Of a stretch of 64,000 nt of DNA, positions 1 to 64,000 are shown piece after piece. This DNA comes from Maridesulfovibrio ferrireducens (GTDB lineage Bacteria; Desulfobacterota; Desulfovibrionia; Desulfovibrionales; Desulfovibrionaceae). Where the stretch lies: NCBI RefSeq assembly GCF_016342405.1, contig NZ_JAEINN010000008.1:1-64000 (forward strand), read 5' to 3'. The notes under the pieces were generated by a model that ran no database searches, was not told where the DNA came from, and saw nothing but the letters and a program-made list of their open reading frames with translations. Positions within the stretch are counted from its first letter, which is position 1. Each line of letters starts with the position of its first letter. The position numbers and the translations under genes were made by a program.

Positions 1-105
1 AGTATATGTCAAAGAACAAGGGCTAAGCTTATATCATCAGGACTTCTTTTAAAAGATGGAGCCTATGTGACGCTTACGTATCTGTTGGGCGTTGGAAAAA
101 TATAA
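1..105 (+). CDS. C-terminal tail of an upstream ORF (partial)
   Basis: Frame 1 is open from the first base and stops at TAA 103-105, giving 34 residues that end LLGVGKI. No family can be recognised from so short a tail. It lies 16 bases before the next gene in the same direction, so the two may share a transcript. It could equally be a chance open stretch. Confidence 0.3.
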   Translation, partial: SICQRTRAKLISSGLLLKDGAYVTLTYLLGVGKI

Positions 106-121
106 TTCAAGGTAAATACAT

Positions 122-2605
122 ATGCGTTACAGATATGCTCTTTTTGATGACGACAGAGTTGAATGCTTCGAGGATGACCCGCAGGTTCGCAAAAATTTAA
201 TTTGGAGTGGAGCTAAAGCTTTTAGCGTCTATGCCTTTTCGGGGCGGTTGGGGAATTCCGTTTCTCCGTCTTTTGTTTTGGGTGATTTACATATGTACTT
301 TCCTTTCCATAAAACTGAATTTTTTATTGATATATTATACCGGTATAGGGTTCCTCATTCTGCGATACATGTTTACAAACATTATGGGCTTCACGAACTT
401 GTTGTTTCTGAGGAGGCTTTTAGAGGAGATCTTCCGTATGCCAACAGGATAGAGATAGATAATAGTTTGAGGGAATACTTTGATGCTTCCCCTAGTAAGG
501 ATAGATATTCTACAATTGAAGGGTGGAACGTCTTATTTACTAATTTTGAGATGTTGGGTTTAGAAAGCAATGTCTCTCTGAGTAGTTTAAGCAAAAAATA
601 CAATCGAGAAACCTCTTCTGGTGTATCTTTGCTGCATACTCTTTTTTTGAGTTTTAACTTTAAAGTGAATAAGGGCGTGAATCCTTTTCCTCAAGATAAA
701 ATATACTTGAAACAGTGTGGTGTTCTTCGTGGACTTTTAAGTTCAGAATTCATATCAAGCTTTGAATTTTGCACATTTAGCAATTTGTTCAAAGATGGCA
801 GAGTTGGATTGAGCAAGTTTTTGAATGAATCAAGGCGTTTTGAAAGGGATGGTGAAGATTATAGTGAGGAGTTGGTGGGGGATATAACAGATACTCCATT
901 GTGGTGTTGCGATGTTCCTAAATTTTTAGCTGAGAAAGGCTCCACTCTTAAATGTAAAGGTTCTTGTGGGGTTTCCACGCCAGAGGCTTTTATTTATGCT
1001 GCGTATCCTCCTGAGTTGGTGACTTTGAATGAGAAGCATGGGGGTTTCTTGCTTACTCGTACGGGTCTTTTTGTGAAAACTGATGATTTTATGGGGGGCA
1101 CTGTTAAAATTTGCCCTCCAATCTGGGTGGAGGAGTGCCATTCTGGGATTTTAAATGGGTTCGGCGCACGTACTGTTGTTTTTTATGATATTGACGGCAA
1201 TCGTAAGTCGTTAACAATCGACGAAAGGGATTTGGATAGCCCTAAACTTTTTGCTTTGCTACGCAGCCATAGGTTTGAATGTCCTACCGGAAAAACGGAA
1301 AAAGGGCTTTTGCGAGAATTTTTGTTACAGCAGTATCCAAAGCGCGATAATCCTGAAGCGGCTGTTGCTGTAAGGGCGTCTGGGTGGCAAAAAAAAGGCT
1401 TTGTTTTTCCCCTCTCTGAATTTCGATCTCCTTCCTACAGGCTAAAATCCGTCATTCTTCCACCTGAGTCTATTGATAATTTAAGGTTTGACCGATTCGA
1501 TTATAAGAGAAATTGGAGCCCAGAAGAAGAGCTAGCTGCATGTTTTTCGCTTATCTCGCCACTGCTTAACTTTATCAAATCTAAGGGTATTTGTTTGCAT
1601 TTTCATGGAGGATCAAAGCAGAACAGAGATTCAATTCTCAGCGCAGTAAATTATGTATGGGGAGATGTGTTAATTCCTAAGGTTTGTTCGGCTGACGATC
1701 TTAAGAATAATGTTGTCGCTTTAAAGAAATTACATACGGACCTTCCTCTTTGTGTTTGTGAAGTGGGGGAGGCAAATGAGGCGCAGAAGAAGATGCGAAC
1801 CTTTCTTCGTCGCTATTTTTTGGGAAGAAAGGGGGCTGATGAAGGTATTCACGGTGTTGTGATATCAACAGGTAATATGCCACTTGCTCCCGAGAAAGAT
1901 CGTAGGATGGGGCGGAACGGGTATGTTCATCAAAAGAATGTTTTGTTAATTGATATTCCCGTTGGAGCAATTGATTTTTCTATCTATGAAAAATTGCCTG
2001 CGGATTTCAGTCAGATGGCTGTACAGAAGATACAAGAGAACAAAGAACGGTTTGCTGAGGTCCTCAAATCCGTTCACAAAGAATTTAAGTGCCAACTGGT
2101 GGTCAGAAGCTCTTCAAAATTTTTTGCTGAAATTGTCCGTATTTTCTCAATGGTTTATTGTGCGGAATACTATTTGATTGGAGATAAAGAGCTCGCGGTG
2201 CCCACGTGTTTTGGTGCTGCGTCGTTAAGGCACATAGGATTTGTTCGCAAATTAGATTTAGAAGCCAATTATTTTATGCCCGAAGCTAGGCATTTATTCG
2301 GAGTTTGTGGTCAAATATTTAGCTTGGGTTTTGTTCTGGTCATATCTAGCTTGGGCCCTTCGTTGCCTAAGCTTAATTTTATTGCGACTAAAAGCTATAT
2401 AATAATAGCAGCTGATGATTTTAAAGAGCTATATGGGGAAAATTTTCCGTTCGGAACTTATACGGCCTGGCTTAAAAGGAAGAATGTCTTGAAGCCTTTT
2501 AAGGGAGGTGATTTGTGCGGTGTTCACCATTTTCCGAAGCTTAATAAATCTGTACGGAGTTATAAAGTTATCTTGAAAAAATTATATCAACTCGCGCAGA
2601 ACTGA
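122..2605 (+). CDS. DUF927-like protein with a degenerate P-loop
   Basis: 827 residues. Residues about 310-650 follow the layout of DUF927 (a helicase/ATPase-like domain common in phage and plasmid primase-type proteins): a beta-rich lead-in (GLFVKTDDFMGG, then WVEECHSG and a DIDGNRKSLTI segment), the GWQKKGFVFP block near 421-430, a P-loop position at 495-505, a Walker B-like segment LPLCVCEVGEAN at 541-552 and an ISTGN segment at 581-585. Where the family normally has GxSGxGKT, this protein has GGSKQNRDS, without the Lys-Thr pair, and the Walker B Asp is Cys. It is therefore probably not an ordinary ATPase. The N-terminal 300 residues match nothing I recognise; Cys262, Cys263, Cys278 and Cys282 might bind metal. 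No primase domain is visible. Family assignment is inference from motif order; the function is unknown. Confidence 0.6.
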   Translation: MRYRYALFDDDRVECFEDDPQVRKNLIWSGAKAFSVYAFSGRLGNSVSPSFVLGDLHMYFPFHKTEFFIDILYRYRVPHSAIHVYKHYGLHELVVSEEAFRGDLPYANRIEIDNSLREYFDASPSKDRYSTIEGWNVLFTNFEMLGLESNVSLSSLSKKYNRETSSGVSLLHTLFLSFNFKVNKGVNPFPQDKIYLKQCGVLRGLLSSEFISSFEFCTFSNLFKDGRVGLSKFLNESRRFERDGEDYSEELVGDITDTPLWCCDVPKFLAEKGSTLKCKGSCGVSTPEAFIYAAYPPELVTLNEKHGGFLLTRTGLFVKTDDFMGGTVKICPPIWVEECHSGILNGFGARTVVFYDIDGNRKSLTIDERDLDSPKLFALLRSHRFECPTGKTEKGLLREFLLQQYPKRDNPEAAVAVRASGWQKKGFVFPLSEFRSPSYRLKSVILPPESIDNLRFDRFDYKRNWSPEEELAACFSLISPLLNFIKSKGICLHFHGGSKQNRDSILSAVNYVWGDVLIPKVCSADDLKNNVVALKKLHTDLPLCVCEVGEANEAQKKMRTFLRRYFLGRKGADEGIHGVVISTGNMPLAPEKDRRMGRNGYVHQKNVLLIDIPVGAIDFSIYEKLPADFSQMAVQKIQENKERFAEVLKSVHKEFKCQLVVRSSSKFFAEIVRIFSMVYCAEYYLIGDKELAVPTCFGAASLRHIGFVRKLDLEANYFMPEARHLFGVCGQIFSLGFVLVISSLGPSLPKLNFIATKSYIIIAADDFKELYGENFPFGTYTAWLKRKNVLKPFKGGDLCGVHHFPKLNKSVRSYKVILKKLYQLAQN

Positions 2606-3018
2606 GCAAAGGGTATGGCTATTTTGCTGTGGTAATTTTTTGGTCAGTTGTTATGTCTGTTGGATTTGATTCTTTCTAGTATAATATTCAGTAACTTTGC
2701 CATGAAATGATCTCGACGGACTGATTTATAGGTATTCTTAAATTTAATCCACGTTCCATATTTAGCATTTACTTTGAATGTTTTTTTATTCTTCATTCTT
2801 TCACAAAATATATTATTGTCTCAACATTATTCATAATAGTTAAGGATTGATGATGGTTGATTTGTGTATTTTGTTGTTCATATTACAGCATTTTACTAAT
2901 TTAATTCTAAAATGTAATAGTATGATTGTATTAATTGATAATAAATTAAAAGTGATTTATTATTTGAATTAAAATGGAATTATATTTGATTCTAATGTTA
3001 ACTTGTGAGGGGGAGTGA
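2606..3018. other. AT-rich intergenic region with an inverted repeat
   Basis: About 410 bases without a convincing gene. Base composition is strongly AT. A perfect 9-bp inverted repeat, ataataaat and atttattat separated by 8 bases, sits at 2938-2963, about 55 bases before the next start codon, and could be an operator for the downstream DNA-binding-like protein. No terminator is evident after the upstream gene. Confidence 0.4.
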
Positions 3019-3465
3019 ATGTCGATATATCACAGGATTAAGGGTTACAAAGATAGTCATCCAAAGCTTAAGTCGACCACAATCAGGGCGACAGAAGCCT
3101 GTCTGAAAAGGGTAAAAAAATTTGCAAAGGTTAATGGAATTGGCGAAGGTGTTGCATTATGGATTCTTGTGGAAGAGGCGCTCGAAGGAACTGATGAATC
3201 TCAAAAAACAGTGGACCCTATAGAAGATTTACGCGCTGAGGTTGCCTCCCTTAAGCAGGAAGTTGTATCAATGTGTGAGCGTATGAGAGATTTTGTTGAG
3301 GGCTCTAACGAGGTTTCGAATTTTGATAAATCAAAGGACTCAGATCGGGAAGAAGAAGGGGAAGCATCGCCTGCTACTGATGAAGAAAATGCTGAGAAGA
3401 CCCTAAAAGAACCCGAAACTCGCCAACAATATGCAAGCGTGGTATCTAGGCCTCTAAAAAAATGA
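3019..3465 (+). CDS. Small protein, possible ribbon-helix-helix, acidic C-terminus
   Basis: 148 residues, preceded by a strong ribosome binding site (gagggggag, 8 bases before ATG). Residues 18-56 (STTIRATEACLKRVKKFAK, then a helix ending LVEEALEG) read like a short beta strand followed by two helices, the pattern of ribbon-helix-helix DNA-binding proteins. A predicted coiled coil follows (IEDLRAEVASLKQEV), then an acidic, low-complexity tail. Its stop overlaps the Fic start by 4 bases (ATGA), so the two are translationally coupled. That arrangement is the one expected for an antitoxin or regulator in front of a Fic enzyme, but no known Fic antitoxin (VbhA-like) motif is present. Real gene likely, role uncertain. 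Confidence 0.6.
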   Translation: MSIYHRIKGYKDSHPKLKSTTIRATEACLKRVKKFAKVNGIGEGVALWILVEEALEGTDESQKTVDPIEDLRAEVASLKQEVVSMCERMRDFVEGSNEVSNFDKSKDSDREEEGEASPATDEENAEKTLKEPETRQQYASVVSRPLKK

Positions 3466-4211
3466 ACACACAAAACCTAGACATCCTTAAATCTCGCCTC
3501 GACGCACACAGGCCGCTTCCGCCCGAGGTGGTAAAGAACCTGCGTGAGGATTTGTCTGTACGCTGGACTTACAACTCCAACGCAATTGAAGGGAACACGC
3601 TTACGCTTCAGGAAACTAAAGTCGTACTTGAGGGGATAACTGTTGGCGGCAAGTCTATTGTTGAACATCTTGAAGCTATCAACCATGCTCAGGCTATCAA
3701 TCTTGTCTATGATCTAGCAGAACAGGGTGAGCTTCTTTCAGTTCATGCTATCAAAGAAATTCACAGCCTTATTCTGAAAAGCATTGATGATAAGAACGCT
3801 GGAGCTTTTCGTACAGTGAATGTGACTATTTCAGGTGCTGAACATGTTCCACCTAGTTTTTTGAATATACAGGATGAGATGGACAGCTTTATGAATTGGT
3901 GCGAAGGCGATGGAACTAGTCTTCATGTTGTCGAATGTACCGCCAGAGGTCACGTTGATTTCGTAAAGATTCATCCGTTTGCAGATGGTAATGGGCGTAC
4001 TGCTAGATTGTTAATGAACCTTGAACTTATGAAAGGTGGATTTCCGCCGGTTGTGTTTCAAGCTTCGGAGCGCTTAGCGTATTATGAGGGGCTTGAAGAC
4101 GCTTGTGTGAAGTCAGACTATGAATCGTTTCTAGAAACGACTGAGAGGCTGGTTGTTGACAGTTTCAAGCCGTATTGGTTTGCATTGGGGTTGAGTAAGG
4201 AAGGATTGTAA
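3462..4211 (+). CDS. Fic family protein (AMPylation-type)
   Basis: 249 residues. The Fic active-site motif HPFADGNGRTAR is intact at about residues 168-179, including the catalytic His, the Asp/Glu-position Asp, the Gly-x-Gly anion hole and the terminal Arg. Fic enzymes transfer AMP or related groups from nucleotides to protein hydroxyls. An N-terminal SNAIEGN at about 39-45 matches the [S/T]xxxE[G/N] inhibitory helix motif, placing it among self-inhibited class II Fic proteins. The protein is short and has no winged-helix C-terminal extension. It overlaps the upstream small gene by 4 bases. Target protein unknown. Confidence 0.9.
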   Translation: MNTQNLDILKSRLDAHRPLPPEVVKNLREDLSVRWTYNSNAIEGNTLTLQETKVVLEGITVGGKSIVEHLEAINHAQAINLVYDLAEQGELLSVHAIKEIHSLILKSIDDKNAGAFRTVNVTISGAEHVPPSFLNIQDEMDSFMNWCEGDGTSLHVVECTARGHVDFVKIHPFADGNGRTARLLMNLELMKGGFPPVVFQASERLAYYEGLEDACVKSDYESFLETTERLVVDSFKPYWFALGLSKEGL

Positions 4212-4249
4212 TCGTCGAAGTAATCTTAAAGTTCTGAAAGAATTTCATA

Positions 4250-4284
4250 GTACCGTACTGTTGATAAACAGTGCGGTATTTTTT
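4250..4284 (+). terminator. Rho-independent terminator after fic
   Basis: An 11-bp stem (gtaccgtactg with cagtgcggtat, one G-T pair), an 8-base loop and a T run beginning at 4279 follow the Fic stop codon by about 40 bases. Confidence 0.75.
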
Positions 4285-4396
4285 ATGTGGTCGGGAATTT
4301 CGCTTAAAATAGGAAAAAAGAGGCTTCGAATGTGCTTTTCTGTCCTGTTCAAACTCACAGATTGTCACAGAAAATCACTCTCCATAGCCGTTTAAA

Positions 4397-4417
4397 TGGG
4401 GACAGAGTGGGGACAGA
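4397..4417. repeat. Tandem 10-bp repeat tggggacaga
   Basis: Two identical copies of tggggacaga lie at 4397-4406 and 4408-4417, just outside the terminator of the tRNA-Leu gene. Position at the junction between the accessory stretch and the tRNA suggests the edge of an integrated element, but no second copy of the tRNA end is inside the window. Confidence 0.5.
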
Positions 4418-4432
4418 ATCAACTTTAGCCAT

Positions 4433-4478
4433 AAAAAAAGGGTCTACAAACAATCCTAAAATTGTTCGTAAACCCTTG
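4433..4478 (-). terminator. Rho-independent terminator of tRNA-Leu
   Basis: Read on the minus strand, a 15-base stem with one or two mismatches (4440-4454 pairs with 4461-4475) closes on a 6-base loop and runs into seven T residues (A run at 4433-4439 on the plus strand). It begins 13 bases after the tRNA CCA end. Confidence 0.75.
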
Positions 4479-4487
4479 ATTTAACCG

Positions 4488-4574
4488 TGGTACCCAGAAC
4501 GAGACTTGAACTCGTACAAGCCGAAGCTCGAGGGATTTTAAGTCCCTTGCGTCTACCAATTCCGCCATCCGGGC
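4488..4574 (-). tRNA. tRNA-Leu (anticodon TAA)
   Basis: 87 nt including an encoded CCA. The 7-bp acceptor stem begins GCCCGGA, the anticodon loop reads around TTAA with TAA as anticodon, a long variable arm typical of a type II tRNA is present (ctcgagcttcggcttg), and the T arm carries gttcaag. Its 3' side faces the accessory stretch at 1-4480. Confidence 0.95.
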
Positions 4575-4586
4575 ACGGAGTAAAGT

Positions 4587-4615
4587 TATCTATACTGAGT
4601 CTGCTAACTAGTCAA
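4587..4615 (-). promoter_or_regulatory. Sigma-70-type promoter of tRNA-Leu
   Basis: On the minus strand TTGACT (4610-4615) and TAGATA (4587-4592) are separated by 17 bases, and the -10 box ends 13 bases from the tRNA 5' end. Confidence 0.65.
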
Positions 4616-4629
4616 GAAACATTAGCTTA

Positions 4630-6327
4630 TTATAGTAATTTTTTTATTTCAAGGTAGTTTTTGAAAAGTCTAGGGCTGATACGCGAGAATTTATCCATAT
4701 CTGAAACAATTTCTAAGCCCGGTATAATTGCGCGGGTTACGGGGATTTCTAGATCTTTACGGGTCAGATCCACGTAGATTGGATAGTAATTGTTTTTAGT
4801 AAGGAGGGTTTCAAGCACCATCACATCACCTTCTGTGCTTCCTGTCGACAGGTCTGGAAGGTCTTCCAGTTTGCGGACTGGCAATCCTTCGGGACATGGT
4901 GAGGTTGCGGGGCCGGGGAAGGGGTACGGAACTTCTGTCAGAGCAGAAAGGAGCGCCCTTTTGCCATCAAGATTACACCCGCCGCCTTTGTTGATGTCAC
5001 CTCGTTTGCCGACAGCAAATGCGCGGTAGCAGGGAACTCCGAGCTCGGAAGTCATATCTTGAAACCAGACATGAATTCCTGAATCTTCCAAATCAGCTAG
5101 ATGCTTTTTGATTTCGGCATTATCACTTTCAATTCTGAAACATTTTTCTTTGTCAAAAAGGATTGTTGAGTCTGAATCGCGCTCGAGCACTTCGAGAAGT
5201 CCGCTGAGCTGTGCTTCGGCAAAGGTGTTGCCAGAGGCCAGTCCTGTGGAACTAAGGCCGCTGAACAGGTTTTGCTCATCAAGGTTGCAAAAGAGAAATA
5301 CATGTTGCACAGGAATCAAAATTTCTTCGTATTCTGTGCCGTTGAATCTGTCCGCTTCCATCCACCAGAGAGATTGTCCTTCGTAAGGATATTCCAGAGA
5401 TAAAGTGGAAGGGTCAAGAGCTTTGCAGTCTTTTGACACCTCTTCGTAAGTTCCTTTAACAATTGGATAAGGATCAACTCTGTTAAGAACTCCGGCTTTG
5501 CCTATGCTTCCGTAGGAGCTTACTCTTTCTACCACTTCCATGGCGCAGGAAACCTGAGCATCGATAAGAGAGAAGCCGCGACCATAACTGGTTTGAATTG
5601 CATCCAGTGAGTTTGATAATGAGCCGTTATCGGTTTTTGTTTTAACCTGCCAATGTTGAAGTACCGCCGCAGGGCTTAGGCAGCCTTTCTGGCGCATTTG
5701 CTGGCCAAGGAAAACATCTAAGGCTTCTAGCTGCTTCATTGCGTGAGTTGTTACTTCGATTGTCGAGGCGCGTTCTTTCGCTGGAGGTAATTTTCCCTCT
5801 TTTTCAAGTGACGTTTTGACCGTTGAGGCTTCAATTGACTCTTTAACTGGAAGTTCTTCGTTCTTATATAAAAGAGGAAGCCCGGTTTCTTCGGGGCTTG
5901 GCAGGTCTTCGTGTTCTTCCATGTTTGCAGATAAAACCAAAGTCCATTGATTGTGCAACGGTTGATCCGCTAAGAGGTGAGAGCGAAGGTGCAGTGTCGG
6001 AGTGATATCTTTAAGCTCTTGCGCGTCGAAATCTTTTTCAATCTGTTCTTTTAATGAAACCAGCTTCGGGTGGGTGAGGCAGGCTTCATAAATCAGTGCA
6101 GCGAGCACTTTTTTATTAGGATCTCCCTTTATTTCGGTGATTAATTTTTCGATTTTGCGTGTGCGGTGTTTTCCGAGCATGTCGAGCATGTGGTGGTGCA
6201 TAAATTCGTCATATGGGTGTTTTTCCAGATGATTTAATACATCGGAAAAACTTAAGTTCGGTACAGGGAACGCCGCGAAGCAGCCAGTTCCTGAAAGAGT
6301 ATCCATAAGTTTAAGCTGGTAACGCAT
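4630..6327 (-). CDS. YcaO-like protein with unknown N-terminal region
   Basis: 565 residues from the ATG at 6327, chosen because aaggaaatat stands directly before it; an upstream ATG would add 12 residues with no ribosome binding site. The C-terminal part (about 235-560) is a YcaO domain: AMEVVERVSSYGS (262-274) and LLEVLERDSDS (377-387) carry the conserved glutamates and Arg used to bind Mg-ATP in this superfamily. YcaO proteins activate amide carbonyls with ATP to make azolines or thioamides, and E. coli YcaO supports ribosomal S12 thiomethylation. The N-terminal 230 residues are helical, with an acidic/Pro-rich linker at 138-190, and match no partner domain I know. No TfuA, E1-like or precursor peptide gene is next to it, so the substrate cannot be inferred. 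Confidence 0.85.
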   Translation of the reverse strand: MRYQLKLMDTLSGTGCFAAFPVPNLSFSDVLNHLEKHPYDEFMHHHMLDMLGKHRTRKIEKLITEIKGDPNKKVLAALIYEACLTHPKLVSLKEQIEKDFDAQELKDITPTLHLRSHLLADQPLHNQWTLVLSANMEEHEDLPSPEETGLPLLYKNEELPVKESIEASTVKTSLEKEGKLPPAKERASTIEVTTHAMKQLEALDVFLGQQMRQKGCLSPAAVLQHWQVKTKTDNGSLSNSLDAIQTSYGRGFSLIDAQVSCAMEVVERVSSYGSIGKAGVLNRVDPYPIVKGTYEEVSKDCKALDPSTLSLEYPYEGQSLWWMEADRFNGTEYEEILIPVQHVFLFCNLDEQNLFSGLSSTGLASGNTFAEAQLSGLLEVLERDSDSTILFDKEKCFRIESDNAEIKKHLADLEDSGIHVWFQDMTSELGVPCYRAFAVGKRGDINKGGGCNLDGKRALLSALTEVPYPFPGPATSPCPEGLPVRKLEDLPDLSTGSTEGDVMVLETLLTKNNYYPIYVDLTRKDLEIPVTRAIIPGLEIVSDMDKFSRISPRLFKNYLEIKKLL

Positions 6328-6444
6328 ATATTTCCTTGGTTTTGCTGAAAAACAGCATCTCATGTTGATAATTAAATATGTAACCGCTATTCTGTTCGGA
6401 CCGAGATGTTAGGATATTTAAGCCCGCAAGTGAAGTAGGTAAAT

Positions 6445-7122
6445 ATGGTTAAACGTGATTGGTTAAAAAGTAGAACTTTTTGGCATGGAGTTATAGTAGT
6501 ACTGGTGGTGGGAGTTTTGTCTTTTACCGCTGAAAAATATGGAGAAGGGCACCTTAGCTCTCTTGTTAATTGGGTCGAAGCAAGTGGTAATTTTGCTCCG
6601 GTAATTTTTGTTTTGATAAATGTGTTCGGACTGGCGTTTGTTCTTCCGCAGACTTTGTTCACCGTTGTTGCTGGGGTGCTTTTCGGAACGTTTAAAGGAG
6701 CGCTCTTGAGTCTTGCTGGAATGGGCGCAGGTTCTGCATTGGCGTTTCTGCTTGGGCGTTTTGTTTTCAGGAAAACTATTTTACAGAAATTAGGTTCAAA
6801 TACATATTTTATAGATCTGGAAAAGCTCAGTAAGAGCCACCCGTTGAAAGTATTGGCCTTAAGTCGGATTGTGCCTGTAGTGCCTTATTCAATGGCCAAT
6901 TATCTTTGGTCTGTAACAGGCGTGAGGTTTATTCCGTTTTTGGTTATGAGCGTATTTTGTCTTATACCTGAAACAGTCTTTTTAACTGCGGGCGGGCATC
7001 TGCTTAAGGCCGGGGTGACGAAAGGAACCGTCAACTTAGAATTGATTGCTGTTTTAATTGTTGCCGGAGCAGTTATTTTTTTTCTTGCAAAGGCTGTTCA
7101 GAAAAGTTTGAAAGAATCTTGA
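6445..7122 (+). CDS. TVP38/TMEM64 (VTT domain) membrane protein
   Basis: 225 residues with a hydrophobic helix at 12-28 and several further membrane segments. The VTT/DedA-like core includes FGLAFVLPQTLFTVVAGVLFG, a GAGSALAFLLGRF segment and the Arg-Ile-Val-Pro-Val-Val-Pro-Tyr motif near 146-153 that marks this family. DedA/TVP38 proteins act at the cytoplasmic membrane; some are lipid scramblases or undecaprenyl phosphate flippases. It is divergent from the YcaO gene on its left and convergent with the binding-protein gene on its right, so it is probably a single-gene unit. Confidence 0.85.
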   Translation: MVKRDWLKSRTFWHGVIVVLVVGVLSFTAEKYGEGHLSSLVNWVEASGNFAPVIFVLINVFGLAFVLPQTLFTVVAGVLFGTFKGALLSLAGMGAGSALAFLLGRFVFRKTILQKLGSNTYFIDLEKLSKSHPLKVLALSRIVPVVPYSMANYLWSVTGVRFIPFLVMSVFCLIPETVFLTAGGHLLKAGVTKGTVNLELIAVLIVAGAVIFFLAKAVQKSLKES

Positions 7123-7134
7123 TAAGTTAGAATA

Positions 7135-8358
7135 TTATTGCATTTCGGCCGCTAAAGAAATTTGCCCTGCGTCAGATTGAATAATGTAGAGCGGTTTTTG
7201 TACACTTCCGTTTTTAAAAGATATCTCACCTGAAACTCCTTTGAATTTATTAACAGCTGGAAGGTTGGTTCTTATGTTTACGGAAGGATTTCCTGTTGTT
7301 CCGGCTGCATGCGCGAGCAGAAGAATAGAGTCAAAACCGAGAGCAGCATAACCTGTTTGCGGCTGTTCACCGAATAATTCCGTATAGGCTTTTACAAATA
7401 GTTTAACGAGATTGTTTTCACGGGTGAGGCTTGCCTGTGATGCAAAAATAATATTTCCAGACCATGAGGCAATGGTTTTTTTCATGGCTACCATGTCAAA
7501 GCTTGTTCCGCCGACTATGTTGTAAGCCATTTCTTTTTCTTTCATGAGATTCAGCAATTTAGCGCTGACTTTTGCCGAAGCGAAAATTACGACAGCTTCA
7601 ATTTCCTGAATTTCAGGAGGAGGCGTGCGTTTTTGGGTAATAATTGCCGCGCCTTCATCTATATAATTGCTGACCCCGATAGCATCCTCCGTCTTTTTGC
7701 TGTCTGACTGCGGTAGGGGTGCTAGTGCTTCAATGGCCTTCATGATGAATGATAAATCAGGGTTCGGCTCTGTTATGCGCATTTCTGAAAGGATAGTTCC
7801 GCCTTTTGTTTTGAAATTAGCGGAGAAGCTTTCAGCCTGTTTTGCTGTCGAGTCATTCATATCAGAACGGATTAGAAAAATATTTTCAGCTTGAAGTGTT
7901 GCAAAAGTGTATTTTGCTAAGTCTGTGCCGATTTTATTGTCTGACACTGCCAATGTGAAAGTGTCAGGTGTTTCGGGAGTGGTAAGGCTGTTTAGCTGCG
8001 CACCTGTGCATAGGAAAGGAAGTTGTGCTGTTTGAAAAACTGGCGCTGCCGAGAGTGCTGCGTTTTCTGAAATAATGCCTGTTGTGGCCATAATTCCTTT
8101 TGTTGCAGTCAATTTATGGACGGCTTGTATTATTTCCAGAGGTTCGTTTGTGATTGATTCGCATTCAAGTTTAATCTTTAAATTTTGGTTTGAATCATTG
8201 AACTTTTTGACGGCAAGTATAGCTCCGTTCATAGCCTCCTGCGCGGTAAGGGCATTTTCTCCTTTGGTCTCTAAAATCGTACCAAATACTAAGTCTTGCG
8301 CTGAAACTGTTGAAGAAAATGAAAATAGAAGGGCAATCGTCAATAGTATGATTTTCAT
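7135..8358 (-). CDS. Periplasmic type I substrate-binding protein (LivJ/amino-acid-type)
   Basis: 407 residues from the ATG at 8358, which has a GGAG 7 bases upstream; the earlier GTG at 8364 lacks that spacing. An N-terminal signal peptide (MKIILLTIALLFSFSSTVSAQ) is followed by a two-lobed Peripla_BP_6 fold: FGTILETKGENALTAQEAMNGAILAVKKFN at the start and a GYAALGFDSILLLAHA segment near the end are family hallmarks. Such proteins deliver ligands to ABC importers or act as receptors. No permease or ATPase gene is nearby. Instead it follows the patatin gene, whose stop lies only 2 bases before this start, so the pair form an operon. Ligand unknown. Confidence 0.8.
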   Translation of the reverse strand: MKIILLTIALLFSFSSTVSAQDLVFGTILETKGENALTAQEAMNGAILAVKKFNDSNQNLKIKLECESITNEPLEIIQAVHKLTATKGIMATTGIISENAALSAAPVFQTAQLPFLCTGAQLNSLTTPETPDTFTLAVSDNKIGTDLAKYTFATLQAENIFLIRSDMNDSTAKQAESFSANFKTKGGTILSEMRITEPNPDLSFIMKAIEALAPLPQSDSKKTEDAIGVSNYIDEGAAIITQKRTPPPEIQEIEAVVIFASAKVSAKLLNLMKEKEMAYNIVGGTSFDMVAMKKTIASWSGNIIFASQASLTRENNLVKLFVKAYTELFGEQPQTGYAALGFDSILLLAHAAGTTGNPSVNIRTNLPAVNKFKGVSGEISFKNGSVQKPLYIIQSDAGQISLAAEMQ

Positions 8359-8360
8359 GA

Positions 8361-9464
8361 TCACGCTCCAGTTCTTTCTTTATTGCTTTTAACTATCCTG
8401 ATTTTACGTTTTACTTTTTCTTGATTCTTTGGTTCGCTTTTAGGAACAGGAGATCCGAGTGTTCCTGATGTTTTATTTTTAGAAGTTTCATTTTTGCGGT
8501 TTATTTTTTCATCGTTAAGTTTTTTATCTTCTTTCTTTCTTTGCAGTTCTTCTTTTTTGAGTTCAACTTTCTTTTTAAACTCAAAAACAGCTTCTTTTAA
8601 ATTTCCTTTTTTAGCTGTAAGCGCAACTTTTCCGGCATGGACAATCTCAGTAATCTTCTTGATTTCCCACATTTCAATTGGGCGTGGATGCCTTATGTAA
8701 ACTGGTATTATTTCATGATGGTGCATGTCGATGGAAAGCGGTAATTGGCTGGTAAGAATAGATCTTCTGAAAATTCTTGATGAATTAAAGTAGCTTTCAA
8801 TAAAATTTTCAGGTTCCGGGTTGCATGCGTCATCAAAGTATATGGCAATGATGATATCAATGTGTCGTTTCACACATTCCATTATCGGCATGGGAGATGA
8901 GAATGCTCCGTCAATTAATTTTTTGCCGTCAATATTTGCAGGGGGCATCAATGGATACACAGCGCTGCTTGCATAGATAGCCTGCGCAAGGTTCCCTTTT
9001 TCAAGGATTACAGGCAGTCCAGTAGTAAGGTCTGTGGTGGTGATCAGGGTTTTAGGTTTGAGGTCAGAAATGTCCATATTCTTAAACAGAGTTTCATATG
9101 TTTTGCGAAGGGAATCTGTTTTTAGAATGCCTGATTCTGCTGAAAATTTACCCTGACCGATATCAGCTATATCCATGACGGATTTATGGTTAATTTCTCT
9201 GAAAAAGCGTGGATCTACTGCTTTAGAGAAAATGTCTTGAATTTGTGTAAGATTATATCCTGCCCCTAGAAAGGCAGCCAGAAGAGCTCCGCCGCTTACT
9301 CCAATTACGAGATCAACTTTAATATTTTCTTTTTGCAAGTACTCGATAAACGGCAATGCACAGAAAGATTTAATGCCCTCGGAACCAATAATCAGAGCAA
9401 TTGAAGGTCTCTCAATTGATTTTGCAGGTTTTTCCTGAGGTTCTGGATTTGTGTTTTCTTCCAT
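8361..9464 (-). CDS. Patatin-like phospholipase
   Basis: 367 residues. The catalytic Ser motif GVSGG (about residues 57-61), an oxyanion-type GSEGIKSF at 27-34 and the Asp of DGAFSSP (about 182-188) give the Ser-Asp dyad of patatin-family acyl hydrolases, close to the bacterial RssA/YjjU group. Residues beyond about 290 form a Lys/Glu-rich tail with no fold assignment. No signal peptide is present, so it is probably cytoplasmic or membrane-associated. It directly precedes a periplasmic binding protein gene on the same transcript. Confidence 0.9.
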   Translation of the reverse strand: MEENTNPEPQEKPAKSIERPSIALIIGSEGIKSFCALPFIEYLQKENIKVDLVIGVSGGALLAAFLGAGYNLTQIQDIFSKAVDPRFFREINHKSVMDIADIGQGKFSAESGILKTDSLRKTYETLFKNMDISDLKPKTLITTTDLTTGLPVILEKGNLAQAIYASSAVYPLMPPANIDGKKLIDGAFSSPMPIMECVKRHIDIIIAIYFDDACNPEPENFIESYFNSSRIFRRSILTSQLPLSIDMHHHEIIPVYIRHPRPIEMWEIKKITEIVHAGKVALTAKKGNLKEAVFEFKKKVELKKEELQRKKEDKKLNDEKINRKNETSKNKTSGTLGSPVPKSEPKNQEKVKRKIRIVKSNKERTGA

Positions 9465-9517
9465 CAGTTCTCCATTTCTTTGTAAAAAGATAACTTTCTT
9501 GGAAGAAAATTACAATA

Positions 9518-10081
9518 TTAAGCAATCAGTTCCTCATAGAAGGATTTGAACAGGGGGAAAATATTTTCAGTCATTATGGCAACCCCTTCATTATTAGGGT
9601 GGACGCCGTCAGTCTGATAATATTCCGGGTTTTCGCCTAGTCCTTTCATGAGGTTTGCGTAAAGAGGAATGTTATATTTTTGTGCGATATCTGAAAAGAT
9701 TGAGTTGAAAGCTAAAGCATATGATTGAGGGGTGAAATTCATGGGCTTGAAGCCTAGCAGGATCACAGGGATACGTGCTTCCTGAAAGGCTTCAACCATT
9801 GCAACAATATTAATCTTAACCTGTTCTGGATCGGCAAGCTGAAAGCAGTCGTTTGCGCCGAATTCAATGTAGGCAGCATCCGGTTTGCTTTCAATAACAT
9901 CCACAAGTCGTGACAGGCCGTCAGCAGAGGTGTCGCCGGAAATTCCGTAGTTAGAAATTTCCAAATTGCAGCCTTCCTCAAGCAGTTTTCTTTCCAGTTG
10001 TGCTGGAAAAGAACTGTATGCGGGGAGACCATATCCTTCAGTCAGGCTGTCACCGAATGCGGCTAATGTTATCCGGGCCAT
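9518..10081 (-). CDS. SGNH/GDSL-type esterase (TesA-like)
   Basis: 187 residues from the ATG at 10081 (MARITLAAFGDSL). Block I GDSLTEGYG carries the nucleophilic Ser, block II has SGDTSADGL, block III is GANDCF and block V is DGVHPNNEG with the catalytic Asp and His. The spacing matches lysophospholipase L1/arylesterase TesA. Unlike E. coli TesA there is no signal peptide with this start; a longer in-frame reading into the upstream gene (to 10144) also lacks one. It follows the 178-residue gene by 13 bases. Confidence 0.9.
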   Translation of the reverse strand: MARITLAAFGDSLTEGYGLPAYSSFPAQLERKLLEEGCNLEISNYGISGDTSADGLSRLVDVIESKPDAAYIEFGANDCFQLADPEQVKINIVAMVEAFQEARIPVILLGFKPMNFTPQSYALAFNSIFSDIAQKYNIPLYANLMKGLGENPEYYQTDGVHPNNEGVAIMTENIFPLFKSFYEELIA

Positions 10082-10094
10082 TATATTTTCTCTT

Positions 10095-10631
10095 TTATTT
10101 TTCTTCGTCGTTACGAAGCCAGTGGCGAAATTTTGCGACTTCATCCTGCCAATTGTTGGAAATTCTGATTTTTATGAATTCCATGTAAACACAGTCCAGC
10201 AAAGAAAGACTTTTTTCGATTAGGAATATTTTTTCAAGGAATTTAGAATCAGGATCATCTCCCTCTTCATCCTTCATTTCGACTTTTGGGGTTTTAAGAC
10301 CGCTTAAAGCAAAATCTTCTGCTTTGATCTGTACCTGCCATGCGTTTTCGTCAATTTCCATTCTTAGCTGGGCACGGGTAACTTTCTTACCTGTTTTCAA
10401 CCCCATCAGAACTTCAGTCATATCTCCGCTTGAGGAGTTGACTGTGGCAGTATCAATATTTTCGCCTTCTCCGCCTTGAACAGACATGCGCTGTTCCATG
10501 AAAAGCAGGAAGCGTTCACCGTTTTCGAGCTCGAAAAGACCGTCGCGAATTTCACTTTTATACCAAAGCCATGTCAGGAAGTCCTGACCCAACAGGGTGT
10601 TTTCCCTTTCTGCAAGAAGTAACAGGTCCAT
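10095..10631 (-). CDS. Hypothetical protein paired with an RdgC-like gene
   Basis: 178 residues, with aagga 7 bases before ATG. The sequence starts MDLLLLAERENTLLGQDFLTWLWYKSE, which resembles the LGxEFLTWLWF segment in the middle of RdgC-family recombination-associated proteins. The rest alternates strands (RFLLFMEQRMSVQ, VTRAQLRMEI) and ends in a helical region. It lies 27 bases after the RdgC-like N-terminal gene, so the two together may cover the length of one RdgC-like protein. Role inferred only from that pairing. Confidence 0.6.
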   Translation of the reverse strand: MDLLLLAERENTLLGQDFLTWLWYKSEIRDGLFELENGERFLLFMEQRMSVQGGEGENIDTATVNSSSGDMTEVLMGLKTGKKVTRAQLRMEIDENAWQVQIKAEDFALSGLKTPKVEMKDEEGDDPDSKFLEKIFLIEKSLSLLDCVYMEFIKIRISNNWQDEVAKFRHWLRNDEEK

Positions 10632-10658
10632 AAAATTATCCTTATTTTTATCAGGCTG

Positions 10659-11276
10659 CTAGCCTACGAAGTATGTTGGGTCCAGTGATTCAAGTTTCTG
10701 CGCTGCGTCTTCTCCGAGCATATTCATTGCCAGAAAGAAAGGAGTCAGCGGTTCGAGAGTCAGTTCGAAGGTGTCTGTGAAGTATTCTTCAAACATGTCC
10801 AAGACTTTTGAGTTTGAACAGGCAAAATACAGTCTGTTGTCAGGCACGTTCCATACTGCGTCGAAAATGGCCGGAATAGGAAGACTGCGAGCGCGTATTT
10901 TTAATGTTACCTGATCTTTTATTTCTCGTTTTCTATCACGTGATATGAAATTTTTGCCTTCTTTTTTGGCTTCTTCAAGTTCGTGATTAAGGGCTATCTG
11001 CAAGTGTTTTTTTAATACGGCAGGTTGAATTCTGCGCGTGTCGAGCCGGAGTGAAAAAGTATAATATTGTCCCTTTTCAGGAGGAGAAATGCTCCATTTA
11101 TCATCAAGCATATCATCCATATTCACCCATCCGAAAGATCTCTCTTCAGCGGTGTGGTCAATATCTTTAAAAGCGTATTTTACTAAAAGATTCGGAATAG
11201 ATCTGATCAGATCATCCTCAACTTCTTCTACAATTCTATAACGGGTAAGTCCGACACTGGCGGAAAGTATTGGCAA
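10659..11276 (-). CDS. RdgC-like protein, N-terminal part
   Basis: 205 residues from a TTG start at 11276 that has aaggag 8 bases upstream. It has the RdgC layout: opening strand LTRYRIVEE, ERSFGWVNMDD, YYTFSLRLDTRRIQPAVLKKHLQIA, the charged RDRKREIKDQVTLKIRARSLPIP block, and the closing strand NRLYFACSNSKVLDMFEEYF. RdgC forms a ring around double-stranded DNA and modulates RecA. The normal protein is about 300 residues; here the reading frame closes after the first domain and a second gene follows, so this is either a naturally two-gene version or an ancient split. Both halves look intact. Confidence 0.7.
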   Translation of the reverse strand: MPILSASVGLTRYRIVEEVEDDLIRSIPNLLVKYAFKDIDHTAEERSFGWVNMDDMLDDKWSISPPEKGQYYTFSLRLDTRRIQPAVLKKHLQIALNHELEEAKKEGKNFISRDRKREIKDQVTLKIRARSLPIPAIFDAVWNVPDNRLYFACSNSKVLDMFEEYFTDTFELTLEPLTPFFLAMNMLGEDAAQKLESLDPTYFVG

Positions 11277-11414
11277 AACAGACTCCTTGAACCGGTGGCG
11301 ATTTGAAATAATTCATACCGGATTTATTTTATAGCGCATGACGCACTGTCGACAGTCATGGGTAAAATCATTCGTTTCAGATGTAAAGCGAAAGAATAAC
11401 AGACTGTGTCAATA

Positions 11415-11430
11415 TGGCATATTTGGTGCA
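11415..11430 (+). promoter_or_regulatory. Candidate sigma-54 promoter
   Basis: TGGCAT, 5 bases, GTGCA gives the GG-N10-GC spacing of a -24/-12 promoter, with two mismatches to TGGCAC-N5-TTGCA. It lies about 90 bases upstream of the small cysteine-rich gene. Confidence 0.35.
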
Positions 11431-11518
11431 TAATATATTTTAGTAAGATGTTTGTAAATCAGGTCACAATTCAGGAGGATTCAGTCCGTTTAGGCTGATT
11501 TAAGAGTAGGAGGTCATT

Positions 11519-11722
11519 ATGACACTCTGGAGAGTTCAAACGGAAGGCGATTTTATTGTTATGGGGAACCAGCGGAGGAAGAAGCTTACTTCGAACGGTT
11601 GCAATGAACCTTTTAAGGGGAGATTCTGGTGCCCTCGCAAGAAATGGTTTATGAATAGCCCTTGTCCTTTCGTTAATAAGCAAGAGTGCGGTAATTACAG
11701 GCAGATATGCGGTGCGTTGTAA
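11519..11722 (+). CDS. Small cysteine-rich protein
   Basis: 67 residues with a good ribosome binding site (taggaggtcatt before ATG). Five cysteines are spread as GCNEPF, FWCP, SPCPF, QECGN and QICG, among basic residues (RRKK, RKKW). It might be a small metal-binding or disulfide protein, but the spacing does not fit a zinc ribbon. Not recognised. It stands alone between the RdgC-like gene on the other strand and the next hypothetical. Confidence 0.6.
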   Translation: MTLWRVQTEGDFIVMGNQRRKKLTSNGCNEPFKGRFWCPRKKWFMNSPCPFVNKQECGNYRQICGAL

Positions 11723-11826
11723 TTAAAACGGGTTGTTTTAAATAACCCTCTTAAGTTTATACTTACTTTATTTTGATTTTTAGAATATTTAATGTATGTA
11801 ATCAAAATCGAAATAAGGGAGAGGTT

Positions 11827-12204
11827 ATGCCTTTGAATTCATACGAAGTTATAGCAAACTGGCTTGATGCTGAGGCTGCACAAGTTAGAGATATTGAAAA
11901 ACGCGCAAGTTCCGCATTGTACGATGATAAAGATGAACATCTGTATAGAGAACTTATGCGTCAAAAAGCCATACTTCTTGCCTATCTTGCTGATAACTTC
12001 GCCAGCTTAGATGAATCTTTGAGTGCTGAGGAAAGAACAGTTGTGCAGGAGCGAGTAGGCCGTTTTTCTCTTTCAGCTTCTAAAGCTCTTGAGATAGGGA
12101 GTGTTTTTTTTATGTCCGCTCTGTTGTATCCTGATGATCACAAAGACGGTGACAAAAATGATTTGGAACGTTTTGCTGAAAAAGTTCGCAACAGGTCACA
12201 ATAA
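11827..12204 (+). CDS. Hypothetical helical protein
   Basis: 125 residues from the ATG at 11827, which follows aagggagaggtt; an upstream in-frame ATG at 11773 has no binding site. The sequence is nearly all helix (ANWLDAEAAQVRDIEKRASSALY, HLYRELMRQKAILLAYLADNFASL), soluble and acidic. No family recognised. It precedes a REC-only response regulator by about 150 bases. Confidence 0.6.
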   Translation: MPLNSYEVIANWLDAEAAQVRDIEKRASSALYDDKDEHLYRELMRQKAILLAYLADNFASLDESLSAEERTVVQERVGRFSLSASKALEIGSVFFMSALLYPDDHKDGDKNDLERFAEKVRNRSQ

Positions 12205-12272
12205 TTTGATTTTATTAATAAAGCGATTTGTCTTATTGTTTGTATAGAAAGGTTGTGGATATTGTAAACGTG

Positions 12273-12337
12273 GTATATCTATTCCTCCGGGGTATATGGG
12301 AGGAACAGACTTTTGGTTAGTTTGTCTTTTTTTTGAC
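12273..12337 (+). terminator. Possible terminator or leader hairpin before the response regulator
   Basis: A 7-bp inverted repeat (ttcctcc with ggaggaa) at about 12279-12304 is followed by a second weak hairpin and an 8-10 base T run ending near 12334. It may end the upstream transcript or act in the leader of the following gene. Confidence 0.3.
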
Positions 12338-12355
12338 GTTTAAAAAGGTAGATGA

Positions 12356-12793
12356 ATGCTTTCTGCAGATCAAAATAATATCACAGCTTACGACAGTAAA
12401 AGTGTATCAGGCAAAGTTTTAAAAATTTTGTTAGCGGAAGACTGTGAAAATAATGTATTGCTGGTTCAATTATATCTTAAGAAATTTCCATATTCTATTG
12501 ATGTTGCGGAGAATGGTGAAATGGCTTTTGAGATGTATAAAAAGAATCGTTACGACTTGGTTCTTATGGATATCGAAATGCCTTTTACCGACGGATATCA
12601 AGCCACTACCAGCATTCGGCAGTATGAAAAGGATAATGGTTTTGAGAATACTCCGATTATTGCCGTTACAGCACATGCTTTATGCGAAAACCGGGATAAG
12701 GCATATGATGTCGGATGTGATTATTTTATGACCAAACCCGTTAGAAAAGCTGATTTAATCAGCACTATTCAAAAATTCACAGAAAATCAGTAG
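12356..12793 (+). CDS. Single-domain response regulator
   Basis: 145 residues forming one receiver domain from about residue 20: acidic pair ED (LLAEDCENN), phospho-acceptor Asp in LVLMDIEMPF, Thr in AVTAHA and Lys in MTKPV. There is no output domain, so it would act by protein contact, as in phosphorelays with hybrid kinases; the LLAEDCENN and MDIEMPFTDG wording is that of receiver domains from hybrid kinases. No kinase gene is adjacent. Confidence 0.9.
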   Translation: MLSADQNNITAYDSKSVSGKVLKILLAEDCENNVLLVQLYLKKFPYSIDVAENGEMAFEMYKKNRYDLVLMDIEMPFTDGYQATTSIRQYEKDNGFENTPIIAVTAHALCENRDKAYDVGCDYFMTKPVRKADLISTIQKFTENQ

Positions 12794-12800
12794 TATTGAA

Positions 12801-13763
12801 TTAAAAATTGTTTACTACGTTAACGGGGGTTCCTTTAATAAAGGATTCCAAGTTGTTGACTGTGCTTTTTGTCAGTCTGGTGCGCGCTTCGAGCGTCGCC
12901 CACGCAATGTGGGGTGTTATGATGATGTTCGGCGCGTCAAGCAATGGATTATTCGGCTGCATTGGTTCTTTATTTACAACATCAAGAGCCGCGCCGCCTA
13001 TGGTTCCAGTCTTCAACGCTTCGGCAAGATCTACCTCATTTATAAGCTGTCCGCGAGCTGTATTGATGAGAATCGCATTTTTTTTCATTGATTGCAGGAT
13101 TGAACGATTGATGAATTTTTCATTTTCAACTGTAAGTGGACAATGAAGTGATATTACATCTGACTCACGCATGAGTTCTTCAAGCCCTGAGAATTTGAAC
13201 GGTAAATAGTCTGGTTTTTGTTTAGGGCGCGGAGAATAAGCAATCACTTCCATGCCGAATGCGTTTGCAAGGGCTGCTACTTTACTTCCTATATCGCCGA
13301 ATCCTACTACTCCCAGCTTTTTCCCCTGAAGTTCGAACAAGGGGGCTTTCCAGAAGCAAAAATCTTCCTGAGAAGACCATTCTCCGTTCTTAACCGCTTT
13401 GTCGTGCAGGCTCACCTGATTGGAAAAGTTTAGCAAGAGAGCGAAAACATGTTGTGCTACTGACGGTGGCGAATAGCCCGGAACGTTTGAAACAATGATT
13501 TTATTTTTAGTAGCGGCTGAGATGTCTATAGTATTATATCCGGTGGCCAAGACTGATATGAATTTTAAATTAGGCAGAGAATTGATGATTTGTTCAGTGA
13601 GGATGTTTTTGCTGGTGAAGATTATTTCGGCATCCACGCACCGTTCGATTATTTTTGACTGCGGTGTGCGATCATATACGGATAGTTCACCAATTTTTTC
13701 CAGCTCGGACCACGGATTATCGCCGGGATTGATCGTATATCCATCAAGGATAACCATGCGCAT
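12801..13763 (-). CDS. D-2-hydroxyacid dehydrogenase (glycerate dehydrogenase-like)
   Basis: 320 residues. An N-terminal catalytic half contains the substrate-binding VLATGYNTID, the Rossmann half begins VVGFGDIGSKVA, and the catalytic Arg (NTARGQLI), Glu (VVNKEPM) and His (TPHIAWAT) are in place. It would reduce a 2-keto acid such as hydroxypyruvate with NAD(P)H. The HIAWA wording is typical of HprA-type glycerate dehydrogenases. aaagga stands before ATG. It is transcribed alone. Confidence 0.88.
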   Translation of the reverse strand: MRMVILDGYTINPGDNPWSELEKIGELSVYDRTPQSKIIERCVDAEIIFTSKNILTEQIINSLPNLKFISVLATGYNTIDISAATKNKIIVSNVPGYSPPSVAQHVFALLLNFSNQVSLHDKAVKNGEWSSQEDFCFWKAPLFELQGKKLGVVGFGDIGSKVAALANAFGMEVIAYSPRPKQKPDYLPFKFSGLEELMRESDVISLHCPLTVENEKFINRSILQSMKKNAILINTARGQLINEVDLAEALKTGTIGGAALDVVNKEPMQPNNPLLDAPNIIITPHIAWATLEARTRLTKSTVNNLESFIKGTPVNVVNNF

Positions 13764-13832
13764 AAAAAAGTCCTTTTGATTTGTTCAGCTATTGAAATGG
13801 TATTCTTTTTCGTCAGATAAAATTAAAAAGTA

Positions 13833-14381
13833 TTAAAGTTCAATCTTTTTAGAAGGTGTCTTTTTTGATCCGCGTTTTGCCTGATTTTTGGCAACTTTTA
13901 TGATTTCATTTTCTGTTTCGTCGTCAGTTTTTTTACCCAATTTTGTGCATTTAATAGCTCTTTTTTGCGCTGCAACAACAATTTTACTGACAACTTTATC
14001 TTGGTTTTTGTCTAATTCGTGAAATTCACAACCGACAAGTTTTTCTTTGCGTCTGACAATTTTTAATTTTAAATTTTTAAGAACAGGCTTTCCAGACCAC
14101 AATAAAACGGATTCGATTATTTCTCCGACTGGAAATTCTTTTGAGCTGGTAAATCCGATGCCGTTTGCACTGATATCATTGATGCGGCATTTAACTCTCG
14201 GATCGCGACAGACTATTTGCATGTTATTTACATGTATTCTGAAAGCCGCACGCGCACTTGGCGAATCTGTTTTACCTTTAAAGGAAATGTCGAATGTTTC
14301 GGATTCTTTTCTTCCGAGCATTCTGTTAAGTTTGTCCTTTAGTCGGTCCACGATTCCGGATTCATTGTCTTCGCTTGCCAT
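13833..14381 (-). CDS. PilZ domain protein
   Basis: 182 residues. Residues about 40-130 have PilZ features: RAAFRIHV (the R-x-x-x-R region is reduced), CRINDISANGIGFTSSKEF matching the [D/N]xSxxG motif, and a closing LKIVRRKEKLVGCEF strand. PilZ domains bind cyclic di-GMP, although here the N-terminal RxxxR motif is imperfect, so binding is not assured. A Lys-rich tail (KRGSKKTPSKK) follows. It faces the small membrane protein gene across a region with a perfect palindrome. Confidence 0.75.
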   Translation of the reverse strand: MASEDNESGIVDRLKDKLNRMLGRKESETFDISFKGKTDSPSARAAFRIHVNNMQIVCRDPRVKCRINDISANGIGFTSSKEFPVGEIIESVLLWSGKPVLKNLKLKIVRRKEKLVGCEFHELDKNQDKVVSKIVVAAQKRAIKCTKLGKKTDDETENEIIKVAKNQAKRGSKKTPSKKIEL

Positions 14382-14445
14382 TGGATCCTCTGCAGTAGAA
14401 AAACTTGAATAAATAGTAGCAATTTATCGTGTTTTGAAAAATACT

Positions 14446-14465
14446 AATTAACCAATTGGTTAATT
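14446..14465. promoter_or_regulatory. Perfect 20-bp palindrome, candidate operator
   Basis: aattaaccaattggttaatt is a perfect palindrome centred between 14455 and 14456. It lies in the divergent region between the PilZ gene (start 14381, minus) and the small membrane protein gene (start 14603, plus). Size and form suit a dimeric repressor such as a TetR-family protein; no such gene is in the neighbourhood. Confidence 0.5.
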
Positions 14466-14602
14466 TAAAATTATTTTATATGTATGTTGTCGTTTGTCAA
14501 TAATTATACTGAAACTAGATCTTGACATTATAATAAATAGCAGTGATGAATATCTAACATTTTTTTGTCATTAATTGGGCTTAATAATTGGAGGTACATG
14601 CG

Positions 14603-14746
14603 ATGGTTGGTGAATTGATTAGTAATATGGGGCATAGCAGTACAGCTGGCTTTGTTGGCGTTTCTCTTATCTTTGTCTACTTTGCTTGGATTCTTGTTAT
14701 GGCTTTTTACAGAATCGAACAGGGTAAAAATGAGAGTCATCACTAG
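14603..14746 (+). CDS. 47-residue single-pass membrane protein
   Basis: ATG at 14603 follows a good binding site (ttggaggtacatgcg) and the frame ends at TAG 14744-14746. The peptide has a polar N-terminus (MVGELISNMGHSS), one membrane helix (FVGVSLIFVYFAWILVMAFY) and a short charged tail (RIEQGKNESHH). It is too short to appear in most gene calls. A strong terminator follows, so it has its own transcript. Function unknown; size and topology are those of accessory subunits of membrane complexes or transporters. Confidence 0.65.
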   Translation: MVGELISNMGHSSTAGFVGVSLIFVYFAWILVMAFYRIEQGKNESHH

Positions 14747-14791
14747 AAAATAATTTTCAAAGAAGAACTTTGTTTTTCTTTATTTTTTCAT

Positions 14792-14823
14792 AAAAAAAGG
14801 CGCGATTATCGCGCCTTTTTTTA
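14792..14823. terminator. Bidirectional terminator
   Basis: A 7-bp GC stem (ggcgcga, loop tta, tcgcgcc) at 14799-14815 is flanked by seven A on the left and a T run on the right, so it can serve both the small membrane protein gene and the convergent gene on the minus strand. Confidence 0.85.
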
Positions 14824-15345
14824 TTTTAGTTCTTTTTTGATCAGTTTTAATTGTTTTAAAACGATGTTTAGTTGTGCCTCGAGTATATAAGCTAGGTCTT
14901 TCAGTTTTTGATCATTCGCTTTAACGATTATATCATGAACGAAATTTTTCCTGCGTAAAAAATCGTTATATGCATATCCGCTTTTTTCTTTCAGAATGGT
15001 TGTTTCTTTGCTTTGAAATTCTTTTTCACGTTTAACAATATTTACAACAGAATAAAGTGAGTTCAGACTATGAACTTGTATTCGGCTTGTCTGGCACAAA
15101 TTTGCCAAATCTTGCAGTGCGTATGCGCGGTCAGGCTGAGCGTCTGATCCGGCTATCTTGTCGAGATTTGCGCCGATTTTTTTCAATGCAGCCTCTACTT
15201 CGGATAAATTCCTGAAGTATTGAGTCAGGTTGGATTTTTGTGATGTATCTGAATCGTTGCACTTTGCAGAAATAGGAATGCAAATAATTGATGCTAAAAT
15301 TAATATTATAAAAAAGTTACGCAATGCCTTTCTCCTTAGCTTCAT
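14821..15345 (-). CDS. Secreted hypothetical protein
   Basis: 174 residues from the ATG at 15345 with a signal peptide ([27 protein letters not shown]). The mature part is helical with heptad-like stretches ([32 protein letters not shown]). An alternative TTG start at 15324 has a better ribosome binding site (ggagaaaggca) and overlaps the rfbA stop by only a few bases, so the first residues are uncertain. Probably co-transcribed after rfbA. No family recognised. Confidence 0.6.
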
Positions 15346-16204
15346 TATATACGTCCATAAGGTATTTTCCGTAATCATTTTTCAGCATATCTGCGGCCAG
15401 CGTTTTAAGTTCTTCGGCACCGATGTATCCCATTCCGAAAGCTATTTCTTCAAGGCATGCTAAAAGGAATCCTTGTCTTTCCTGAATTGCTTCAACGTAT
15501 GCTGCGGCTCTGAGCAGAGACGCGTGCGTTCCCATGTCCAGCCATGCGTATCCGCGTCCGAGAAGTTCAACATTAAGCAGACCTTGTTTTAAATATTCTT
15601 TATTAATATCTGTTATTTCAAGTTCTCCGCGATGTGAGGGAGCTATTTTTTTAGCAATTTCAATGACGGAGTTGTCATAGAAATAAAGTCCGGTAACCGC
15701 AAATTTTGATTTAGGATTTTCAGGTTTTTCTTCAATGCTGATTACAGATTGATTTTTATCAAATTCGACAACACCGTAACGTTTCGGGTCTTTTACTGCG
15801 TAAGCAAAGACAGTTCCGCCTTTTTTTAATCTAGACGCTTCTTGCAGTATATGCGGGAGGTCGTGCCCGTAGAAGATATTGTCTCCAAGTATCAGGCTTA
15901 CACTGTCTTTCCCTATAAATTCTTCACCGATTATGAATGCTTGAGCAAGACCTTCCGGTTTTGGTTGGACTTTGTAGGATATGTTGATACCAAGTCTAGA
16001 ACCGTTGCCGAGTAGATCTTCAAATCTATGTAGATCTTCGGGGGTGGAAATTATAAGAATGTCTCGTATTCCCGACATCATATGTATAGACAGCGGGTAG
16101 TAGATCATGGGTTTGTCATAAACAGGCAGGAGCTGTTTGCTTACTACGCGGGTCAAAGGATAAAGCCGTGTACCTGAGCCGCCCGCGAGGATAATACCTT
16201 TCAT
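15317..16204 (-). CDS. rfbA: Glucose-1-phosphate thymidylyltransferase
   Basis: 295 residues from the ATG at 16204. The nucleotidyltransferase signature [20 protein letters not shown] is at residues 8-27, with the Asp of LGDNIFYG and the EEKPENPKS segment further on. The enzyme makes dTDP-glucose from dTTP and glucose-1-phosphate, the first step to dTDP-rhamnose. Length matches RmlA. The other rml genes are not here, although glycosyltransferases and a UDP-sugar decarboxylase occur later in the window. Confidence 0.93.
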
Positions 16205-16335
16205 AATATTTAATTCTCCCAATCTTTTATGAACGAAACTTACTTAATTTATCAATAATATCTTGAAGTGTCTGCTTCAATAGCTTTAAATAACGTATTT
16301 CAATCAGTCTTTGCAACAAAGGAGTTTTTATCAAG

Positions 16336-17040
16336 ATGCGCGGTCCTTTATTTTCTCTACCTACGGTGATGTTTTTAGGCGCTCTTTTTTTTATTCTCAT
16401 ATTCTTTTTGTTTATATTTGTACAGGTTGGCCTTATAACAGTCGCCTTCTCAAAATTGGGACTTACACCGGGGCAAGGGTTTACTCTTTTGATTGCCACC
16501 TTGCTTGGCAGTGGAGTGAATATCCCTGTTTTTCGATCTGAAAGATTGGTCCCTGATGTATTTGTCAGAAAATTTAGAATATTGAATCCGCAAGCTCCTG
16601 TTGAGGAACCTCTACAAGGGAAGTCGCTGGTTCATCAAACCGTGGCAGTAAATCTTGGCGGATGCGTAATACCTGTGCTGTTGTCAATGACGTTGTTGGC
16701 TAGTTTCGGGCTTAATCTTCCTATTCTTCTCTGTATTATAATTGTAAGTGCGACTACTTATGCTTTAGCGCGCCCTGTGCCGGGAGTAGGGATCGGTATT
16801 CCGGTTCTCATTCCCCCTATAATAACGGCTCTGGCTGCTCTTATTTTTGTTCCGGGAGATATTGCTCCTGTTGCAGCCTATGTTGCCGGTAGTCTAGGAA
16901 CTTTGATCGGAGCGGATTTGCTTCATTTAGCAACTCCTGCAACCAGAAAGGTTCTTGATGCTCCTGTTGTCTCAATTGGCGGAGCAGGAACTTTTGACGG
17001 AATTTTCATTACCGGAATTTTAGCGGTCTTGCTGGCCTGA
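16336..17040 (+). CDS. DUF1614 membrane protein
   Basis: 234 residues, with seven or so membrane segments, the first at 11-33. The LLIATLLGSGVNIPVF, VNLGGCVIPVLLS, RPVPGVGIGIPVLIPP and VAGSLGTLIGADLLHL segments are those of DUF1614, a family of membrane proteins found in archaea and deltaproteobacteria with no known function. aaaggag lies 11 bases before ATG. A Mog-type gene follows 30 bases later and may share the transcript. Confidence 0.8.
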   Translation: MRGPLFSLPTVMFLGALFFILIFFLFIFVQVGLITVAFSKLGLTPGQGFTLLIATLLGSGVNIPVFRSERLVPDVFVRKFRILNPQAPVEEPLQGKSLVHQTVAVNLGGCVIPVLLSMTLLASFGLNLPILLCIIIVSATTYALARPVPGVGIGIPVLIPPIITALAALIFVPGDIAPVAAYVAGSLGTLIGADLLHLATPATRKVLDAPVVSIGGAGTFDGIFITGILAVLLA

Positions 17041-17070
17041 TAAAAAGCAGTATTTAAAAGGAGTATGGTT

Positions 17071-17850
17071 ATGGTAAAATGTGACTTTTCTTCTGCCGGG
17101 AATGTAAGTGTCGGCAGCCGTATTTATTTAGGCTGCGGTGATCATTTTCCTCAGGGATGTCCCTTTGTGAAGGTTTCAAATGAAGCTCGAAAGTTGCGGG
17201 CAGGGATGAAACTGGTCAGCGAAGGGTGCGATCTGCTCAGGATTATTTCCGTTTCATGGGCGGACCAAGTGCCGGGAGCTAAGACATGGGTTGCCGAAGT
17301 TCTTGACGTTCTTCCTGATACAGGAAATCTAAATTTAAAAATTGAGAAGATAGGTTATTCTGTTGCCTATGTGACTCTTAGCGATAAAGGTGCTGCGGGA
17401 CAAAGAGAAGATAGGGGCGGACCGCTGATCGCAGAAATTATCAGTGATTCTTTGCCCGTATCTGCTGTGCACGGGTTTCTTATTCCGGATGAGTATGGAG
17501 ATTTAAAATCACTTCTTATGCATCTGGCGTACACAAGCAGATTTGATCTTATCATCACTACGGGAGGGACAGGTGTCGGCCCACGAGATATTTCTCCTGA
17601 AGCAACTCTTGCGGTCATTGAAAAGAGATTGCCCGGTTTTGAGAGAGCTATAACTGCAACAGGTCTTGCTAAAACACCGCATTCCATGATTTCCAGAGGG
17701 GTTGCAGGTACGCTTGGGGACTCCATTATAATAAATGTGCCGGGTAGTCCTAAGGCTGTTAAAGAGAGCTTAGAGGCCATTATCCCAGCCCTTAAACACG
17801 CAATTGATAAGTTGCAGGGTGATATCTCTGATTGTGCAAACATTGCATAG
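17071..17850 (+). CDS. MogA/MoaB-type molybdopterin adenylyltransferase with N-terminal extension
   Basis: 259 residues from the second ATG at 17071, spaced 7 bases from aaaaggag. The MoCF_biosynth domain covers about 100-255: AYVTLSDKGAAGQREDRGG at the start, TTGGTGVGPRDISPEAT (the molybdopterin-binding TGGTG and the downstream Asp) and the closing NVPGSPKAVKE. The family adenylates molybdopterin before metal insertion. The first 95 residues contain strands and Cys pairs (YLGCGDHFPQGCPF) and are not part of the usual 180-residue protein. Molybdenum or tungsten cofactor synthesis fits with moaE and moaC elsewhere in the window. Confidence 0.85.
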   Translation: MVKCDFSSAGNVSVGSRIYLGCGDHFPQGCPFVKVSNEARKLRAGMKLVSEGCDLLRIISVSWADQVPGAKTWVAEVLDVLPDTGNLNLKIEKIGYSVAYVTLSDKGAAGQREDRGGPLIAEIISDSLPVSAVHGFLIPDEYGDLKSLLMHLAYTSRFDLIITTGGTGVGPRDISPEATLAVIEKRLPGFERAITATGLAKTPHSMISRGVAGTLGDSIIINVPGSPKAVKESLEAIIPALKHAIDKLQGDISDCANIA

Positions 17851-17963
17851 TGTTTAATTACAAAATGTTTCTTGATTCCCTTGGCAGGAACCTCTATATA
17901 AAGTTTGATTTTGTTTTTTAGTCTTTTAAATAAAAATAACACGCATTGCTCAGGACGGATAGA

Positions 17964-19391
17964 ATGAAACGCAACATTTTTCTTTTGTTTACGTTAATCT
18001 TTTTACTTGCGGCGGCTACAGCTTCCTTTGCTCAGCAGCTTCAAGGTGAAGGTCAACTCGGGGAGGCTAAAGCTCCCGTCTCCATGGAACAAGCTACAGA
18101 ACAAGTTCCGCAGGCTGTTAGCAAGGAAGAGGAAACAGCTGATTTAACTCTTACTCTGGAAGAATGCGTTAATATGGGTCTTAAGCAGAATCCGACTATT
18201 ATCGCAGCGCGCAAACAACTCATGGCTTCCGAAAGCAGTGTTGAATCTCAGCGCGGTCAGTTCGGGGCAGGAATGAAGTTGAAATACGGATATACTCATT
18301 CAGGTGATCAGCCTAGATCCGGTGCTATGCCGACCGATTACCAGGATAAATGGGGACTCGGCATTAATGTCAGTCAGCCGATTTTCATGGGATTTGAATT
18401 GCTTTCAAAGTTCCAGAAAACAAAGCTTCAAAGAGAACAAAGTGATGCCAGCCTTTATAATGCAGAATTGATTCTGATTAGAAATATTCAGGAAGCATTT
18501 TTGACATTGTTGCAAGGACGGATGGAAGTAAAAAGTAATCAGGATTCTGTTGCACGACTTAAATCTCAGCTTGATGTTATTCAGGCTTTTTATCAGGTAG
18601 GACTAAGACCTAGGGTTGACGTTTTGCAGGCTGAAGTTGAACTTGCTACAGCTGAGCAGGACTTGCTTAAAGCTTCAAACTCCGTTGCTTCAAGGGTTGC
18701 AAGGTTGAATACGTTGCTTAATCTTCCACTTGAGAAAAAAGTTAATTATTCTGGAGAACTTACCTATCTGCCTTTCTCGATGACTCTGGATCAATGTATC
18801 ATTAAAGCTGACAAGGATCGTCCTGACCTGCGAATTGCTATGAAGGCGATTAAGATTTCAGAAGAAGATGTTACAATTTCCGAAAGTTCTTTTTATCCTA
18901 AACTTACTGCGGATTTCAATTACAACAGTGCTGGCGGAGATCCTTCCGTAAGCAAGAATAGATATAATTATAAAAACCGTTCTGATTCTTGGGACGTCGG
19001 CGCCAATGTTAATTGGGATTTCTTTAACTGGGGCGCAACCTACTACGATGTGCAGAGAGCTAGTGATAATGTAGACAAGATTAAGGCTGAGTATGACAAT
19101 ACAAGACTTGAAGCTTCCTACGAAATCAAAGATCAGCTTTTGAGCCTGAAAGCCTCGGCTGACAGAATCGGTGTTGGTCGTAAATCTGTTGAAGCCGGTC
19201 GTGAAGGTTATAGAATGGCTATGGCCCGTTATCAGGCTCAGGTCAGCACAAACAACGAAGTTCTGAACGCTCAGTCCAGACTAAGTGCCAGTGAAGCCCA
19301 GCTTATTGAGGCGCTGGCCGACTATCAGGTTGCACTTGCAAGGCTGTTTGTTGCAATGGGAACTAAGAATCCTTCGCTTACAACTAATTAA
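17964..19391 (+). CDS. TolC-family outer membrane efflux protein
   Basis: 475 residues from the ATG at 17964 with a signal peptide ending ATASFAQQ. Two repeated OEP halves follow, each with long helices: LTLEECVNMGLKQNPTIIAARKQ opens the first and LDQCIIKADKDRPDLRIAMKAI the second. GVGRKSVEAGREGYRMAMARYQAQVSTNNEVLNAQ is the diagnostic closing helix. It would form the trimeric channel-tunnel for export. No inner-membrane pump or adaptor gene is adjacent. A terminator follows. Confidence 0.9.
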   Translation: MKRNIFLLFTLIFLLAAATASFAQQLQGEGQLGEAKAPVSMEQATEQVPQAVSKEEETADLTLTLEECVNMGLKQNPTIIAARKQLMASESSVESQRGQFGAGMKLKYGYTHSGDQPRSGAMPTDYQDKWGLGINVSQPIFMGFELLSKFQKTKLQREQSDASLYNAELILIRNIQEAFLTLLQGRMEVKSNQDSVARLKSQLDVIQAFYQVGLRPRVDVLQAEVELATAEQDLLKASNSVASRVARLNTLLNLPLEKKVNYSGELTYLPFSMTLDQCIIKADKDRPDLRIAMKAIKISEEDVTISESSFYPKLTADFNYNSAGGDPSVSKNRYNYKNRSDSWDVGANVNWDFFNWGATYYDVQRASDNVDKIKAEYDNTRLEASYEIKDQLLSLKASADRIGVGRKSVEAGREGYRMAMARYQAQVSTNNEVLNAQSRLSASEAQLIEALADYQVALARLFVAMGTKNPSLTTN

Positions 19392-19410
19392 GAAAAAAAC
19401 ATGTTATTCT

Positions 19411-19446
19411 AAAGCCGGCTTCCGTTATGGAATCCGGCTTTTTTTA
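19411..19446 (+). terminator. Rho-independent terminator after the TolC gene
   Basis: An 11-bp stem (agccggcttcc and ggaatccggct, about 19412-19439, with a 1-base bulge) is followed by a 9-base T-rich run. Confidence 0.85.
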
Positions 19447-19459
19447 TTAAGGGGGCGCC

Positions 19460-19690
19460 ATGGGTGGGGGGAGAAGACTTTCATCAGACTTGGGAAGTAT
19501 TAATAATACTGCTAAGTCAGGGATGATTTGTAAAGATTGCGGCGGAGAACTATATACGCGTCGGGGTTGAACCGGAGTTTCTTTATGTTGCAGGTCTTGC
19601 GGCAAACGGTATAGTGTTGCGGAATATGCGAAGTTTATTGATGATGACTTCGAAGAACAAATGGCTAATGTTTCGATGAACAGATTATAA
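19460..19690 (+). CDS. Dual-CXXC small selenoprotein (in-frame TGA read as Sec)
   Basis: 76 codons from ATG 19460 (preceded by aaggggg) to TAA 19688-19690, with one in-frame TGA at 19568-19570, codon 37. Before the TGA is MICKDCGGELYTRRG with a CxxC pair; after it TGVSLCCRSCGKRYSVAEYAKFIDDD with a second CxxC; both sides read as one protein. This matches the known dual CXXC motif small (seleno)protein family of Desulfovibrio and relatives, in which the TGA site is Cys or Sec. Directly after the TGA is a hairpin with a GGTCT loop, like the fdhF SECIS. A shorter start at ATG 19523 (MICK) would fit the family's usual N-terminus but has a poor binding site. Conventional gene calling would miss or truncate it. 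Function unknown, presumably redox or metal binding. Confidence 0.85.
19571..19610 (+). promoter_or_regulatory. Bacterial SECIS-like hairpin
   Basis: Immediately after the TGA, tgttgca (19586-19592) pairs with tgcggca (19598-19604), seven consecutive pairs, closing on the loop ggtct (19593-19597); accg (19571-19574) pairs with cggt (19607-19610) at the base. The ttgcaggtct core is identical to that of the E. coli fdhF SECIS, and the loop starts 22 bases after the TGA, inside the normal range for SelB recognition. Confidence 0.8.
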
Positions 19691-19699
19691 TGAGGATTT

Positions 19700-20638
19700 A
19701 TGACTTTAAAGCTTAAAAAGCCGATGATCATTTTTGTTCTTTGTTTTTTGTTTATGATTTGCGGTGTTGTTTGCAGTCTTGCTTCAAGCTCGGCAGATTA
19801 TGATGCTTGGGCGCCATTAAAGGACAGGCTGGTCAATGACGGGTTTAACAGAGAATATATAGATACGGTTTTTTCTGCCGGAACAATTAAATATGATTCT
19901 GGTATGATGACAAGAAAGATGAAAGTTCTGCTTCATCGCAGATTCGAGCCATCGGCTAAAAAAATAGCCCGTGAAAAAGAATATGATGATAGATATGTGG
20001 GACCGATTCTTCTCGCCGGAGCTTATTCATATCTGCGTGAAAATTTCGAAGTTCTTGTTAAAATAGATAAAAAGTACGGGGTGTCTCCCTCTGTTTTAGT
20101 CGCATTGCTGCTGGTTGAAACAAAACTTGGACATACCCTCGGCAATTCGCCTGCCTTTAGCAACCTTGCCAATATGGCTGCCAGTCCGGATCCTATGAAG
20201 TTTTTTGATGAGCTGGGGCATTCTGATCTTGGTCCTGAGGATATGGTATGGCTTAAAAAAAGAACTAAGCAGAAGGCTGATTGGGCTTATAAGGAGCTGT
20301 CAGCTCTTTTAAAATTTTCTTCCACTAATTCTCTTAATCCGTCGGAAATACCGGGGTCACCATACGGAGCTTTCGGTATCTGTCAGTTCATGCCGACGAC
20401 TGCAATCAGTTATGCTGTTGACGGGGATATGGATGGCCGGGTAGATTTGTTCAGTAAGGACGATGCCCTCGAAAGCATGGCAAATTTTTTGAAAAAGCAT
20501 GGTTGGAAAAGCTCGCTCAGCAAAAAGAAAAAACTAAAAGTTATCTATCGCTATAATCATTCAATGGTGTATGCCCGTACAATTTATGAAGTTGCTGTGC
20601 AACTGGATAGCATTCGGTCAACTTTCGGACCTGAATAA
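19700..20638 (+). CDS. mltB: Membrane-bound lytic murein transglycosylase B-like
   Basis: 312 residues. A signal segment (PMIIFVLCFLFMICGVVCSL) leads into an SLT_2 domain: the catalytic Glu lies in LLLVETKLGHTLGN, and GAFGICQFMPTTAISYAVDGDMDGRVDLF is the second family hallmark. It cleaves peptidoglycan glycan strands to 1,6-anhydro products in the periplasm. A Cys in the leader could allow lipidation but no clear lipobox is visible. It starts 9 bases after the selenoprotein stop, so the two are probably co-transcribed. Confidence 0.9.
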   Translation: MTLKLKKPMIIFVLCFLFMICGVVCSLASSSADYDAWAPLKDRLVNDGFNREYIDTVFSAGTIKYDSGMMTRKMKVLLHRRFEPSAKKIAREKEYDDRYVGPILLAGAYSYLRENFEVLVKIDKKYGVSPSVLVALLLVETKLGHTLGNSPAFSNLANMAASPDPMKFFDELGHSDLGPEDMVWLKKRTKQKADWAYKELSALLKFSSTNSLNPSEIPGSPYGAFGICQFMPTTAISYAVDGDMDGRVDLFSKDDALESMANFLKKHGWKSSLSKKKKLKVIYRYNHSMVYARTIYEVAVQLDSIRSTFGPE

Positions 20639-20659
20639 ATATTCTTATTTTAAAATGAG

Positions 20660-21775
20660 CTAAGAGTTCTTTGTAAGTGTTCCCTGATAAAGAGTCAGAG
20701 TGCGCTTTAAAAAGTCAGATCCTGAAAGCTGCGACATTGTTTTAGCGTGAGTTTCAAGTAATTCTTTTTTCATTTCAGGTCTGCTGATCACTTCTTTCAG
20801 TTTAAGCGCCATGGCGGAAACATTTTGTGGTTCAACCAGTGCTTCTTCGGGAAGCAGGTCCGGCATTACTCCGACTGAGGTAGATATTAGCGGGCGTTGG
20901 CAAGCCATAATTTCAAGAGCTGCCCTTGCGATGGTTTCGGACCAGAGTGAAGCAATCACACCAATATCAATCGCTGAAATACATGCTGAAATGTTCTCAC
21001 ACTTACCGCTTATTTCAGTAATGTCGGCAATGTTATTTTCATTTAACCATGAGTCTATTTCGTGTCTGCTCGTGGCCGTCGGAAAGCCCATCAGAAATAA
21101 TTTTATATTGTCGTTCTCAGAGTTTTGGCGAACTTTTGCAATCGCTTTTATGAGCTCATGCTGACCTTTTACTCTGTCGAATCTGCCAAGAAGGCCGACA
21201 ACAATTTGATCGTCGGTGAATCCGTACTTTTTGCGGATTTCATTTCTTCCTTGTTGATTGAACTTAAATTTATCAGTATCGACCCCGCCGTGTATGAGCC
21301 AGAGTCTATTTTCGGCTAATTCCATTTTTTTTAGAAAATGTTCAGCCATGCGTTTGTTTGTTACGACAACAGCGTCGGCAATATTTGAATGCAGATAGCG
21401 GTTAAGTATATCGTTTCGTGGAAGACGCTGGTCTCCGCGGGTTCTTACGAGTTTAAAGCCAAGACCTGCTTTCCTGAGAAATCCCCACCAGAAGAAAGCT
21501 TCTCCTCTGTGGCAGTTTACGATATCAGGTTTATGCTTGCGAACGAGAGAAAGAACTCTTGCGCATGCTTTGACAAGTTTTATAGGGTGCGTTGAATTCA
21601 AATCAATTGTTTCAACATTAAGTCCCATTTCGAGAGCTTTCTCTTCCGTTTCTGTATCAGGAACGGTGATGACAAGAACATCGTGCCCGGCGTCCTGCAG
21701 TAGTTTACTGAGGTATAGGGCGTACCATGAGGTTGCGTTGAACCATCGAACGTTTATGACTTGAAAAATTCGCAT
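20660..21775 (-). CDS. Family 4 glycosyltransferase
   Basis: 371 residues from the ATG at 21775 (MRIFQVINVRWFNATSWYALYLSKLL); a TTG 15 bases upstream is an alternative. GT-B layout: an N-terminal acceptor half with the HDVLVITVPD strand, and a C-terminal donor half with VGLLGRFDRVKGQHELIKAIA and the E-x7-E region SLWSETIARAALEIMACQRPLIST. It transfers a sugar from an NDP-sugar, probably in lipopolysaccharide or exopolysaccharide synthesis. No secretion signal. Confidence 0.9.
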   Translation of the reverse strand: MRIFQVINVRWFNATSWYALYLSKLLQDAGHDVLVITVPDTETEEKALEMGLNVETIDLNSTHPIKLVKACARVLSLVRKHKPDIVNCHRGEAFFWWGFLRKAGLGFKLVRTRGDQRLPRNDILNRYLHSNIADAVVVTNKRMAEHFLKKMELAENRLWLIHGGVDTDKFKFNQQGRNEIRKKYGFTDDQIVVGLLGRFDRVKGQHELIKAIAKVRQNSENDNIKLFLMGFPTATSRHEIDSWLNENNIADITEISGKCENISACISAIDIGVIASLWSETIARAALEIMACQRPLISTSVGVMPDLLPEEALVEPQNVSAMALKLKEVISRPEMKKELLETHAKTMSQLSGSDFLKRTLTLYQGTLTKNS

Positions 21776-21963
21776 GAAAGTAAATGACAATCCGTTAACT
21801 AAAGAGTCAAGTAAAAAGGGTCGATAAGCAATATTATAGGCAATTTATTATCCGTTAATAATGTTTATCGAACTATATCCGTCACAGGTCTTATATCGTT
21901 TCTTAATAGTATGTACACCTGACAATTTGAATTATAAAGATTTTTTTAAAAAAAGGTATGTGA

Positions 21964-22863
21964 ATGTCGGTTGATAAAAATAATTCGGTTCCTGAAATTT
22001 CTGTTATTATACCAACTTACAATAGGTCGGAACTGCTTTGCCGTGCTCTTCGTTCCGCTTTAGTACAGAGCTTCACTGATTTTGAGTGTTTGATAGTGAA
22101 TGATGGTTCGACGGATGATACGGTGCAGGTGCTTACAGAATTTACTGATGTGCGGATGAGAGTCTTGTTTCAAGAAAATAGAGGCGTTTCCGCAGCACGT
22201 AATTTTGCTATAAAGGAATCAAAAGGAAAGTATATAGCTTTGCTTGATTCTGACGATGAGTGGTTGCCTAAAAAACTTGAAATGCAGCTTGCATTTATGA
22301 AGTCTGAAGAATTAGATATAAGTCAGACTAATGAAATTTGGGTGCGCAATGAAAAGCGGGTGAATCAAAGTAAAAAATATGTGAAACCTGAAGGCATGTT
22401 TTTTGATAAGTCTCTTGAAACGTGTTTAATCAGCCCGTCATGTGCTATGTTCAGCAAGAAGTTTTGGGATAGCGTCGGCCCGTTTGATGAGAATATGCCT
22501 GCTTGTGAAGATTATGATCTTTGGATCAGGTCCGGGTTTAAATTTCCGGTCGGTCTGTTGGAAGATCGGTTGACCATTAAGTATGGAGGACGCCCCGATC
22601 AACTCACGAACAGTGTCGGCTGTTTTGATTTATACAGAATTTATTCTATTATAAAATTGCTGCACAGCAATGAGTTGAGTCTGGACGAGCTTGAACTGGC
22701 GAAAGTAGAATTGCAGCGCAAAGTTAGTTATTTTGTGGGCGGATGCAGGAAGCGCGGAAAGTTGGAGCAGGCTGAGAAGGTTGAACAAATGGTAAAAAAT
22801 GTTTTAGAAGGGCAGAGTGTAAGTCCAGCAGATATTCTTCCTGATCAAATAATATCTGTTTAA
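21964..22863 (+). CDS. Family 2 glycosyltransferase
   Basis: 299 residues. GT-A features: SVIIPTYNRSELLCRALRSAL at the N-terminus, NDGSTDDT, the DxD-type LLDSDDEWLPKKLEMQL at about 92-108, and ACEDYDLWIRSG for the acceptor/catalytic base. It transfers sugars to surface polysaccharide. It is divergent from the family 4 enzyme gene across 190 bases that hold no other gene, and is preceded by aaaaggtatgtga. Confidence 0.9.
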   Translation: MSVDKNNSVPEISVIIPTYNRSELLCRALRSALVQSFTDFECLIVNDGSTDDTVQVLTEFTDVRMRVLFQENRGVSAARNFAIKESKGKYIALLDSDDEWLPKKLEMQLAFMKSEELDISQTNEIWVRNEKRVNQSKKYVKPEGMFFDKSLETCLISPSCAMFSKKFWDSVGPFDENMPACEDYDLWIRSGFKFPVGLLEDRLTIKYGGRPDQLTNSVGCFDLYRIYSIIKLLHSNELSLDELELAKVELQRKVSYFVGGCRKRGKLEQAEKVEQMVKNVLEGQSVSPADILPDQIISV

Positions 22864-22872
22864 AGTAAGATT

Positions 22873-22927
22873 GCCCAAAAGAGACCCGTTTTTGCTTTGC
22901 AAAACACAAGTTATCGGATCTCTTTTG
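22873..22927. terminator. Possible bidirectional terminator
   Basis: A 12-bp stem with one mismatch (22877-22888 with 22915-22926) encloses a 26-base loop; it is A-rich on the left and ends in T on the right, between the convergent glycosyltransferase and moaE genes. Confidence 0.5.
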
Positions 22928-22937
22928 AACAATCAGT

Positions 22938-23300
22938 TTAGGCCATTATTTCTTTTTTGGTGAAAGCTTCGGATTTTACTCTGTCGAGCATTGTTGCAAG
23001 ACAGGCTTTAACATTTTCACGAATATCACCGGCAACGATAATGAAAAGAACATCATCGCCGGGTTTAAATGTTCCTTCATGTGCTTCGACGACAATTTTA
23101 TAGATACCCGGTGATTTTTCGTATTCAGCGCGGAGCTGTTCAATTTTTTCATGGTCAGCTTTGATTTCGATTCCGGAAACTTCCTCGCGTGAACCGCGGG
23201 ACCAGCCGCGGACAATTCCGTTGTGAACCAGAATCATTCCAACGTTTTTAGCAAATTCGGGGTCTTGTTTAAGTTCAGAAATTTTTTTCGAAATGTCCAT
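22938..23300 (-). CDS. moaE: MoaE-family molybdopterin synthase catalytic subunit
   Basis: 120 residues. The MoaE pattern is visible as GMILVHNGIVRGWSRG (family GA...G.VR), IKADHEKIEQLRAEYEK, and the second half IVVEAHEGTFKPGDDVLFIIVAGDIRENVKACLATMLDRVKSEAFTKKE. The subunit transfers sulfur from MoaD to precursor Z to form molybdopterin. The usual WKKE end is FTKKE, keeping the Lys. MoaD is not adjacent. Assignment rests on pattern and length; a divergent member. Confidence 0.85.
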   Translation of the reverse strand: MDISKKISELKQDPEFAKNVGMILVHNGIVRGWSRGSREEVSGIEIKADHEKIEQLRAEYEKSPGIYKIVVEAHEGTFKPGDDVLFIIVAGDIRENVKACLATMLDRVKSEAFTKKEIMA

Positions 23301-23330
23301 AATCTCTCCGGTGAGTAAGGAGTTATTGTT

Positions 23331-26003
23331 TTGTATCAGATTGCCAGCTTATTTGAAAATCTTCCCGTTGTCAGCCATTCTCGTATGGTTAATCGCGGTT
23401 ACGGCGTATGGATGGTGTGGGGAGGTACTCTCGACGACTCTGTTTCGCGTAGTATGAGTGATTTTGGCGGGATGCTCATGAAGGAAGGAACAAATCAGGC
23501 TTTCTGGTTCTTTTTCAGTGATGACGTATTCCGGGTGCTGGCGCGTTTGCAGATATGGTCAAAACTTAATCCAATGCCTGTCTTTACCCAGTTAATGCCG
23601 ACCACTTTGCTCGTAGATTATAATTTAAATCTTTCATTGAATGTTTCGGATGAATTTACGAATCAAGAGACTGCACTGCCTACTGAGTTTGAAGTATTGA
23701 TTCATCCACAGTTAAGTGCTGAGGTTAAGACTATTTCCGGTTTAAACCTTGAAGAGGAAAGATCTCCAAGTGGTCTATCAAAGTCGGGCTGGCTTAAATT
23801 AATACCTGATCAAGGGCTTGGGTATGAGTCTCTTCAGAGTTGGTATTTTATTTTAATTCCTGTGGGAAATCCTTCGGATAAGGCTTTTATCAAAGGATGG
23901 AGATCTTTTTTATCTGAAATACAAGTGTTGTTACAAAGACTCGGAGTTCAATATATTACTTCTGAAGTGCGGGTTATACTTCCTATTAAGTCTTTGTCTT
24001 TGCTTAGAACTTTTCTGAAAGATCTTTTGGTTCTTATAAACAGAGTCAGAAATCAGGAAGGAGAGGACATCAGTTACTGGCCATCTGTTATGGCTCTTGT
24101 TCCTCAGAAAGGGATGAGCTTTAATGAAGAAGTTGTACGAAAGGTTAATCTTGATTGGGATAAGCTTACTCCTGATTGCCCACATTTAAGATATCGGGAT
24201 GCCTACCTTCTTGGGAAGGATTTTGCTGTTAATGAAGTAAGATTCGGAAGTGAGCAGGAAAGCTTGGAAGGATGGTGTCATGTAAGCCTTAAAAAAGGTG
24301 TTGAAGATAGTGGGTCAGACTCTATTGAAGTGACTATCTCCCGTAGAGTCTCTATCGGTGAACATGACGATTGTTTTTATTGCGGGATGAAAAATCATAT
24401 TCCATCGGAGTGTCCGAGTAGAACATTGCAAGGAGTCGATCCAAATGTTTGGAAGCAGCTTGCAGCGATAGATAGTGAAAAATTTACGGAAGGTTTTCAG
24501 AATATTGATGTCGGTATGCAGGGTAAAGAAGATGTTGTTGCAGAATTTAAAAAAATTCTACAAGGCGGGAGCAGTTATGAAAATATAATCGGTAAAGCTC
24601 TTTTTTCCATCAATTCGGTCTCTCAGTTACGTACATTATATTTGGTCTGGCGTTCCCGGGGAAAAGAATGGCCTAACGGGATAACTGAGCAAGGCCCGGA
24701 AGAAGGGGAATTGATCTGGTCAGCTTTTGAATCATTAGTCAGCGGAGACTTAAACGATGCTGAAATTCTGGTAAAAAATGCTATGATTCGATTCAGTCGC
24801 GGTTATCAACCCCGAGCTTTAATGGGGTTTATTCAGCTGGAAATGAACGAGCCTGAGCAGGCAGAGTTTTATTGGCAGGAAGCTGAAAGGTTAAGCTTTT
24901 CTCCTTTGCAACAAGCTTATTTCATATACTTACAGGCTCGACTACAAGAAGTATCCGGTGAATTCGGGGCAGCAAGCACATCTTATAAAAAAGCTTTTGG
25001 TATTTGTTCTAACTGGCTGGAACCTCAATATCGCAGAGCAATCTGTATGGTTAAAATGGGTTTTTCAGAGCAGGCTGTTAGTTATTTTAAAGACATTATT
25101 TCGAAAGATCCTAATTATTTTAATAGAATAGTGATTGACCCTGAGCTCGACCGGGGTAGGTTGATTATTTTGCAATCTCTTGGAGAATTATGGGAAACAG
25201 CCGAGGCCGAGGCAAAACAAGTTGCCTCCGGGATTGATTCTCTTACCTCTGACATATCTCAATGGTTTGAGGAAGGTCATGAGTTCGCTGAGGATGCCGA
25301 AAAGTTTATGGAGAGAATGGGCCGCCTTGCTAAAATTAAAAATTATGTGGCTTTTAGGCATCTTATCTCCGGAGTTGAGACTCTTACCAGTGAAATTGAA
25401 AAAAGGGTTGAGTACGAAATTAAAGTTATTAATAAGAAAGTTGATTTTTTCAGAGAGCATCTTAAAGAAATTCGCGGAGAAGCGTCATGGTTTCCGTTCC
25501 CTAAATTGCTTACGGAATTTTATGCGGATTTTAATTATTGCGCTACAAAGATTTATTGGATCAAGTCACAGCATTTAAATGTGGCCGAAACTTTCAGAAA
25601 AACTCAGAAATATCTTCTTCAGATTGAAGATAGACTTAAAAAACTAAAAAACAGATTGGTTACTCTGCGAGTTGTGCGGGATTCAACTCTTTTCATCATG
25701 CTGCTTGGCAGGAATTTTATATGGCTTGAAGTTATTTTTTTAGGTCTGGCATTGCTTTGTATTCCTTTGCTTATTTATTATTCGACCAATGTTCAATCGA
25801 ACTTCCTAATTGATATGATTATTCGTCAGAAGTGGGAATTCCAGAAAGGAATGATCCTTATTTTGAGCATACTGGCTTTAGCATTGTCAGCTTTTAAAGC
25901 CGCTGTTGTCTTTGAAAAGCGGAAACGTGAGTTGTTTGCTTCCGGTGAAGACAAAAGGGGGGAAGACAAGAAAGGCAAAGATAAAAAAGGTAAGGGAAAG
26001 TAA
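23331..26003 (+). CDS. Large TPR protein with a CCHC zinc knuckle and two membrane helices
   Basis: 890 residues from a TTG start at 23331 with aaggag 8 bases upstream. The first 340 residues are mixed alpha/beta and unrecognised. Residues 348-361 (CFYCGMKNHIPSEC) match the CX2CX4HX4C zinc-knuckle pattern exactly. A TPR-like helical stretch follows (about 480-620; LMGFIQLEMNEPEQAEFYWQEAERL, YFIYLQARLQEVSGEFGAASTSYKKAF), then a long coiled region and two hydrophobic segments at about 795-825 and 845-865, with a Lys-rich tail. It is likely anchored in the cytoplasmic membrane with the N-terminal 790 residues in the cytoplasm. Function unknown. Confidence 0.75.
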   Translation: MYQIASLFENLPVVSHSRMVNRGYGVWMVWGGTLDDSVSRSMSDFGGMLMKEGTNQAFWFFFSDDVFRVLARLQIWSKLNPMPVFTQLMPTTLLVDYNLNLSLNVSDEFTNQETALPTEFEVLIHPQLSAEVKTISGLNLEEERSPSGLSKSGWLKLIPDQGLGYESLQSWYFILIPVGNPSDKAFIKGWRSFLSEIQVLLQRLGVQYITSEVRVILPIKSLSLLRTFLKDLLVLINRVRNQEGEDISYWPSVMALVPQKGMSFNEEVVRKVNLDWDKLTPDCPHLRYRDAYLLGKDFAVNEVRFGSEQESLEGWCHVSLKKGVEDSGSDSIEVTISRRVSIGEHDDCFYCGMKNHIPSECPSRTLQGVDPNVWKQLAAIDSEKFTEGFQNIDVGMQGKEDVVAEFKKILQGGSSYENIIGKALFSINSVSQLRTLYLVWRSRGKEWPNGITEQGPEEGELIWSAFESLVSGDLNDAEILVKNAMIRFSRGYQPRALMGFIQLEMNEPEQAEFYWQEAERLSFSPLQQAYFIYLQARLQEVSGEFGAASTSYKKAFGICSNWLEPQYRRAICMVKMGFSEQAVSYFKDIISKDPNYFNRIVIDPELDRGRLIILQSLGELWETAEAEAKQVASGIDSLTSDISQWFEEGHEFAEDAEKFMERMGRLAKIKNYVAFRHLISGVETLTSEIEKRVEYEIKVINKKVDFFREHLKEIRGEASWFPFPKLLTEFYADFNYCATKIYWIKSQHLNVAETFRKTQKYLLQIEDRLKKLKNRLVTLRVVRDSTLFIMLLGRNFIWLEVIFLGLALLCIPLLIYYSTNVQSNFLIDMIIRQKWEFQKGMILILSILALALSAFKAAVVFEKRKRELFASGEDKRGEDKKGKDKKGKGK

Positions 26004-26085
26004 GGAATTTAAACTGTTTTCAATGTTGGTATACTTGGTGCAAACCTATTGTTGAAATAATATTTTTTTGACAGAGGGAATAACC

Positions 26086-27090
26086 ATGACCAATATTAAT
26101 GATAATATCGCAACTGTAATGAAGGTGCTGGGGAATTCCTCAGGAACCGCTGCGGGGGCTGGTACACCTAATCTTGCAGCTTTAAAAAATAAAGCCGGAT
26201 CTTTTGATATGGAAATGGAAATGGCAGGGCGTATGTTCTCTGAAGGGCGGGATGGCGAAGGTTATTCCGCGCAGGGGATGGATATGGGGGTTATGAACAA
26301 CGCCCTGATGCTTGAAGCTTTGACAGCCTTGAACTCGATTAAAGGTTTACAGAAAAATGAAGGTAGAGGTTCATCTCCTTTTACCAACAATCCATACAGC
26401 AATATTTCTAATCAGTTTGATGTTACTTCTGTCAAAAATATGTCCATGCCGGATGTTGTCGGAGATTTATCCGCAAAATTTGAATCAGGTGCCAAAGGTG
26501 TTTCTGCCATTGGATATGATCGTGTGGGCGGAACTTCATACGGAAAATATCAAATTGCATCTAATACCGGTACAATGGACAAGTTTATTGAATTTCTGAA
26601 GGATAAAGCTCCGCATGTTGCGGAAAGACTGGAACAATCCGGTCCTGCAAATACGGGATCTAAAAATGGTCATATGCCTGATGAATGGCGTAAAATAGCC
26701 GCAGAAGATTCAGCCGGTTTTGAAAAATTGCAGCATGATTTCATACGCAATAGTCATTATGACCCAGCAGCGAAAAAGATTTTTGCGCAGACTGGAATTG
26801 ATATTAATAATTTGCCGGGACCGCTTCGTGAAGTACTCTGGAGTACGTCTGTTCAGCACGGGGCTACAGGGGCATCAAATTTGATTTCACGGGCACTCGA
26901 TAAGCTGTCTTCGCAGGCAACAGAAAAAGGCTTTCCAGCTAATCTAGTTAAAGAGATATATGGTGAGCGTAAGGAGCAGTTTGCTTCATCCACTGGGGCT
27001 GTGCAGGAGAGTGTAGCAAAGCGGTTGACGAAGGAACAGAATATGGTTCTTACAATGCTTGAACAGGCTTCTGTTTCTAAACTGGCTTAG
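26086..27090 (+). CDS. Lysozyme/glycosidase-like protein
   Basis: 334 residues from the ATG at 26086 (agagggaataacc before it); a TTG at 26068 is less likely. The first 120 residues are low-complexity and Gly/Met-rich, like flagellar or secreted muramidase leaders. Residues about 130-330 contain FESGAKGVSAIGYDRVGGTSYGKYQIAS with a Glu in the position of a lysozyme-fold catalytic Glu and a SYGKYQIAS strand, then LREVLWSTSVQHGATGASNLI. I read this as a lysozyme-like fold of the phage-tail or flagellum-associated type, which would cut peptidoglycan. No signal peptide is present, and the export route is unknown. Confidence 0.55.
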   Translation: MTNINDNIATVMKVLGNSSGTAAGAGTPNLAALKNKAGSFDMEMEMAGRMFSEGRDGEGYSAQGMDMGVMNNALMLEALTALNSIKGLQKNEGRGSSPFTNNPYSNISNQFDVTSVKNMSMPDVVGDLSAKFESGAKGVSAIGYDRVGGTSYGKYQIASNTGTMDKFIEFLKDKAPHVAERLEQSGPANTGSKNGHMPDEWRKIAAEDSAGFEKLQHDFIRNSHYDPAAKKIFAQTGIDINNLPGPLREVLWSTSVQHGATGASNLISRALDKLSSQATEKGFPANLVKEIYGERKEQFASSTGAVQESVAKRLTKEQNMVLTMLEQASVSKLA

Positions 27091-27121
27091 TTTGAATTGA
27101 ATATAGTTTTTTAAATTGCGG

Positions 27122-28636
27122 TTATTTTTTCGCCAGAGACTCTTCAAGCGAATGGTCTACTTTTACGTGCAGAGTTCGGCTTACATTGTCGACTACTACC
27201 TGTCCCGGAGCAGCTCCTTTTCTTTTACGAACATCTTTAACCAGCGCGCACATTATATCCGCTTTTGAGTCATCGCATCGGTAACTTTTAAGCGCTGCAA
27301 GCGTTGCGGCTTCTTTGAATGTTGTTTCCGGTATTTCCTGGCCGGGATGATCTCTTTTCAATATAACATGTGATCCAGGCCCGCCTTCTACATGAAACCA
27401 GTAGTCGAAAACAGATGCCGCCTTGCTGAGCAGGTCATGGTTTGCTTTGCTGTTTTTACCCCTGATCATGAGAAATCCATCTGAGGAAACAAAGAGAGCA
27501 ACAGCGATATCTTTATATTTTTTAGGAATTTCAAGGCTAGTTTTTTGCCTGTCTTTGCTTGACGGTGGCATTAAATTGGCGTGAAGGAATTCTTCCTGCT
27601 GAGTTTCAACTTCACCTCTCCGCCGCTCCATATGTTTGAGGCCCCTTTGAGCCTTGGCTGAAAGCTTGAAAATTTTAGTCATGTTTTCTGCCGGAGTCAG
27701 AGTAGGATCGAGCTTCACGACCATTTTTCCGTGCTCAGGATGTGTGACAGTAACCTTATCAAGTTCTCTTAGCGGTTTAAGGCGGTACATCTCAGCTTGA
27801 AGAGCTTCTGCTTCGATTTTTCTGCTTAAAAGTTTGCGGAGCCTGTCCTCTTCTTCTTCAATTCTACTCATTATTTTTTTGAATTTCTTTTTACTGGACT
27901 TAAGAGCATTTTTATCTTCAGAGTTTTCGAGCCGTTCCATTGTGGGGAATAAAACTTTTTCTCCATATACTGAAGAGGCTTCTATTGCTGATGAAAATAT
28001 TTGCTGGTTTGAGTTTTCGTCCGGCCAGAGGCGTGGAGGGGATAATTCGTTTTTACCGTCAGTTGAAAGGTAAAAAGTATTAGCCGCACCGTTTTTCAGA
28101 GTATCAAGCAATTTTTGAGCTTCTGGAGGTGTGAGTTTTTTTAGTGCCTTGCGAAGAGGGGGCGAAATATGCGGGAATTCTTTCCAGATTTCTGCAGTGT
28201 CCTGAATGTCAGCATAAGAAGGCCAAAAGACAGGAAGGCCGAAGTCTTGGGGTAATTCGTGAATCAGGGATATTCCCTTTTTTATATCAAATAAAAGGAA
28301 CCTGTATTTGCTGGGTTCTCTTCCCGGAGAAAGGGAAAATGCGACACGCAGGTTGGTCCAGTCGTGGTGGGCTTCAAAAATCCTTCGTCCTGAAAGTCTT
28401 TTTCGAAGCCACATTACAGTGGCGGTAGGGTTTGCCGGGTTAAGCGGCTTTACCTTTGAAAGAAAAAAAAGGCCCACCGATTTGGCGGGCCTGAATAATA
28501 AGAATTCTTTTCCACCCGTAGATTGGAGCGCAAGTGTCCATACCCCGTCTGCGGGAGCAAATATTTTTTCAACCCTTCGCCCATTAAGATTTTTCTCAAG
28601 TTCGAGTACAAGGGCATGAAAGAAGTGCGCGTCCAT
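27122..28636 (-). CDS. NFACT-family protein (RqcH/Rqc2-like)
   Basis: 504 residues. The N-terminal NFACT-N region (MDAHFFHALVLELEKNLNGRRVEKIFAP) and the C-terminal NFACT-R (DUF814) region are both present; the latter has DYWFHVEGGPGSHVILKRDH, the key strand, followed by TFKEAATLAALKS and the KDVRKRKGAAPGQVVV closing. Bacterial RqcH binds stalled 50S subunits and directs alanine tailing of nascent chains. The central coiled coil (RIEEEEDRLRKLLSRKIEAEALQAEMYRLK) and helix-hairpin-helix region are shorter than in Firmicutes proteins. It follows the dksA-type gene on the same strand. Confidence 0.88.
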   Translation of the reverse strand: MDAHFFHALVLELEKNLNGRRVEKIFAPADGVWTLALQSTGGKEFLLFRPAKSVGLFFLSKVKPLNPANPTATVMWLRKRLSGRRIFEAHHDWTNLRVAFSLSPGREPSKYRFLLFDIKKGISLIHELPQDFGLPVFWPSYADIQDTAEIWKEFPHISPPLRKALKKLTPPEAQKLLDTLKNGAANTFYLSTDGKNELSPPRLWPDENSNQQIFSSAIEASSVYGEKVLFPTMERLENSEDKNALKSSKKKFKKIMSRIEEEEDRLRKLLSRKIEAEALQAEMYRLKPLRELDKVTVTHPEHGKMVVKLDPTLTPAENMTKIFKLSAKAQRGLKHMERRRGEVETQQEEFLHANLMPPSSKDRQKTSLEIPKKYKDIAVALFVSSDGFLMIRGKNSKANHDLLSKAASVFDYWFHVEGGPGSHVILKRDHPGQEIPETTFKEAATLAALKSYRCDDSKADIMCALVKDVRKRKGAAPGQVVVDNVSRTLHVKVDHSLEESLAKK

Positions 28637-28654
28637 TATATGTATTCCGGGAGA

Positions 28655-29017
28655 TTACTCTCCCCGATTTTGTTCTTCCTCTTCCTGTTTGCTTTTGCAT
28701 GCAATGCAAAGGGTTGTTACAGGTCGTGCTTTAAGGCGAGCAATTGAGATGTCATCGCCGCATGCAACACAGTAACCGAAGTCCCCGTCATCGATGCGCT
28801 TGATCGCTTTTTGAATTTTTTTGATCAATTTACGTTCTCTGTCTCGTAGTCGCAAAGTAAAAGCTCTGTCGGATTCAGCTGTAGCACGATCAGCAGGGTC
28901 GGCGTAAGTTTCACCGGACTCTGTCATGTCTTCAATCGTTTCCTGTCCTTTTTGTAGAATCTCATCAAGATTTTTATTCAGGGCATCGCGGAAAAATGCT
29001 AATTCTTTCTGGTCCAT
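28655..29017 (-). CDS. dksA: DksA/TraR-type RNA polymerase-binding protein
   Basis: 120 residues. A coiled-coil N-terminal half (DALNKNLDEILQKGQETIEDM, then AESDRAFTLRLRDRERKLIKKIQKAIKRI) contains acidic residues for the secondary channel tip, and the C-terminal four-Cys zinc finger reads CVACGDDISIARLKARPVTTLCIAC. It binds RNA polymerase with ppGpp to control rRNA and amino acid promoters. Strong ribosome binding site (gggaggttaatgat). The NFACT gene follows 18 bases after its stop. Confidence 0.93.
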   Translation of the reverse strand: MDQKELAFFRDALNKNLDEILQKGQETIEDMTESGETYADPADRATAESDRAFTLRLRDRERKLIKKIQKAIKRIDDGDFGYCVACGDDISIARLKARPVTTLCIACKSKQEEEEQNRGE

Positions 29018-29325
29018 ATCATTAACCTCCCATTTGGAGAAGTTTAATTTAAGTAATTACCTCGACAACGCTAAGCTTTTTAAAGATGAAAGGTCTTATC
29101 CCAAAGACGACGTGAAAGTAAAGTGAAACCGGAGTAAATGTTATTAAAAATATAAATAAATTAAAAATCTAAATCGGTTGACAAAACTTTGAGGCCGTCC
29201 TAAAAGCTGTTCTCGGTTGACGCAATTAGTTCATTGAAATTTTTTCGATTTAAGTTTTAAACTGCATTGAACATGGCTAAGCAGTTTTAACTTAAAGAGA
29301 ATGTTATAAAAAAATAAAAAAGTAG

Positions 29326-29354
29326 TTGACAGGTATTAGCCGAAAGGTTAACTT
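29326..29354 (+). promoter_or_regulatory. Sigma-70-type promoter of the tRNA cluster
   Basis: TTGACA (29326-29331), a 17-base spacer and TAACTT (29349-29354) lie 18 bases upstream of the first tRNA. The remaining 300 bases back to the dksA gene are AT-rich with no gene visible. Confidence 0.7.
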
Positions 29355-29372
29355 CTGTTTCGCTTTTCGTGA

Positions 29373-29447
29373 GCGGGAATAACTCAGCGGTAGAGTGTAA
29401 CCTTGCCAAGGTTGAAGTCGCGAGTTCAAATCTCGTTTCCCGCTCCA
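29373..29447 (+). tRNA. tRNA-Gly (GCC), copy 1
   Basis: 75 nt including CCA. Acceptor GCGGGAA pairs with TTCCCGC, anticodon loop reads TTGCCAA with GCC, and the T arm carries gttcaaatc. The anticodon stem is taacc/ggttg with a U-G pair at the base. Confidence 0.95.
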
Positions 29448-29458
29448 TTTTTTTATAA

Positions 29459-29533
29459 GGCGACATAGCCAAGCGGTAAGGCAGAGGTCTGCAAAACCTC
29501 CATTCTCCGGTTCAAATCCGGATGTCGCCTCCA
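29459..29533 (+). tRNA. tRNA-Cys (GCA)
   Basis: 75 nt including CCA. Acceptor GGCGACA, anticodon loop CTGCAAA with GCA, T arm ccggttcaaatccgg. Located 11 bases after the first tRNA-Gly and 4 before the second; all three are on one transcript. Confidence 0.95.
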
Positions 29534-29537
29534 ATCC

Positions 29538-29612
<75 letters not shown>

Positions 29613-29621
29613 GGAGAGTTC

Positions 29622-29653
29622 AGGGTCGATCAGCAATGATCGACCCTTTTTTT
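29622..29653 (+). terminator. Terminator of the tRNA cluster
   Basis: A perfect 11-bp stem (agggtcgatca, loop gcaa, tgatcgaccct) ends in seven T residues. Confidence 0.9.
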
Positions 29654-29840
29654 ATGTCTATTCATAATATATAAGTTTCATTTTTTTGCTCATTGGTAAG
29701 CAGGGTGTTGACCGTATGAGTGTTAATGATTACTCCTTTTCGGCATAGAGAGACCTTATTCATACCAAAATGGAATGAATTTGTTTGTCTGTTTTTTGGT
29801 GAACAAAAAAATAGAATCGAACTTTCATAGGAGGAAATCC

Positions 29841-30560
29841 TTGAATAATATAGCTTTAAAGCCCGAGGCTTCATTTGATGAGTTACTTGCGGCTGCCCGT
29901 AATAAATTTGGTGCAATAAAATTTGAGTCTGTTAAAATTGGTGGGAAAGAACTCGAGATTGCTCAAGTTGTCGATATGCCCGCTTATTTAGATAGTTTAA
30001 TTGATAAGATCAGAGGCGGTAAAAAAATAGAGTTGCCATTGTGGGCTAAGATTTGGCCTTCCTCGATGGTCCTTGGCGTTTATCTCCTTAAATTTAAGCC
30101 TGTTGAAAAGGCTACTTTTCTTGAGGTCGGAGCAGGCGGAGGTATTTGCGGACTTTTAGCTGCCAGCAGAGGGTATAATGTCGTACTGTCAGATGTTGAT
30201 GACGATGCGTTGCTTTTTTGTCGCCTGAATGCTGTGCGCAATAATCTGGATGATAAAATTTCAGTTAAAAAAATAGATTTTTGCAGCGATGAAATGAATG
30301 AAAAGTTCAATTATATCATAGGTAGCGAAGTTCTTTATCAGGAAAATATTCAAATTCCTTTTTATCATTTTATAGAGAAGCACCTCAGTAAAGATGATGG
30401 CTCGGAAACTCTTCTTGCGATGGATAAGAAGCGCTCCGGCCGACTCTTTTTTGAAGAAGCCCAAAAAAATTATCGCCTCATGCGGCAGGAAGTTTCTTTT
30501 GCCGGAAATGAGACTGAAGGTAAAACCCTTATTTCTCTTGTAAGAATGGGAGCACTCTAA
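29841..30560 (+). CDS. SAM-dependent methyltransferase (family 16/METTL-like)
   Basis: 239 residues from a TTG start at 29841, chosen because ggaggaaatcc precedes it; an upstream ATG at 29775 has none. A lead segment LPLWAKIWPSSMVLGVYLL, then motif I LEVGAGGGICGLLAA (94-108), motif II LSDVDDDALLFCRLN, and FNYIIGSEVLYQENI give the layout of METTL21/family 16 enzymes, which methylate lysines of specific proteins; the WPSS wording (usual WPAS) is characteristic. Its stop is 1 base before the YcaO-TPR start, so the two are one unit. A protein substrate is plausible, unproven. Confidence 0.85.
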   Translation: MNNIALKPEASFDELLAAARNKFGAIKFESVKIGGKELEIAQVVDMPAYLDSLIDKIRGGKKIELPLWAKIWPSSMVLGVYLLKFKPVEKATFLEVGAGGGICGLLAASRGYNVVLSDVDDDALLFCRLNAVRNNLDDKISVKKIDFCSDEMNEKFNYIIGSEVLYQENIQIPFYHFIEKHLSKDDGSETLLAMDKKRSGRLFFEEAQKNYRLMRQEVSFAGNETEGKTLISLVRMGAL

Positions 30561-30561
30561 A

Positions 30562-32292
30562 ATGATTAAACTTAAATCTTGTCTTAAAGTTTATACAACT
30601 GATCAGGATAAAGCTGTTTCACCTGAAGAAACCGTTTCCCGCGTAAAGAAGTTGCTGGAAAAGAATTGTGACGGAGTGCTCGGATGTACTCGTAAGATCG
30701 ACACCGGACGACTCGGAATTCCTGTTTTTATAAGCGAATGCGGTCCTGCTGCACGTGATATTATGCCTACACGCAAACAGATGGGAAAAGGTGCTTCCGT
30801 TGCGCAGGCAGAAGCCTCAGCATTGATGGAATTAGTTGAAAGATTCAGCTTTTTCAGTTTCTGGAGCAATTCCGAAAATTTCACTCTTGCAACATATAGT
30901 GAAGCTGAAGAGCTTTGGCCCGGAAAAGTTATTTCCATTGAAAAGATCCTTCAATCCGTTGACGAAGAAATGGAACCGGCTAAAGCCCGTGTTATTCTGG
31001 ATTTAGTACGCTGGCATTTTCATCCGGCGCTTAATGTGCTGACCGGAGAGACGGAATATGTTCCTTTGGACTGGTTTAAAATATTAAATGAATTTAATGG
31101 TTCTTCGGCTGGAAATACCCCGGAAGAATCTGTTCTTCAAGGTGGTAGCGAGCTTGTTGAAAGGCATGTTTGTGCGGTTATTGATCGTGACAGGGGTGAA
31201 GTTCCATGTATCGATCCTGCCTCATGTGGTGACGCTGTTCTGGCAAAGCTTTGCAAGTGTTTTGAAGACAACGGAATCAAATATATCATAAATGACTTTT
31301 CTCTAGGAATGCCGCTACCCACGGTTGCTGTCACTGCTTGGGATCCGTCAACTTTTCCCGGAATGAGTGAGATTGTTTTCACAGCGGGAACATCCTCCTG
31401 TCCGTCAAAGGCTGCAATCAGAGCTTTTACTGAGGTCGCCCAGCTTGCCGGGGACTTTGAAACCGGGCGAGTCTATGAAGCTTCAGGACTTCCTAAGTTT
31501 ACTGATCTGGAACAGGCTGAATGGCTTGCCAGAGGCTGTCGTGTTGCTTTAGACAGTCTTCCGTCCGTAAAGCATGCTGATATCTACGAAGAGCTGATGC
31601 AGTTTGCCGCAGGTCTGAATGAGCGTGGGTATACTTTGTACACAGTAGATACTACTCATCCTGACTTAGGTGTGTCTGCGAACTATAATTTTGTTCCCGG
31701 TTTCCATTTCAGGGAACGCACTCCGTATGCAAGTCTGGGGCTTTTTGTGGGCCGTATTCTGTCCGAAAAAGTCGCTATAGATCTTGCGGGTGCAGGTCTG
31801 GATGTTATTTCAGATATTTATGAAGATGATTATTTCATTCCTTTCTTTGAAGGGATGCTGGCTCTTCGCGGTGGTGATACATCAAGAGCTGCTGATATGT
31901 TCATGCTGGCGACCGAGGTTCAGCCTGCCAATGAAGAGAAGGCCCTGTCGGCGTTTTATACTGCCTATGCCATGTCTTTAGAGGAAAGATGGTCCGAGGT
32001 TCTCCCTTATCTTGATCGGGCTGTTGAGCTTGATAGTGAGGCTAAAGAGTACTTCAATCTTCGTGGAGTTGCATATTTCAAAGCCGGAGAATATTCACTT
32101 GCAGCTGAAGATTTTAAATCAGCTTTGGCTATAGATAGCGGTTCGGCTTCTGATCTAGCCAATTTGGGGTTATGTCATAAGTTTATGGGGGATACCGAAG
32201 AAGCTATTGAATATTTAAGAACAGCTCTTGAGCTTGAACCTGGGCTTGAGTATGCGAGAACACATCTTGAGCAACTGCTTAAAGTTAAATAG
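30562..32292 (+). CDS. YcaO-like protein fused to TPR repeats
   Basis: 576 residues. The YcaO domain spans about 1-400: ASALMELVERFSFFSFW (86-102) and SELVERHVCAVIDRDRG (195-211) carry the ATP/Mg-binding Glu and Arg residues. Residues about 430-576 contain TPR repeats (EEKALSAFYTAYAMSLEERW, EAKEYFNLRGVAYFKAGEYSLAAEDFKSAL, SASDLANLGLCHKFMGDTEEAIEYLRTALEL). YcaO enzymes use ATP to activate peptide amides; the TPR could present a substrate protein. The methyltransferase gene ends 1 base upstream, and dsrC follows on the same strand after a hairpin. No sulfur donor TfuA is present. Substrate unknown; DsrC or a ribosomal protein are untested possibilities. Confidence 0.85.
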   Translation: MIKLKSCLKVYTTDQDKAVSPEETVSRVKKLLEKNCDGVLGCTRKIDTGRLGIPVFISECGPAARDIMPTRKQMGKGASVAQAEASALMELVERFSFFSFWSNSENFTLATYSEAEELWPGKVISIEKILQSVDEEMEPAKARVILDLVRWHFHPALNVLTGETEYVPLDWFKILNEFNGSSAGNTPEESVLQGGSELVERHVCAVIDRDRGEVPCIDPASCGDAVLAKLCKCFEDNGIKYIINDFSLGMPLPTVAVTAWDPSTFPGMSEIVFTAGTSSCPSKAAIRAFTEVAQLAGDFETGRVYEASGLPKFTDLEQAEWLARGCRVALDSLPSVKHADIYEELMQFAAGLNERGYTLYTVDTTHPDLGVSANYNFVPGFHFRERTPYASLGLFVGRILSEKVAIDLAGAGLDVISDIYEDDYFIPFFEGMLALRGGDTSRAADMFMLATEVQPANEEKALSAFYTAYAMSLEERWSEVLPYLDRAVELDSEAKEYFNLRGVAYFKAGEYSLAAEDFKSALAIDSGSASDLANLGLCHKFMGDTEEAIEYLRTALELEPGLEYARTHLEQLLKVK

Positions 32293-32326
32293 TTCTAATT
32301 TTTATGCGTATTTTTTGGGTTCATTA

Positions 32327-32355
32327 TTGACAAGAAAGCATATTAGAGATTATCG
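32327..32355 (+). promoter_or_regulatory. Candidate dsrC promoter
   Basis: TTGACA (32327-32332), 17 bases, TTATCG (32350-32355) lie between the YcaO-TPR gene and dsrC. The -10 match is weak. If used, the leader would be about 135 bases and contain the hairpin at 32405-32423. Confidence 0.4.
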
Positions 32356-32404
32356 CTTTATGAACAAAAACGTAGAGTGGTTTTTTGTTCCTTAAAAAGT
32401 CGTG

Positions 32405-32425
32405 AAACAGCGGATCGCTGTTTTT
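32405..32425 (+). terminator. Short hairpin with T run in the dsrC leader
   Basis: A perfect 8-bp stem (aaacagcg, loop gat, cgctgttt) ending in five T residues. It is either the terminator of the YcaO operon or an attenuator inside the dsrC leader. Confidence 0.55.
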
Positions 32426-32498
32426 GGATATGGTTGATTCGGCAAACGTTGAATCACATTTCAGCTTAATAGCATAATATTCCTAAGGAGTATCACAG

Positions 32499-32816
32499 AT
32501 GGCAAACGTAGAATTCATGGGTCAGTCCTTCGAAGTTGATGAAGACGGTTTCCTCCTCAAGTTTGAAGAATGGAGCCCTGATTGGGTTGACTATTGTAAA
32601 GAAGGCGAAGGCATCAAAGAACTGAATGAAGAACACCAGAAAGTTCTCGACTTCTTGCAGGATTACTACAAGAAGAACGGAATCGCTCCTATGGTTCGCA
32701 TTCTCTCCAAAGTTACTGGTTACAAGCTGAAACACATCTATGAATTGTTCCCTTCCGGTCCAGGTAAAGGAGCATGTAAGATGGCTGGTCTGCCTAAACC
32801 TACTGGTTGCGTATAG
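32499..32816 (+). CDS. dsrC: DsrC sulfur-carrier protein
   Basis: 105 residues with strong binding site taaggag. The C-terminal arm has the two functional cysteines (GACKMAGLPKPTGCV; Cys93 and the penultimate Cys104) that carry the trisulfide formed by dissimilatory sulfite reductase DsrAB, later reduced by DsrMKJOP. KFEEWSPDWV and IRILSKVTGYKLKHIYELFP-type segments match full-length DsrC rather than the TusE or single-Cys relatives. Located away from dsrAB, as in Desulfovibrio. Expected to be abundant. Confidence 0.96.
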   Translation: MANVEFMGQSFEVDEDGFLLKFEEWSPDWVDYCKEGEGIKELNEEHQKVLDFLQDYYKKNGIAPMVRILSKVTGYKLKHIYELFPSGPGKGACKMAGLPKPTGCV

Positions 32817-32840
32817 CTTCCGGTTTTTAGCAGAATATTT

Positions 32841-32869
32841 AGGCGGGGCCTTACGGCTCCGCCTTTTTT
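32841..32869 (+). terminator. Terminator of dsrC
   Basis: aggcgg pairs with ccgcct around a 12-base loop that itself has a partial ggcc/ggct pairing; six T residues follow. Confidence 0.85.
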
Positions 32870-32883
32870 GTTTATATGAGTTG

Positions 32884-32912
32884 TTGACTTGTTGGCCGTT
32901 TCTACATAAAAA
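32884..32912 (+). promoter_or_regulatory. Candidate rpmE promoter
   Basis: TTGACT (32884-32889), a 17-base spacer and TAAAAA (32907-32912), about 90 bases upstream of rpmE and after the dsrC terminator. Confidence 0.4.
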
Positions 32913-33000
32913 TTTCAATCAAAGCAGATATCCCTTGCATATTGTGTACGGTGGGGGTATTGGGCTTTGTTTCCACGGTTAACAAAGACAGGAGTAAGTC

Positions 33001-33231
33001 ATGAAAAAAGATATCCATCCTAAACTTTACAAGGCAACTGTCCGCTGTTATTGCGGATATGAGTCTGATGTTTATTCTACACTGGGTGAAGAGGTTAGTA
33101 CTGAAATTTGTTCAAACTGCCATCCTTTTTACACAGGTAAACAGCGTTTCATCGATGCAGCTGGTCGTATTGACCGCTTCAAGAAAAAATTCGGTGATTT
33201 CAACGCTGCTGACAAAGTTAAAGGCAATTAG
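33001..33231 (+). CDS. rpmE: Ribosomal protein L31 (zinc-type)
   Basis: 76 residues, [24 protein letters not shown]. The zinc-binding cysteines C16, C18, C37 and C40 (CYC...CSNC) make this the C+ form used when zinc is sufficient. aggag precedes ATG. Own promoter and terminator, so monocistronic. Confidence 0.97.
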
Positions 33232-33258
33232 TTCTTTTTTTGCGGTTTTGCCGCGTAA

Positions 33259-33304
33259 ACATGCCTCTGTTGCTTTTGGGCGACAGAGGCATGTTGCTTT
33301 TTTG
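33259..33304 (+). terminator. Terminator of rpmE
   Basis: A perfect 12-bp stem (acatgcctctgt and acagaggcatgt) with a 12-base loop, then seven T residues beginning four bases later. Confidence 0.9.
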
Positions 33305-33485
33305 TATCCAATCGACAATCCCGCGTTGTTTTAAAGTTGGGCTTTCACTTTTTACCGCCTGCATTGTCTTTTTTTTTGGGAAATCTCGCGCTGTCCCCTT
33401 GTCTGTTCCCAATGCGTGATTATCCTATCTGAATCTGAAATCACTTGAATTAAGTGGGAATTTTATCCCTAAGAGAGGAAACGCT

Positions 33486-34424
33486 TTGAAATCATCTCTT
33501 TTGATGTCCGCAGCTAAGACTGTTGGTGGTCAGGCTGTAATTGAGGGCGTTATGATGCGGGCTAAGGACAGGCTTGCTATTGCGGTTCGTCGTCCTGACG
33601 GTGAGATTACCGTGGAATTACGTCCTTGGTTTTCTATGACTCCTGAGTTTATGAAGAAACCTTTTTTGCGCGGCTTCCCAATTTTTATTGAGACTATGGT
33701 CAACGGTGTCAAAGCTCTCAACTATTCCGCAACTCAGGCTCTTGACGAAGAAGACGGAGAACTGACCAGTTTTCATCTGATACTTACCATGATTATAGCG
33801 ATGGGTTCCGCCTTGGGACTTTTCGTAGTTCTTCCACATTTTTTTTCAGTATTAATGAAGTGGTGGGGCATTTCCGGTGATGTTGATACCCTTAGTTTTC
33901 ATGTCTGGGATGGCTTTTTTAAAATGGCCATGTTTCTTGGATATATTGTAGCCATATCATTTGTTCCTGATATCAAGCGTGTTTTTCAGTACCACGGGGC
34001 TGAACACAAATCTATTTGGGCATACGAATCCGGTAGTGAACTGACACCAAGCAAGGTCAAAGAGTTCAGCAGACTGCATCCTCGTTGCGGGACTGCTTTT
34101 TTGTTGTTTGTTTTGGTTGTGAGCATTTTGCTGTTCACTATACTGGTTCCGTTGCTGCTCGCTATTTGGTCTCCTCAGACTTTCTTATATAAACATTTAT
34201 ATATTGTCGGCATTAAGCTGCTTCTTATGGCTCCGGTCAGTGCTATTGCTTATGAAATGATTAAAGCGTCAAGTAAGCATGAAAATAATTTGTTTTGCCG
34301 GGCCATGTGCCTTCCTGGACTAGGTATGCAACTTTTAACTACAAGTGAACCTGATCTTGATCAGATTGAGGTTGCTTTGGCTGCTCTTGCAAAGGCTGTT
34401 GAAGAAGACGGAGGAGTAAGCTGA
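33486..34424 (+). CDS. DUF1385 membrane protein
   Basis: 312 residues from a TTG start with agaggaaac upstream. Signature [29 protein letters not shown] at the start, several membrane segments ([20 protein letters not shown] and others), the [17 protein letters not shown] block and [17 protein letters not shown] identify DUF1385 (YqhQ-like). Function not established. Its stop overlaps the prfA start by one base, a conserved arrangement in many bacteria. Confidence 0.92.
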
Positions 34425-35494
34425 TGTTTGCCAAACTTGAAGATATCGAACGCTCATATATGGATTTGGAGCAGGAACTTAGCGACCCTGAAGTATATAA
34501 TAACCAGGAAAGATTCAGAAAAGTAACTAGAGCTCACTCTGATCAGGGAGAGGTTGTTCGGGTTTTTAGAGAGTATAAACAACTTTCTGCCGACCTTGAA
34601 GATAACAAGGAAATGGCTAAAGATTCTGATCCTGAGATTCGTGAAATGGCCGAAATGGAAATTTCCGAGATAAAAGAAAAAATTCCTGCTCTTGAAGAAG
34701 AACTTAAATTGTTGCTTCTGCCGAAAGATCCCATGGATGAAAAGAATATCATTCTTGAAATCAGGGCTGGTACCGGCGGTGAAGAGGCAGCTCTTTTCTG
34801 TGCTGATGTTTTCCGTATGTATTCCCGTTATTCCGAGCAGAATGGCTGGAAAGTTGAAGTCTTAAGTTCCAATCCTACCGGAACCGGTGGTTTTAAGGAA
34901 ATGATAGCTTCCATCAGCGGGCCGAAAATTTACAGCAAGATGAAATATGAATCCGGAACCCATCGCGTTCAGCGCGTGCCTGCTACCGAATCTCAGGGAC
35001 GTATTCACACCTCAGCTATTACTGTAGCTATTATGCCCGAAGCGGAAGAGGTTGATGTTCAAGTTCGCACTGAAGATGTCCGTGTTGATGTTTTCCGTGC
35101 GTCCGGTCCCGGTGGACAGAGTGTTAACACTACTGACTCTGCTATCCGTCTGACGCATATTCCGTCAGGGCTTGTTGTTATCTGCCAGGATGAAAAATCA
35201 CAGCACAAGAATAAAGCTAAGGCTATGAAAGTTTTGTGTTCGAGATTACTTCAACAGGAACAGGATAAGCAGCATGCAGAGTTGGCGGAAGTCCGTCGCG
35301 CACAGGTTGGGTCCGGTGACCGTTCCGAGCGAATCCGTACATATAACTTTCCTCAGGGACGTGTAACTGATCACAGAATTAACCTGACCCTCTACAAACT
35401 TGATTCAGTCATGGAAGGTGATATGAGCGAGCTTGTTGATTCGCTTATTAATCACTATCAATCAGAAGCCTTGAAAAATCAGGCTTCAGATTAG
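34424..35494 (+). CDS. prfA: Peptide chain release factor 1
   Basis: 356 residues. The GGQ hydrolysis motif is in [16 protein letters not shown], the codon-recognition PxT region appears as [14 protein letters not shown], and [10 protein letters not shown] follows. It terminates translation at UAA and UAG. Translationally coupled to the DUF1385 gene. Confidence 0.97.
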
Positions 35495-35548
35495 TCACGA
35501 TTTCTGAATTAAGGGCGATTGTTTTATTGCTCTTTATATTATTAAATT

Positions 35549-35583
35549 AAAGCTCGCGGCCAATTTGGGCGCGGGCTTTTTTT
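35549..35583 (+). terminator. Terminator after prfA
   Basis: An 8-bp stem (agctcgcg and cgcgggct, one T-G pair; 35551-35558 with 35570-35577) followed by a run of seven T. Confidence 0.75.
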
Positions 35584-35622
35584 ATAGAAATTTGAGATTT
35601 ATTAAAACAAAGGCATCATCGC

Positions 35623-36486
35623 ATGAAAAAAAATACTCTTAGAGAACTTCTTTCCGCAGCCAATCTTAAGTTAACAGAGGCCGGAATAGATTCTCCGGCT
35701 TTATCCGCGCACTTGCTGGCTGAAAAAGTTTTTAAGTTAGATCGATTGAAAATAATCATGGAAATGAACAACCCTGTAAATGATGATTTAATTCCAGCGT
35801 TCAATGATTTCGTTGACAGAAGGGCAAAAGGCGAGCCTGTTGCCTATATTCTTGGTGAAAAAGAATTTTACGGGATGGATTTTAAAATTGGAGCCGGAGT
35901 TTTAATACCGCGTCCTGAAACAGAAGAAATTATTGAGCATGTTTTAAAACGTTTTAAAAAAGATGACGCTTTTCTTTTTGCGGATTTCGGTACCGGTTCA
36001 GGAATTCTGGCTGTGACCATAGCTAAGCTTTTTCCCCAAGCAAGAGGGATTGCTATGGAGTTAAGTGCTGACGCCCTCGGTATTGCCCGTGATAATGCAA
36101 AGAAGCACTTTGTGGACGACCGGGTTTTATTTATTAAGGCGGACTTCACTCTGCCTGTTTTTAAAAATGATATTTTTGATCTGGTGCTTGCCAATCCGCC
36201 TTATTTAAGTGATGCCGAACTAGGTGAGATCAGTCATGAGGTTGCCGGGTTTGAACCTGTTTCCGCGCTTGTTGGTGGAGAGCTTGGTGATGAAATGATA
36301 AAGGGTTGTGCTCCGCATATTGCCGCTGCATTAAAGTCGGCTGGATGTATGTATATGGAGATAGGTTACCTTCAGGGTGAGGCTGCATATAAAATTTTTG
36401 ACTCCTGTGCTGCTTTTTCAGGGCAGGTTGAAGTGCTGGCTGATATTTCAAATCACGACCGGATTGTTGTAGCTCTAAAGAATTGA
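35623..36486 (+). CDS. prmC: Release factor glutamine methyltransferase
   Basis: 287 residues. SAM motif FADFGTGSGILAVTIAKLFP and the substrate-contacting NPPYLSDAEL are intact. The N-terminal helical domain binds the release factor. It methylates the Gln of GGQ in RF1/RF2, which fits its place after prfA although a terminator separates them. Confidence 0.95.
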   Translation: MKKNTLRELLSAANLKLTEAGIDSPALSAHLLAEKVFKLDRLKIIMEMNNPVNDDLIPAFNDFVDRRAKGEPVAYILGEKEFYGMDFKIGAGVLIPRPETEEIIEHVLKRFKKDDAFLFADFGTGSGILAVTIAKLFPQARGIAMELSADALGIARDNAKKHFVDDRVLFIKADFTLPVFKNDIFDLVLANPPYLSDAELGEISHEVAGFEPVSALVGGELGDEMIKGCAPHIAAALKSAGCMYMEIGYLQGEAAYKIFDSCAAFSGQVEVLADISNHDRIVVALKN

Positions 36487-36592
36487 ATGTTGTTGCATGG
36501 TTGCAAAAATACCACAGTGTATGTTTGATCTTGTTGTAAAAAAACAACCAGTTGCGTGATGTTAAAATCTTATCATGTAATAAATTCATTTA

Positions 36593-36605
36593 AATCAAAG
36601 TATTA
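36593..36605 (+). promoter_or_regulatory. IHF-like site upstream of lpxC
   Basis: aatcaaagtatta matches WATCARNNNNTTR at every position. It lies 17 bases upstream of the sigma-54-type promoter, where IHF typically bends DNA to bring in an enhancer-binding protein. Confidence 0.45.
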
Positions 36606-36621
36606 GAAGTGGTCACTATTC

Positions 36622-36637
36622 TGGCACTGAGCTTGCA
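36622..36637 (+). promoter_or_regulatory. Sigma-54 promoter of lpxC
   Basis: TGGCAC, five bases, TTGCA: a full match to the -24/-12 consensus with GG and GC 10 bases apart, preceded by C. It lies 24 bases before the lpxC ATG. An inverted repeat gttgt/acaac at about 36533-36550 might mark an activator site. Confidence 0.7.
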
Positions 36638-36660
36638 TAATTAAAGGCAGAGGAGAACTT

Positions 36661-37587
36661 ATGCTACAAACAACTATCCAAAAAACAGTAAGATGCAAAG
36701 GTATTGGACTCCACAGCGGCAAGCAGGTGGAAATCGTATTGAGGCCTGCTGTTGAAGACACTGGTATTCTTTTTTCACTTCATACCGGGGTCGGAAGTTC
36801 TTTTATTACTCCTAACCCTGATCTGGTTGTAGCAACCGGACTTGCAACGACTCTCGGAAATGGAAAAGATTCTGTTTCTACTGTAGAACATCTTCTCGCC
36901 GCTGTGCGCGGAATGGGAATTGATAATATTCATATCGAAGTCAGAGGCAATGAGCTGCCCATCATGGATGGTAGCGCAGGGCCTTTCGTATATCTTCTTC
37001 GTCAGGCTGAAGTCATGGAACTTTCCAAAGCTCGCAGGGTTATGGCTGTTACCAAGGCTATAAATTTTGAGCAGGACGGGAAGTACGTTCGTGCTTATCC
37101 TCATGACGGTTTCGCGATTGATTACACTATTGATTTTGATCATCCTCAGATTGGAAGACAGACTCTCTCACTTGAAATTACTCCTGATGTTTTTGTTGAT
37201 GAACTGGCCAAAGCCAGAACATTCGGATTCTTGAAGGAAGTAGAATATCTACATGCCAACGGACTTGCTCTCGGCGGATCGCTTGATAACGCAGTTGTGC
37301 TTGACGATTATGGCATATTGAATGAAGACGGACTTCGTTTTGTAGATGAGTTTGTACGACATAAAATTTTAGATTTTATTGGTGATATGGCTGTAATGGA
37401 AGCTCCTTTACAGGGAAGATTTGAAATATTTGCTTCCGGTCATGCACTGAATAATTCTTTCCTCAAATATCTTTACGCAAATGCGGAAGATTATCTTGAA
37501 GAACGTGTGCTTGAGCCTCTTTACGACAAGGTTGCACAGAAAGATCTTTCTCCTGTTTATCCGGAAGCCGTACCCGTTCCGGCATAG
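36661..37587 (+). CDS. lpxC: UDP-3-O-acyl-GlcNAc deacetylase
   Basis: 308 residues. Zinc ligands are visible in VEHLLAAVRGMG and HKILDFIGDMA (His and Asp), with the catalytic His in SGHALNN. The enzyme makes the first committed step of lipid A synthesis, so the cell is Gram-negative with lipopolysaccharide. aggaga precedes ATG. The sigma-54-type promoter suggests regulation beyond housekeeping control. Confidence 0.96.
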   Translation: MLQTTIQKTVRCKGIGLHSGKQVEIVLRPAVEDTGILFSLHTGVGSSFITPNPDLVVATGLATTLGNGKDSVSTVEHLLAAVRGMGIDNIHIEVRGNELPIMDGSAGPFVYLLRQAEVMELSKARRVMAVTKAINFEQDGKYVRAYPHDGFAIDYTIDFDHPQIGRQTLSLEITPDVFVDELAKARTFGFLKEVEYLHANGLALGGSLDNAVVLDDYGILNEDGLRFVDEFVRHKILDFIGDMAVMEAPLQGRFEIFASGHALNNSFLKYLYANAEDYLEERVLEPLYDKVAQKDLSPVYPEAVPVPA

Positions 37588-37615
37588 TCTTTTAAGATTA
37601 TAGGATTTACTTTTA

Positions 37616-37643
37616 AGCCCGCCTTTAGGCGGGCTTTTTTTTA
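37616..37643 (+). terminator. Terminator of lpxC
   Basis: Perfect 8-bp GC-rich stem agcccgcc, loop ttta, ggcgggct, then eight T. Confidence 0.9.
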
Positions 37644-37796
37644 TGTTAGATCTGTGTGATTGCGTGTAGAAACGGGCTTGACTCGACTTGATGCAAGAGT
37701 AAATATAATAAAAATTAAAGGTTGAGATTTATTAAAGATGATTTAAAGAAATGCAGCTTGTTCTTATATAGATGATGCAAATATTAAGGAGTTTTT

Positions 37797-39932
37797 ATGT
37801 TCCGGTCCATTAGCTCAAGAATTTCATATATGGTTGCCGTTGTAGTAATTATTTCAACAGTTATCATGCTGTTTTTTATCGACAGCACTCTTGAAAAAGA
37901 CATGCTAAATGCACAGGGGCGTACCGCACGAAATACAATTCGTATGGGCTTATTGTATCTTCAAGAAGGAAAGCAGGCGATTGAAGTTTATCGGGATAAT
38001 GTCTACCGGGAGCGCAAGCAGGCTGTTAAAGACGCAATGAGTGTTTTTATTGCGCAACTTGATTCATATTATTCACTCTACAAATCAGGGGTGTTGACAG
38101 AAGCTCAAGCTAAAGAGGCTGCTTATAATCTAGCAAGAACTACTAGGTATTTTAATAATGATTATTTTTTTATCTATTCAGAGAATCTTGTTTCTTTGGC
38201 TCATCCTGATAATTCAATTGAAGGGCGAAATTTATCTAAGAGCCAAGATCAGAAAGGGTATTCGTTTGGTCCTGATATGATTTCAAAAGGAACAACTGAA
38301 GGGGGCGGGTTTCTGAATTTATGGTGGACCAGATTGGGCTCTGAGGAACCGGTTCCTAAAATTTTGTACGTCCAGCCGTTTTCAAAGTGGAATTGGATAA
38401 TTGGTACAGGCACATATGTAGATGACATTGAGAGCTCTGTTGCAGTTCAAAAAGTAGAACTCATTAAGGATTTGCAGAAAGGATTTTCGCAAATACGTTT
38501 AGCTGAGACTGGACGATTGTTTGTTTTTGATAATGATAAGAAAGTATTAGTCCCACCTGTAGGTGCAGGTCCTAATTTTGCGGATACAGTCAATCTGAAT
38601 ACTGGAAAAAGTTTATTGCATGATCTTAAAGATGTCGGAAAACAAGGGATGTGGAAGTTAAATTATAAAGTTTTGCGCGGAGATGGAACAGAAGTTGAGA
38701 AGCAGTCTTTTGTTCGTTATTTTGCTCCTCTTGGTTGGTATGTTGCTTCAACGGTTCCTTTGAGAGAAATTCATGCTCCGGTAAATAATTTGATTATGAA
38801 GCAGGGTGGTATAAGTTTTGCCATTCTCTTGTTCACAATTGTTTTTATTTATTATGTTGTCCGAAAAATTTGTATGCCTATACAGAGTGTTTCTAAAGTA
38901 GCTTTTCTTGTTTCGCGAGGAGATTTGAAGGAAGCTAAGACATTATTTTATAAAAATAATGATCAAGATTATTTGAAGAAAATAATTAATTCCGAGAATA
39001 TTGAGGGCGGAGATAAGAAGTTTGATGAAGTTGACCATCTTGTAAAATCTTTTCATACAATGCTTATAACTCTTAATTCGCTTGTAAGTCAGGTTCAACG
39101 GTCAGGTGAAATGGTTACTGGGTCGGCACTCAAGCTTGGTTCTGCAATTGGACAGCTTGAAGTTGCTGTTGAAAACCAGGCTGCGGCTACTCAGGAGCTT
39201 GGAAGTACTTCCCGTGAAATATCTGCAACGTCTCAGGAACTTGCCCGCACAATGAATGAATCTACGGAAGTTGCGGTTTCCACAGGAAATCTGGCAGATC
39301 AGGGATTACTGGATCTTGATGTCATGAGTCAAAGTATGGAAACCATGCGCGATGCTTCCGGAGGAATTTTTTCTAAGCTTTCAGTAATTAATTCTAAGGC
39401 CGCTAATATCAGTTCTGTAGTCACTTCTATTTCTAAAATATCAGAACAGATAAATCTGCTTTCCCTTAATGCTGCAATTGAAGCCGAAAAAGCCGGTGAA
39501 TTTGGTCAGGGTTTTTCCGTAGTTGCACGTGAAATTAGAAAACTTGCAGATCAAACGGCTATGTCTACTCTTGATATTGAGAAGATTGTTGCTGAAATGC
39601 TTTCAGCTGTTTCATCCGGTGTTATGGAAATGGATAAATTCCGTCAGCAGGTTGAAACGGGGGTTAGTAATGTTGAAGTGCTTGGTCGCGGAATTACTGG
39701 AGTTGTGGATCAGGTCCGTTCACTTACTCCGCAGTTTGCTTTTGTTAATGAAGGAATGCAGAACCAAAGCGAAGGAGCTGAGCAAATTAGTAGTGCAATG
39801 CTTCAGTTAAGTGAAACATCGATTCAGACTAAGGATGCTCTTGAGGAGTTTGTAAGTATTACCGAGCAACTCTCAATTTCTGTTGATACTTTGGAAGAAG
39901 GCGTGGCTGTATTCCGGGTAGAAAAAGAGTAG
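37797..39932 (+). CDS. Methyl-accepting chemotaxis protein with Cache domain
   Basis: 711 residues, aaggag before ATG. Membrane helix 1 at about 11-28, a periplasmic Cache_2-type region (TRYFNNDYFFIYSENLVSLAHPD; WNWIIGTGTYVDDIES), a second sensory stretch (ETGRLFVFDNDKKVL...VRYFAPLGWYVASTVP), helix 2 at about 340-358, a HAMP-like linker, and the cytoplasmic signalling domain with the hairpin tip EQINLLSLNAAIEAEKAGEFGQGFSVVAREIRKLA. There is no C-terminal CheR-binding pentapeptide. Double sensory modules suggest a small organic acid or other solute ligand; which one cannot be said. Confidence 0.93.
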   Translation: MFRSISSRISYMVAVVVIISTVIMLFFIDSTLEKDMLNAQGRTARNTIRMGLLYLQEGKQAIEVYRDNVYRERKQAVKDAMSVFIAQLDSYYSLYKSGVLTEAQAKEAAYNLARTTRYFNNDYFFIYSENLVSLAHPDNSIEGRNLSKSQDQKGYSFGPDMISKGTTEGGGFLNLWWTRLGSEEPVPKILYVQPFSKWNWIIGTGTYVDDIESSVAVQKVELIKDLQKGFSQIRLAETGRLFVFDNDKKVLVPPVGAGPNFADTVNLNTGKSLLHDLKDVGKQGMWKLNYKVLRGDGTEVEKQSFVRYFAPLGWYVASTVPLREIHAPVNNLIMKQGGISFAILLFTIVFIYYVVRKICMPIQSVSKVAFLVSRGDLKEAKTLFYKNNDQDYLKKIINSENIEGGDKKFDEVDHLVKSFHTMLITLNSLVSQVQRSGEMVTGSALKLGSAIGQLEVAVENQAAATQELGSTSREISATSQELARTMNESTEVAVSTGNLADQGLLDLDVMSQSMETMRDASGGIFSKLSVINSKAANISSVVTSISKISEQINLLSLNAAIEAEKAGEFGQGFSVVAREIRKLADQTAMSTLDIEKIVAEMLSAVSSGVMEMDKFRQQVETGVSNVEVLGRGITGVVDQVRSLTPQFAFVNEGMQNQSEGAEQISSAMLQLSETSIQTKDALEEFVSITEQLSISVDTLEEGVAVFRVEKE

Positions 39933-39944
39933 TACGTAATTTAG

Positions 39945-40781
39945 CTAAGAAGAACCTAGTAAATCTGACAAGAAGCCTCCGGCAAAGTATGCCGGAATCT
40001 TTTCAATACCCAGATATTCAGGAAAAGATTCTTTTAATTTCGAAGAAAGTAACAAGCTTGTGCCCTGAGAATCTGCAAGAAGTTTAAAGCCGCATTGCGG
40101 TTTTTTATACATAATCTTGAATCTCATAGGTGACGAAGGGGAAAGGTCGAAGGCGTAAAAAAGTTCATAGAACGAATTGTCAGGGTTTTGTTCATCTTTT
40201 TTTATCTTGAGAACTATTTCCTGATTTAAAGCTATAGGCATCAGCCAAGGCATGTAATGAAGAGTTGCCGTCTTTAAAGATGAATTAAGTAGCGAGACAC
40301 ATTTAAGTGTTTCAAAAAGAAGAATAGTGCTTTGAGTGTCCGATTCAATAATTTTTAAAAATGATTCAGCTTTGTCCGGGCAAGTTGCTTCAGCCTGTCT
40401 ATAAAATTTATTAATAACAGTTCGCGATTGAGCTTCAAAAGCCGCTCTTTTAGTCACAAATTGTCTTGTTATGTCAACAGGGTTGAGAAATTGTCCCTCG
40501 GCACTTATATCATTGGGATCGATTTCTTTAAGAATTATATCGGGGTAGAGCTGGTGGACTATAAAAGCCAGAGTGTCTCCAGGAACAGGTGACGAAGAAA
40601 TATCGGCCAGCAATGTTTGAGAATTAATTTCAACCCAGCCTAATGTCTGCCGTTCCCATTTCAAGAGTCTGCCTTTTAAAATTTCACCTACGCGATATTT
40701 TTTTTGAAAAGCTGTGGCTCTGGAGGATAATCTAGAGTTATCGTTACCGTATTGTCCGCTGCCGTATTTTGAAATTTTCAT
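39945..40781 (-). CDS. Hypothetical protein, last gene of the fliL group
   Basis: 278 residues. The N-terminus is basic (YGSGQYGNDNSRLSSRATAFQKKY) followed by a strand-rich part (GEILKGRLLKWERQTLGWVEIN, FIVHQLYPDIILKEI) and a helical centre, then LSPSSPMRFKIMYKKPQCGFKLLADS. The middle and end resemble the beta domain arrangement of hook-length control (FliK-like) C-termini but without the Gln-rich region, so I leave it unnamed. Its position with fliL suggests a flagellar role. Confidence 0.6.
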   Translation of the reverse strand: MKISKYGSGQYGNDNSRLSSRATAFQKKYRVGEILKGRLLKWERQTLGWVEINSQTLLADISSSPVPGDTLAFIVHQLYPDIILKEIDPNDISAEGQFLNPVDITRQFVTKRAAFEAQSRTVINKFYRQAEATCPDKAESFLKIIESDTQSTILLFETLKCVSLLNSSLKTATLHYMPWLMPIALNQEIVLKIKKDEQNPDNSFYELFYAFDLSPSSPMRFKIMYKKPQCGFKLLADSQGTSLLLSSKLKESFPEYLGIEKIPAYFAGGFLSDLLGSS

Positions 40782-40789
40782 GAGAGCTG

Positions 40790-41200
40790 TCAGTTGTATT
40801 GATCTAATATAAGTTCAACTTCTTCCGTAGATAACCCTGTTGCTTTAGCTAAACGGCTTACAGGTTTGCCCTCTTTGTGTCCTGTAATAATTATTTGACG
40901 TAGGAATTGGGGCGAATGGGCGAATTCATCCGCTTGAGCAAGAATTTTTTTAAGTTTCTTGGTTTTATTGTCAAGCAAGAGATCAAGCTGAGCCAGTTCA
41001 AGCTGTCTTTGCTCAAAAGTGGAAACAATTTCATTTTCAAGTTGGGCATTGAAATGAAGCTTGTTTATGAATTCTTCTTGTTTGGATTGCAGTTGATTTA
41101 GCAATGATTCAGATTTTTTGAGACGTAAAAAGAAGAAGATAATAGCAATGAGCAGAATTATCTCAGTAATTGAGAAGAATATGAGTAGAAAGATAGTCAT
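40790..41200 (-). CDS. DUF2802-like membrane-anchored coiled-coil protein
   Basis: 136 residues: an N-terminal membrane helix (MTIFLLIFFSITEIILLIAIIFFFL), a coiled coil (LKKSESLLNQLQSKQEEFINKL, QLELAQLDLLLDNKTKKLKKIL) and a C-terminal helix-turn-helix-like motif (GHKEGKPVSRLAKATGLSTEEVELILDQY). This order matches DUF2802/SwrB-type proteins next to flagellar genes. Nine bases separate its stop from the next gene. Confidence 0.65.
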   Translation of the reverse strand: MTIFLLIFFSITEIILLIAIIFFFLRLKKSESLLNQLQSKQEEFINKLHFNAQLENEIVSTFEQRQLELAQLDLLLDNKTKKLKKILAQADEFAHSPQFLRQIIITGHKEGKPVSRLAKATGLSTEEVELILDQYN

Positions 41201-41244
41201 TAGTAATCAGCTTTTTTGTAATCCGCAGTTGTTAGTACGATTAA

Positions 41245-41571
41245 TCATATTTTAACGTTTATAATGTTACCAGACCATTGAGAGCCCTTAGGAGTTTCTT
41301 CTTCCGGTTCTGGATCAGGTTCTTTATTTTTTCTTTTTTGTGACCTAGCTTCCTGTCGAGTATTCTTTCCACCTTCATCTTGAATCGCACTAGACCCTTC
41401 GTCTTTATCTATTTTTTGTATTTGTTTTTGCGATTCTTTATTTTTTTCCTGTTCGGCTGGATTGATCATCAACATTTGCTGCAATTCCGACTTGCTGATT
41501 TCGGAATTGGAAATTTTTTGAACGTTCGCAAGTTGCGATATGATCAGAGGCATGTCCATAGGGCCGGGCAT
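41245..41571 (-). CDS. Hypothetical Glu/Lys-rich protein in fliL group
   Basis: 108 residues, MPGPMDMPLIISQLANVQKISNSEI at the start, then a highly charged disordered stretch with KNKEPDPEPEEETPKGSQWSGNIINVKI at the end. The C-terminal W-G-x-I-I-x-V-x-I strand is likely a conserved feature. It starts 4 bases after the fliL stop. Function unknown. Confidence 0.6.
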   Translation of the reverse strand: MPGPMDMPLIISQLANVQKISNSEISKSELQQMLMINPAEQEKNKESQKQIQKIDKDEGSSAIQDEGGKNTRQEARSQKRKNKEPDPEPEEETPKGSQWSGNIINVKI

Positions 41572-41575
41572 ATAA

Positions 41576-42265
41576 TTACCTCACAAGGTATTTTTCAAAC
41601 AGAATTGTGTCGAACTGGCCTGCAACTAGATATTGGTTTATAACCATAAGCAGGTCTTTTTTTAATCTCTCCGCATTCTTCTTATCGGATAAAAACTGTA
41701 AATCTTTATTTTTAAGGTAGTAGTATACCGCGTCCCGTAGAATCAGAGTCTTTCGGCCATATTCACCGACAATTCGCTCATCAGTGGTTGTCATCGCAAA
41801 TCTGGCTACTAGAAAACGGATGTGTCCTTTATCATCTTTCTGTTCAACCCAGAAAGGGTCCATTCTAAGTAACGTGACTCCCGGTTCTTCTGGAGGTGGA
41901 GGAGGCGCTTCTGTTACTTTAGGGATTTCTACTACTTTCTCTACAACCGGAGCTGGTTCTTCTGCGGGGGGGGGGGCACTGAAAAAAAATACTTTAACAA
42001 GAATTAGAGATAAGAGCAGAATTACGATGCCAATTCCGAGATAAATAAATTTTTTGGAACCAGAGCTTTTTTCTTTAGTTGTTTCTTCTTCCAGAGCTTC
42101 CAGTTCTTGTGGTTCTTCGTCTGGAAGATCGTCTTCGTCTTCATCTTCTAGAAAAGGAGCATCATCAAGATCCAGATCAACTTTTTGGGTTGCCTTGCTC
42201 GGGGTTTCTGGTGACTGAGTTTCCTCCTCGGAATCGTCAATATCATCTATAGCGAGGAAGATCAT
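41576..42265 (-). CDS. fliL: Flagellar basal-body-associated FliL
   Basis: 229 residues, longer than the usual 150-180 because of an acidic cytoplasmic leader of about 70 residues (DEDEDDLPDEEPQELEALEEE). The membrane helix FIYLGIGIVILLLSLILVKVFFF, a Pro-rich periplasmic linker (EAPPPPPEEPG) and the stomatin-like C-terminal region (VTLLRMDPFWVEQ...FLVARFAMTTTDERIV...RKTLILRDAVYYYLKNKDLQFL...LKKDLLMVINQYL) follow in order. FliL sits near the stator and helps torque. It begins a group of four genes after a strong terminator. Confidence 0.85.
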   Translation of the reverse strand: MIFLAIDDIDDSEEETQSPETPSKATQKVDLDLDDAPFLEDEDEDDLPDEEPQELEALEEETTKEKSSGSKKFIYLGIGIVILLLSLILVKVFFFSAPPPAEEPAPVVEKVVEIPKVTEAPPPPPEEPGVTLLRMDPFWVEQKDDKGHIRFLVARFAMTTTDERIVGEYGRKTLILRDAVYYYLKNKDLQFLSDKKNAERLKKDLLMVINQYLVAGQFDTILFEKYLVR

Positions 42266-42323
42266 GCTTGCAACCCTTTGCTAAAGTCTTTGCGCTTAAG
42301 AATGATTTTTCTACCAGTTTCAA

Positions 42324-42370
42324 TGAAAAAACAATTATTCAGCGGATACATAAATATATCCGCTGAATAA
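42324..42370 (-). terminator. Terminator after cheY
   Basis: A perfect 14-bp stem (ttattcagcggata with tatccgctgaataa, 8-base loop) with a T run on the minus strand (A run at 42325-42331). It separates the fliR-to-cheY block from the fliL group. Confidence 0.85.
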
Positions 42371-42373
42371 AAA

Positions 42374-42763
42374 TTATAATTTTTCAAAAATTTTATTAAT
42401 TTTTTGACCGAGAGTGTCAGGGGTAAAGGGTTTAACTATGTAGTTTGAAACCTTTGCCTGAACAGCTTCAATGATATTTTCCTGTTGTGCTTCAGCTGTA
42501 ACCATAAGGAAGGGCAGGTCAGCAAATTCTTCGCTGGCTCTGACTTTACGTAAAAATTCAATTCCGGTCATCTGTGGCATATTCCAGTCAGAAACGATGA
42601 ACTGAATGCTATCATCCTTATTCAGCATTTCCCATGCGGTTGTGCCGTCATCAGCTTCAACTATATTGGTAAAACCGATCTGACGAAGGATATTTTTAAT
42701 AATGCGGCGCATGGTCGCGAAGTCATCCACAACTAGAACTTTCATAGAGTAATCAATGGCCAT
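42374..42763 (-). CDS. cheY: Chemotaxis response regulator
   Basis: 129 residues, one receiver domain: acidic pair VVDDFATMRRIIKNIL, phospho-acceptor Asp in FIVSDWNMPQMTG, Thr in LMVTAEAQQENII and Lys in NYIVKPFTPDTL. The wording is that of CheY that binds FliM. It lies directly after fliA in the flagellar operon. Confidence 0.94.
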   Translation of the reverse strand: MAIDYSMKVLVVDDFATMRRIIKNILRQIGFTNIVEADDGTTAWEMLNKDDSIQFIVSDWNMPQMTGIEFLRKVRASEEFADLPFLMVTAEAQQENIIEAVQAKVSNYIVKPFTPDTLGQKINKIFEKL

Positions 42764-42773
42764 TTGTTTCTCC

Positions 42774-43565
42774 TTAGGGTTCCGTACTATATTTTTCCTG
42801 GAACATTTTTCTTAATTTTGTCAAGGCTTGGGAGTGAAGCTGAGAAACTCTGCCTTCCGTAATTTCCATTACTTCAGAAGTTTCTTTCATGTTCAGTTCC
42901 TCTCCGTAATATAAAGATAATACCAACTTTTCTCTTGGCGTCAAATTATCAATTAGATTTGCAACCTTGTCTACTGTTTCTTCAAAAACAGCTGACTGAT
43001 AAGGCTCATTGTCAAACTGAGCATCATGACTGCTAGGAATATTATCATTAAATGCGTCAAGGCTTATGCAAAATTGAGTTTGTAGAGCTTCCAAGCCCTG
43101 CTGAACCTCTTTTGCCGAAAACCCTGTAGCTTCTTCAATTTGTTCACTAGTCGGTTTTTCACCGGTTTCGTGTTCAAGGTTTCTTATACTGCTTTCAATG
43201 GTTTTAACTTTTTGGCGAAGGCCGCGTGAAAACCAGTCCAATCGTCTGAGTTCATCAAGCATTGCCCCTTTTATGCGGCTTTCAGCATAAGTTTCAAACT
43301 TGATTTTAAGTTCAGGACGAAATTTTCCAAGTGATTCAACAAGTCCCATGCTTCCGGCACTGATGAGCTCACCAAGTTCCACGTTTTGTGGTAGCTTGGC
43401 TTTCATTCTGAGTGCAATGATACGGATCTTCGGAGAATAATGCCGTACTATTGCCTCACGATCAGAGGACGAAAAATCTTCCCAGTCAGTAGCCCCGGAC
43501 TCAAGTTTAAGCCACGGACTGTTCTTGGAAGAGAAGCTTTTTCCAGAAGAACTTAATGTTTCCAT
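42774..43565 (-). CDS. fliA: Flagellar sigma factor (sigma-28)
   Basis: 263 residues. Region 2 (LGELISAGSMGLVESLGKFRPELKIKFETYAESRIKGAMLDELRRLDWFSRGLRQKV), region 3 (EHETGEKPTSEQIEEATG) and region 4 (LTPREKLVLSLYYGEELNMKETSEVMEITEGRVSQLHSQALTKLRK) are all present. The first 25 residues are extra and their coding overlaps the end of flhG by 59 bases; no later start codon is available before region 1-like sequence, so the overlap is probably real. Confidence 0.93.
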   Translation of the reverse strand: METLSSSGKSFSSKNSPWLKLESGATDWEDFSSSDREAIVRHYSPKIRIIALRMKAKLPQNVELGELISAGSMGLVESLGKFRPELKIKFETYAESRIKGAMLDELRRLDWFSRGLRQKVKTIESSIRNLEHETGEKPTSEQIEEATGFSAKEVQQGLEALQTQFCISLDAFNDNIPSSHDAQFDNEPYQSAVFEETVDKVANLIDNLTPREKLVLSLYYGEELNMKETSEVMEITEGRVSQLHSQALTKLRKMFQEKYSTEP

Positions 43566-44334
43566 CTAATTCAGAGGTTGATTTCCATGTTGTAATTTTT
43601 TTAGCAGCTTCCCCGATTTTTATGCATGCGGGGCTGGAAGGAGACAGCTTGCACAGAGGAGTCTGGTTAATGACAGCTTCACGCATTTTAGGGTCGCGGG
43701 GAATTACTCCCGTTAGTTCCAAAGAAACACCGCTTAAGAAGTGATCGCATGCCATATAGAGCTTTTTGAAAATATCTTTAGCTGTGACCATATCAGGAGC
43801 CATGTTTACCAAAATTTTAAACTTGTCAACTCCGTGGTTCAGTTTCATCACCTTAATAAGTGCGTAGGCATCGGTAAGAGATGTTGGTTCCGGTGTCAGC
43901 ACCAGAAGTCGTTCCTGAACTGCGAGGTTGAAGTATAATACGTTTTCATTGATACCGGCTCCGGTGTCAACAATAAGATAGTCAATTTCTTCTTCCAAAT
44001 GGTCCATTGCTTCCAGCAGATCAAGCTTTTGTCCTGTTGAAAGAGAAACCATATCACTGACTCCTGAAGAGGCAGGAAGGATATCAAAACCGAATTCTGT
44101 TTTATATAAAACGTCTCTGATGCTGGTTCCTTCGTGAAAAAGGTGGAACAGGTTGTACTTAGGAGCTATTCCGAGAAGTACATCCACATTTGCCAGTCCC
44201 AGATCGGCATCCAAGACTAAAACCTTCTTGCCCATGCGGCTGAGATGGCAGGCCAAGTTTACAGAAATATTTGTCTTGCCTACGCCTCCCTTACCGGAGG
44301 TGACCGAAAAGACCATGGGAAGATTAGAACTCAT
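43507..44334 (-). CDS. flhG: MinD-like flagellar number regulator
   Basis: 275 residues from the ATG at 44334, six bases after aggtg; upstream GTG/ATG codons are possible. Deviant Walker A SVTSGKGGVGKTNISVNLA, Walker A' VLDADLGLANVDVLLG and the YLIVDTGAGI strand show a MinD/ParA ATPase. FlhG (FleN) restrains FlhF and limits flagellar number at the pole. Between flhF and fliA, the normal arrangement. Confidence 0.92.
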   Translation of the reverse strand: MSSNLPMVFSVTSGKGGVGKTNISVNLACHLSRMGKKVLVLDADLGLANVDVLLGIAPKYNLFHLFHEGTSIRDVLYKTEFGFDILPASSGVSDMVSLSTGQKLDLLEAMDHLEEEIDYLIVDTGAGINENVLYFNLAVQERLLVLTPEPTSLTDAYALIKVMKLNHGVDKFKILVNMAPDMVTAKDIFKKLYMACDHFLSGVSLELTGVIPRDPKMREAVINQTPLCKLSPSSPACIKIGEAAKKITTWKSTSELDGNIKFFWKKLLFQEQSVA

Positions 44335-44447
44335 TTGCATCACCTGTTTATATTTAATCTTTACTGTTTACGTTGCTAGCGACATTTATGCAACGAGTAT
44401 CACACCCAAAATCGTTCAAAAATAGCTGATTTATCAAAACTTACTGG

Positions 44448-45536
44448 TTAAATTGCTTTAGCGAATACAGCTTCATCCTTTTCTGGCAACTGGTGTTTGA
44501 AGATAAGTCTCCAGAAATCTTTTTCAACAGCACCTTTCAGGCTGTTTCTCAGTCCTGATCCGTATGAGAGCAAGGATACTGGCAGTCCACTTTCAAAAGA
44601 GGTGTTAACCAGTGCACCGTAAGAGCAGGATTCATCAAGTTTGGTCCAGATAAGACTTTTGAGTTTTGAAGATCTATATTTTTTTAAAAATGCTGTATAT
44701 TGCGCTGAGGCAAAGTAAGGATTCATTACAAGATGGACAGCTATGTCGCATGCTCCGTTTAGTCCGCAGACTGCAAGCCAGCTTTCAAGTTCCGCATTTC
44801 CGGAAAGTCCGGGCAGGTCGATAAAGATTCTGTCAAACTTATGACTTTCGCCTATAAGTGTTGCAAAATCTTCTCTTGTTGCAAGGTCTTTAAATTCAAG
44901 TCCGGAAAGGTCTGCGTAATGGCGCAGTACTAGTCGTCCTTTGCCTTGTCCCTGATCCGCAGAAGCTACACAGATGCGTGCTCCGGGATTGTTTTTCTTT
45001 TCTTTAAGAGCAAGTCTTATGATTGTAGATGTCTTTCCTACTCCGTGCGGGCCAGCGAGTGCATGAAATTTTTGAGGCCAACGTCCTCCGTCAAAAGAGC
45101 AGACAGGGGCTATGTTTTCAAGGACAGGTAGAATTGCTTTTGACGGGTCCTGTCTAAGTTCGTGAAATAAACTCATGATGACCTTGCTTTCAACTCCTTC
45201 ACGCTCAAGATATTCAAGAGCAAGGCGTTGGCGGGGGGCAAGGAGATTCAAGTTCATTTGCGGTTTTAAAAGAGCCATCATATGCCCTTTTATCTGATTC
45301 CATTCCTGATTCCATTCGGGGATATTATTCATGGCATCCCCGAGTACGTCGTCTCTGGTGGACCGTGTCTGGACAGGGGCTTCCTGACCTTCGACACCGA
45401 CCATGATTTCGTGGATTTTGCGTCCACTTTCCTCAACTGACTTATTACTGAGGATTACAGCGCTGTCGCCGAATTCTGCTTTGATTTCGGCGAAGACTGT
45501 TGCAGTGCTGCTTCCTCTGAATGTTTTTACCCGCAT
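44448..45536 (-). CDS. flhF: Flagellar GTPase FlhF (SRP-type)
   Basis: 362 residues. N-terminal B-domain start MRVKTFRGSSTATVFAEIKAEFGDSAVILSNKSVEESG, helical N domain, and the NG GTPase with G1 GPHGVGKTSTIIRLALKEK, then FIDLPGLSG and IWTKLDESCSYGALVN. It marks the pole for flagellar assembly. The DTAG motif of SRP GTPases is DLPG here, and the protein is shorter than the 380-430 residue norm, with a brief basic region after the B domain. Confidence 0.9.
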   Translation of the reverse strand: MRVKTFRGSSTATVFAEIKAEFGDSAVILSNKSVEESGRKIHEIMVGVEGQEAPVQTRSTRDDVLGDAMNNIPEWNQEWNQIKGHMMALLKPQMNLNLLAPRQRLALEYLEREGVESKVIMSLFHELRQDPSKAILPVLENIAPVCSFDGGRWPQKFHALAGPHGVGKTSTIIRLALKEKKNNPGARICVASADQGQGKGRLVLRHYADLSGLEFKDLATREDFATLIGESHKFDRIFIDLPGLSGNAELESWLAVCGLNGACDIAVHLVMNPYFASAQYTAFLKKYRSSKLKSLIWTKLDESCSYGALVNTSFESGLPVSLLSYGSGLRNSLKGAVEKDFWRLIFKHQLPEKDEAVFAKAI

Positions 45537-45549
45537 ATTACCAACCTTT

Positions 45550-47649
45550 TTAGAACTCTACAGTACCGGCAGACATGATTCTTACACTCGCAGGAATCTC
45601 AGCTTGTGATATTATAGGTATTGTAGGCAAGAACCGTACCATCAGTTGTGCCAAGTGACTTCGCATCTGAGGCGCACAGAGCAGGACGGGTTGACCGTCA
45701 GTATCCAGTACATTTTCAGCTGCGACGCTGACGGTTTGAATTAACTGCTGAGCTGCTCCCGGGTCAAGTGCAAGAAAGCCTCCATTTTCAGAAGATCGGA
45801 TTGCCGCATTAAGTCGTGCTTCCACATTCGGGCCGAAGGTCAGAATAGGTAAGCTTCCATCGCTTGCAAGGTAAGGCTTAATAATTGTTCTGCTCATGTG
45901 TGAGCGAACATATTCAGTTAATTGACCAGGGTCTTGGATGGATGGACCGTAGTCAGCTAATGCTTCAACCACTGTCAGCATGTCTCGAATTGAAACATTT
46001 TCTTTGACGAGGTTTTGCAGAACCTTCTGCACAGTTCCAAGCTGTAAGATATTCGGAACCAGATCTTCAACGGCTTTAGGCGCACGCTTCGCAAGGTTGT
46101 CCAGCAGTTCCTGAGTTTCCTGTCGTCCGAGGAACTCTCCAAGATTGCGGCGGAATACCTCAGTAAGGTGTGTTGCTATGACAGTTGAAGGATCGACTAC
46201 AGTATATCCAGCAAGCATTGCTTCTTCTTTCTGGCTGTCCGGAATCCAGATAGCAGGCAGATTAAAAGCAGGCTCGACAGTTTCGATACCCTTAATTCTA
46301 TGTTTTGCATCACCCGGGTCCATGGCGAGCTGATGATCGATAAGGATTTCAGCAGAAGTGATGACGTTACCTTTAATAAGGACTCTGTATTCTCCGGGTT
46401 TGAGCTGAAGGTTGTCACGCAGGTGCAGTGACGGAACAATGACACCCATATCCAGAGCGAACTGTCGACGTATAGAGCGTATGCGGGAAAGAAGATTTCC
46501 GTTCTGCTCTTCGTCTACCAGCGGGATGAGGCCATATCCGACTTCCAGTTCCAATTGGTCCAGAGGCAACAGGGCTTGCACTTCTTCCGGGCTGTCCAGA
46601 GACGGAATATCTTTCTTCGATTTTTTATCTTTAGCTTCCTGCTTGTCCTTTGCTTCTTCGTCGTCGCGTCCGAGGGTGGAAACTGCGTAGACAATACCTG
46701 CAAGGAAAAGGAAAGGAATTGTAGGCATTCCGGGAACTATGCCGAAAATTACAAGTATGACGGATACAAGTTTAAGAGCGCGTGAGTGATAAGTAAGCTG
46801 GCCGAGAAATTCTTCGCCCATCTTGGCTTCAGCTGCGGCGCGTGAAACAATGATACCTGCGGAAGTTGAAATAATCAGTGAAGGGATTGTAGAAACAAGA
46901 CCGTCCCCGATAGTCAGGAGTGTGTATGTTTGCGCTGCGTCAGCCCAATGCATACCTTTCTGCAGGACCCCGATCAGGATGCCGCCGATGATGTTGACGA
47001 AGGTAATCATCATACTGGCGTTAACATCTCCCTGTACGAACTTACCGGCACCGTCCATTGCTCCGTAAAAGTCAGCTTCTCTGCGGATCTGGGTTCTTTG
47101 ATTTTGAGCTTCTTCTTCATCAATCAGGCCGGAATTGAGGTCGGCTTCAATTGACATCTGCTTACCCGGCATTGCATCCAGTGTGAACCTTGCGGCGACT
47201 TCAGCAATACGGGTTGTACCAGCTACGATAACTTTTTTGTTCAGGATGAAAAGAATGAGGAAGATAACAACCCCGACAATGTAGTTACCACCGACGACAA
47301 ATTCACCGAAACTTTGAATAACGTTACCAGCTGCAGATGTTCCTTCATCTCCGTGCAAAAGAATTGCTCGGGTTGTCGCAACGTTTAGAGCCAGTCGCAA
47401 AAGAGTTGTGACCAGCAAAAGTGATGGAAAGATTGAAAATTCAAGAGGCGACTGCATAAACATGGATGTAATAAGAATAATTAATCCAAGGGAGATACTT
47501 ACAGTCAGCATAAAGTCAATTATGAGTGTCGGGAGAGGAATCAGCATGACGAAAAGAATAATTACTACGCCTGCTGCGAGAAGAATATCGCCATGCTTGG
47601 CAAATCTTTCGTAATTGATATTTACTGCTTTTGACTTTGATGCGGCCAT
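45550..47649 (-). CDS. flhA: Flagellar export gate protein FlhA
   Basis: 699 residues. Eight or so N-terminal membrane segments, the FHIPEP region (cytoplasmic loop RIAEVAARFTLDAMPGKQMSIEADLNSGLIDEEEAQNQRTQIRREADFYGAMDGAGKFVQGD), and a C-terminal cytoplasmic domain that forms the nine-fold ring above the gate. It couples proton flow to protein export. Full length. Confidence 0.97.
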   Translation of the reverse strand: MAASKSKAVNINYERFAKHGDILLAAGVVIILFVMLIPLPTLIIDFMLTVSISLGLIILITSMFMQSPLEFSIFPSLLLVTTLLRLALNVATTRAILLHGDEGTSAAGNVIQSFGEFVVGGNYIVGVVIFLILFILNKKVIVAGTTRIAEVAARFTLDAMPGKQMSIEADLNSGLIDEEEAQNQRTQIRREADFYGAMDGAGKFVQGDVNASMMITFVNIIGGILIGVLQKGMHWADAAQTYTLLTIGDGLVSTIPSLIISTSAGIIVSRAAAEAKMGEEFLGQLTYHSRALKLVSVILVIFGIVPGMPTIPFLFLAGIVYAVSTLGRDDEEAKDKQEAKDKKSKKDIPSLDSPEEVQALLPLDQLELEVGYGLIPLVDEEQNGNLLSRIRSIRRQFALDMGVIVPSLHLRDNLQLKPGEYRVLIKGNVITSAEILIDHQLAMDPGDAKHRIKGIETVEPAFNLPAIWIPDSQKEEAMLAGYTVVDPSTVIATHLTEVFRRNLGEFLGRQETQELLDNLAKRAPKAVEDLVPNILQLGTVQKVLQNLVKENVSIRDMLTVVEALADYGPSIQDPGQLTEYVRSHMSRTIIKPYLASDGSLPILTFGPNVEARLNAAIRSSENGGFLALDPGAAQQLIQTVSVAAENVLDTDGQPVLLCAPQMRSHLAQLMVRFLPTIPIISQAEIPASVRIMSAGTVEF

Positions 47650-47718
47650 AATATTGACACCCCTTTCAGGTCTTGTAATTGAGGTAACGATAATCGAGGA
47701 AGAGGGGGGCTGAATCCT

Positions 47719-48780
47719 TTATTTACGCTTAAATCTATTAAGTTTAGCAAGGATAGCAGCTACAGCTTGATACAGTTCTTCCGGAATTACGTCACCGATC
47801 TCAACCTGTTTATACAAAGCCTGTGCCAAAGGTTTATTTTCGCGAATGGGAACGTTATTCTCACGGGCTACTTCTTTGATTCTTTCAGCTACTTTATTCA
47901 TGCCTTTTGCCAGAACTTGCGGAGCAGGAGCTTGAAGAGTGTCATATCGTAATGCAATTGCGTAGTGAGTCGGGTTGGTAATAATTACATCAGCCTTAGG
48001 GACATCACTCATCATCCTTTGCTGCAGAATTGCCATCATTTTTTGTTTCATCTGCATTTTAACTTGAGGGTCACCTTCAGCCTGTTTTCGCTCATCTTTG
48101 ACTTCGTCTTTGGTCATTTTGAGATTTTCCTGATAATCCCAGCGAGTGTACACAAGGTCGATGATAGCTATAACCATCATTGGCAGCATGGCGTAGCTGA
48201 CCATTTTGTATCCCACTTCGAGCATGTATACAGCAAGTCTATGTGCATCTGAGTGAAAAAGTGGAATAAAGTTGGGCATTTCCTGTTGAATTACAATGTA
48301 TGGCGCAATTCCAACGACTATAGCAAGTAAAAGGCTTTTAACCAATCGGACCAATGTTTTTACATCGAAAAGAAGTCGTTTGACTCCAGCCATGATGTTA
48401 AACATTTTGCTGAATTTGGGTTCGAACACTTTTGTGGTCCACAGGCTTCCTACCTGAAGTCGAACAGTCAGATATGCTACAAGTGCAATGAAAAGAAGTA
48501 AGGGGAGCAATATTATTGCCAGTTTATAGGAACACCATATGAATAGTGTGTATACTGAACTTTTATCTAACTCTAAATAAAATCCTTTGGTTAAAAACCA
48601 TTGGAAAAGCTCATAAAATTGTTCGTAATAGAAGTCCATCAGGTATTTAAGTGCAAGAACTCCGGCCAGCAAGGTCATTGTTTTACCCATTTCCTGGCCT
48701 TTCGCAACACTGCCTTCATCTCTGGATTTGTCTACCCGCTTGGGAGTCGCTTTCTCGGTTTTACTTGGATCTTCCTGCAT
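47719..48780 (-). CDS. flhB: Flagellar export switch protein FlhB
   Basis: 353 residues. Four membrane segments after the basic N-terminus (SKTEKATPKRVDKSRDEGSVAKG), then the autocleavage motif NPTH at VIITNPTHYAIALRY and the C-terminal domain that switches export from hook to filament substrates. The fliR stop is 6 bases upstream of its start. Confidence 0.97.
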   Translation of the reverse strand: MQEDPSKTEKATPKRVDKSRDEGSVAKGQEMGKTMTLLAGVLALKYLMDFYYEQFYELFQWFLTKGFYLELDKSSVYTLFIWCSYKLAIILLPLLLFIALVAYLTVRLQVGSLWTTKVFEPKFSKMFNIMAGVKRLLFDVKTLVRLVKSLLLAIVVGIAPYIVIQQEMPNFIPLFHSDAHRLAVYMLEVGYKMVSYAMLPMMVIAIIDLVYTRWDYQENLKMTKDEVKDERKQAEGDPQVKMQMKQKMMAILQQRMMSDVPKADVIITNPTHYAIALRYDTLQAPAPQVLAKGMNKVAERIKEVARENNVPIRENKPLAQALYKQVEIGDVIPEELYQAVAAILAKLNRFKRK

Positions 48781-48786
48781 ATCGAC

Positions 48787-49590
48787 CTATTTTAGAGGGG
48801 GCATGTCCAGCGGACTGGCAGCTTTGATGATGTTTAGCATGTATGCAGGAAGTGTGTGCACAAACTCAGCTATAAAGATGGATAAGATACTGAAAACCAT
48901 ACTTAAGAAGAAAAATCCGACCATAATTTTTAGAGGAAAGCCAAGCATAAGCACATTCATTTGAGGAGCCATTTTGCTGATTAAAGCTAGAGCTAAGTCT
49001 ACAACAAAGATTGACGCGATGATTGGTGAGGCCACTTTTACGGCTAAAACGAAAAGCTCCTTGGAAATGGTCATTATTTGGTGGACCAGTGTGTCATTGA
49101 TAAAAATTTCACCCGGAGGAATATATTTGAAACTGTCGACTAGTCCTGAGATGAGATATAAATGTCCATTCATGCTGAGAAATACCAAAATAGAACACAT
49201 ATATAAAAAATGGGCGGTAACAGCTTCATTTACCCCCGTCATGGGGTCAAGAACGTTGACCATTGATAACCCCATATGCACGCCTATAAAGTTACCACCG
49301 GTTTGAATTGCGGAAAAAATGACATGAATAATAATTCCTAGGGTTAGCCCCAAGACTAATTCGCCCAAAATCATGAGGGCAATATTATATGGATTTGCCG
49401 GCATAAGGGATCCATCAAATGAAACCTGTGGCCATATGGCAATTGTCATAACTACGGCAAGTGCAGCTTTGACCATGTTCGGAATAGAATTTGCGCCAAA
49501 AAAAGGTAGCATAAACAGCACAATACTTACCCTGAAGAAGGTAAGATAGAAGCTCATAAGATCGCTAGGATTAAAGTTGAAAATATTCAT
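48787..49590 (-). CDS. fliR: Flagellar export gate protein FliR
   Basis: 267 residues with six hydrophobic segments, LTFFRVSIVLFMLPFFGANSIPNMVKAALA near the start and GELVLGLTLGIIIHVIFSAIQTGGNFIGVHMGLSMVNVLDP in the centre, both typical of FliR. It is the first gene of this flagellar block; a sigma-54-like promoter sits just upstream. Confidence 0.95.
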   Translation of the reverse strand: MNIFNFNPSDLMSFYLTFFRVSIVLFMLPFFGANSIPNMVKAALAVVMTIAIWPQVSFDGSLMPANPYNIALMILGELVLGLTLGIIIHVIFSAIQTGGNFIGVHMGLSMVNVLDPMTGVNEAVTAHFLYMCSILVFLSMNGHLYLISGLVDSFKYIPPGEIFINDTLVHQIMTISKELFVLAVKVASPIIASIFVVDLALALISKMAPQMNVLMLGFPLKIMVGFFFLSMVFSILSIFIAEFVHTLPAYMLNIIKAASPLDMPPLK

Positions 49591-49613
49591 GCTGTTCTCT
49601 TTTTGTCGTCTAT

Positions 49614-49629
49614 TGCAAGAAAAGACCCA
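49614..49629 (-). promoter_or_regulatory. Candidate sigma-54 promoter of the fliR operon
   Basis: On the minus strand tgggtcttttcttgca has TGG at -24, GG and GC 10 bases apart and a perfect TTGCA. The central CAC is GTC. The fliR ATG is 24 bases downstream, as with lpxC. Confidence 0.5.
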
Positions 49630-49717
49630 TTATTAAAATCTTATTAACATCAAGCTTTGAATAGAGCAAAGGTTCTCAAGGTGTTACCAATACTCGTATG
49701 AATCGAATTTAAGCATG

Positions 49718-49757
49718 AAAAAGGCCCGTCAGGATAAATTCCTTACGGGCCTTTTAG
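49718..49757. terminator. Bidirectional-looking terminator
   Basis: A 9-bp stem (aaggcccgt and acgggcctt, 49721-49729 with 49745-49753) with an A run on the left and four T on the right; a small inner agga/tcct pairing strengthens it. On the minus strand it follows the M23 peptidase gene. Confidence 0.8.
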
Positions 49758-49775
49758 TTGTAATAAAACTGAGTT

Positions 49776-50681
49776 TTAATTCAAAATGTAGCGCATCGGG
49801 CTGACCGGAACTCCGCCAAGCCTTACTTCATAATGAAGGTGAGGTCCTGTTGAGCGGCCTGTGTTACCGGCGTAGCCGATAAGTTCGCCGCGGGTTACGA
49901 CCTGCCCCTTTTTAACTGTAGGACGCTTAAGATGTGCATATCTTGTTGAAAGGTTTGCGCCGTGGCTCATTTTGATCATGCGTCCATATCCACCTAGAAC
50001 ACCTACAAAGGCGATAGTTCCTTGTGCCGGTGCATATATAGGTGTGCCGGCGGGACAAGAGATATCAAGTCCTTTGTGATATTCTCTTTTGCCTGTAAAA
50101 GGAGAGCTTCTCCAGCCGAAGGGAGATGTTACCCATCCTTGGAGGGGCCAAATAGAAGGAGTTGAATCCAGTGCATCCTGTTTGGAACGCATGGAGTGAA
50201 TTATTTCTTGTTGTCTTACTTCTTCCAGCTTTGCTTCAGTACTGAGTTGAGCAAGAAAGTCGTGCATTTTACGGACAAGAAGCTCTTGTCTGTAAAGCGG
50301 GAGATAATTTGTAGAAAAATCAGGTTCAGTAGATCCCCCTTTTGGGGCTACATTTTGAACATTTCCCTGATCCAGATTAATCATAACCCGTAATTTAGAG
50401 TCAAAATTTCTAACCCGGTCCAGATCCTGCGAAATATTCTGCATTTTTTGAGAAAGAGACAGCAATTGTGCTTTTTGTTCTTGAACAGCTTTTTCAGCGT
50501 GGGCCAGATTTATCTCTAAACCTGAATAATTTTCGTAATATTTCCAAAGTAATACATTGCCTCCAGCAAGTCCTGCTACAAGGGCAAAGATGAAGAAAAA
50601 CGTCCATCCCCTGATTTGGAATTTGCGAGCATTGTCACATGGATTTTTAAATATAACTATATGGTATTTTTTGAATAGCAT
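49776..50681 (-). CDS. M23-family peptidoglycan endopeptidase
   Basis: 301 residues. A membrane anchor near the N-terminus (FFFIFALVAGLAGGNVLLWKYY), a coiled coil (LAHAEKAVQEQKAQLLSLSQKMQNI), and the LytM/M23 domain from about 185: HKGLDISCPAGTPIYAPAQGTI with the first zinc His and Asp, and the THxHYEVR-type closing GPHLHYEVRLGG. It would cut cross-links in the periplasm. It lies upstream of the flagellar block on the same strand, behind a terminator. Confidence 0.93.
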   Translation of the reverse strand: MLFKKYHIVIFKNPCDNARKFQIRGWTFFFIFALVAGLAGGNVLLWKYYENYSGLEINLAHAEKAVQEQKAQLLSLSQKMQNISQDLDRVRNFDSKLRVMINLDQGNVQNVAPKGGSTEPDFSTNYLPLYRQELLVRKMHDFLAQLSTEAKLEEVRQQEIIHSMRSKQDALDSTPSIWPLQGWVTSPFGWRSSPFTGKREYHKGLDISCPAGTPIYAPAQGTIAFVGVLGGYGRMIKMSHGANLSTRYAHLKRPTVKKGQVVTRGELIGYAGNTGRSTGPHLHYEVRLGGVPVSPMRYILN

Positions 50682-50753
50682 TGTTTCCGTAGGCCTGTTT
50701 CTATGAGGTTATAATTAGCTCTGAGTAGAAGGCACAATGATTTTGAAGAATTG

Positions 50754-51503
50754 TTATTGCTTTTTCATGTTTAAGTCAAGCTGCCAGCGTCTTAAAGCGT
50801 TGAAAGTGTTGTTTCTAGTGACTGGATTTTTTTGCCACTCTTCTTGAAGGCGATCATAAATATAGCTTCTTTTGGTGGCATCATTGGAAGGACAGTTGTT
50901 TTTCCAGATGGGCAATTCCCATTGGCGCGCAGCAGCTTTGATATACTTTTTCTCAAGCATGAGAGCTGGGCGGATCATTTGCAGTTTGCCTTTGAAAAAA
51001 GGCTCACTGGCGGAAAGTCCCTGAACTCTGCCGTTTTGATACATGTTCATATGAAAAGTGGTAACGAGATCGTCTGCTGTATGTCCGATAGCAAGATGTG
51101 TCAGGTTGTATTGACCGCAAAGTTCATAAAGTCTTTTGCGGCGAAGTTTGCTGCAAAAAAAACAGGCGGATTTGTTTCTGTTTTCCGGCCCGTGAGCTCT
51201 TGGGCCATAGTCAGTCAGTTCTATATGAGATGACAGCCCGTATTCTTCACACCATTTTGTGAGCGGTTTATGACTTTCCGGGTCAAATCCGGGATTAACG
51301 TGAAGTACCATTAGTTCAATATTCATTGGAATAATGGCCTGTCGGATGAGCATTGCTCTGATCAATACAAAACTGTCAACTCCACCGGATACGGCAATTC
51401 CGAGGCGAGCGCCTTCGTGAACCATCTCTGTCTTCTGCATGAGCATGCCGATGGTTGAGACAGTCTTTTTTTGCGCATAGCTCAATTTTCCCCATTTGCC
51501 CAT
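50754..51503 (-). CDS. ttcA: TtcA-like tRNA 2-thiocytidine synthetase
   Basis: 249 residues. PP-loop AVSGGVDSFVLIRAML for ATP use and the CFFCSKLRRKRLYELC CxxC pair that helps bind an iron-sulfur cluster are visible, followed by AIGHTADDLVTTFHMNMYQNGRV. A further C-terminal Cys is in NNCPSN. TtcA thiolates C32 of certain tRNAs. ggag lies 9 bases before ATG. Confidence 0.85.
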   Translation of the reverse strand: MGKWGKLSYAQKKTVSTIGMLMQKTEMVHEGARLGIAVSGGVDSFVLIRAMLIRQAIIPMNIELMVLHVNPGFDPESHKPLTKWCEEYGLSSHIELTDYGPRAHGPENRNKSACFFCSKLRRKRLYELCGQYNLTHLAIGHTADDLVTTFHMNMYQNGRVQGLSASEPFFKGKLQMIRPALMLEKKYIKAAARQWELPIWKNNCPSNDATKRSYIYDRLQEEWQKNPVTRNNTFNALRRWQLDLNMKKQ

Positions 51504-51716
51504 TCTGAAACTCCGAATCAGTTTATTTGTTTACTTGAGAGGAAAAACTGATTTTATTTATTATTTAGTGTAGGTGTTTTTTTAAAAACATATTGATAGA
51601 AAGAAGTGGGCACTTTGCCTTAAAATTGATTGACATGCAAGTCTATTCCCTTTATATTAATAAATTGCTCCATTGATGAAAAACGTCGTGAGTCTATTAA
51701 TCCCAAGGTGCTGTTT

Positions 51717-53027
51717 GTGCTGAAAAGGTTCTTAATTTTTCTGGCTCTGGTTGCCATTATCTGTGGAGCCTTCTATTTAAGTTCGCCTGAAATGCCGATG
51801 CTGCTGTCCGAACCGGTTTGGCCGGTTGTAAAGTCTCAGCAGGTTGACAGGGTCGATGTCTGTCGGCGTGGGAAAGATTGTTTTTCACTGGTGCGCAAAG
51901 TTGACGGCTGGAATGTCGTTCAGCAAGGGTGGTTGACAGCTCCCTTTGCAGAGACTGCGAAGGTCAGTGCACTTTTAGATGTTTTGTCGCAAGGACAAGC
52001 TTTAAGGTACATCGGGCACATAACCGAAGAAGATGGGCAGCAATACGGATTGCTTGCTCCTAAAATCCGCATAGCAACGGGTGGCGGGCAGGCTCTTAGT
52101 CTTACTCTCGGTGAAGAAGCTCCATCCGGTGAAGGTTTTTTTGCTTTGAATTCTCAGGATCAAGATGAACTCTTTATATTGAGTAATGATTTTGTTCGTC
52201 AGTGTGATTTTCCTGCAGGTTATTATTTTAATCTGCAATTACTGTCAGGTAGCTCTGATAATATTTCTTCTATTTCTCTTGGACATGGTGGAGCTTTTTT
52301 ATGGACACTTGTTCGTCAGAAAGACCAGTTCGCCTTTTCTTTCCCTGCTTCTTTGGCTGGAAAAACAGCTAGTTCTGGAGAAATAGATTTGTTTTTGCAT
52401 TCTTTGATGGAAACCCCGGCAAAAGGTCTTGTGCCTGAAGCTTCAGATCTTCCTGGTATTACGGTCTGTAGTGTTGAGGTTCTCTTTAATGATAAGAGTC
52501 TAAAAAAACTTGAAGTTTTTGAGGTGGAAGGCGGTAAGGATTATTACTTAGCAAATTCCACTGTTCAAAATGGTTTTTTTGTTCTTAGTAAAGAACATGT
52601 AGATCAGTTGAATAAAACAGCATTCGGTATGCGTAAGCGTTCCGTTCTTTCTTTAGAAATCGGAAAGGTCGGTTCTATACGTGTTTTGCAGGGTAATCAG
52701 ACTTTTGTCGGAATTAAATCTGATAAAAACTGGGAGAGCTTTGAAGACAGAAAACCGTTGCTGGGTATTGACATGTCCTTATGGCGACTTAATGAATTAA
52801 AATTCGAGGCGGAACCGATTAGTGAGCTTTCAAGTTCTGCTGTAAAAGTAATGGAACTTGAACTCATGAATGTGGATGGCAGCAGGATCGATAAAGTTTT
52901 ATTTTTTTCCGACCCTGAACTTCCATCCGAGCGGTGCTGGCTTTCACTTGGTGACGGCAGCGGATATTATCATGTATCCAACAAGTTGCTCGAAGATTTG
53001 CAAGGTCAGATTCCTCTCAGAAAATAG
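51717..53027 (+). CDS. DUF4340 protein
   Basis: 436 residues from a GTG at 51717 (ccaaggtgctgttt upstream); an in-frame TTG 29 codons earlier is unlikely. One N-terminal membrane helix (FLIFLALVAIICGAFYLSS) then repeated beta domains with the DUF4340 pattern (VDRVDVCRRGKDCFSLVRKVDGWNVVQ). Such proteins accompany gliding or ABC export genes in other organisms, but none is near. Probably periplasmic with an N-terminal anchor. Function unknown. Confidence 0.75.
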   Translation: MLKRFLIFLALVAIICGAFYLSSPEMPMLLSEPVWPVVKSQQVDRVDVCRRGKDCFSLVRKVDGWNVVQQGWLTAPFAETAKVSALLDVLSQGQALRYIGHITEEDGQQYGLLAPKIRIATGGGQALSLTLGEEAPSGEGFFALNSQDQDELFILSNDFVRQCDFPAGYYFNLQLLSGSSDNISSISLGHGGAFLWTLVRQKDQFAFSFPASLAGKTASSGEIDLFLHSLMETPAKGLVPEASDLPGITVCSVEVLFNDKSLKKLEVFEVEGGKDYYLANSTVQNGFFVLSKEHVDQLNKTAFGMRKRSVLSLEIGKVGSIRVLQGNQTFVGIKSDKNWESFEDRKPLLGIDMSLWRLNELKFEAEPISELSSSAVKVMELELMNVDGSRIDKVLFFSDPELPSERCWLSLGDGSGYYHVSNKLLEDLQGQIPLRK

Positions 53028-53075
53028 TCGTAAAGAGATTTTCTCTTTCGGCAAAACCATCGTTTTGGAGATAAT

Positions 53076-53297
53076 ATGGCAAGGATTACAATTGAAGATT
53101 GTCTGGCTGAGGTCGGTAACAGATTCCTGATTGTCCAGATGGCCATTAAAAGAGTTAAGCAGTATCGTGAAGGATACCCGCCTCTTGTTGAATCCAAGAA
53201 CAAAGAAATTGTAACAGCCTTGAGGGAAATTGCCGCCGGTAAAGTTATCCCTGAAGATTATCACACATTTTCTGGAGCAAACCCGGATAGTGAATAA
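53076..53297 (+). CDS. rpoZ: RNA polymerase omega subunit
   Basis: 73 residues, [30 protein letters not shown], with the family pattern of an Arg-Phe-x-Leu-Val helix, then [16 protein letters not shown]. ggag precedes ATG. It directly precedes dnaJ by 2 bases. Confidence 0.95.
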
Positions 53298-53299
53298 AC

Positions 53300-54409
53300 A
53301 TGTCTAAACGCGATTATTATGAAATTCTACAAGTCTCCAAGGACTCTCCGGAAGGTGAAATAAAAAGAGCTTATCGCAAGATGGCTTTTGAATATCATCC
53401 TGACCGTAATCCTGGAGATGATGAAGCTGAATCAAAGTTTAAAGAAGCAGCTGAAGCATATGAAATCCTCCGTGATCCCGAAAAAAGAAGTCGTTATGAC
53501 CGATTCGGGCACGAAGGAATGAACGGTGGATTTAATGGGTTTAAATCTTCCGACGATATCTTTGGTGCATTCGGAGATATTTTCGGGGATATTTTCGGAT
53601 TCAGTCAGGGACGCGGCGGAAAACGCATGCAGGCTGGATCAGATCTTAGGTACAATCTTACAGTTTCTTTCCGCGATGCGGCTAAGGGGACTGAGGTTGA
53701 ACTGAATCTTCCTATTACTGATACTTGTGAGGAGTGTAACGGAAGCGGTTCTGCTCCCGGAACATCTCCCGAAACATGTTCTCATTGCGGTGGCAGGGGT
53801 ACAGTTGTACAGAATCAGGGATTTTTCCAGATTTCTGTACCATGTCCTTCGTGTAACGGACGAGGTCAGGTTATCACCGATCCTTGTTCCGCTTGCCGTG
53901 GTGCTGGTTATGTTCGTAAAGATAAGAGCCTTAATGTTCGTATTCCTGCCGGTGTAGATAACGGATCAAGACTTCGTTTACGCGGTGAAGGTGAAGCCGG
54001 AATGAACGGTGGGCCTCACGGTGACTTGTACGTTGTTATCACCGTACAGCCTGATAAGGTTTTCAGACGCCAGGGACAGGACTTGGTTCTGACCACTGAG
54101 ATCTCTTTTGTTCAGGCTGCACTTGGTTACAAAATGAGTGTTCAGACTCTTGATGAGCCGATTGATATGGATATTCCCAAGGGAACACAAAGCGGTGAAG
54201 TTTTTCAGCTTAGAGGTTTAGGTCTGCCTTATCTAGGCAGTTCACATAAAGGTGATCTGCTGGTTGAAGTTAAGGTTGTAACTCCTATAAATCTCAGTCG
54301 TAAGCAGGAAGAGCTTCTTGAGCAGTTCGCGGCTCTAGAGGAAGATAAACCCATGAAAAAAGTTAAAAAACTTTTTAAAAAAGCTAAAGACAAGGTGATG
54401 GGTGATTAA
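53300..54409 (+). CDS. dnaJ: Chaperone DnaJ
   Basis: 369 residues. J domain with HPD (YHPDRNPGDDEAE), Gly/Phe region (FGAFGDIFGDIFGFSQG), four CxxCxGxG zinc modules (CEECNGSG, CSHCGGRG, CPSCNGRG, CSACRGAG) and the C-terminal client-binding domains ending in a Lys-rich tail. It stimulates DnaK. dnaK is not adjacent. Confidence 0.97.
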   Translation: MSKRDYYEILQVSKDSPEGEIKRAYRKMAFEYHPDRNPGDDEAESKFKEAAEAYEILRDPEKRSRYDRFGHEGMNGGFNGFKSSDDIFGAFGDIFGDIFGFSQGRGGKRMQAGSDLRYNLTVSFRDAAKGTEVELNLPITDTCEECNGSGSAPGTSPETCSHCGGRGTVVQNQGFFQISVPCPSCNGRGQVITDPCSACRGAGYVRKDKSLNVRIPAGVDNGSRLRLRGEGEAGMNGGPHGDLYVVITVQPDKVFRRQGQDLVLTTEISFVQAALGYKMSVQTLDEPIDMDIPKGTQSGEVFQLRGLGLPYLGSSHKGDLLVEVKVVTPINLSRKQEELLEQFAALEEDKPMKKVKKLFKKAKDKVMGD

Positions 54410-54412
54410 AAA

Positions 54413-54889
54413 ATGAGTGAATTCTCCCACTTAGACGCTGATGGGAATGCCGTAATGGTAGACGTGTCAGCTAAAAAAGATACTATTCGTACAGCTATAG
54501 CTAAAGGAAAAGTTCTTCTCAACCGGGAAACTTTTGAATTGTTACAGAAAAAAGCTCTCCCTAAGGGAGATGTTCTGAATACAGCTAAAATTGCCGGGAT
54601 AATGGGAGCAAAAGAAACTCATAGGTTAATCCCTTTATGTCATCCTTTGGCAATCAGTTATGTTGACGTCCGCTTTAATATTGATGAGAAAAATTATATT
54701 GTTGAGATTGAAGCTGAAGCTCGCACAACCGGTAAGACCGGAATCGAAATGGAAGCGTTGATAGCTGTTCAAATTGCAGCCGCAACTATTTATGATATGT
54801 GTAAAGCTGTTCAGAAGGATGTTGTTATTACAGATTGTCGTCTTGTTTATAAAGAAGGTGGTAAGTCCGGTATTTTTAAAGCCGTTTAA
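54413..54889 (+). CDS. moaC: Cyclic pyranopterin monophosphate synthase
   Basis: 158 residues. [20 protein letters not shown], the [15 protein letters not shown] segment and [29 protein letters not shown] are signature MoaC segments with the catalytic Lys-Asp region intact. It makes cPMP, the first intermediate of molybdopterin. Three bases after dnaJ. Confidence 0.96.
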
Positions 54890-54913
54890 TTTACCTTCGT
54901 TGAATATACAATA

Positions 54914-54952
54914 AAAAGCCCGTCTTGAGTAATCAAGACGGGCTTTTTTTAT
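54914..54952. terminator. Bidirectional terminator after moaC
   Basis: A perfect 13-bp stem (aagcccgtcttga, loop gtaa, tcaagacgggctt) flanked by A on the left and T on the right, between the convergent moaC and epimerase genes. Confidence 0.9.
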
Positions 54953-55896
54953 TTGCGTAATATTTTATCAAAGTATGCGATGGTCGGTTTAAGTCCTTCT
55001 TCCAGTGGAGTGGAAGGGGTCCAGTCGATTGTTTTTTGTGCAAGGCTTATGTCTGGACTTCGTTGGCAGGGATCATTTTCCGGTAGTGGTTTGAATTCAA
55101 TTTTAGATGATGACCCAGTCATATCTATTATTATTTCGGCAAGCTGACGGATTGTGAATTCGCGTGGATTGCCTAGATTTACAGGGCCGGTGAAAGAGTC
55201 GTCAGTATTCATGATCTTGATAAATGCGTCGATTAGATCGTCTATGTAGCAGAATGATCTCGTTTGTGACCCGTCCCCATAGAGTGTGATGGGATTATTT
55301 TTCAGCGCTTGTACAATAAAATTTGAAACTACTCGACCGTCATTTACAGCCATACGTGGACCGTATGTATTGAATATTCTGGCAACTTTAATGCGTAAAT
55401 TATGTTGTCTGTGATAATCAAAAAAAAGTGTTTCAGCGCATCTTTTACCTTCATCATAACAGGCTCTAGGGCCGATGGGATTAACATTGCCCCAATAGTC
55501 TTCACGTTGCGGATGACAGGCCGGGTCTCCGTATACTTCAGAAGTTGATGCTTGAAATATTTTTGCTTTAACTCTTTTTGCCAGTCCGAGTACGTTGATT
55601 GCTCCATGGACTGATGTTTTTGTCGTTTGAACCGGGTCAAACTGATAGTGAATCGGCGATGCGGGGCAGGCTAGGTTAAAGATATTATCTGTTTCCAGAT
55701 AAAGCGGAAAGGTTATGTCATGGCGCATCATTTCGAAGTACGGGCTATCCATCATTTTTATGATGTTTGCTTTTTGTCCGGTGTAGAAATTATCCACACA
55801 TAAAACTTCGTGTCCTTGTTCAAGCAACTTTTCGCAGAGTCTTGATCCAAGGAATCCGGCTCCGCCTGTAACCGTATAGTGCTGCATTTTGCTCAT
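54949..55896 (-). CDS. UDP-glucuronate decarboxylase-like NAD-dependent epimerase/dehydratase
   Basis: 315 residues. Extended SDR: NAD site [17 protein letters not shown], catalytic STSEVYGDP and the YxxxK pair [15 protein letters not shown], plus [11 protein letters not shown] and [12 protein letters not shown]. The [11 protein letters not shown] wording is that of UDP-glucuronate decarboxylase (UXS), which makes UDP-xylose for surface polysaccharides. ggaga precedes ATG. Confidence 0.88.
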
Positions 55897-56045
55897 TATT
55901 TCTCCGGAAACTATGCATAAAATTTATTTGTTTATTAATTACTTGGAAAGTCCTGATAAAACAAGCAACAAAAACATAATCTTAATTTGCTAAAAAACTT
56001 TATTCTGGGGTTTTAACTTTTTTAGAAATGTATTAAACGGACGTT

Positions 56046-57383
56046 ATGGATAATCCTTTAAAAATACTCCTTGTTGATGATAATGTCGTCAATCTTATGT
56101 TACTCGATAGATTATTGCGTAACGAAGGTGCTGAGATATTCAAGGCAGTAAACGGTGAAGAGACGGTTGTACTTTGTGAAGAGCATGATTTTGCTCTCAT
56201 ACTTCTTGATGTTCAAATGCCCGGCATGGACGGTTATGATACCGCAAAAGCCATAAGGAGAATCGACTCATGTCGGTTAGTTCCGATAATATTTTTGACA
56301 GCTATATATAAAGATCCTGCGTATGCCCGTATGGGATACGAGGCCGGAGCTGTAGATTTTCTTACCCAGCCGATCGACCCTCCGACGTTGCGCAGTAAGG
56401 TTGGAATTTTTCTTCAATTAAAGAGGCAGAAGGATTTGCTTGAACGAGAGATTGCTCAGCGGATTAAAACTGAGAAAGCTTTACGCGTTGCAAAAGAAAA
56501 GTATCGTAATATTTTTGTTCGGGCGGTTGAGGGTATTTTCAGGTCAACTCTTGACGGCGAGTTTGTAGAGGTTAACCCTGCTCTTGCCCGGATTTTAGGA
56601 TTTGATTCTCCTGAAGAAGCGTTAACTAAAGGTTGCGGATATGAGAGGTTTGCAGAACCGGAAGAAAGATTCCGTTACATTGAATTTCTTAAGCGCGATA
56701 AATATTTAAATGATTATGAAATCCAGATAAAACGCAAGGACGGAACGCTTGTCTGGATTTCAGAAAGTTCAAGTCTTTTTGAAGAGGATGGAGAGTTTTA
56801 TATTGAAGGAGTTGTTGAAGATGTTACTCAGCGAAAGATATGCGAGTTGGATCTTCAGCAAAAGGCTACTCTGGATGCACTTACCGGAGTTCCTAACCGG
56901 TATTTATTTTTTGACAGGTTGGAAAGTTCAATTGCCAGCGCTCGAAGATATGGTGAAAAACTTGCATTGCTCTTTATTGATTTAGATAATTTTAAGTCTG
57001 TTAATGACCGGTTCGGGCATCATGCCGGAGATGTTTTGCTCTTGAACGTTGCTACCCGTCTTAAGTCAAGACTTAGAGCTTCTGATACTCTTGCCAGATT
57101 GGGGGGAGACGAGTTTTGTGTTTTGCTTGAAAGACCTTCCGGTAGAGATGATGTTCAAAAGGTTGCAGAGGATCTTGTGTCATGTCTTACAGATTCTTTC
57201 GATATAGACGGGATGGTTTGTAACGTAGGGGCCTCGGTAGGTATAAGTCTTTTTCCTGATGATGCTGCAATTGCTGAAGAGTTAGTACAAAAAGCTGATT
57301 CTGCAATGTACAAGGTTAAAGAGGGATCTTTTAAACGGTATTGTTTTTTTAGCAGGGATGAATGTTGTGATAATATTGAATAG
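56046..57383 (+). CDS. Diguanylate cyclase, REC-PAS-GGDEF
   Basis: 445 residues. Receiver domain (1-120) with phospho-acceptor Asp in LILLDVQMPGMDGYD and Lys replaced in the TQPIDP loop (Gln at the usual Lys-Pro position), then a PAS domain (about 150-270; YRNIFVRAVEGIFRSTLDGEFVEVNPALARILGF), and GGDEF (about 280-440) with the intact active site ARLGGDEFCVLL and the inhibitory RxxD site (RASD) five residues earlier. It makes cyclic di-GMP when activated. The PilZ protein in this window could be a distant receptor. Confidence 0.93.
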   Translation: MDNPLKILLVDDNVVNLMLLDRLLRNEGAEIFKAVNGEETVVLCEEHDFALILLDVQMPGMDGYDTAKAIRRIDSCRLVPIIFLTAIYKDPAYARMGYEAGAVDFLTQPIDPPTLRSKVGIFLQLKRQKDLLEREIAQRIKTEKALRVAKEKYRNIFVRAVEGIFRSTLDGEFVEVNPALARILGFDSPEEALTKGCGYERFAEPEERFRYIEFLKRDKYLNDYEIQIKRKDGTLVWISESSSLFEEDGEFYIEGVVEDVTQRKICELDLQQKATLDALTGVPNRYLFFDRLESSIASARRYGEKLALLFIDLDNFKSVNDRFGHHAGDVLLLNVATRLKSRLRASDTLARLGGDEFCVLLERPSGRDDVQKVAEDLVSCLTDSFDIDGMVCNVGASVGISLFPDDAAIAEELVQKADSAMYKVKEGSFKRYCFFSRDECCDNIE

Positions 57384-57435
57384 TTTTATAGCGGATTGTT
57401 AGCCGTAGGTCGGGATAGTCTTGTTTTTGTTTTTG

Positions 57436-57468
57436 AGCTCTCACAGCATGCTGCGAGAGCTTTTTTTT
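57436..57468 (+). terminator. Terminator of the GGDEF gene
   Basis: A 7-bp stem (agctctc and gagagct) with an inner cagcatgctg palindrome as the loop, then eight T. Confidence 0.8.
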
Positions 57469-57778
57469 GCTTTTCCTATAGATAAAATTGATAACATTGT
57501 TTTGAGAGACTTAGGCTTAAACATTATTGTGTGAAAAAATGATTTTGAAGATTTAGCCTAACACTTGGGAAAAAATAGAGGAAATTTCAAGTTGAATAAC
57601 CTCCTAAATAGCTAGGTAATTGTCGAGGTGTAAAGTTATGCAGTGAATTTTTATTGCGCTTTTTTTTGGGCCCTAATTATTGTTTTTAACAGTCTGTTTT
57701 TATAGTATAAAAGTTTGTTACTTTTTTAACAAGACTTACCTGTTTAGAGAGGTTTTCAGAGGTTGTAGTCATAACGCC

Positions 57779-57807
57779 TTGACACTCTGAGTGGCTGGTG
57801 AGATAAA
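57779..57807 (+). promoter_or_regulatory. Candidate nuo operon promoter
   Basis: TTGACA (57779-57784), 17 bases, GATAAA (57802-57807), about 135 bases before nuoA. The -10 box is imperfect. Confidence 0.45.
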
Positions 57808-57940
57808 CTTTAAGAAAAATAGCCCGTTTAGGTTGTTTTTATTGATTCTTTTTTTTGTGTAGCTGGTTGCGCGTAGTATTTATTTTTGTTATTTGCTCTT
57901 CCTGTGTTACTAAATACTAAAAAGTAAGCGAGGGTGAAAA

Positions 57941-58318
57941 ATGGTATTTACTTGGCTTCAGTTAGCCATTTTTCTTTTCCTGTTGGGCGGATTGCTTTTT
58001 GCCGGGGGGCCGTTGATTCTTTCTTGGATCATTGCTCCGCGTGCTAAAGGCGGCGACATTGGAATGTCTTACGAGTGCGGTATGAAACCGCATGGTCGGG
58101 CATGGAATCAGTTCGGAATAAGCTATTACGTCTACGCTTTGCTTTTTTTGGCATTTGACGTTGATGTGCTGTACCTTTTTCCTGTTGCTGTTTGGTATCC
58201 GCATGCCGAAGGAATGATGTCATTTTATAAAGTGGCGATTTTTATGGGCGTTTTGGCTCTTGCAATAATCTATTTCTGGAGAAAAGGGGTATTCACATGG
58301 CCGAGAAAGATATCCTGA
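57941..58318 (+). CDS. nuoA: NADH-quinone oxidoreductase subunit A
   Basis: 125 residues, three membrane segments, with the conserved loop [38 protein letters not shown]. Subunit A helps form the quinone pocket in the membrane arm. gaggg precedes ATG. It overlaps nuoB by 22 bases. Confidence 0.95.
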
Positions 58319-58833
58319 CATCCGGCGGGCACCATATAGAAGATGGTCTCGTCCGGCTTCAACTTGCAGAGGATGCAATGGATATATGCAGGTCCATGTC
58401 CCTCTGGCCCATGACATTCGGACTGGCATGCTGTGCTATCGAGATGATGGCTTGCGGTATGGCCCGGTTCGATATGGCCCGTTTCGGAGCTGAGGTATTT
58501 CGTCCTTCAGCGCGGCAGGCCGATTTAATGATTGTAGCGGGAACAGTTACAAAAAAAATGGCTCCTGCGGTTGTTAGGTTGTATGAGCAGATGCCTGCTC
58601 CTAAATGGGTTATGGCTCTTGGAAATTGTGCGATATCAGGTGGTCCTTTTAAATTTAAAAATCAGTACGGCATAATTGAAGGTGTTGATAAACTGATTCC
58701 TGTTGATGTTTTCGTGCCGGGGTGCCCACCTCGTCCGGAAGCTTTGCTCGAGGGATTATTCGAAATTCAGAAAAAGGTATCTGGCAAACGTTGGTGGCCT
58801 GTTGCTGAAGCTCTTGAAAAGGAGAATGCCTAA
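58297..58833 (+). CDS. nuoB: NADH-quinone oxidoreductase subunit B
   Basis: 178 residues. The cysteines for cluster N2 are in [13 protein letters not shown], and later in [11 protein letters not shown] and [17 protein letters not shown]2 is the last cluster before quinone. Shares one base with nuoC. Confidence 0.97.
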
Positions 58834-59363
58834 TGTCGGTGAGCGAGAAATTATTGGAATCTGTTACTCCTTTGATGGTCTACAAGTGTTCTTTTGAAAA
58901 AACCGGAATTAATTATAATGTATTTTTGTCTACAGATGATATTTCCACCGCAGCTAAAGAGATGCTCCGGAAAGAATATTACCTTGAAGACATTGATGCA
59001 CTTGATGTCTCCGAAGGTTTTTTAATTACCTATCATTATGCGCGTTTCGATTCACCTGAGCGAGTGGCTCACCGGGTAATGCTTACTCATGATGAGCCAG
59101 TGGTTCCAACCATTTCAGATGTGTATCAGGGCGCTAACTGGCATGAACGTGAATGTGCCGACTTTCACGGTATAAACTTCAGTGGTCACCCCAATTTGAT
59201 TCCTCTTCTCCTTGATCCCGATACTCCGCAAGGTGTCCTGCTTAAGGATGTTAAGTCCCGCATGCCTTTGCGGGATTTGATTAATCCGGGGGAGTCCATT
59301 TTTACTACTGAGGGTTTTACGCTGTTTGATGAGGTTCAGGCCGAACCCGAAGAACCGAAATAG
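58833..59363 (+). CDS. nuoC: NADH-quinone oxidoreductase subunit C
   Basis: 176 residues, a 30-kDa-type subunit with VAHRVMLTHDEPVVPTISDVYQGANWHERECADFHGINFSGHPNLIPLLLD as the diagnostic region. It is a separate gene, not fused to nuoD as in E. coli. Confidence 0.94.
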   Translation: MSVSEKLLESVTPLMVYKCSFEKTGINYNVFLSTDDISTAAKEMLRKEYYLEDIDALDVSEGFLITYHYARFDSPERVAHRVMLTHDEPVVPTISDVYQGANWHERECADFHGINFSGHPNLIPLLLDPDTPQGVLLKDVKSRMPLRDLINPGESIFTTEGFTLFDEVQAEPEEPK

Positions 59364-59374
59364 GAAGCACAGAT

Positions 59375-60526
59375 ATGAATGCATTTCCTGAAGGCGATTT
59401 TTATACCAATCATTTCGAGAAAGGGGCCAACGAGAACACCATGATATTGAACATGGGTCCTCAGCATCCTTCCACCCACGGAGTTCTGCGGGTGATTCTC
59501 GAACTTGATGGTGAATATATTGTCCGCGCTGAGCCGGTCCTTGGCTATCTGCACCGTATGCACGAGAAAATGGCAGAGGTAAAAACATGGGTTCAGTATA
59601 TGCCCAATATGGGCAGAGTTGATTACCTGCACCCTCTTGCCTGGAACCATGCGTATGTCGGAGCAGTTGAAAAACTGGCCGGAATCGAAGTTCCAGAGCG
59701 CGCTGAATTTATCAGAGTAATTACCACCGAGCTTAACAGAATTTCTTCACATCTGCTCTGGTGGGGAGCTTATCTTCTCGATCTCGGAGCTTTTACTCCG
59801 ATTATGTATGCTTTTGATGATCGTGAAAGAATTATGGACATGATGCAGAAACCGACCGGATCAAGACTGACTTACAGTTCTTTCCGTATCGGTGGAGTTG
59901 TACATGATCTTGATGACGGGTTTCTCAAAGAGTGTGCTGAGTTAGTACCTTACCTGCGCAGCCGTCTACCTATCTATAAAGATCTTGTTACTGACAACAT
60001 TATTCTTCGTAAGAGACTCGAAGAAGTCGGGACCATGGATAAGGATATGTGTCTACGTTACGGGGCTACGGGACCGCTGATTCGCGGAGCCGGAGTTAAG
60101 CACGATACCCGTAAGGCTGAACCGTATTCCGTGTATGATCGTTTTGATTGGGATATTCCGGTTTACAAAGAAGCTGATTCGATGGCTCGTTATATGGTTC
60201 GCATGGATGAAATTGAGCAGAGTCTGCGTATAGTTGAGCAGGCGGTGGCAATGATTCCGGAAGGCGAACATCTCATCAAAAAATCTCCGAAGCCGGCTTG
60301 GAAAGCTCCTGCCGGGGAAGCTTATTTTGCATCGGAAGGAGCCAGAGGTAAGGTCGGAGTTCATATTGTAAGTAACGGTAGTAAAACTCCTTACAGGGTT
60401 AAGCTTCGTGCTCCAGGTTTTTCAAATTTAAATCTTTTCGCTGAATGTGCGAAGGGAACGATGCTGGCTGATGCTGTTGCCATTCTTGGTAGTCTGGACA
60501 TGGTAATCCCTGAAATCGACAGGTAG
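59375..60526 (+). CDS. nuoD: NADH-quinone oxidoreductase subunit D
   Basis: 383 residues, the 49-kDa subunit: NMGPQHPSTHGVLRVILELDGEYIVRAEPVLGYLHRMHEKMAE at the start with the quinone-site HPSTHG, and RGAGVKHDTRKAEPYSVYDRFDW, ending with SMLADAVAILGSLDMVIPEIDR-like sequence. No NiFe cysteines, so it is a Nuo, not a hydrogenase. Confidence 0.96.
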   Translation: MNAFPEGDFYTNHFEKGANENTMILNMGPQHPSTHGVLRVILELDGEYIVRAEPVLGYLHRMHEKMAEVKTWVQYMPNMGRVDYLHPLAWNHAYVGAVEKLAGIEVPERAEFIRVITTELNRISSHLLWWGAYLLDLGAFTPIMYAFDDRERIMDMMQKPTGSRLTYSSFRIGGVVHDLDDGFLKECAELVPYLRSRLPIYKDLVTDNIILRKRLEEVGTMDKDMCLRYGATGPLIRGAGVKHDTRKAEPYSVYDRFDWDIPVYKEADSMARYMVRMDEIEQSLRIVEQAVAMIPEGEHLIKKSPKPAWKAPAGEAYFASEGARGKVGVHIVSNGSKTPYRVKLRAPGFSNLNLFAECAKGTMLADAVAILGSLDMVIPEIDR

Positions 60527-60543
60527 AGCGAGGAAATATCGAT

Positions 60544-61515
60544 ATGTCTCAAATACCCGTTGAACTGGTAAAATTACTGATTGCTCTTGTGGCGATTGCT
60601 GCTTTCGTAGGGCTGAACGGACTTGTTCTGGTTTACCTTGAACGAAAGGTGGCAGGACACATTCAGCGTAGGCCCGGACCTTTTGAAGTCGGCCCGCATG
60701 GACTTTTACAGCCTCTTGCGGATGCCGTGAAGTTGATTGGTAAACAGCTTTTCACTCCTAAAAATGCAGATGGATTCCTTTTTTGGCTGGCTCCGATTAT
60801 TTCGTTTTTGCCAGCACTCTTACTTTTTGTCCCAATTCCTTTCGGTCCGGTTGCTACCGGAATGGAAATGAATCTGGGCTTGCTTTTGATTCTTGCATTT
60901 TCTGGCCTTAATGTTTTGGCTCTCTGTCTGGCAGGGTGGGGGTCTAACAATAAATATGGAGTTCTCGGGGCAGCGAGAGCAGTCGCTCAGTCGGTTGCTT
61001 ATGAAATTCCGTTGTTATTGGCTGTTCTGGCAATAGCTTTCCAAACCGGAAGTTTGAATTTGTCAGAAATTGTACAGGGGCAGGGCGGCTGGCCGTGGCA
61101 GTGGAATGCAATGGTGCAGCCTTTAGCATTTATTATTTATTTTGTAAGTGCTCTCGGAGAGACAAACCGCGCTCCATTTGACCTTCCTGAAGCGGAAAGT
61201 GAACTGACAGCAGGTTTCCATACTGAGTATTCAGGCATGGGATTCGGACTGTTTTTCCTCGCTGAATATGCCAACATGATTGTTGTCTGTTCGGTTGCGG
61301 TAGCTCTTTTCCTCGGTGGATGGCACGGGCCTTTCTTTGACGGAAGCTGGTGGTTCCTTGCAAAAGTATATGTTCTCCTCCTGATAATGATCTGGCTGCG
61401 CTGGACTTTCCCCAGAGTTCGCTTTGATCAGCTTTTAAATATCAACTGGAAGTGGCTCATGCCTCTTGCATTGCTCAATTTGCTGATAACTGCCTTTGTA
61501 ACCAAGCTTTCTTGA
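60544..61515 (+). CDS. nuoH: NADH-quinone oxidoreductase subunit H
   Basis: 323 residues, eight membrane segments, with ERKVAGHIQRRPGPFEVGPHGLLQPLADAVKLIGKQ and the ETNRAPFDLPEAESELTAGFHTEYSGM loop that line the quinone tunnel. It follows nuoD directly; nuoE, F and G, which would form the NADH-oxidising arm, are not here. Confidence 0.96.
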   Translation: MSQIPVELVKLLIALVAIAAFVGLNGLVLVYLERKVAGHIQRRPGPFEVGPHGLLQPLADAVKLIGKQLFTPKNADGFLFWLAPIISFLPALLLFVPIPFGPVATGMEMNLGLLLILAFSGLNVLALCLAGWGSNNKYGVLGAARAVAQSVAYEIPLLLAVLAIAFQTGSLNLSEIVQGQGGWPWQWNAMVQPLAFIIYFVSALGETNRAPFDLPEAESELTAGFHTEYSGMGFGLFFLAEYANMIVVCSVAVALFLGGWHGPFFDGSWWFLAKVYVLLLIMIWLRWTFPRVRFDQLLNINWKWLMPLALLNLLITAFVTKLS

Positions 61516-61531
61516 ATCAGGTGGTGATATA

Positions 61532-62101
61532 ATGACCGCAATTAAAAAGATATGGGAAAACGTCTCCGGACTTTGGAGTCTTATTGTTGGACTCAGGATT
61601 ACGGGGAAGAATTTTATGGATAAGCAGATTACACTGCACTATCCGCGTGAAACAGTCAGTAAATCGCAGCTTGAAGGTTTTAGAGGACCGTTGGAACTGG
61701 TGGGTAAACCAAAAGATCCCGGTTCTCCTAAGTGTATCGCATGTATGATGTGTGTGTCAGCTTGCCCTAGTAATTGTCTAACAGTTGTTAAGGCTAAAGC
61801 TCCGGTGCTCACCGAAGAAGAACTTCAGGCTATGAAGGACGCCGAGGCTCGCGGAGAAAAAGTAACGAAGCCAAAGGCTCCTAAAGAACCGATTAAATTT
61901 ATTTATGACTTTACGCTCTGTTCACTTTGTGGATCGTGCGTTGAAAACTGCGCGGTTAATTCTTTGAGATATTCCAGCAATGTGTATCTCGCTTCCACTG
62001 ATCGCAATGATTTCAAGATGGATCTTCTGGCTCGTCTCGCCACGCAAGCACAGGCAAAGACGCCTCCTACGGAACCTGAAAATTCAACGAGGGAAGATTG
62101 A
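61532..62101 (+). CDS. nuoI: NADH-quinone oxidoreductase subunit I
   Basis: 189 residues. Two 4Fe-4S motifs: CIACMMCVSACPSNC and CSLCGSCVENCAVNSL, the second with Ala in place of the usual Pro after the last Cys. An unusual charged insert of about 30 residues (EEELQAMKDAEARGEKVTKPKAPKEP) separates the two. The clusters pass electrons toward N2. Confidence 0.94.
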   Translation: MTAIKKIWENVSGLWSLIVGLRITGKNFMDKQITLHYPRETVSKSQLEGFRGPLELVGKPKDPGSPKCIACMMCVSACPSNCLTVVKAKAPVLTEEELQAMKDAEARGEKVTKPKAPKEPIKFIYDFTLCSLCGSCVENCAVNSLRYSSNVYLASTDRNDFKMDLLARLATQAQAKTPPTEPENSTRED

Positions 62102-62103
62102 TT

Positions 62104-62619
62104 ATGGAACTGTTGGCTAAAATCGCTTTCGTTGTGTACACGCTGCTGGTTCTCGGCGGAGGGTGTCTTGCTGTCGGGGCGCACAGTCTGGTTCGGGCTA
62201 TGGTCGGGCTTATTACTTCTCTGCTCGGTGTAGCGGGAATGTATCTGTTGATGGCCGCTCCGTTTATGGCTTTCATGCAGATACTTATCTATGTGGGGGC
62301 TGTCTGTGTACTAATCTTTTTTGCCATCATGCTTAGCAAGGCTGATGAACACGGGGTTGAATCTGGCTCTCGCAGACCCGGAAAAGCTTTGCTTTCTGCA
62401 CTGGCATTTATTTCACCGGCTTTCGTAATCGGCTGGGTTGTCGTTAATTATCAACCGGAAAGTATTAACCTTCCGGTAGAAGTTCCTCTTGCTGTATTAG
62501 GTAAAGGTCTGCTTGATAATTACTCACTTGCCTTCGAACTTATTTCAGTGGTTCTGCTGGCGGCAATGGCCGGAGCGGTGCTGCTTGCTTTTGAAAAAAA
62601 AGGGAGGGCAGCTGAATGA
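62104..62619 (+). CDS. nuoJ: NADH-quinone oxidoreductase subunit J
   Basis: 171 residues from the ATG at 62104, spaced 7 bases from gagggaag. Five membrane segments with AMVGLITSLLGVAGMYLLMAAPFMAFMQILIYVGAVCVLIFFAIML, the family hallmark. Its end overlaps nuoK by 4 bases. Confidence 0.93.
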   Translation: MELLAKIAFVVYTLLVLGGGCLAVGAHSLVRAMVGLITSLLGVAGMYLLMAAPFMAFMQILIYVGAVCVLIFFAIMLSKADEHGVESGSRRPGKALLSALAFISPAFVIGWVVVNYQPESINLPVEVPLAVLGKGLLDNYSLAFELISVVLLAAMAGAVLLAFEKKGRAAE

Positions 62620-62924
62620 GTCCGCTCATGATGTATCAGCTTGTAGCTCTTGGACTGCTGGCAATAGGCCTCTATGGAATTGTCTGGCGCAAGAGTTTGG
62701 TAGGGATGCTGATTTCAGTGGAATTGATGCTCAACGGAGCAGGTCTTTCCATTGTAGCAGCATCGCAATTGACCGCAGCCGATAGTGCGACAGGGCAGAT
62801 AGCTACTCTTTTTGTCATGGGACTGGCTGCTGCTGAGGCTACATTAGTGCTCGCAATTATTGTGGTCGTTGCAAAACGATTCAAAAGTACTGAAACAGAT
62901 GTTGTTTCAAGGCTGAAGGGTTGA
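62616..62924 (+). CDS. nuoK: NADH-quinone oxidoreductase subunit K
   Basis: 102 residues, three membrane segments with the two conserved membrane Glu residues in LISVELMLNGAGLSIVAAS and GLAAAEATLVLAIIVV, needed for proton pumping. Confidence 0.95.
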   Translation: MSPLMMYQLVALGLLAIGLYGIVWRKSLVGMLISVELMLNGAGLSIVAASQLTAADSATGQIATLFVMGLAAAEATLVLAIIVVVAKRFKSTETDVVSRLKG

Positions 62925-62928
62925 TCAT

Positions 62929-64000
62929 ATGACAGTTAGCAATGAATTCATCAACAGTACTCGTATGCTCATTCCGCTGGCAATTACCATGGTTGCTCCG
63001 ATCCTGATCTGGCTGTTTCGTGAAAATGAAAACAGACGGGAAGCAGTTTCAGTTTGGGCCGGAGTCTTAGCATTTATTTCCGTTTTATCCATGGTTCCGG
63101 CAGTTCTTGAAGGGACAATAAGAGAATATACACTCTTCACCATTATGCCTGGCATAAATGTTTCTTTCGCAGCTGACGGACTGGCATTTGTCTTTGCTCT
63201 GGTAGCTTCACTTCTGTGGATATTCGCTACCAGTTATAACATCGGTTACATGCGAACTCTTAATGAACACGCACAGACCAGATATTACTTCTGTTTTGCC
63301 GTTGCGATTTTCGGAGCGCTCGGTGTTGCCTTTTCCGCTAATATTTTCACATTGTACCTTTTCTATGAAGTCATTTCAGTATTCACTTACCCTCTTGTAG
63401 CTCATCATCAGGATGATACTTCTTTCAACGGGGCAAGAAAGTACATGATCTACCTCATGGGTACATCAAAACTGTTTTTCCTTCCGGCAATGGTTCTTAC
63501 CTATGTGCTGGCGGGAACTCTTGATTTCAATATCGGGAACATTCAGCAGGGGATCTTTCCTGCGGATGCAAACCCGACTCTCGTAACAATTACTTATGTT
63601 CTTTATATTGCCGGTCTTGCAAAGGCAGCCCTGATGCCGCTGCATAACTGGTTACCCTCGGCGATGGTTGCTCCGACTCCCGTATCAGCTCTGTTGCATG
63701 CAGTGGCAGTTGTTAAGGCCGGTGTTTTCTCGGTTTCACGCGTAATCCTTTCAGGGTTCGGTGTGGATCTTATGGACAAGCTGGGACTTGGGATGCCTAC
63801 CGCATATCTTGCCGCGTTCACCATTATTACCGCTTCACTTATTGCACTAACTAAAGATGATATTAAGGCACGATTGGCATATTCAACAGTCAGTCAGCTT
63901 TCATACATTATTATCGGTGTTTCAATGCTGACGCCGGAAGCTGTTCAGGGTGGGTTGATGCATATTGCCCATCATGCCTTTTCAAAGATCACATTGTTCT
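62929..64000 (+). CDS. nuoL: NADH-quinone oxidoreductase subunit L or related antiporter-type subunit (partial)
   Basis: Open from ATG 62929 to the window edge (357 codons), four bases after the nuoK stop. Membrane segments throughout; ANIFTLYLFYEVISVFTYPLVAHHQ, the transmembrane Lys in GLAKAALMPLHNWLPSAMVAPTPVSALLHAVAVVKAGVFSVSRV, and RLAYSTVSQLSYIIIGVSM identify a proton-pumping antiporter-like subunit. The N-terminus is shorter than classic NuoL and closer to the MrpD/HyfB wording, so the subunit letter depends on the missing part. Confidence 0.8.
   Translation, partial: MTVSNEFINSTRMLIPLAITMVAPILIWLFRENENRREAVSVWAGVLAFISVLSMVPAVLEGTIREYTLFTIMPGINVSFAADGLAFVFALVASLLWIFATSYNIGYMRTLNEHAQTRYYFCFAVAIFGALGVAFSANIFTLYLFYEVISVFTYPLVAHHQDDTSFNGARKYMIYLMGTSKLFFLPAMVLTYVLAGTLDFNIGNIQQGIFPADANPTLVTITYVLYIAGLAKAALMPLHNWLPSAMVAPTPVSALLHAVAVVKAGVFSVSRVILSGFGVDLMDKLGLGMPTAYLAAFTIITASLIALTKDDIKARLAYSTVSQLSYIIIGVSMLTPEAVQGGLMHIAHHAFSKITLF

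Follow-up and report, generated by a model that had tools for sequence, protein, structure and literature searches.

A TGA-interrupted gene of Maridesulfovibrio ferrireducens that almost certainly encodes a further copy of a known small dual CxxC selenoprotein

Small proteins with two CxxC motifs form a selenoprotein family that is already curated by NCBI and in print. The NCBI annotation library contains model NF041197 for it ("dual CXXC motif small (seleno)protein"), and the review PMC13188914, in its passages on the family, gives NF041197 twice: as OS_HP3 (motif RxU), which is traced there to a 2007 study of an Olavius symbiont, and, with deep-Sep as the source (PMC12013277), as hypothetical protein DW (motif GxU). 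OS_HP3 also appears in PMC9312934; in the relevant passages the two names are not cleanly apart, SMF39960.1 standing under OS_HP3 in PMC9312934 and under DW in PMC13188914. Where they speak of the family, the passages concerned call it a hypothetical or small protein (PMC13188914, PMC9312934, PMC12013277). Our literature search found no paper on selenoproteins in Maridesulfovibrio, and no paper joining zinc ribbon, selenocysteine, SECIS and Desulfovibrio.

Here we analyse a gene of this kind in a stretch of 64,000 nucleotides of M. ferrireducens DNA (the window), for which a preliminary description had proposed a selenoprotein hidden by an in-frame TGA. In what follows, Sec and Cys forms are copies with TGA and with a cysteine codon, respectively, at the position in question.

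The reading frame, its family and the TGA codon

The features of the gene are as follows.
19460-19690, plus strand: predicted NF041197 selenoprotein gene, 76 residues plus stop, Sec as residue 37 (translation with TGA as U; NCBIfam match)
19568-19570, plus strand: TGA codon, predicted to be read as selenocysteine (column of TGA or Cys codons in relatives)
19529-19540, plus strand: first CxxC, residues 24-27 (translation, family alignment)
19589-19600, plus strand: second CxxC, residues 44-47, its codons doubling as part of the SECIS stem-loop (translation, pair table)
19450-19455, plus strand: Shine-Dalgarno-like aggggg ahead of the ATG at 19460 (sequence reading)
19676-19687, plus strand: conserved C-terminal tetrapeptide MNRL (comparison of clade A endings)

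The frame runs from the ATG at 19460 to the TAA at 19688-19690 and is interrupted solely by the TGA at codon 37. Translation bore out the proposed 76-codon frame with CxxC pairs on either side of a single TGA, the read-through product being MGGGRRLSSDLGSINNTAKSGMICKDCGGELYTRRGUTGVSLCCRSCGKRYSVAEYAKFIDDDFEEQMANVSMNRL. Note that the window holds 118 frames with one TGA (at least 60 codons, with at least 20 codons on either side of the TGA), and that 4 of the 118, this gene counted in, have GGTC 18-30 nt behind the TGA; the other three looked like noise by eye. The frame and a hairpin by themselves would not be convincing evidence for selenocysteine. What takes the selenocysteine reading well beyond chance is a family match that extends to either side of the TGA, a column of TGA or Cys codons in the relatives and a hairpin found mainly in Sec forms.

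The family named in the preliminary description, dual CXXC motif small proteins with Cys or Sec at this place, was the correct one. The read-through protein matched NF041197 with 78.3 bits over the full profile (1-53), the curated cut-off being 40 bits, and the half behind the TGA scored 55.5 bits alone, again above the cut-off; like the proteins that define the family, it has Sec or Cys, here Sec, between two CxxC motifs. Matches at E 0.001 were found in 50 of 58 related genomes (above the cut-off in 47/58), and in a wider sample of the phylum in 112 of 395 genomes (88 above the cut-off). The plasmid search gave no match to the family, and among phages, for which PHROGs profiles only were searched, there was one weak match of unknown function (E 0.00043). 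The related genomes yielded 56 copies, every one of which continues through the codon in question, with TGA (42 copies) or TGC/TGT (14 copies) in the same column; homologues that end at or before this codon were thus not seen.

These results bear on the simplest alternative, that the TGA is a true stop and that the gene gives a 36-residue peptide with a decayed remnant behind it. The standard code does end the frame at codon 36, and the hairpin taken alone is not significant (see below), but the half behind the TGA passes the family cut-off by itself, and the same TGA is kept in 42 of the 56 copies. Moreover, third-position bias carries on after the TGA, which is the sole break of the frame. 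We regard a true stop as extremely improbable. The same holds for the idea that the coding strand is the minus strand, on which a 94-residue frame (19447-19731) spans the region. Such a frame is indeed there, it exceeds 76 codons, and its third positions coincide with those of the plus frame, so codon-position bias decides nothing between them and was dropped as an argument. However, in the same register over the 53-codon match only 10 of the 56 copies keep it open, within the genus only 2 of 17 genomes do so (that of the window and G005, a near twin), and the curated family is read from the plus strand; there is next to no chance that the minus strand is the coding one.

The 56 copies were split by eye into two clades. 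Clade A, which includes the window gene, comprises 48 copies (34 Sec and 14 Cys), all 48 of which end in x-[NDS]-R-[LIVFM]; clade B comprises eight (L065-L072), all with TGA and all eight lacking this ending. Alignment of 34 clade A sequences out of 48 shows no variation at the first Cys, at either Cys of the second CxxC, at the Sec/Cys column or at the penultimate Arg, and hardly any at the second Cys of the first CxxC. With R35-G-U37 and its dual CxxC, the window protein fits the RxU motif given for OS_HP3 in the published passages and shows no essential difference from it, being a copy from another species. Clade B copies, in which Sec likewise lies between two CxxC motifs, have G two residues before U, the motif given for DW, and on this motif we infer that the eight are DW; the window protein differs from them in its RxU and its C-terminus. 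Six of the eight clade B copies share a genome with a clade A copy.

We also looked for selA, selB and selC, the absence of which would have spoken against selenocysteine. In the organism's own genome selA (607.6 bits), selB (374.2 bits) and tRNA-Sec (80.1 bits) are all present above their cut-offs, as is selD (330.7 bits). (This selD, on contig C1 at L076:1486-1800, has an in-frame TGA of its own at residue 15, in the context SAGUAAK, and is very likely itself a selenoprotein gene, to judge by its sequence.) Among the related genomes, tRNA-Sec was found in 55/58 (E 1e-9) and selB in 54/58 (E 1e-70). All genomes with a TGA copy (37/58) have both, if partial selB matches in G019 and G051 are counted. 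Clade A Cys copies come from 14 genomes, 12 of which have both; G023 has neither, and G029, a fragmented assembly, gave no selB match.

Taken together, the family match, the TGA/Cys column, the selenocysteine machinery and a hairpin kept mainly in Sec forms support the proposal that the TGA specifies selenocysteine. From these sequence comparisons, the gene is almost certainly a genuine selenoprotein gene of the published family, and decoding of its UGA as selenocysteine at residue 37 can be predicted with high confidence. The preliminary description was right in its observation and its main interpretation; what it described is one more copy of a selenoprotein family already known and, as such, rather ordinary.

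The hairpin behind the TGA and its imprint on the protein

In bacteria, SelB carrying Sec-tRNA binds a hairpin just behind a UGA and selenocysteine is inserted there. In the window gene the corresponding element would be the following.
19586-19604, plus strand: candidate bacterial SECIS apical stem-loop (fold; conservation of core pairs in Sec versus Cys forms)

The stem (19586-19592 with 19598-19604) has 7 pairs, 2 of them G-U, and encloses the loop GGTCT (19593-19597); the whole lies 16 to 34 bases behind the TGA. The hairpin is present as it had been described, and the likeness of its core to that of the E. coli fdhF SECIS was confirmed, E. coli fdhF containing gttgcaggtct, a string across stem and loop that is common to both. 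The loop starts 23 nt after the TGA in the window gene as against 19 nt in E. coli fdhF, and the protein that hosts the fdhF element is unrelated to the window protein. As in bacterial selenoprotein genes generally, there is a stem-loop behind the UGA with G in the apical loop, although as a single sequence it is not significant: its fold was no better than those of shuffled sequences (z 0.03; 93/200 shuffles at least as good), and Rfam gave no SECIS match at either the gathering or a relaxed threshold.

When the stem of the window gene was projected onto all copies, its five core pairs were found in 31/34 clade A Sec forms and in 3/14 Cys forms (Fisher p 4.6e-6), and the GGTC loop in 24/34 and 2/14, respectively (Fisher p 4.8e-4), both tests counting related sequences as independent ones. 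The full set of 7 pairs is present in only 17/34 clade A Sec forms, and individual core pairs persist in many Cys forms (2 to 5 of 5). Paired changes occur at two neighbouring pairs, one of which goes from G-C to A-U in 6 copies and to U-A in 1 copy, and the next from C-G to U-A in 5 copies. Among the Sec forms of clade B, the core pairs are present in 6/8 and GGTC in only 2/8. By this mechanism, SelB with Sec-tRNA would bind the hairpin and insert selenocysteine at residue 37.

Codons of the second CxxC make up part of the stem, so the RNA sets limits to the protein sequence. Among the 14 Sec copies of the genus, it is the third codon positions that vary most on either side of the TGA, with less change in the hairpin stretch: third-position differences per codon are 0.64 before this stretch, 0.38 inside it and 0.47 after it. 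The residues inside the second CxxC are RS or GS in 24/34 Sec copies as compared to 2/14 Cys copies, and those around it are R..G, C..G or Y..N in 29/34 Sec copies as compared to 6/14 Cys copies, the latter all R..G. It is conceivable, if a little short of probable, that the hairpin dictates the residues in and around the second CxxC, that this constraint is relaxed in Cys copies and that the family has exchanged Sec and Cys repeatedly within the genus. The constraint of RNA on protein and the scatter of Sec and Cys forms in one genus are a modest extra to the family assignment.

Gene neighbourhood and Sec/Cys exchange in the genus

The gene is flanked on the same strand as follows.
17946-19391, plus strand: outer membrane efflux protein (TolC-like) gene, an upstream neighbour outside the system (Pfam OEP, 216.9 bits)
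19411-19441, plus strand: terminator-like hairpin with T-run between the efflux and selenoprotein genes (fold)
19700-20638, plus strand: lytic transglycosylase (SLT_2) gene, separated by 9 nt from the selenoprotein stop (Pfam SLT_2, 179.6 bits)

The transglycosylase had been called an operon partner. Within the genus the linkage stands: the transglycosylase gene lies downstream and the TolC-like gene upstream in 17/17 genomes, as they do in G020, which belongs to another genus, and the transglycosylase start follows after 3 to 18 nt in 16/17 (in G011 no start was found). In G020 the selenoprotein and transglycosylase genes overlap by 41 nt. The two genes are probably co-transcribed in the genus. 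Elsewhere the arrangement proved unstable. In 20 clade A neighbourhoods outside the genus, surveyed with crude ORF calling up to 8 kb on each side, the transglycosylase gene adjoins the selenoprotein gene in G020, lies on the opposite strand in G031 and has a match at greater distance in G024. The linkage is thus one of local synteny, and the transglycosylase is no general partner. Neither these 20 neighbourhoods nor 7 of clade B contained a widely shared close neighbour at a fixed place, and no conserved neighbour hinting at function was found among the neighbourhoods surveyed. (The largest cluster of neighbours, from 8 genomes, was set aside, its representative looking like wrong-frame GC-rich ORFs; the other clusters span at most 4 genomes.)

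A consensus scan for terminators did not list the hairpin at 19411-19441, which it probably missed owing to a mismatch in the stem. The gap between the efflux and selenoprotein genes (19391-19460) is 68 nt in the window and in G005, compared to 88-136 nt in the other 15 genomes of the genus. The stretch from terminator to start codon is short in the window; in several other genomes of the genus it contains an AT-rich, tttatat-like piece. With so short a stretch, transcription of the window gene may depend on read-through.

The genus has the Sec form in 14/17 genomes and the Cys form in 3/17 (G001, G010 and G013). These three retain tRNA-Sec and selB, and they are dispersed on a tree built from two neighbouring proteins, with 6 of its 15 inner branches open. 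Remnants of the hairpin persist behind their Cys codons: G010 (copy L020) has all 5 core pairs as well as the GGTCT loop, G001 has kept the core pairs and lost the loop, and G013 has kept 4 of 5 core pairs. The sequence of the G010 copy suggests a likely recent change from Sec to Cys. Four changes were counted on the tree when the Cys outgroup G020 was taken in. The direction from Sec to Cys is favoured by the scattered positions of the three Cys species and by what is left of the SECIS in G010, and we tentatively suggest, with number and direction unsettled and the balance tipping slightly the other way, that several Sec/Cys exchanges, mostly from Sec to Cys, took place in this one genus in species that kept tRNA-Sec and selB. 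In the relevant passages of a 2006 survey, Sec-to-Cys changes are described as few and mostly confined to FdhA and SelD, and SECIS remnants and Sec-to-Cys changes are recorded in other families (PMC1794560).

Predicted fold and possible role of the selenocysteine

At 76 residues and with two CxxC knuckles, the product would most likely be a zinc ribbon. Structure models, made for three sequences, were weak (mean pLDDT 61 for the whole protein and 71.2 for the core). The core model has strands at 9-15 and 18-23, with the Sec column, 16, in a two-residue turn, and a block pLDDT of 83-88 over residues 1-30. Zinc ribbons of RNA polymerase subunits and topoisomerase I were among the top Foldseek matches (rmsd 1.2-1.7 over 31-34 columns); no Foldseek match reached E 0.001, the best E in the search that gave these alignments being 0.22. 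A profile search of solved structures gave weak matches to 2jrp, a putative cytoplasmic protein (E 1.8e-5), 2jne (YfgJ; E 4.5e-4) and HypA (E 0.0029), and RPC10 matched weakly by profile (E 0.37). Zinc ribbons of RPB9-type RNA polymerase small subunits and of topoisomerase I have two knuckles and a beta hairpin, features that the weak model of the window protein appears to share; we know of no case among them with Sec between the knuckles. On these models the window protein probably adopts a zinc-ribbon fold in which Sec is placed at the turn of the hairpin. Three clade A Sec copies (L058, L061 and L063) have lost the second Cys of the first CxxC, which reads CSHE, CPHD and CNHG, respectively; a zinc site in these would lack a ligand or recruit a different one.

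In the selenoprotein families that have been surveyed, Sec is mostly a redox residue. With the selenocysteine at a beta-hairpin turn between the knuckles, a free, redox-active selenol is likelier than a metal ligand, and the models lead us to favour, with some reserve, a redox role. Alternatively, the Sec of this selenoprotein could bind a metal, for instance during metal transfer, rather than act as a redox centre. Cys does replace Sec in a quarter of the copies (14/56), in the three copies with an incomplete first CxxC another ligand might serve, and HypA, one of the weak profile matches, is a nickel incorporation protein; however, in the weak model the Sec column falls in the turn, at a distance from the knuckles, and the prevailing role of Sec elsewhere also argues the other way, so we consider a metal ligand unlikely. 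Apart from the selenocysteine, the conserved C-terminus ending in Arg-[Leu/Ile/Val/Phe/Met] may serve as a docking site.

These findings confirm that a selenoprotein gene masked by an in-frame stop can be recovered through careful reading of the sequence. The occurrence of scattered Sec and Cys forms in closely related species would make the use of selenium at this site testable and, if the exchanges suggested here are real, the family would offer a natural experiment on the reasons for which bacteria retain or give up selenium at a single site in a small zinc-ribbon protein.
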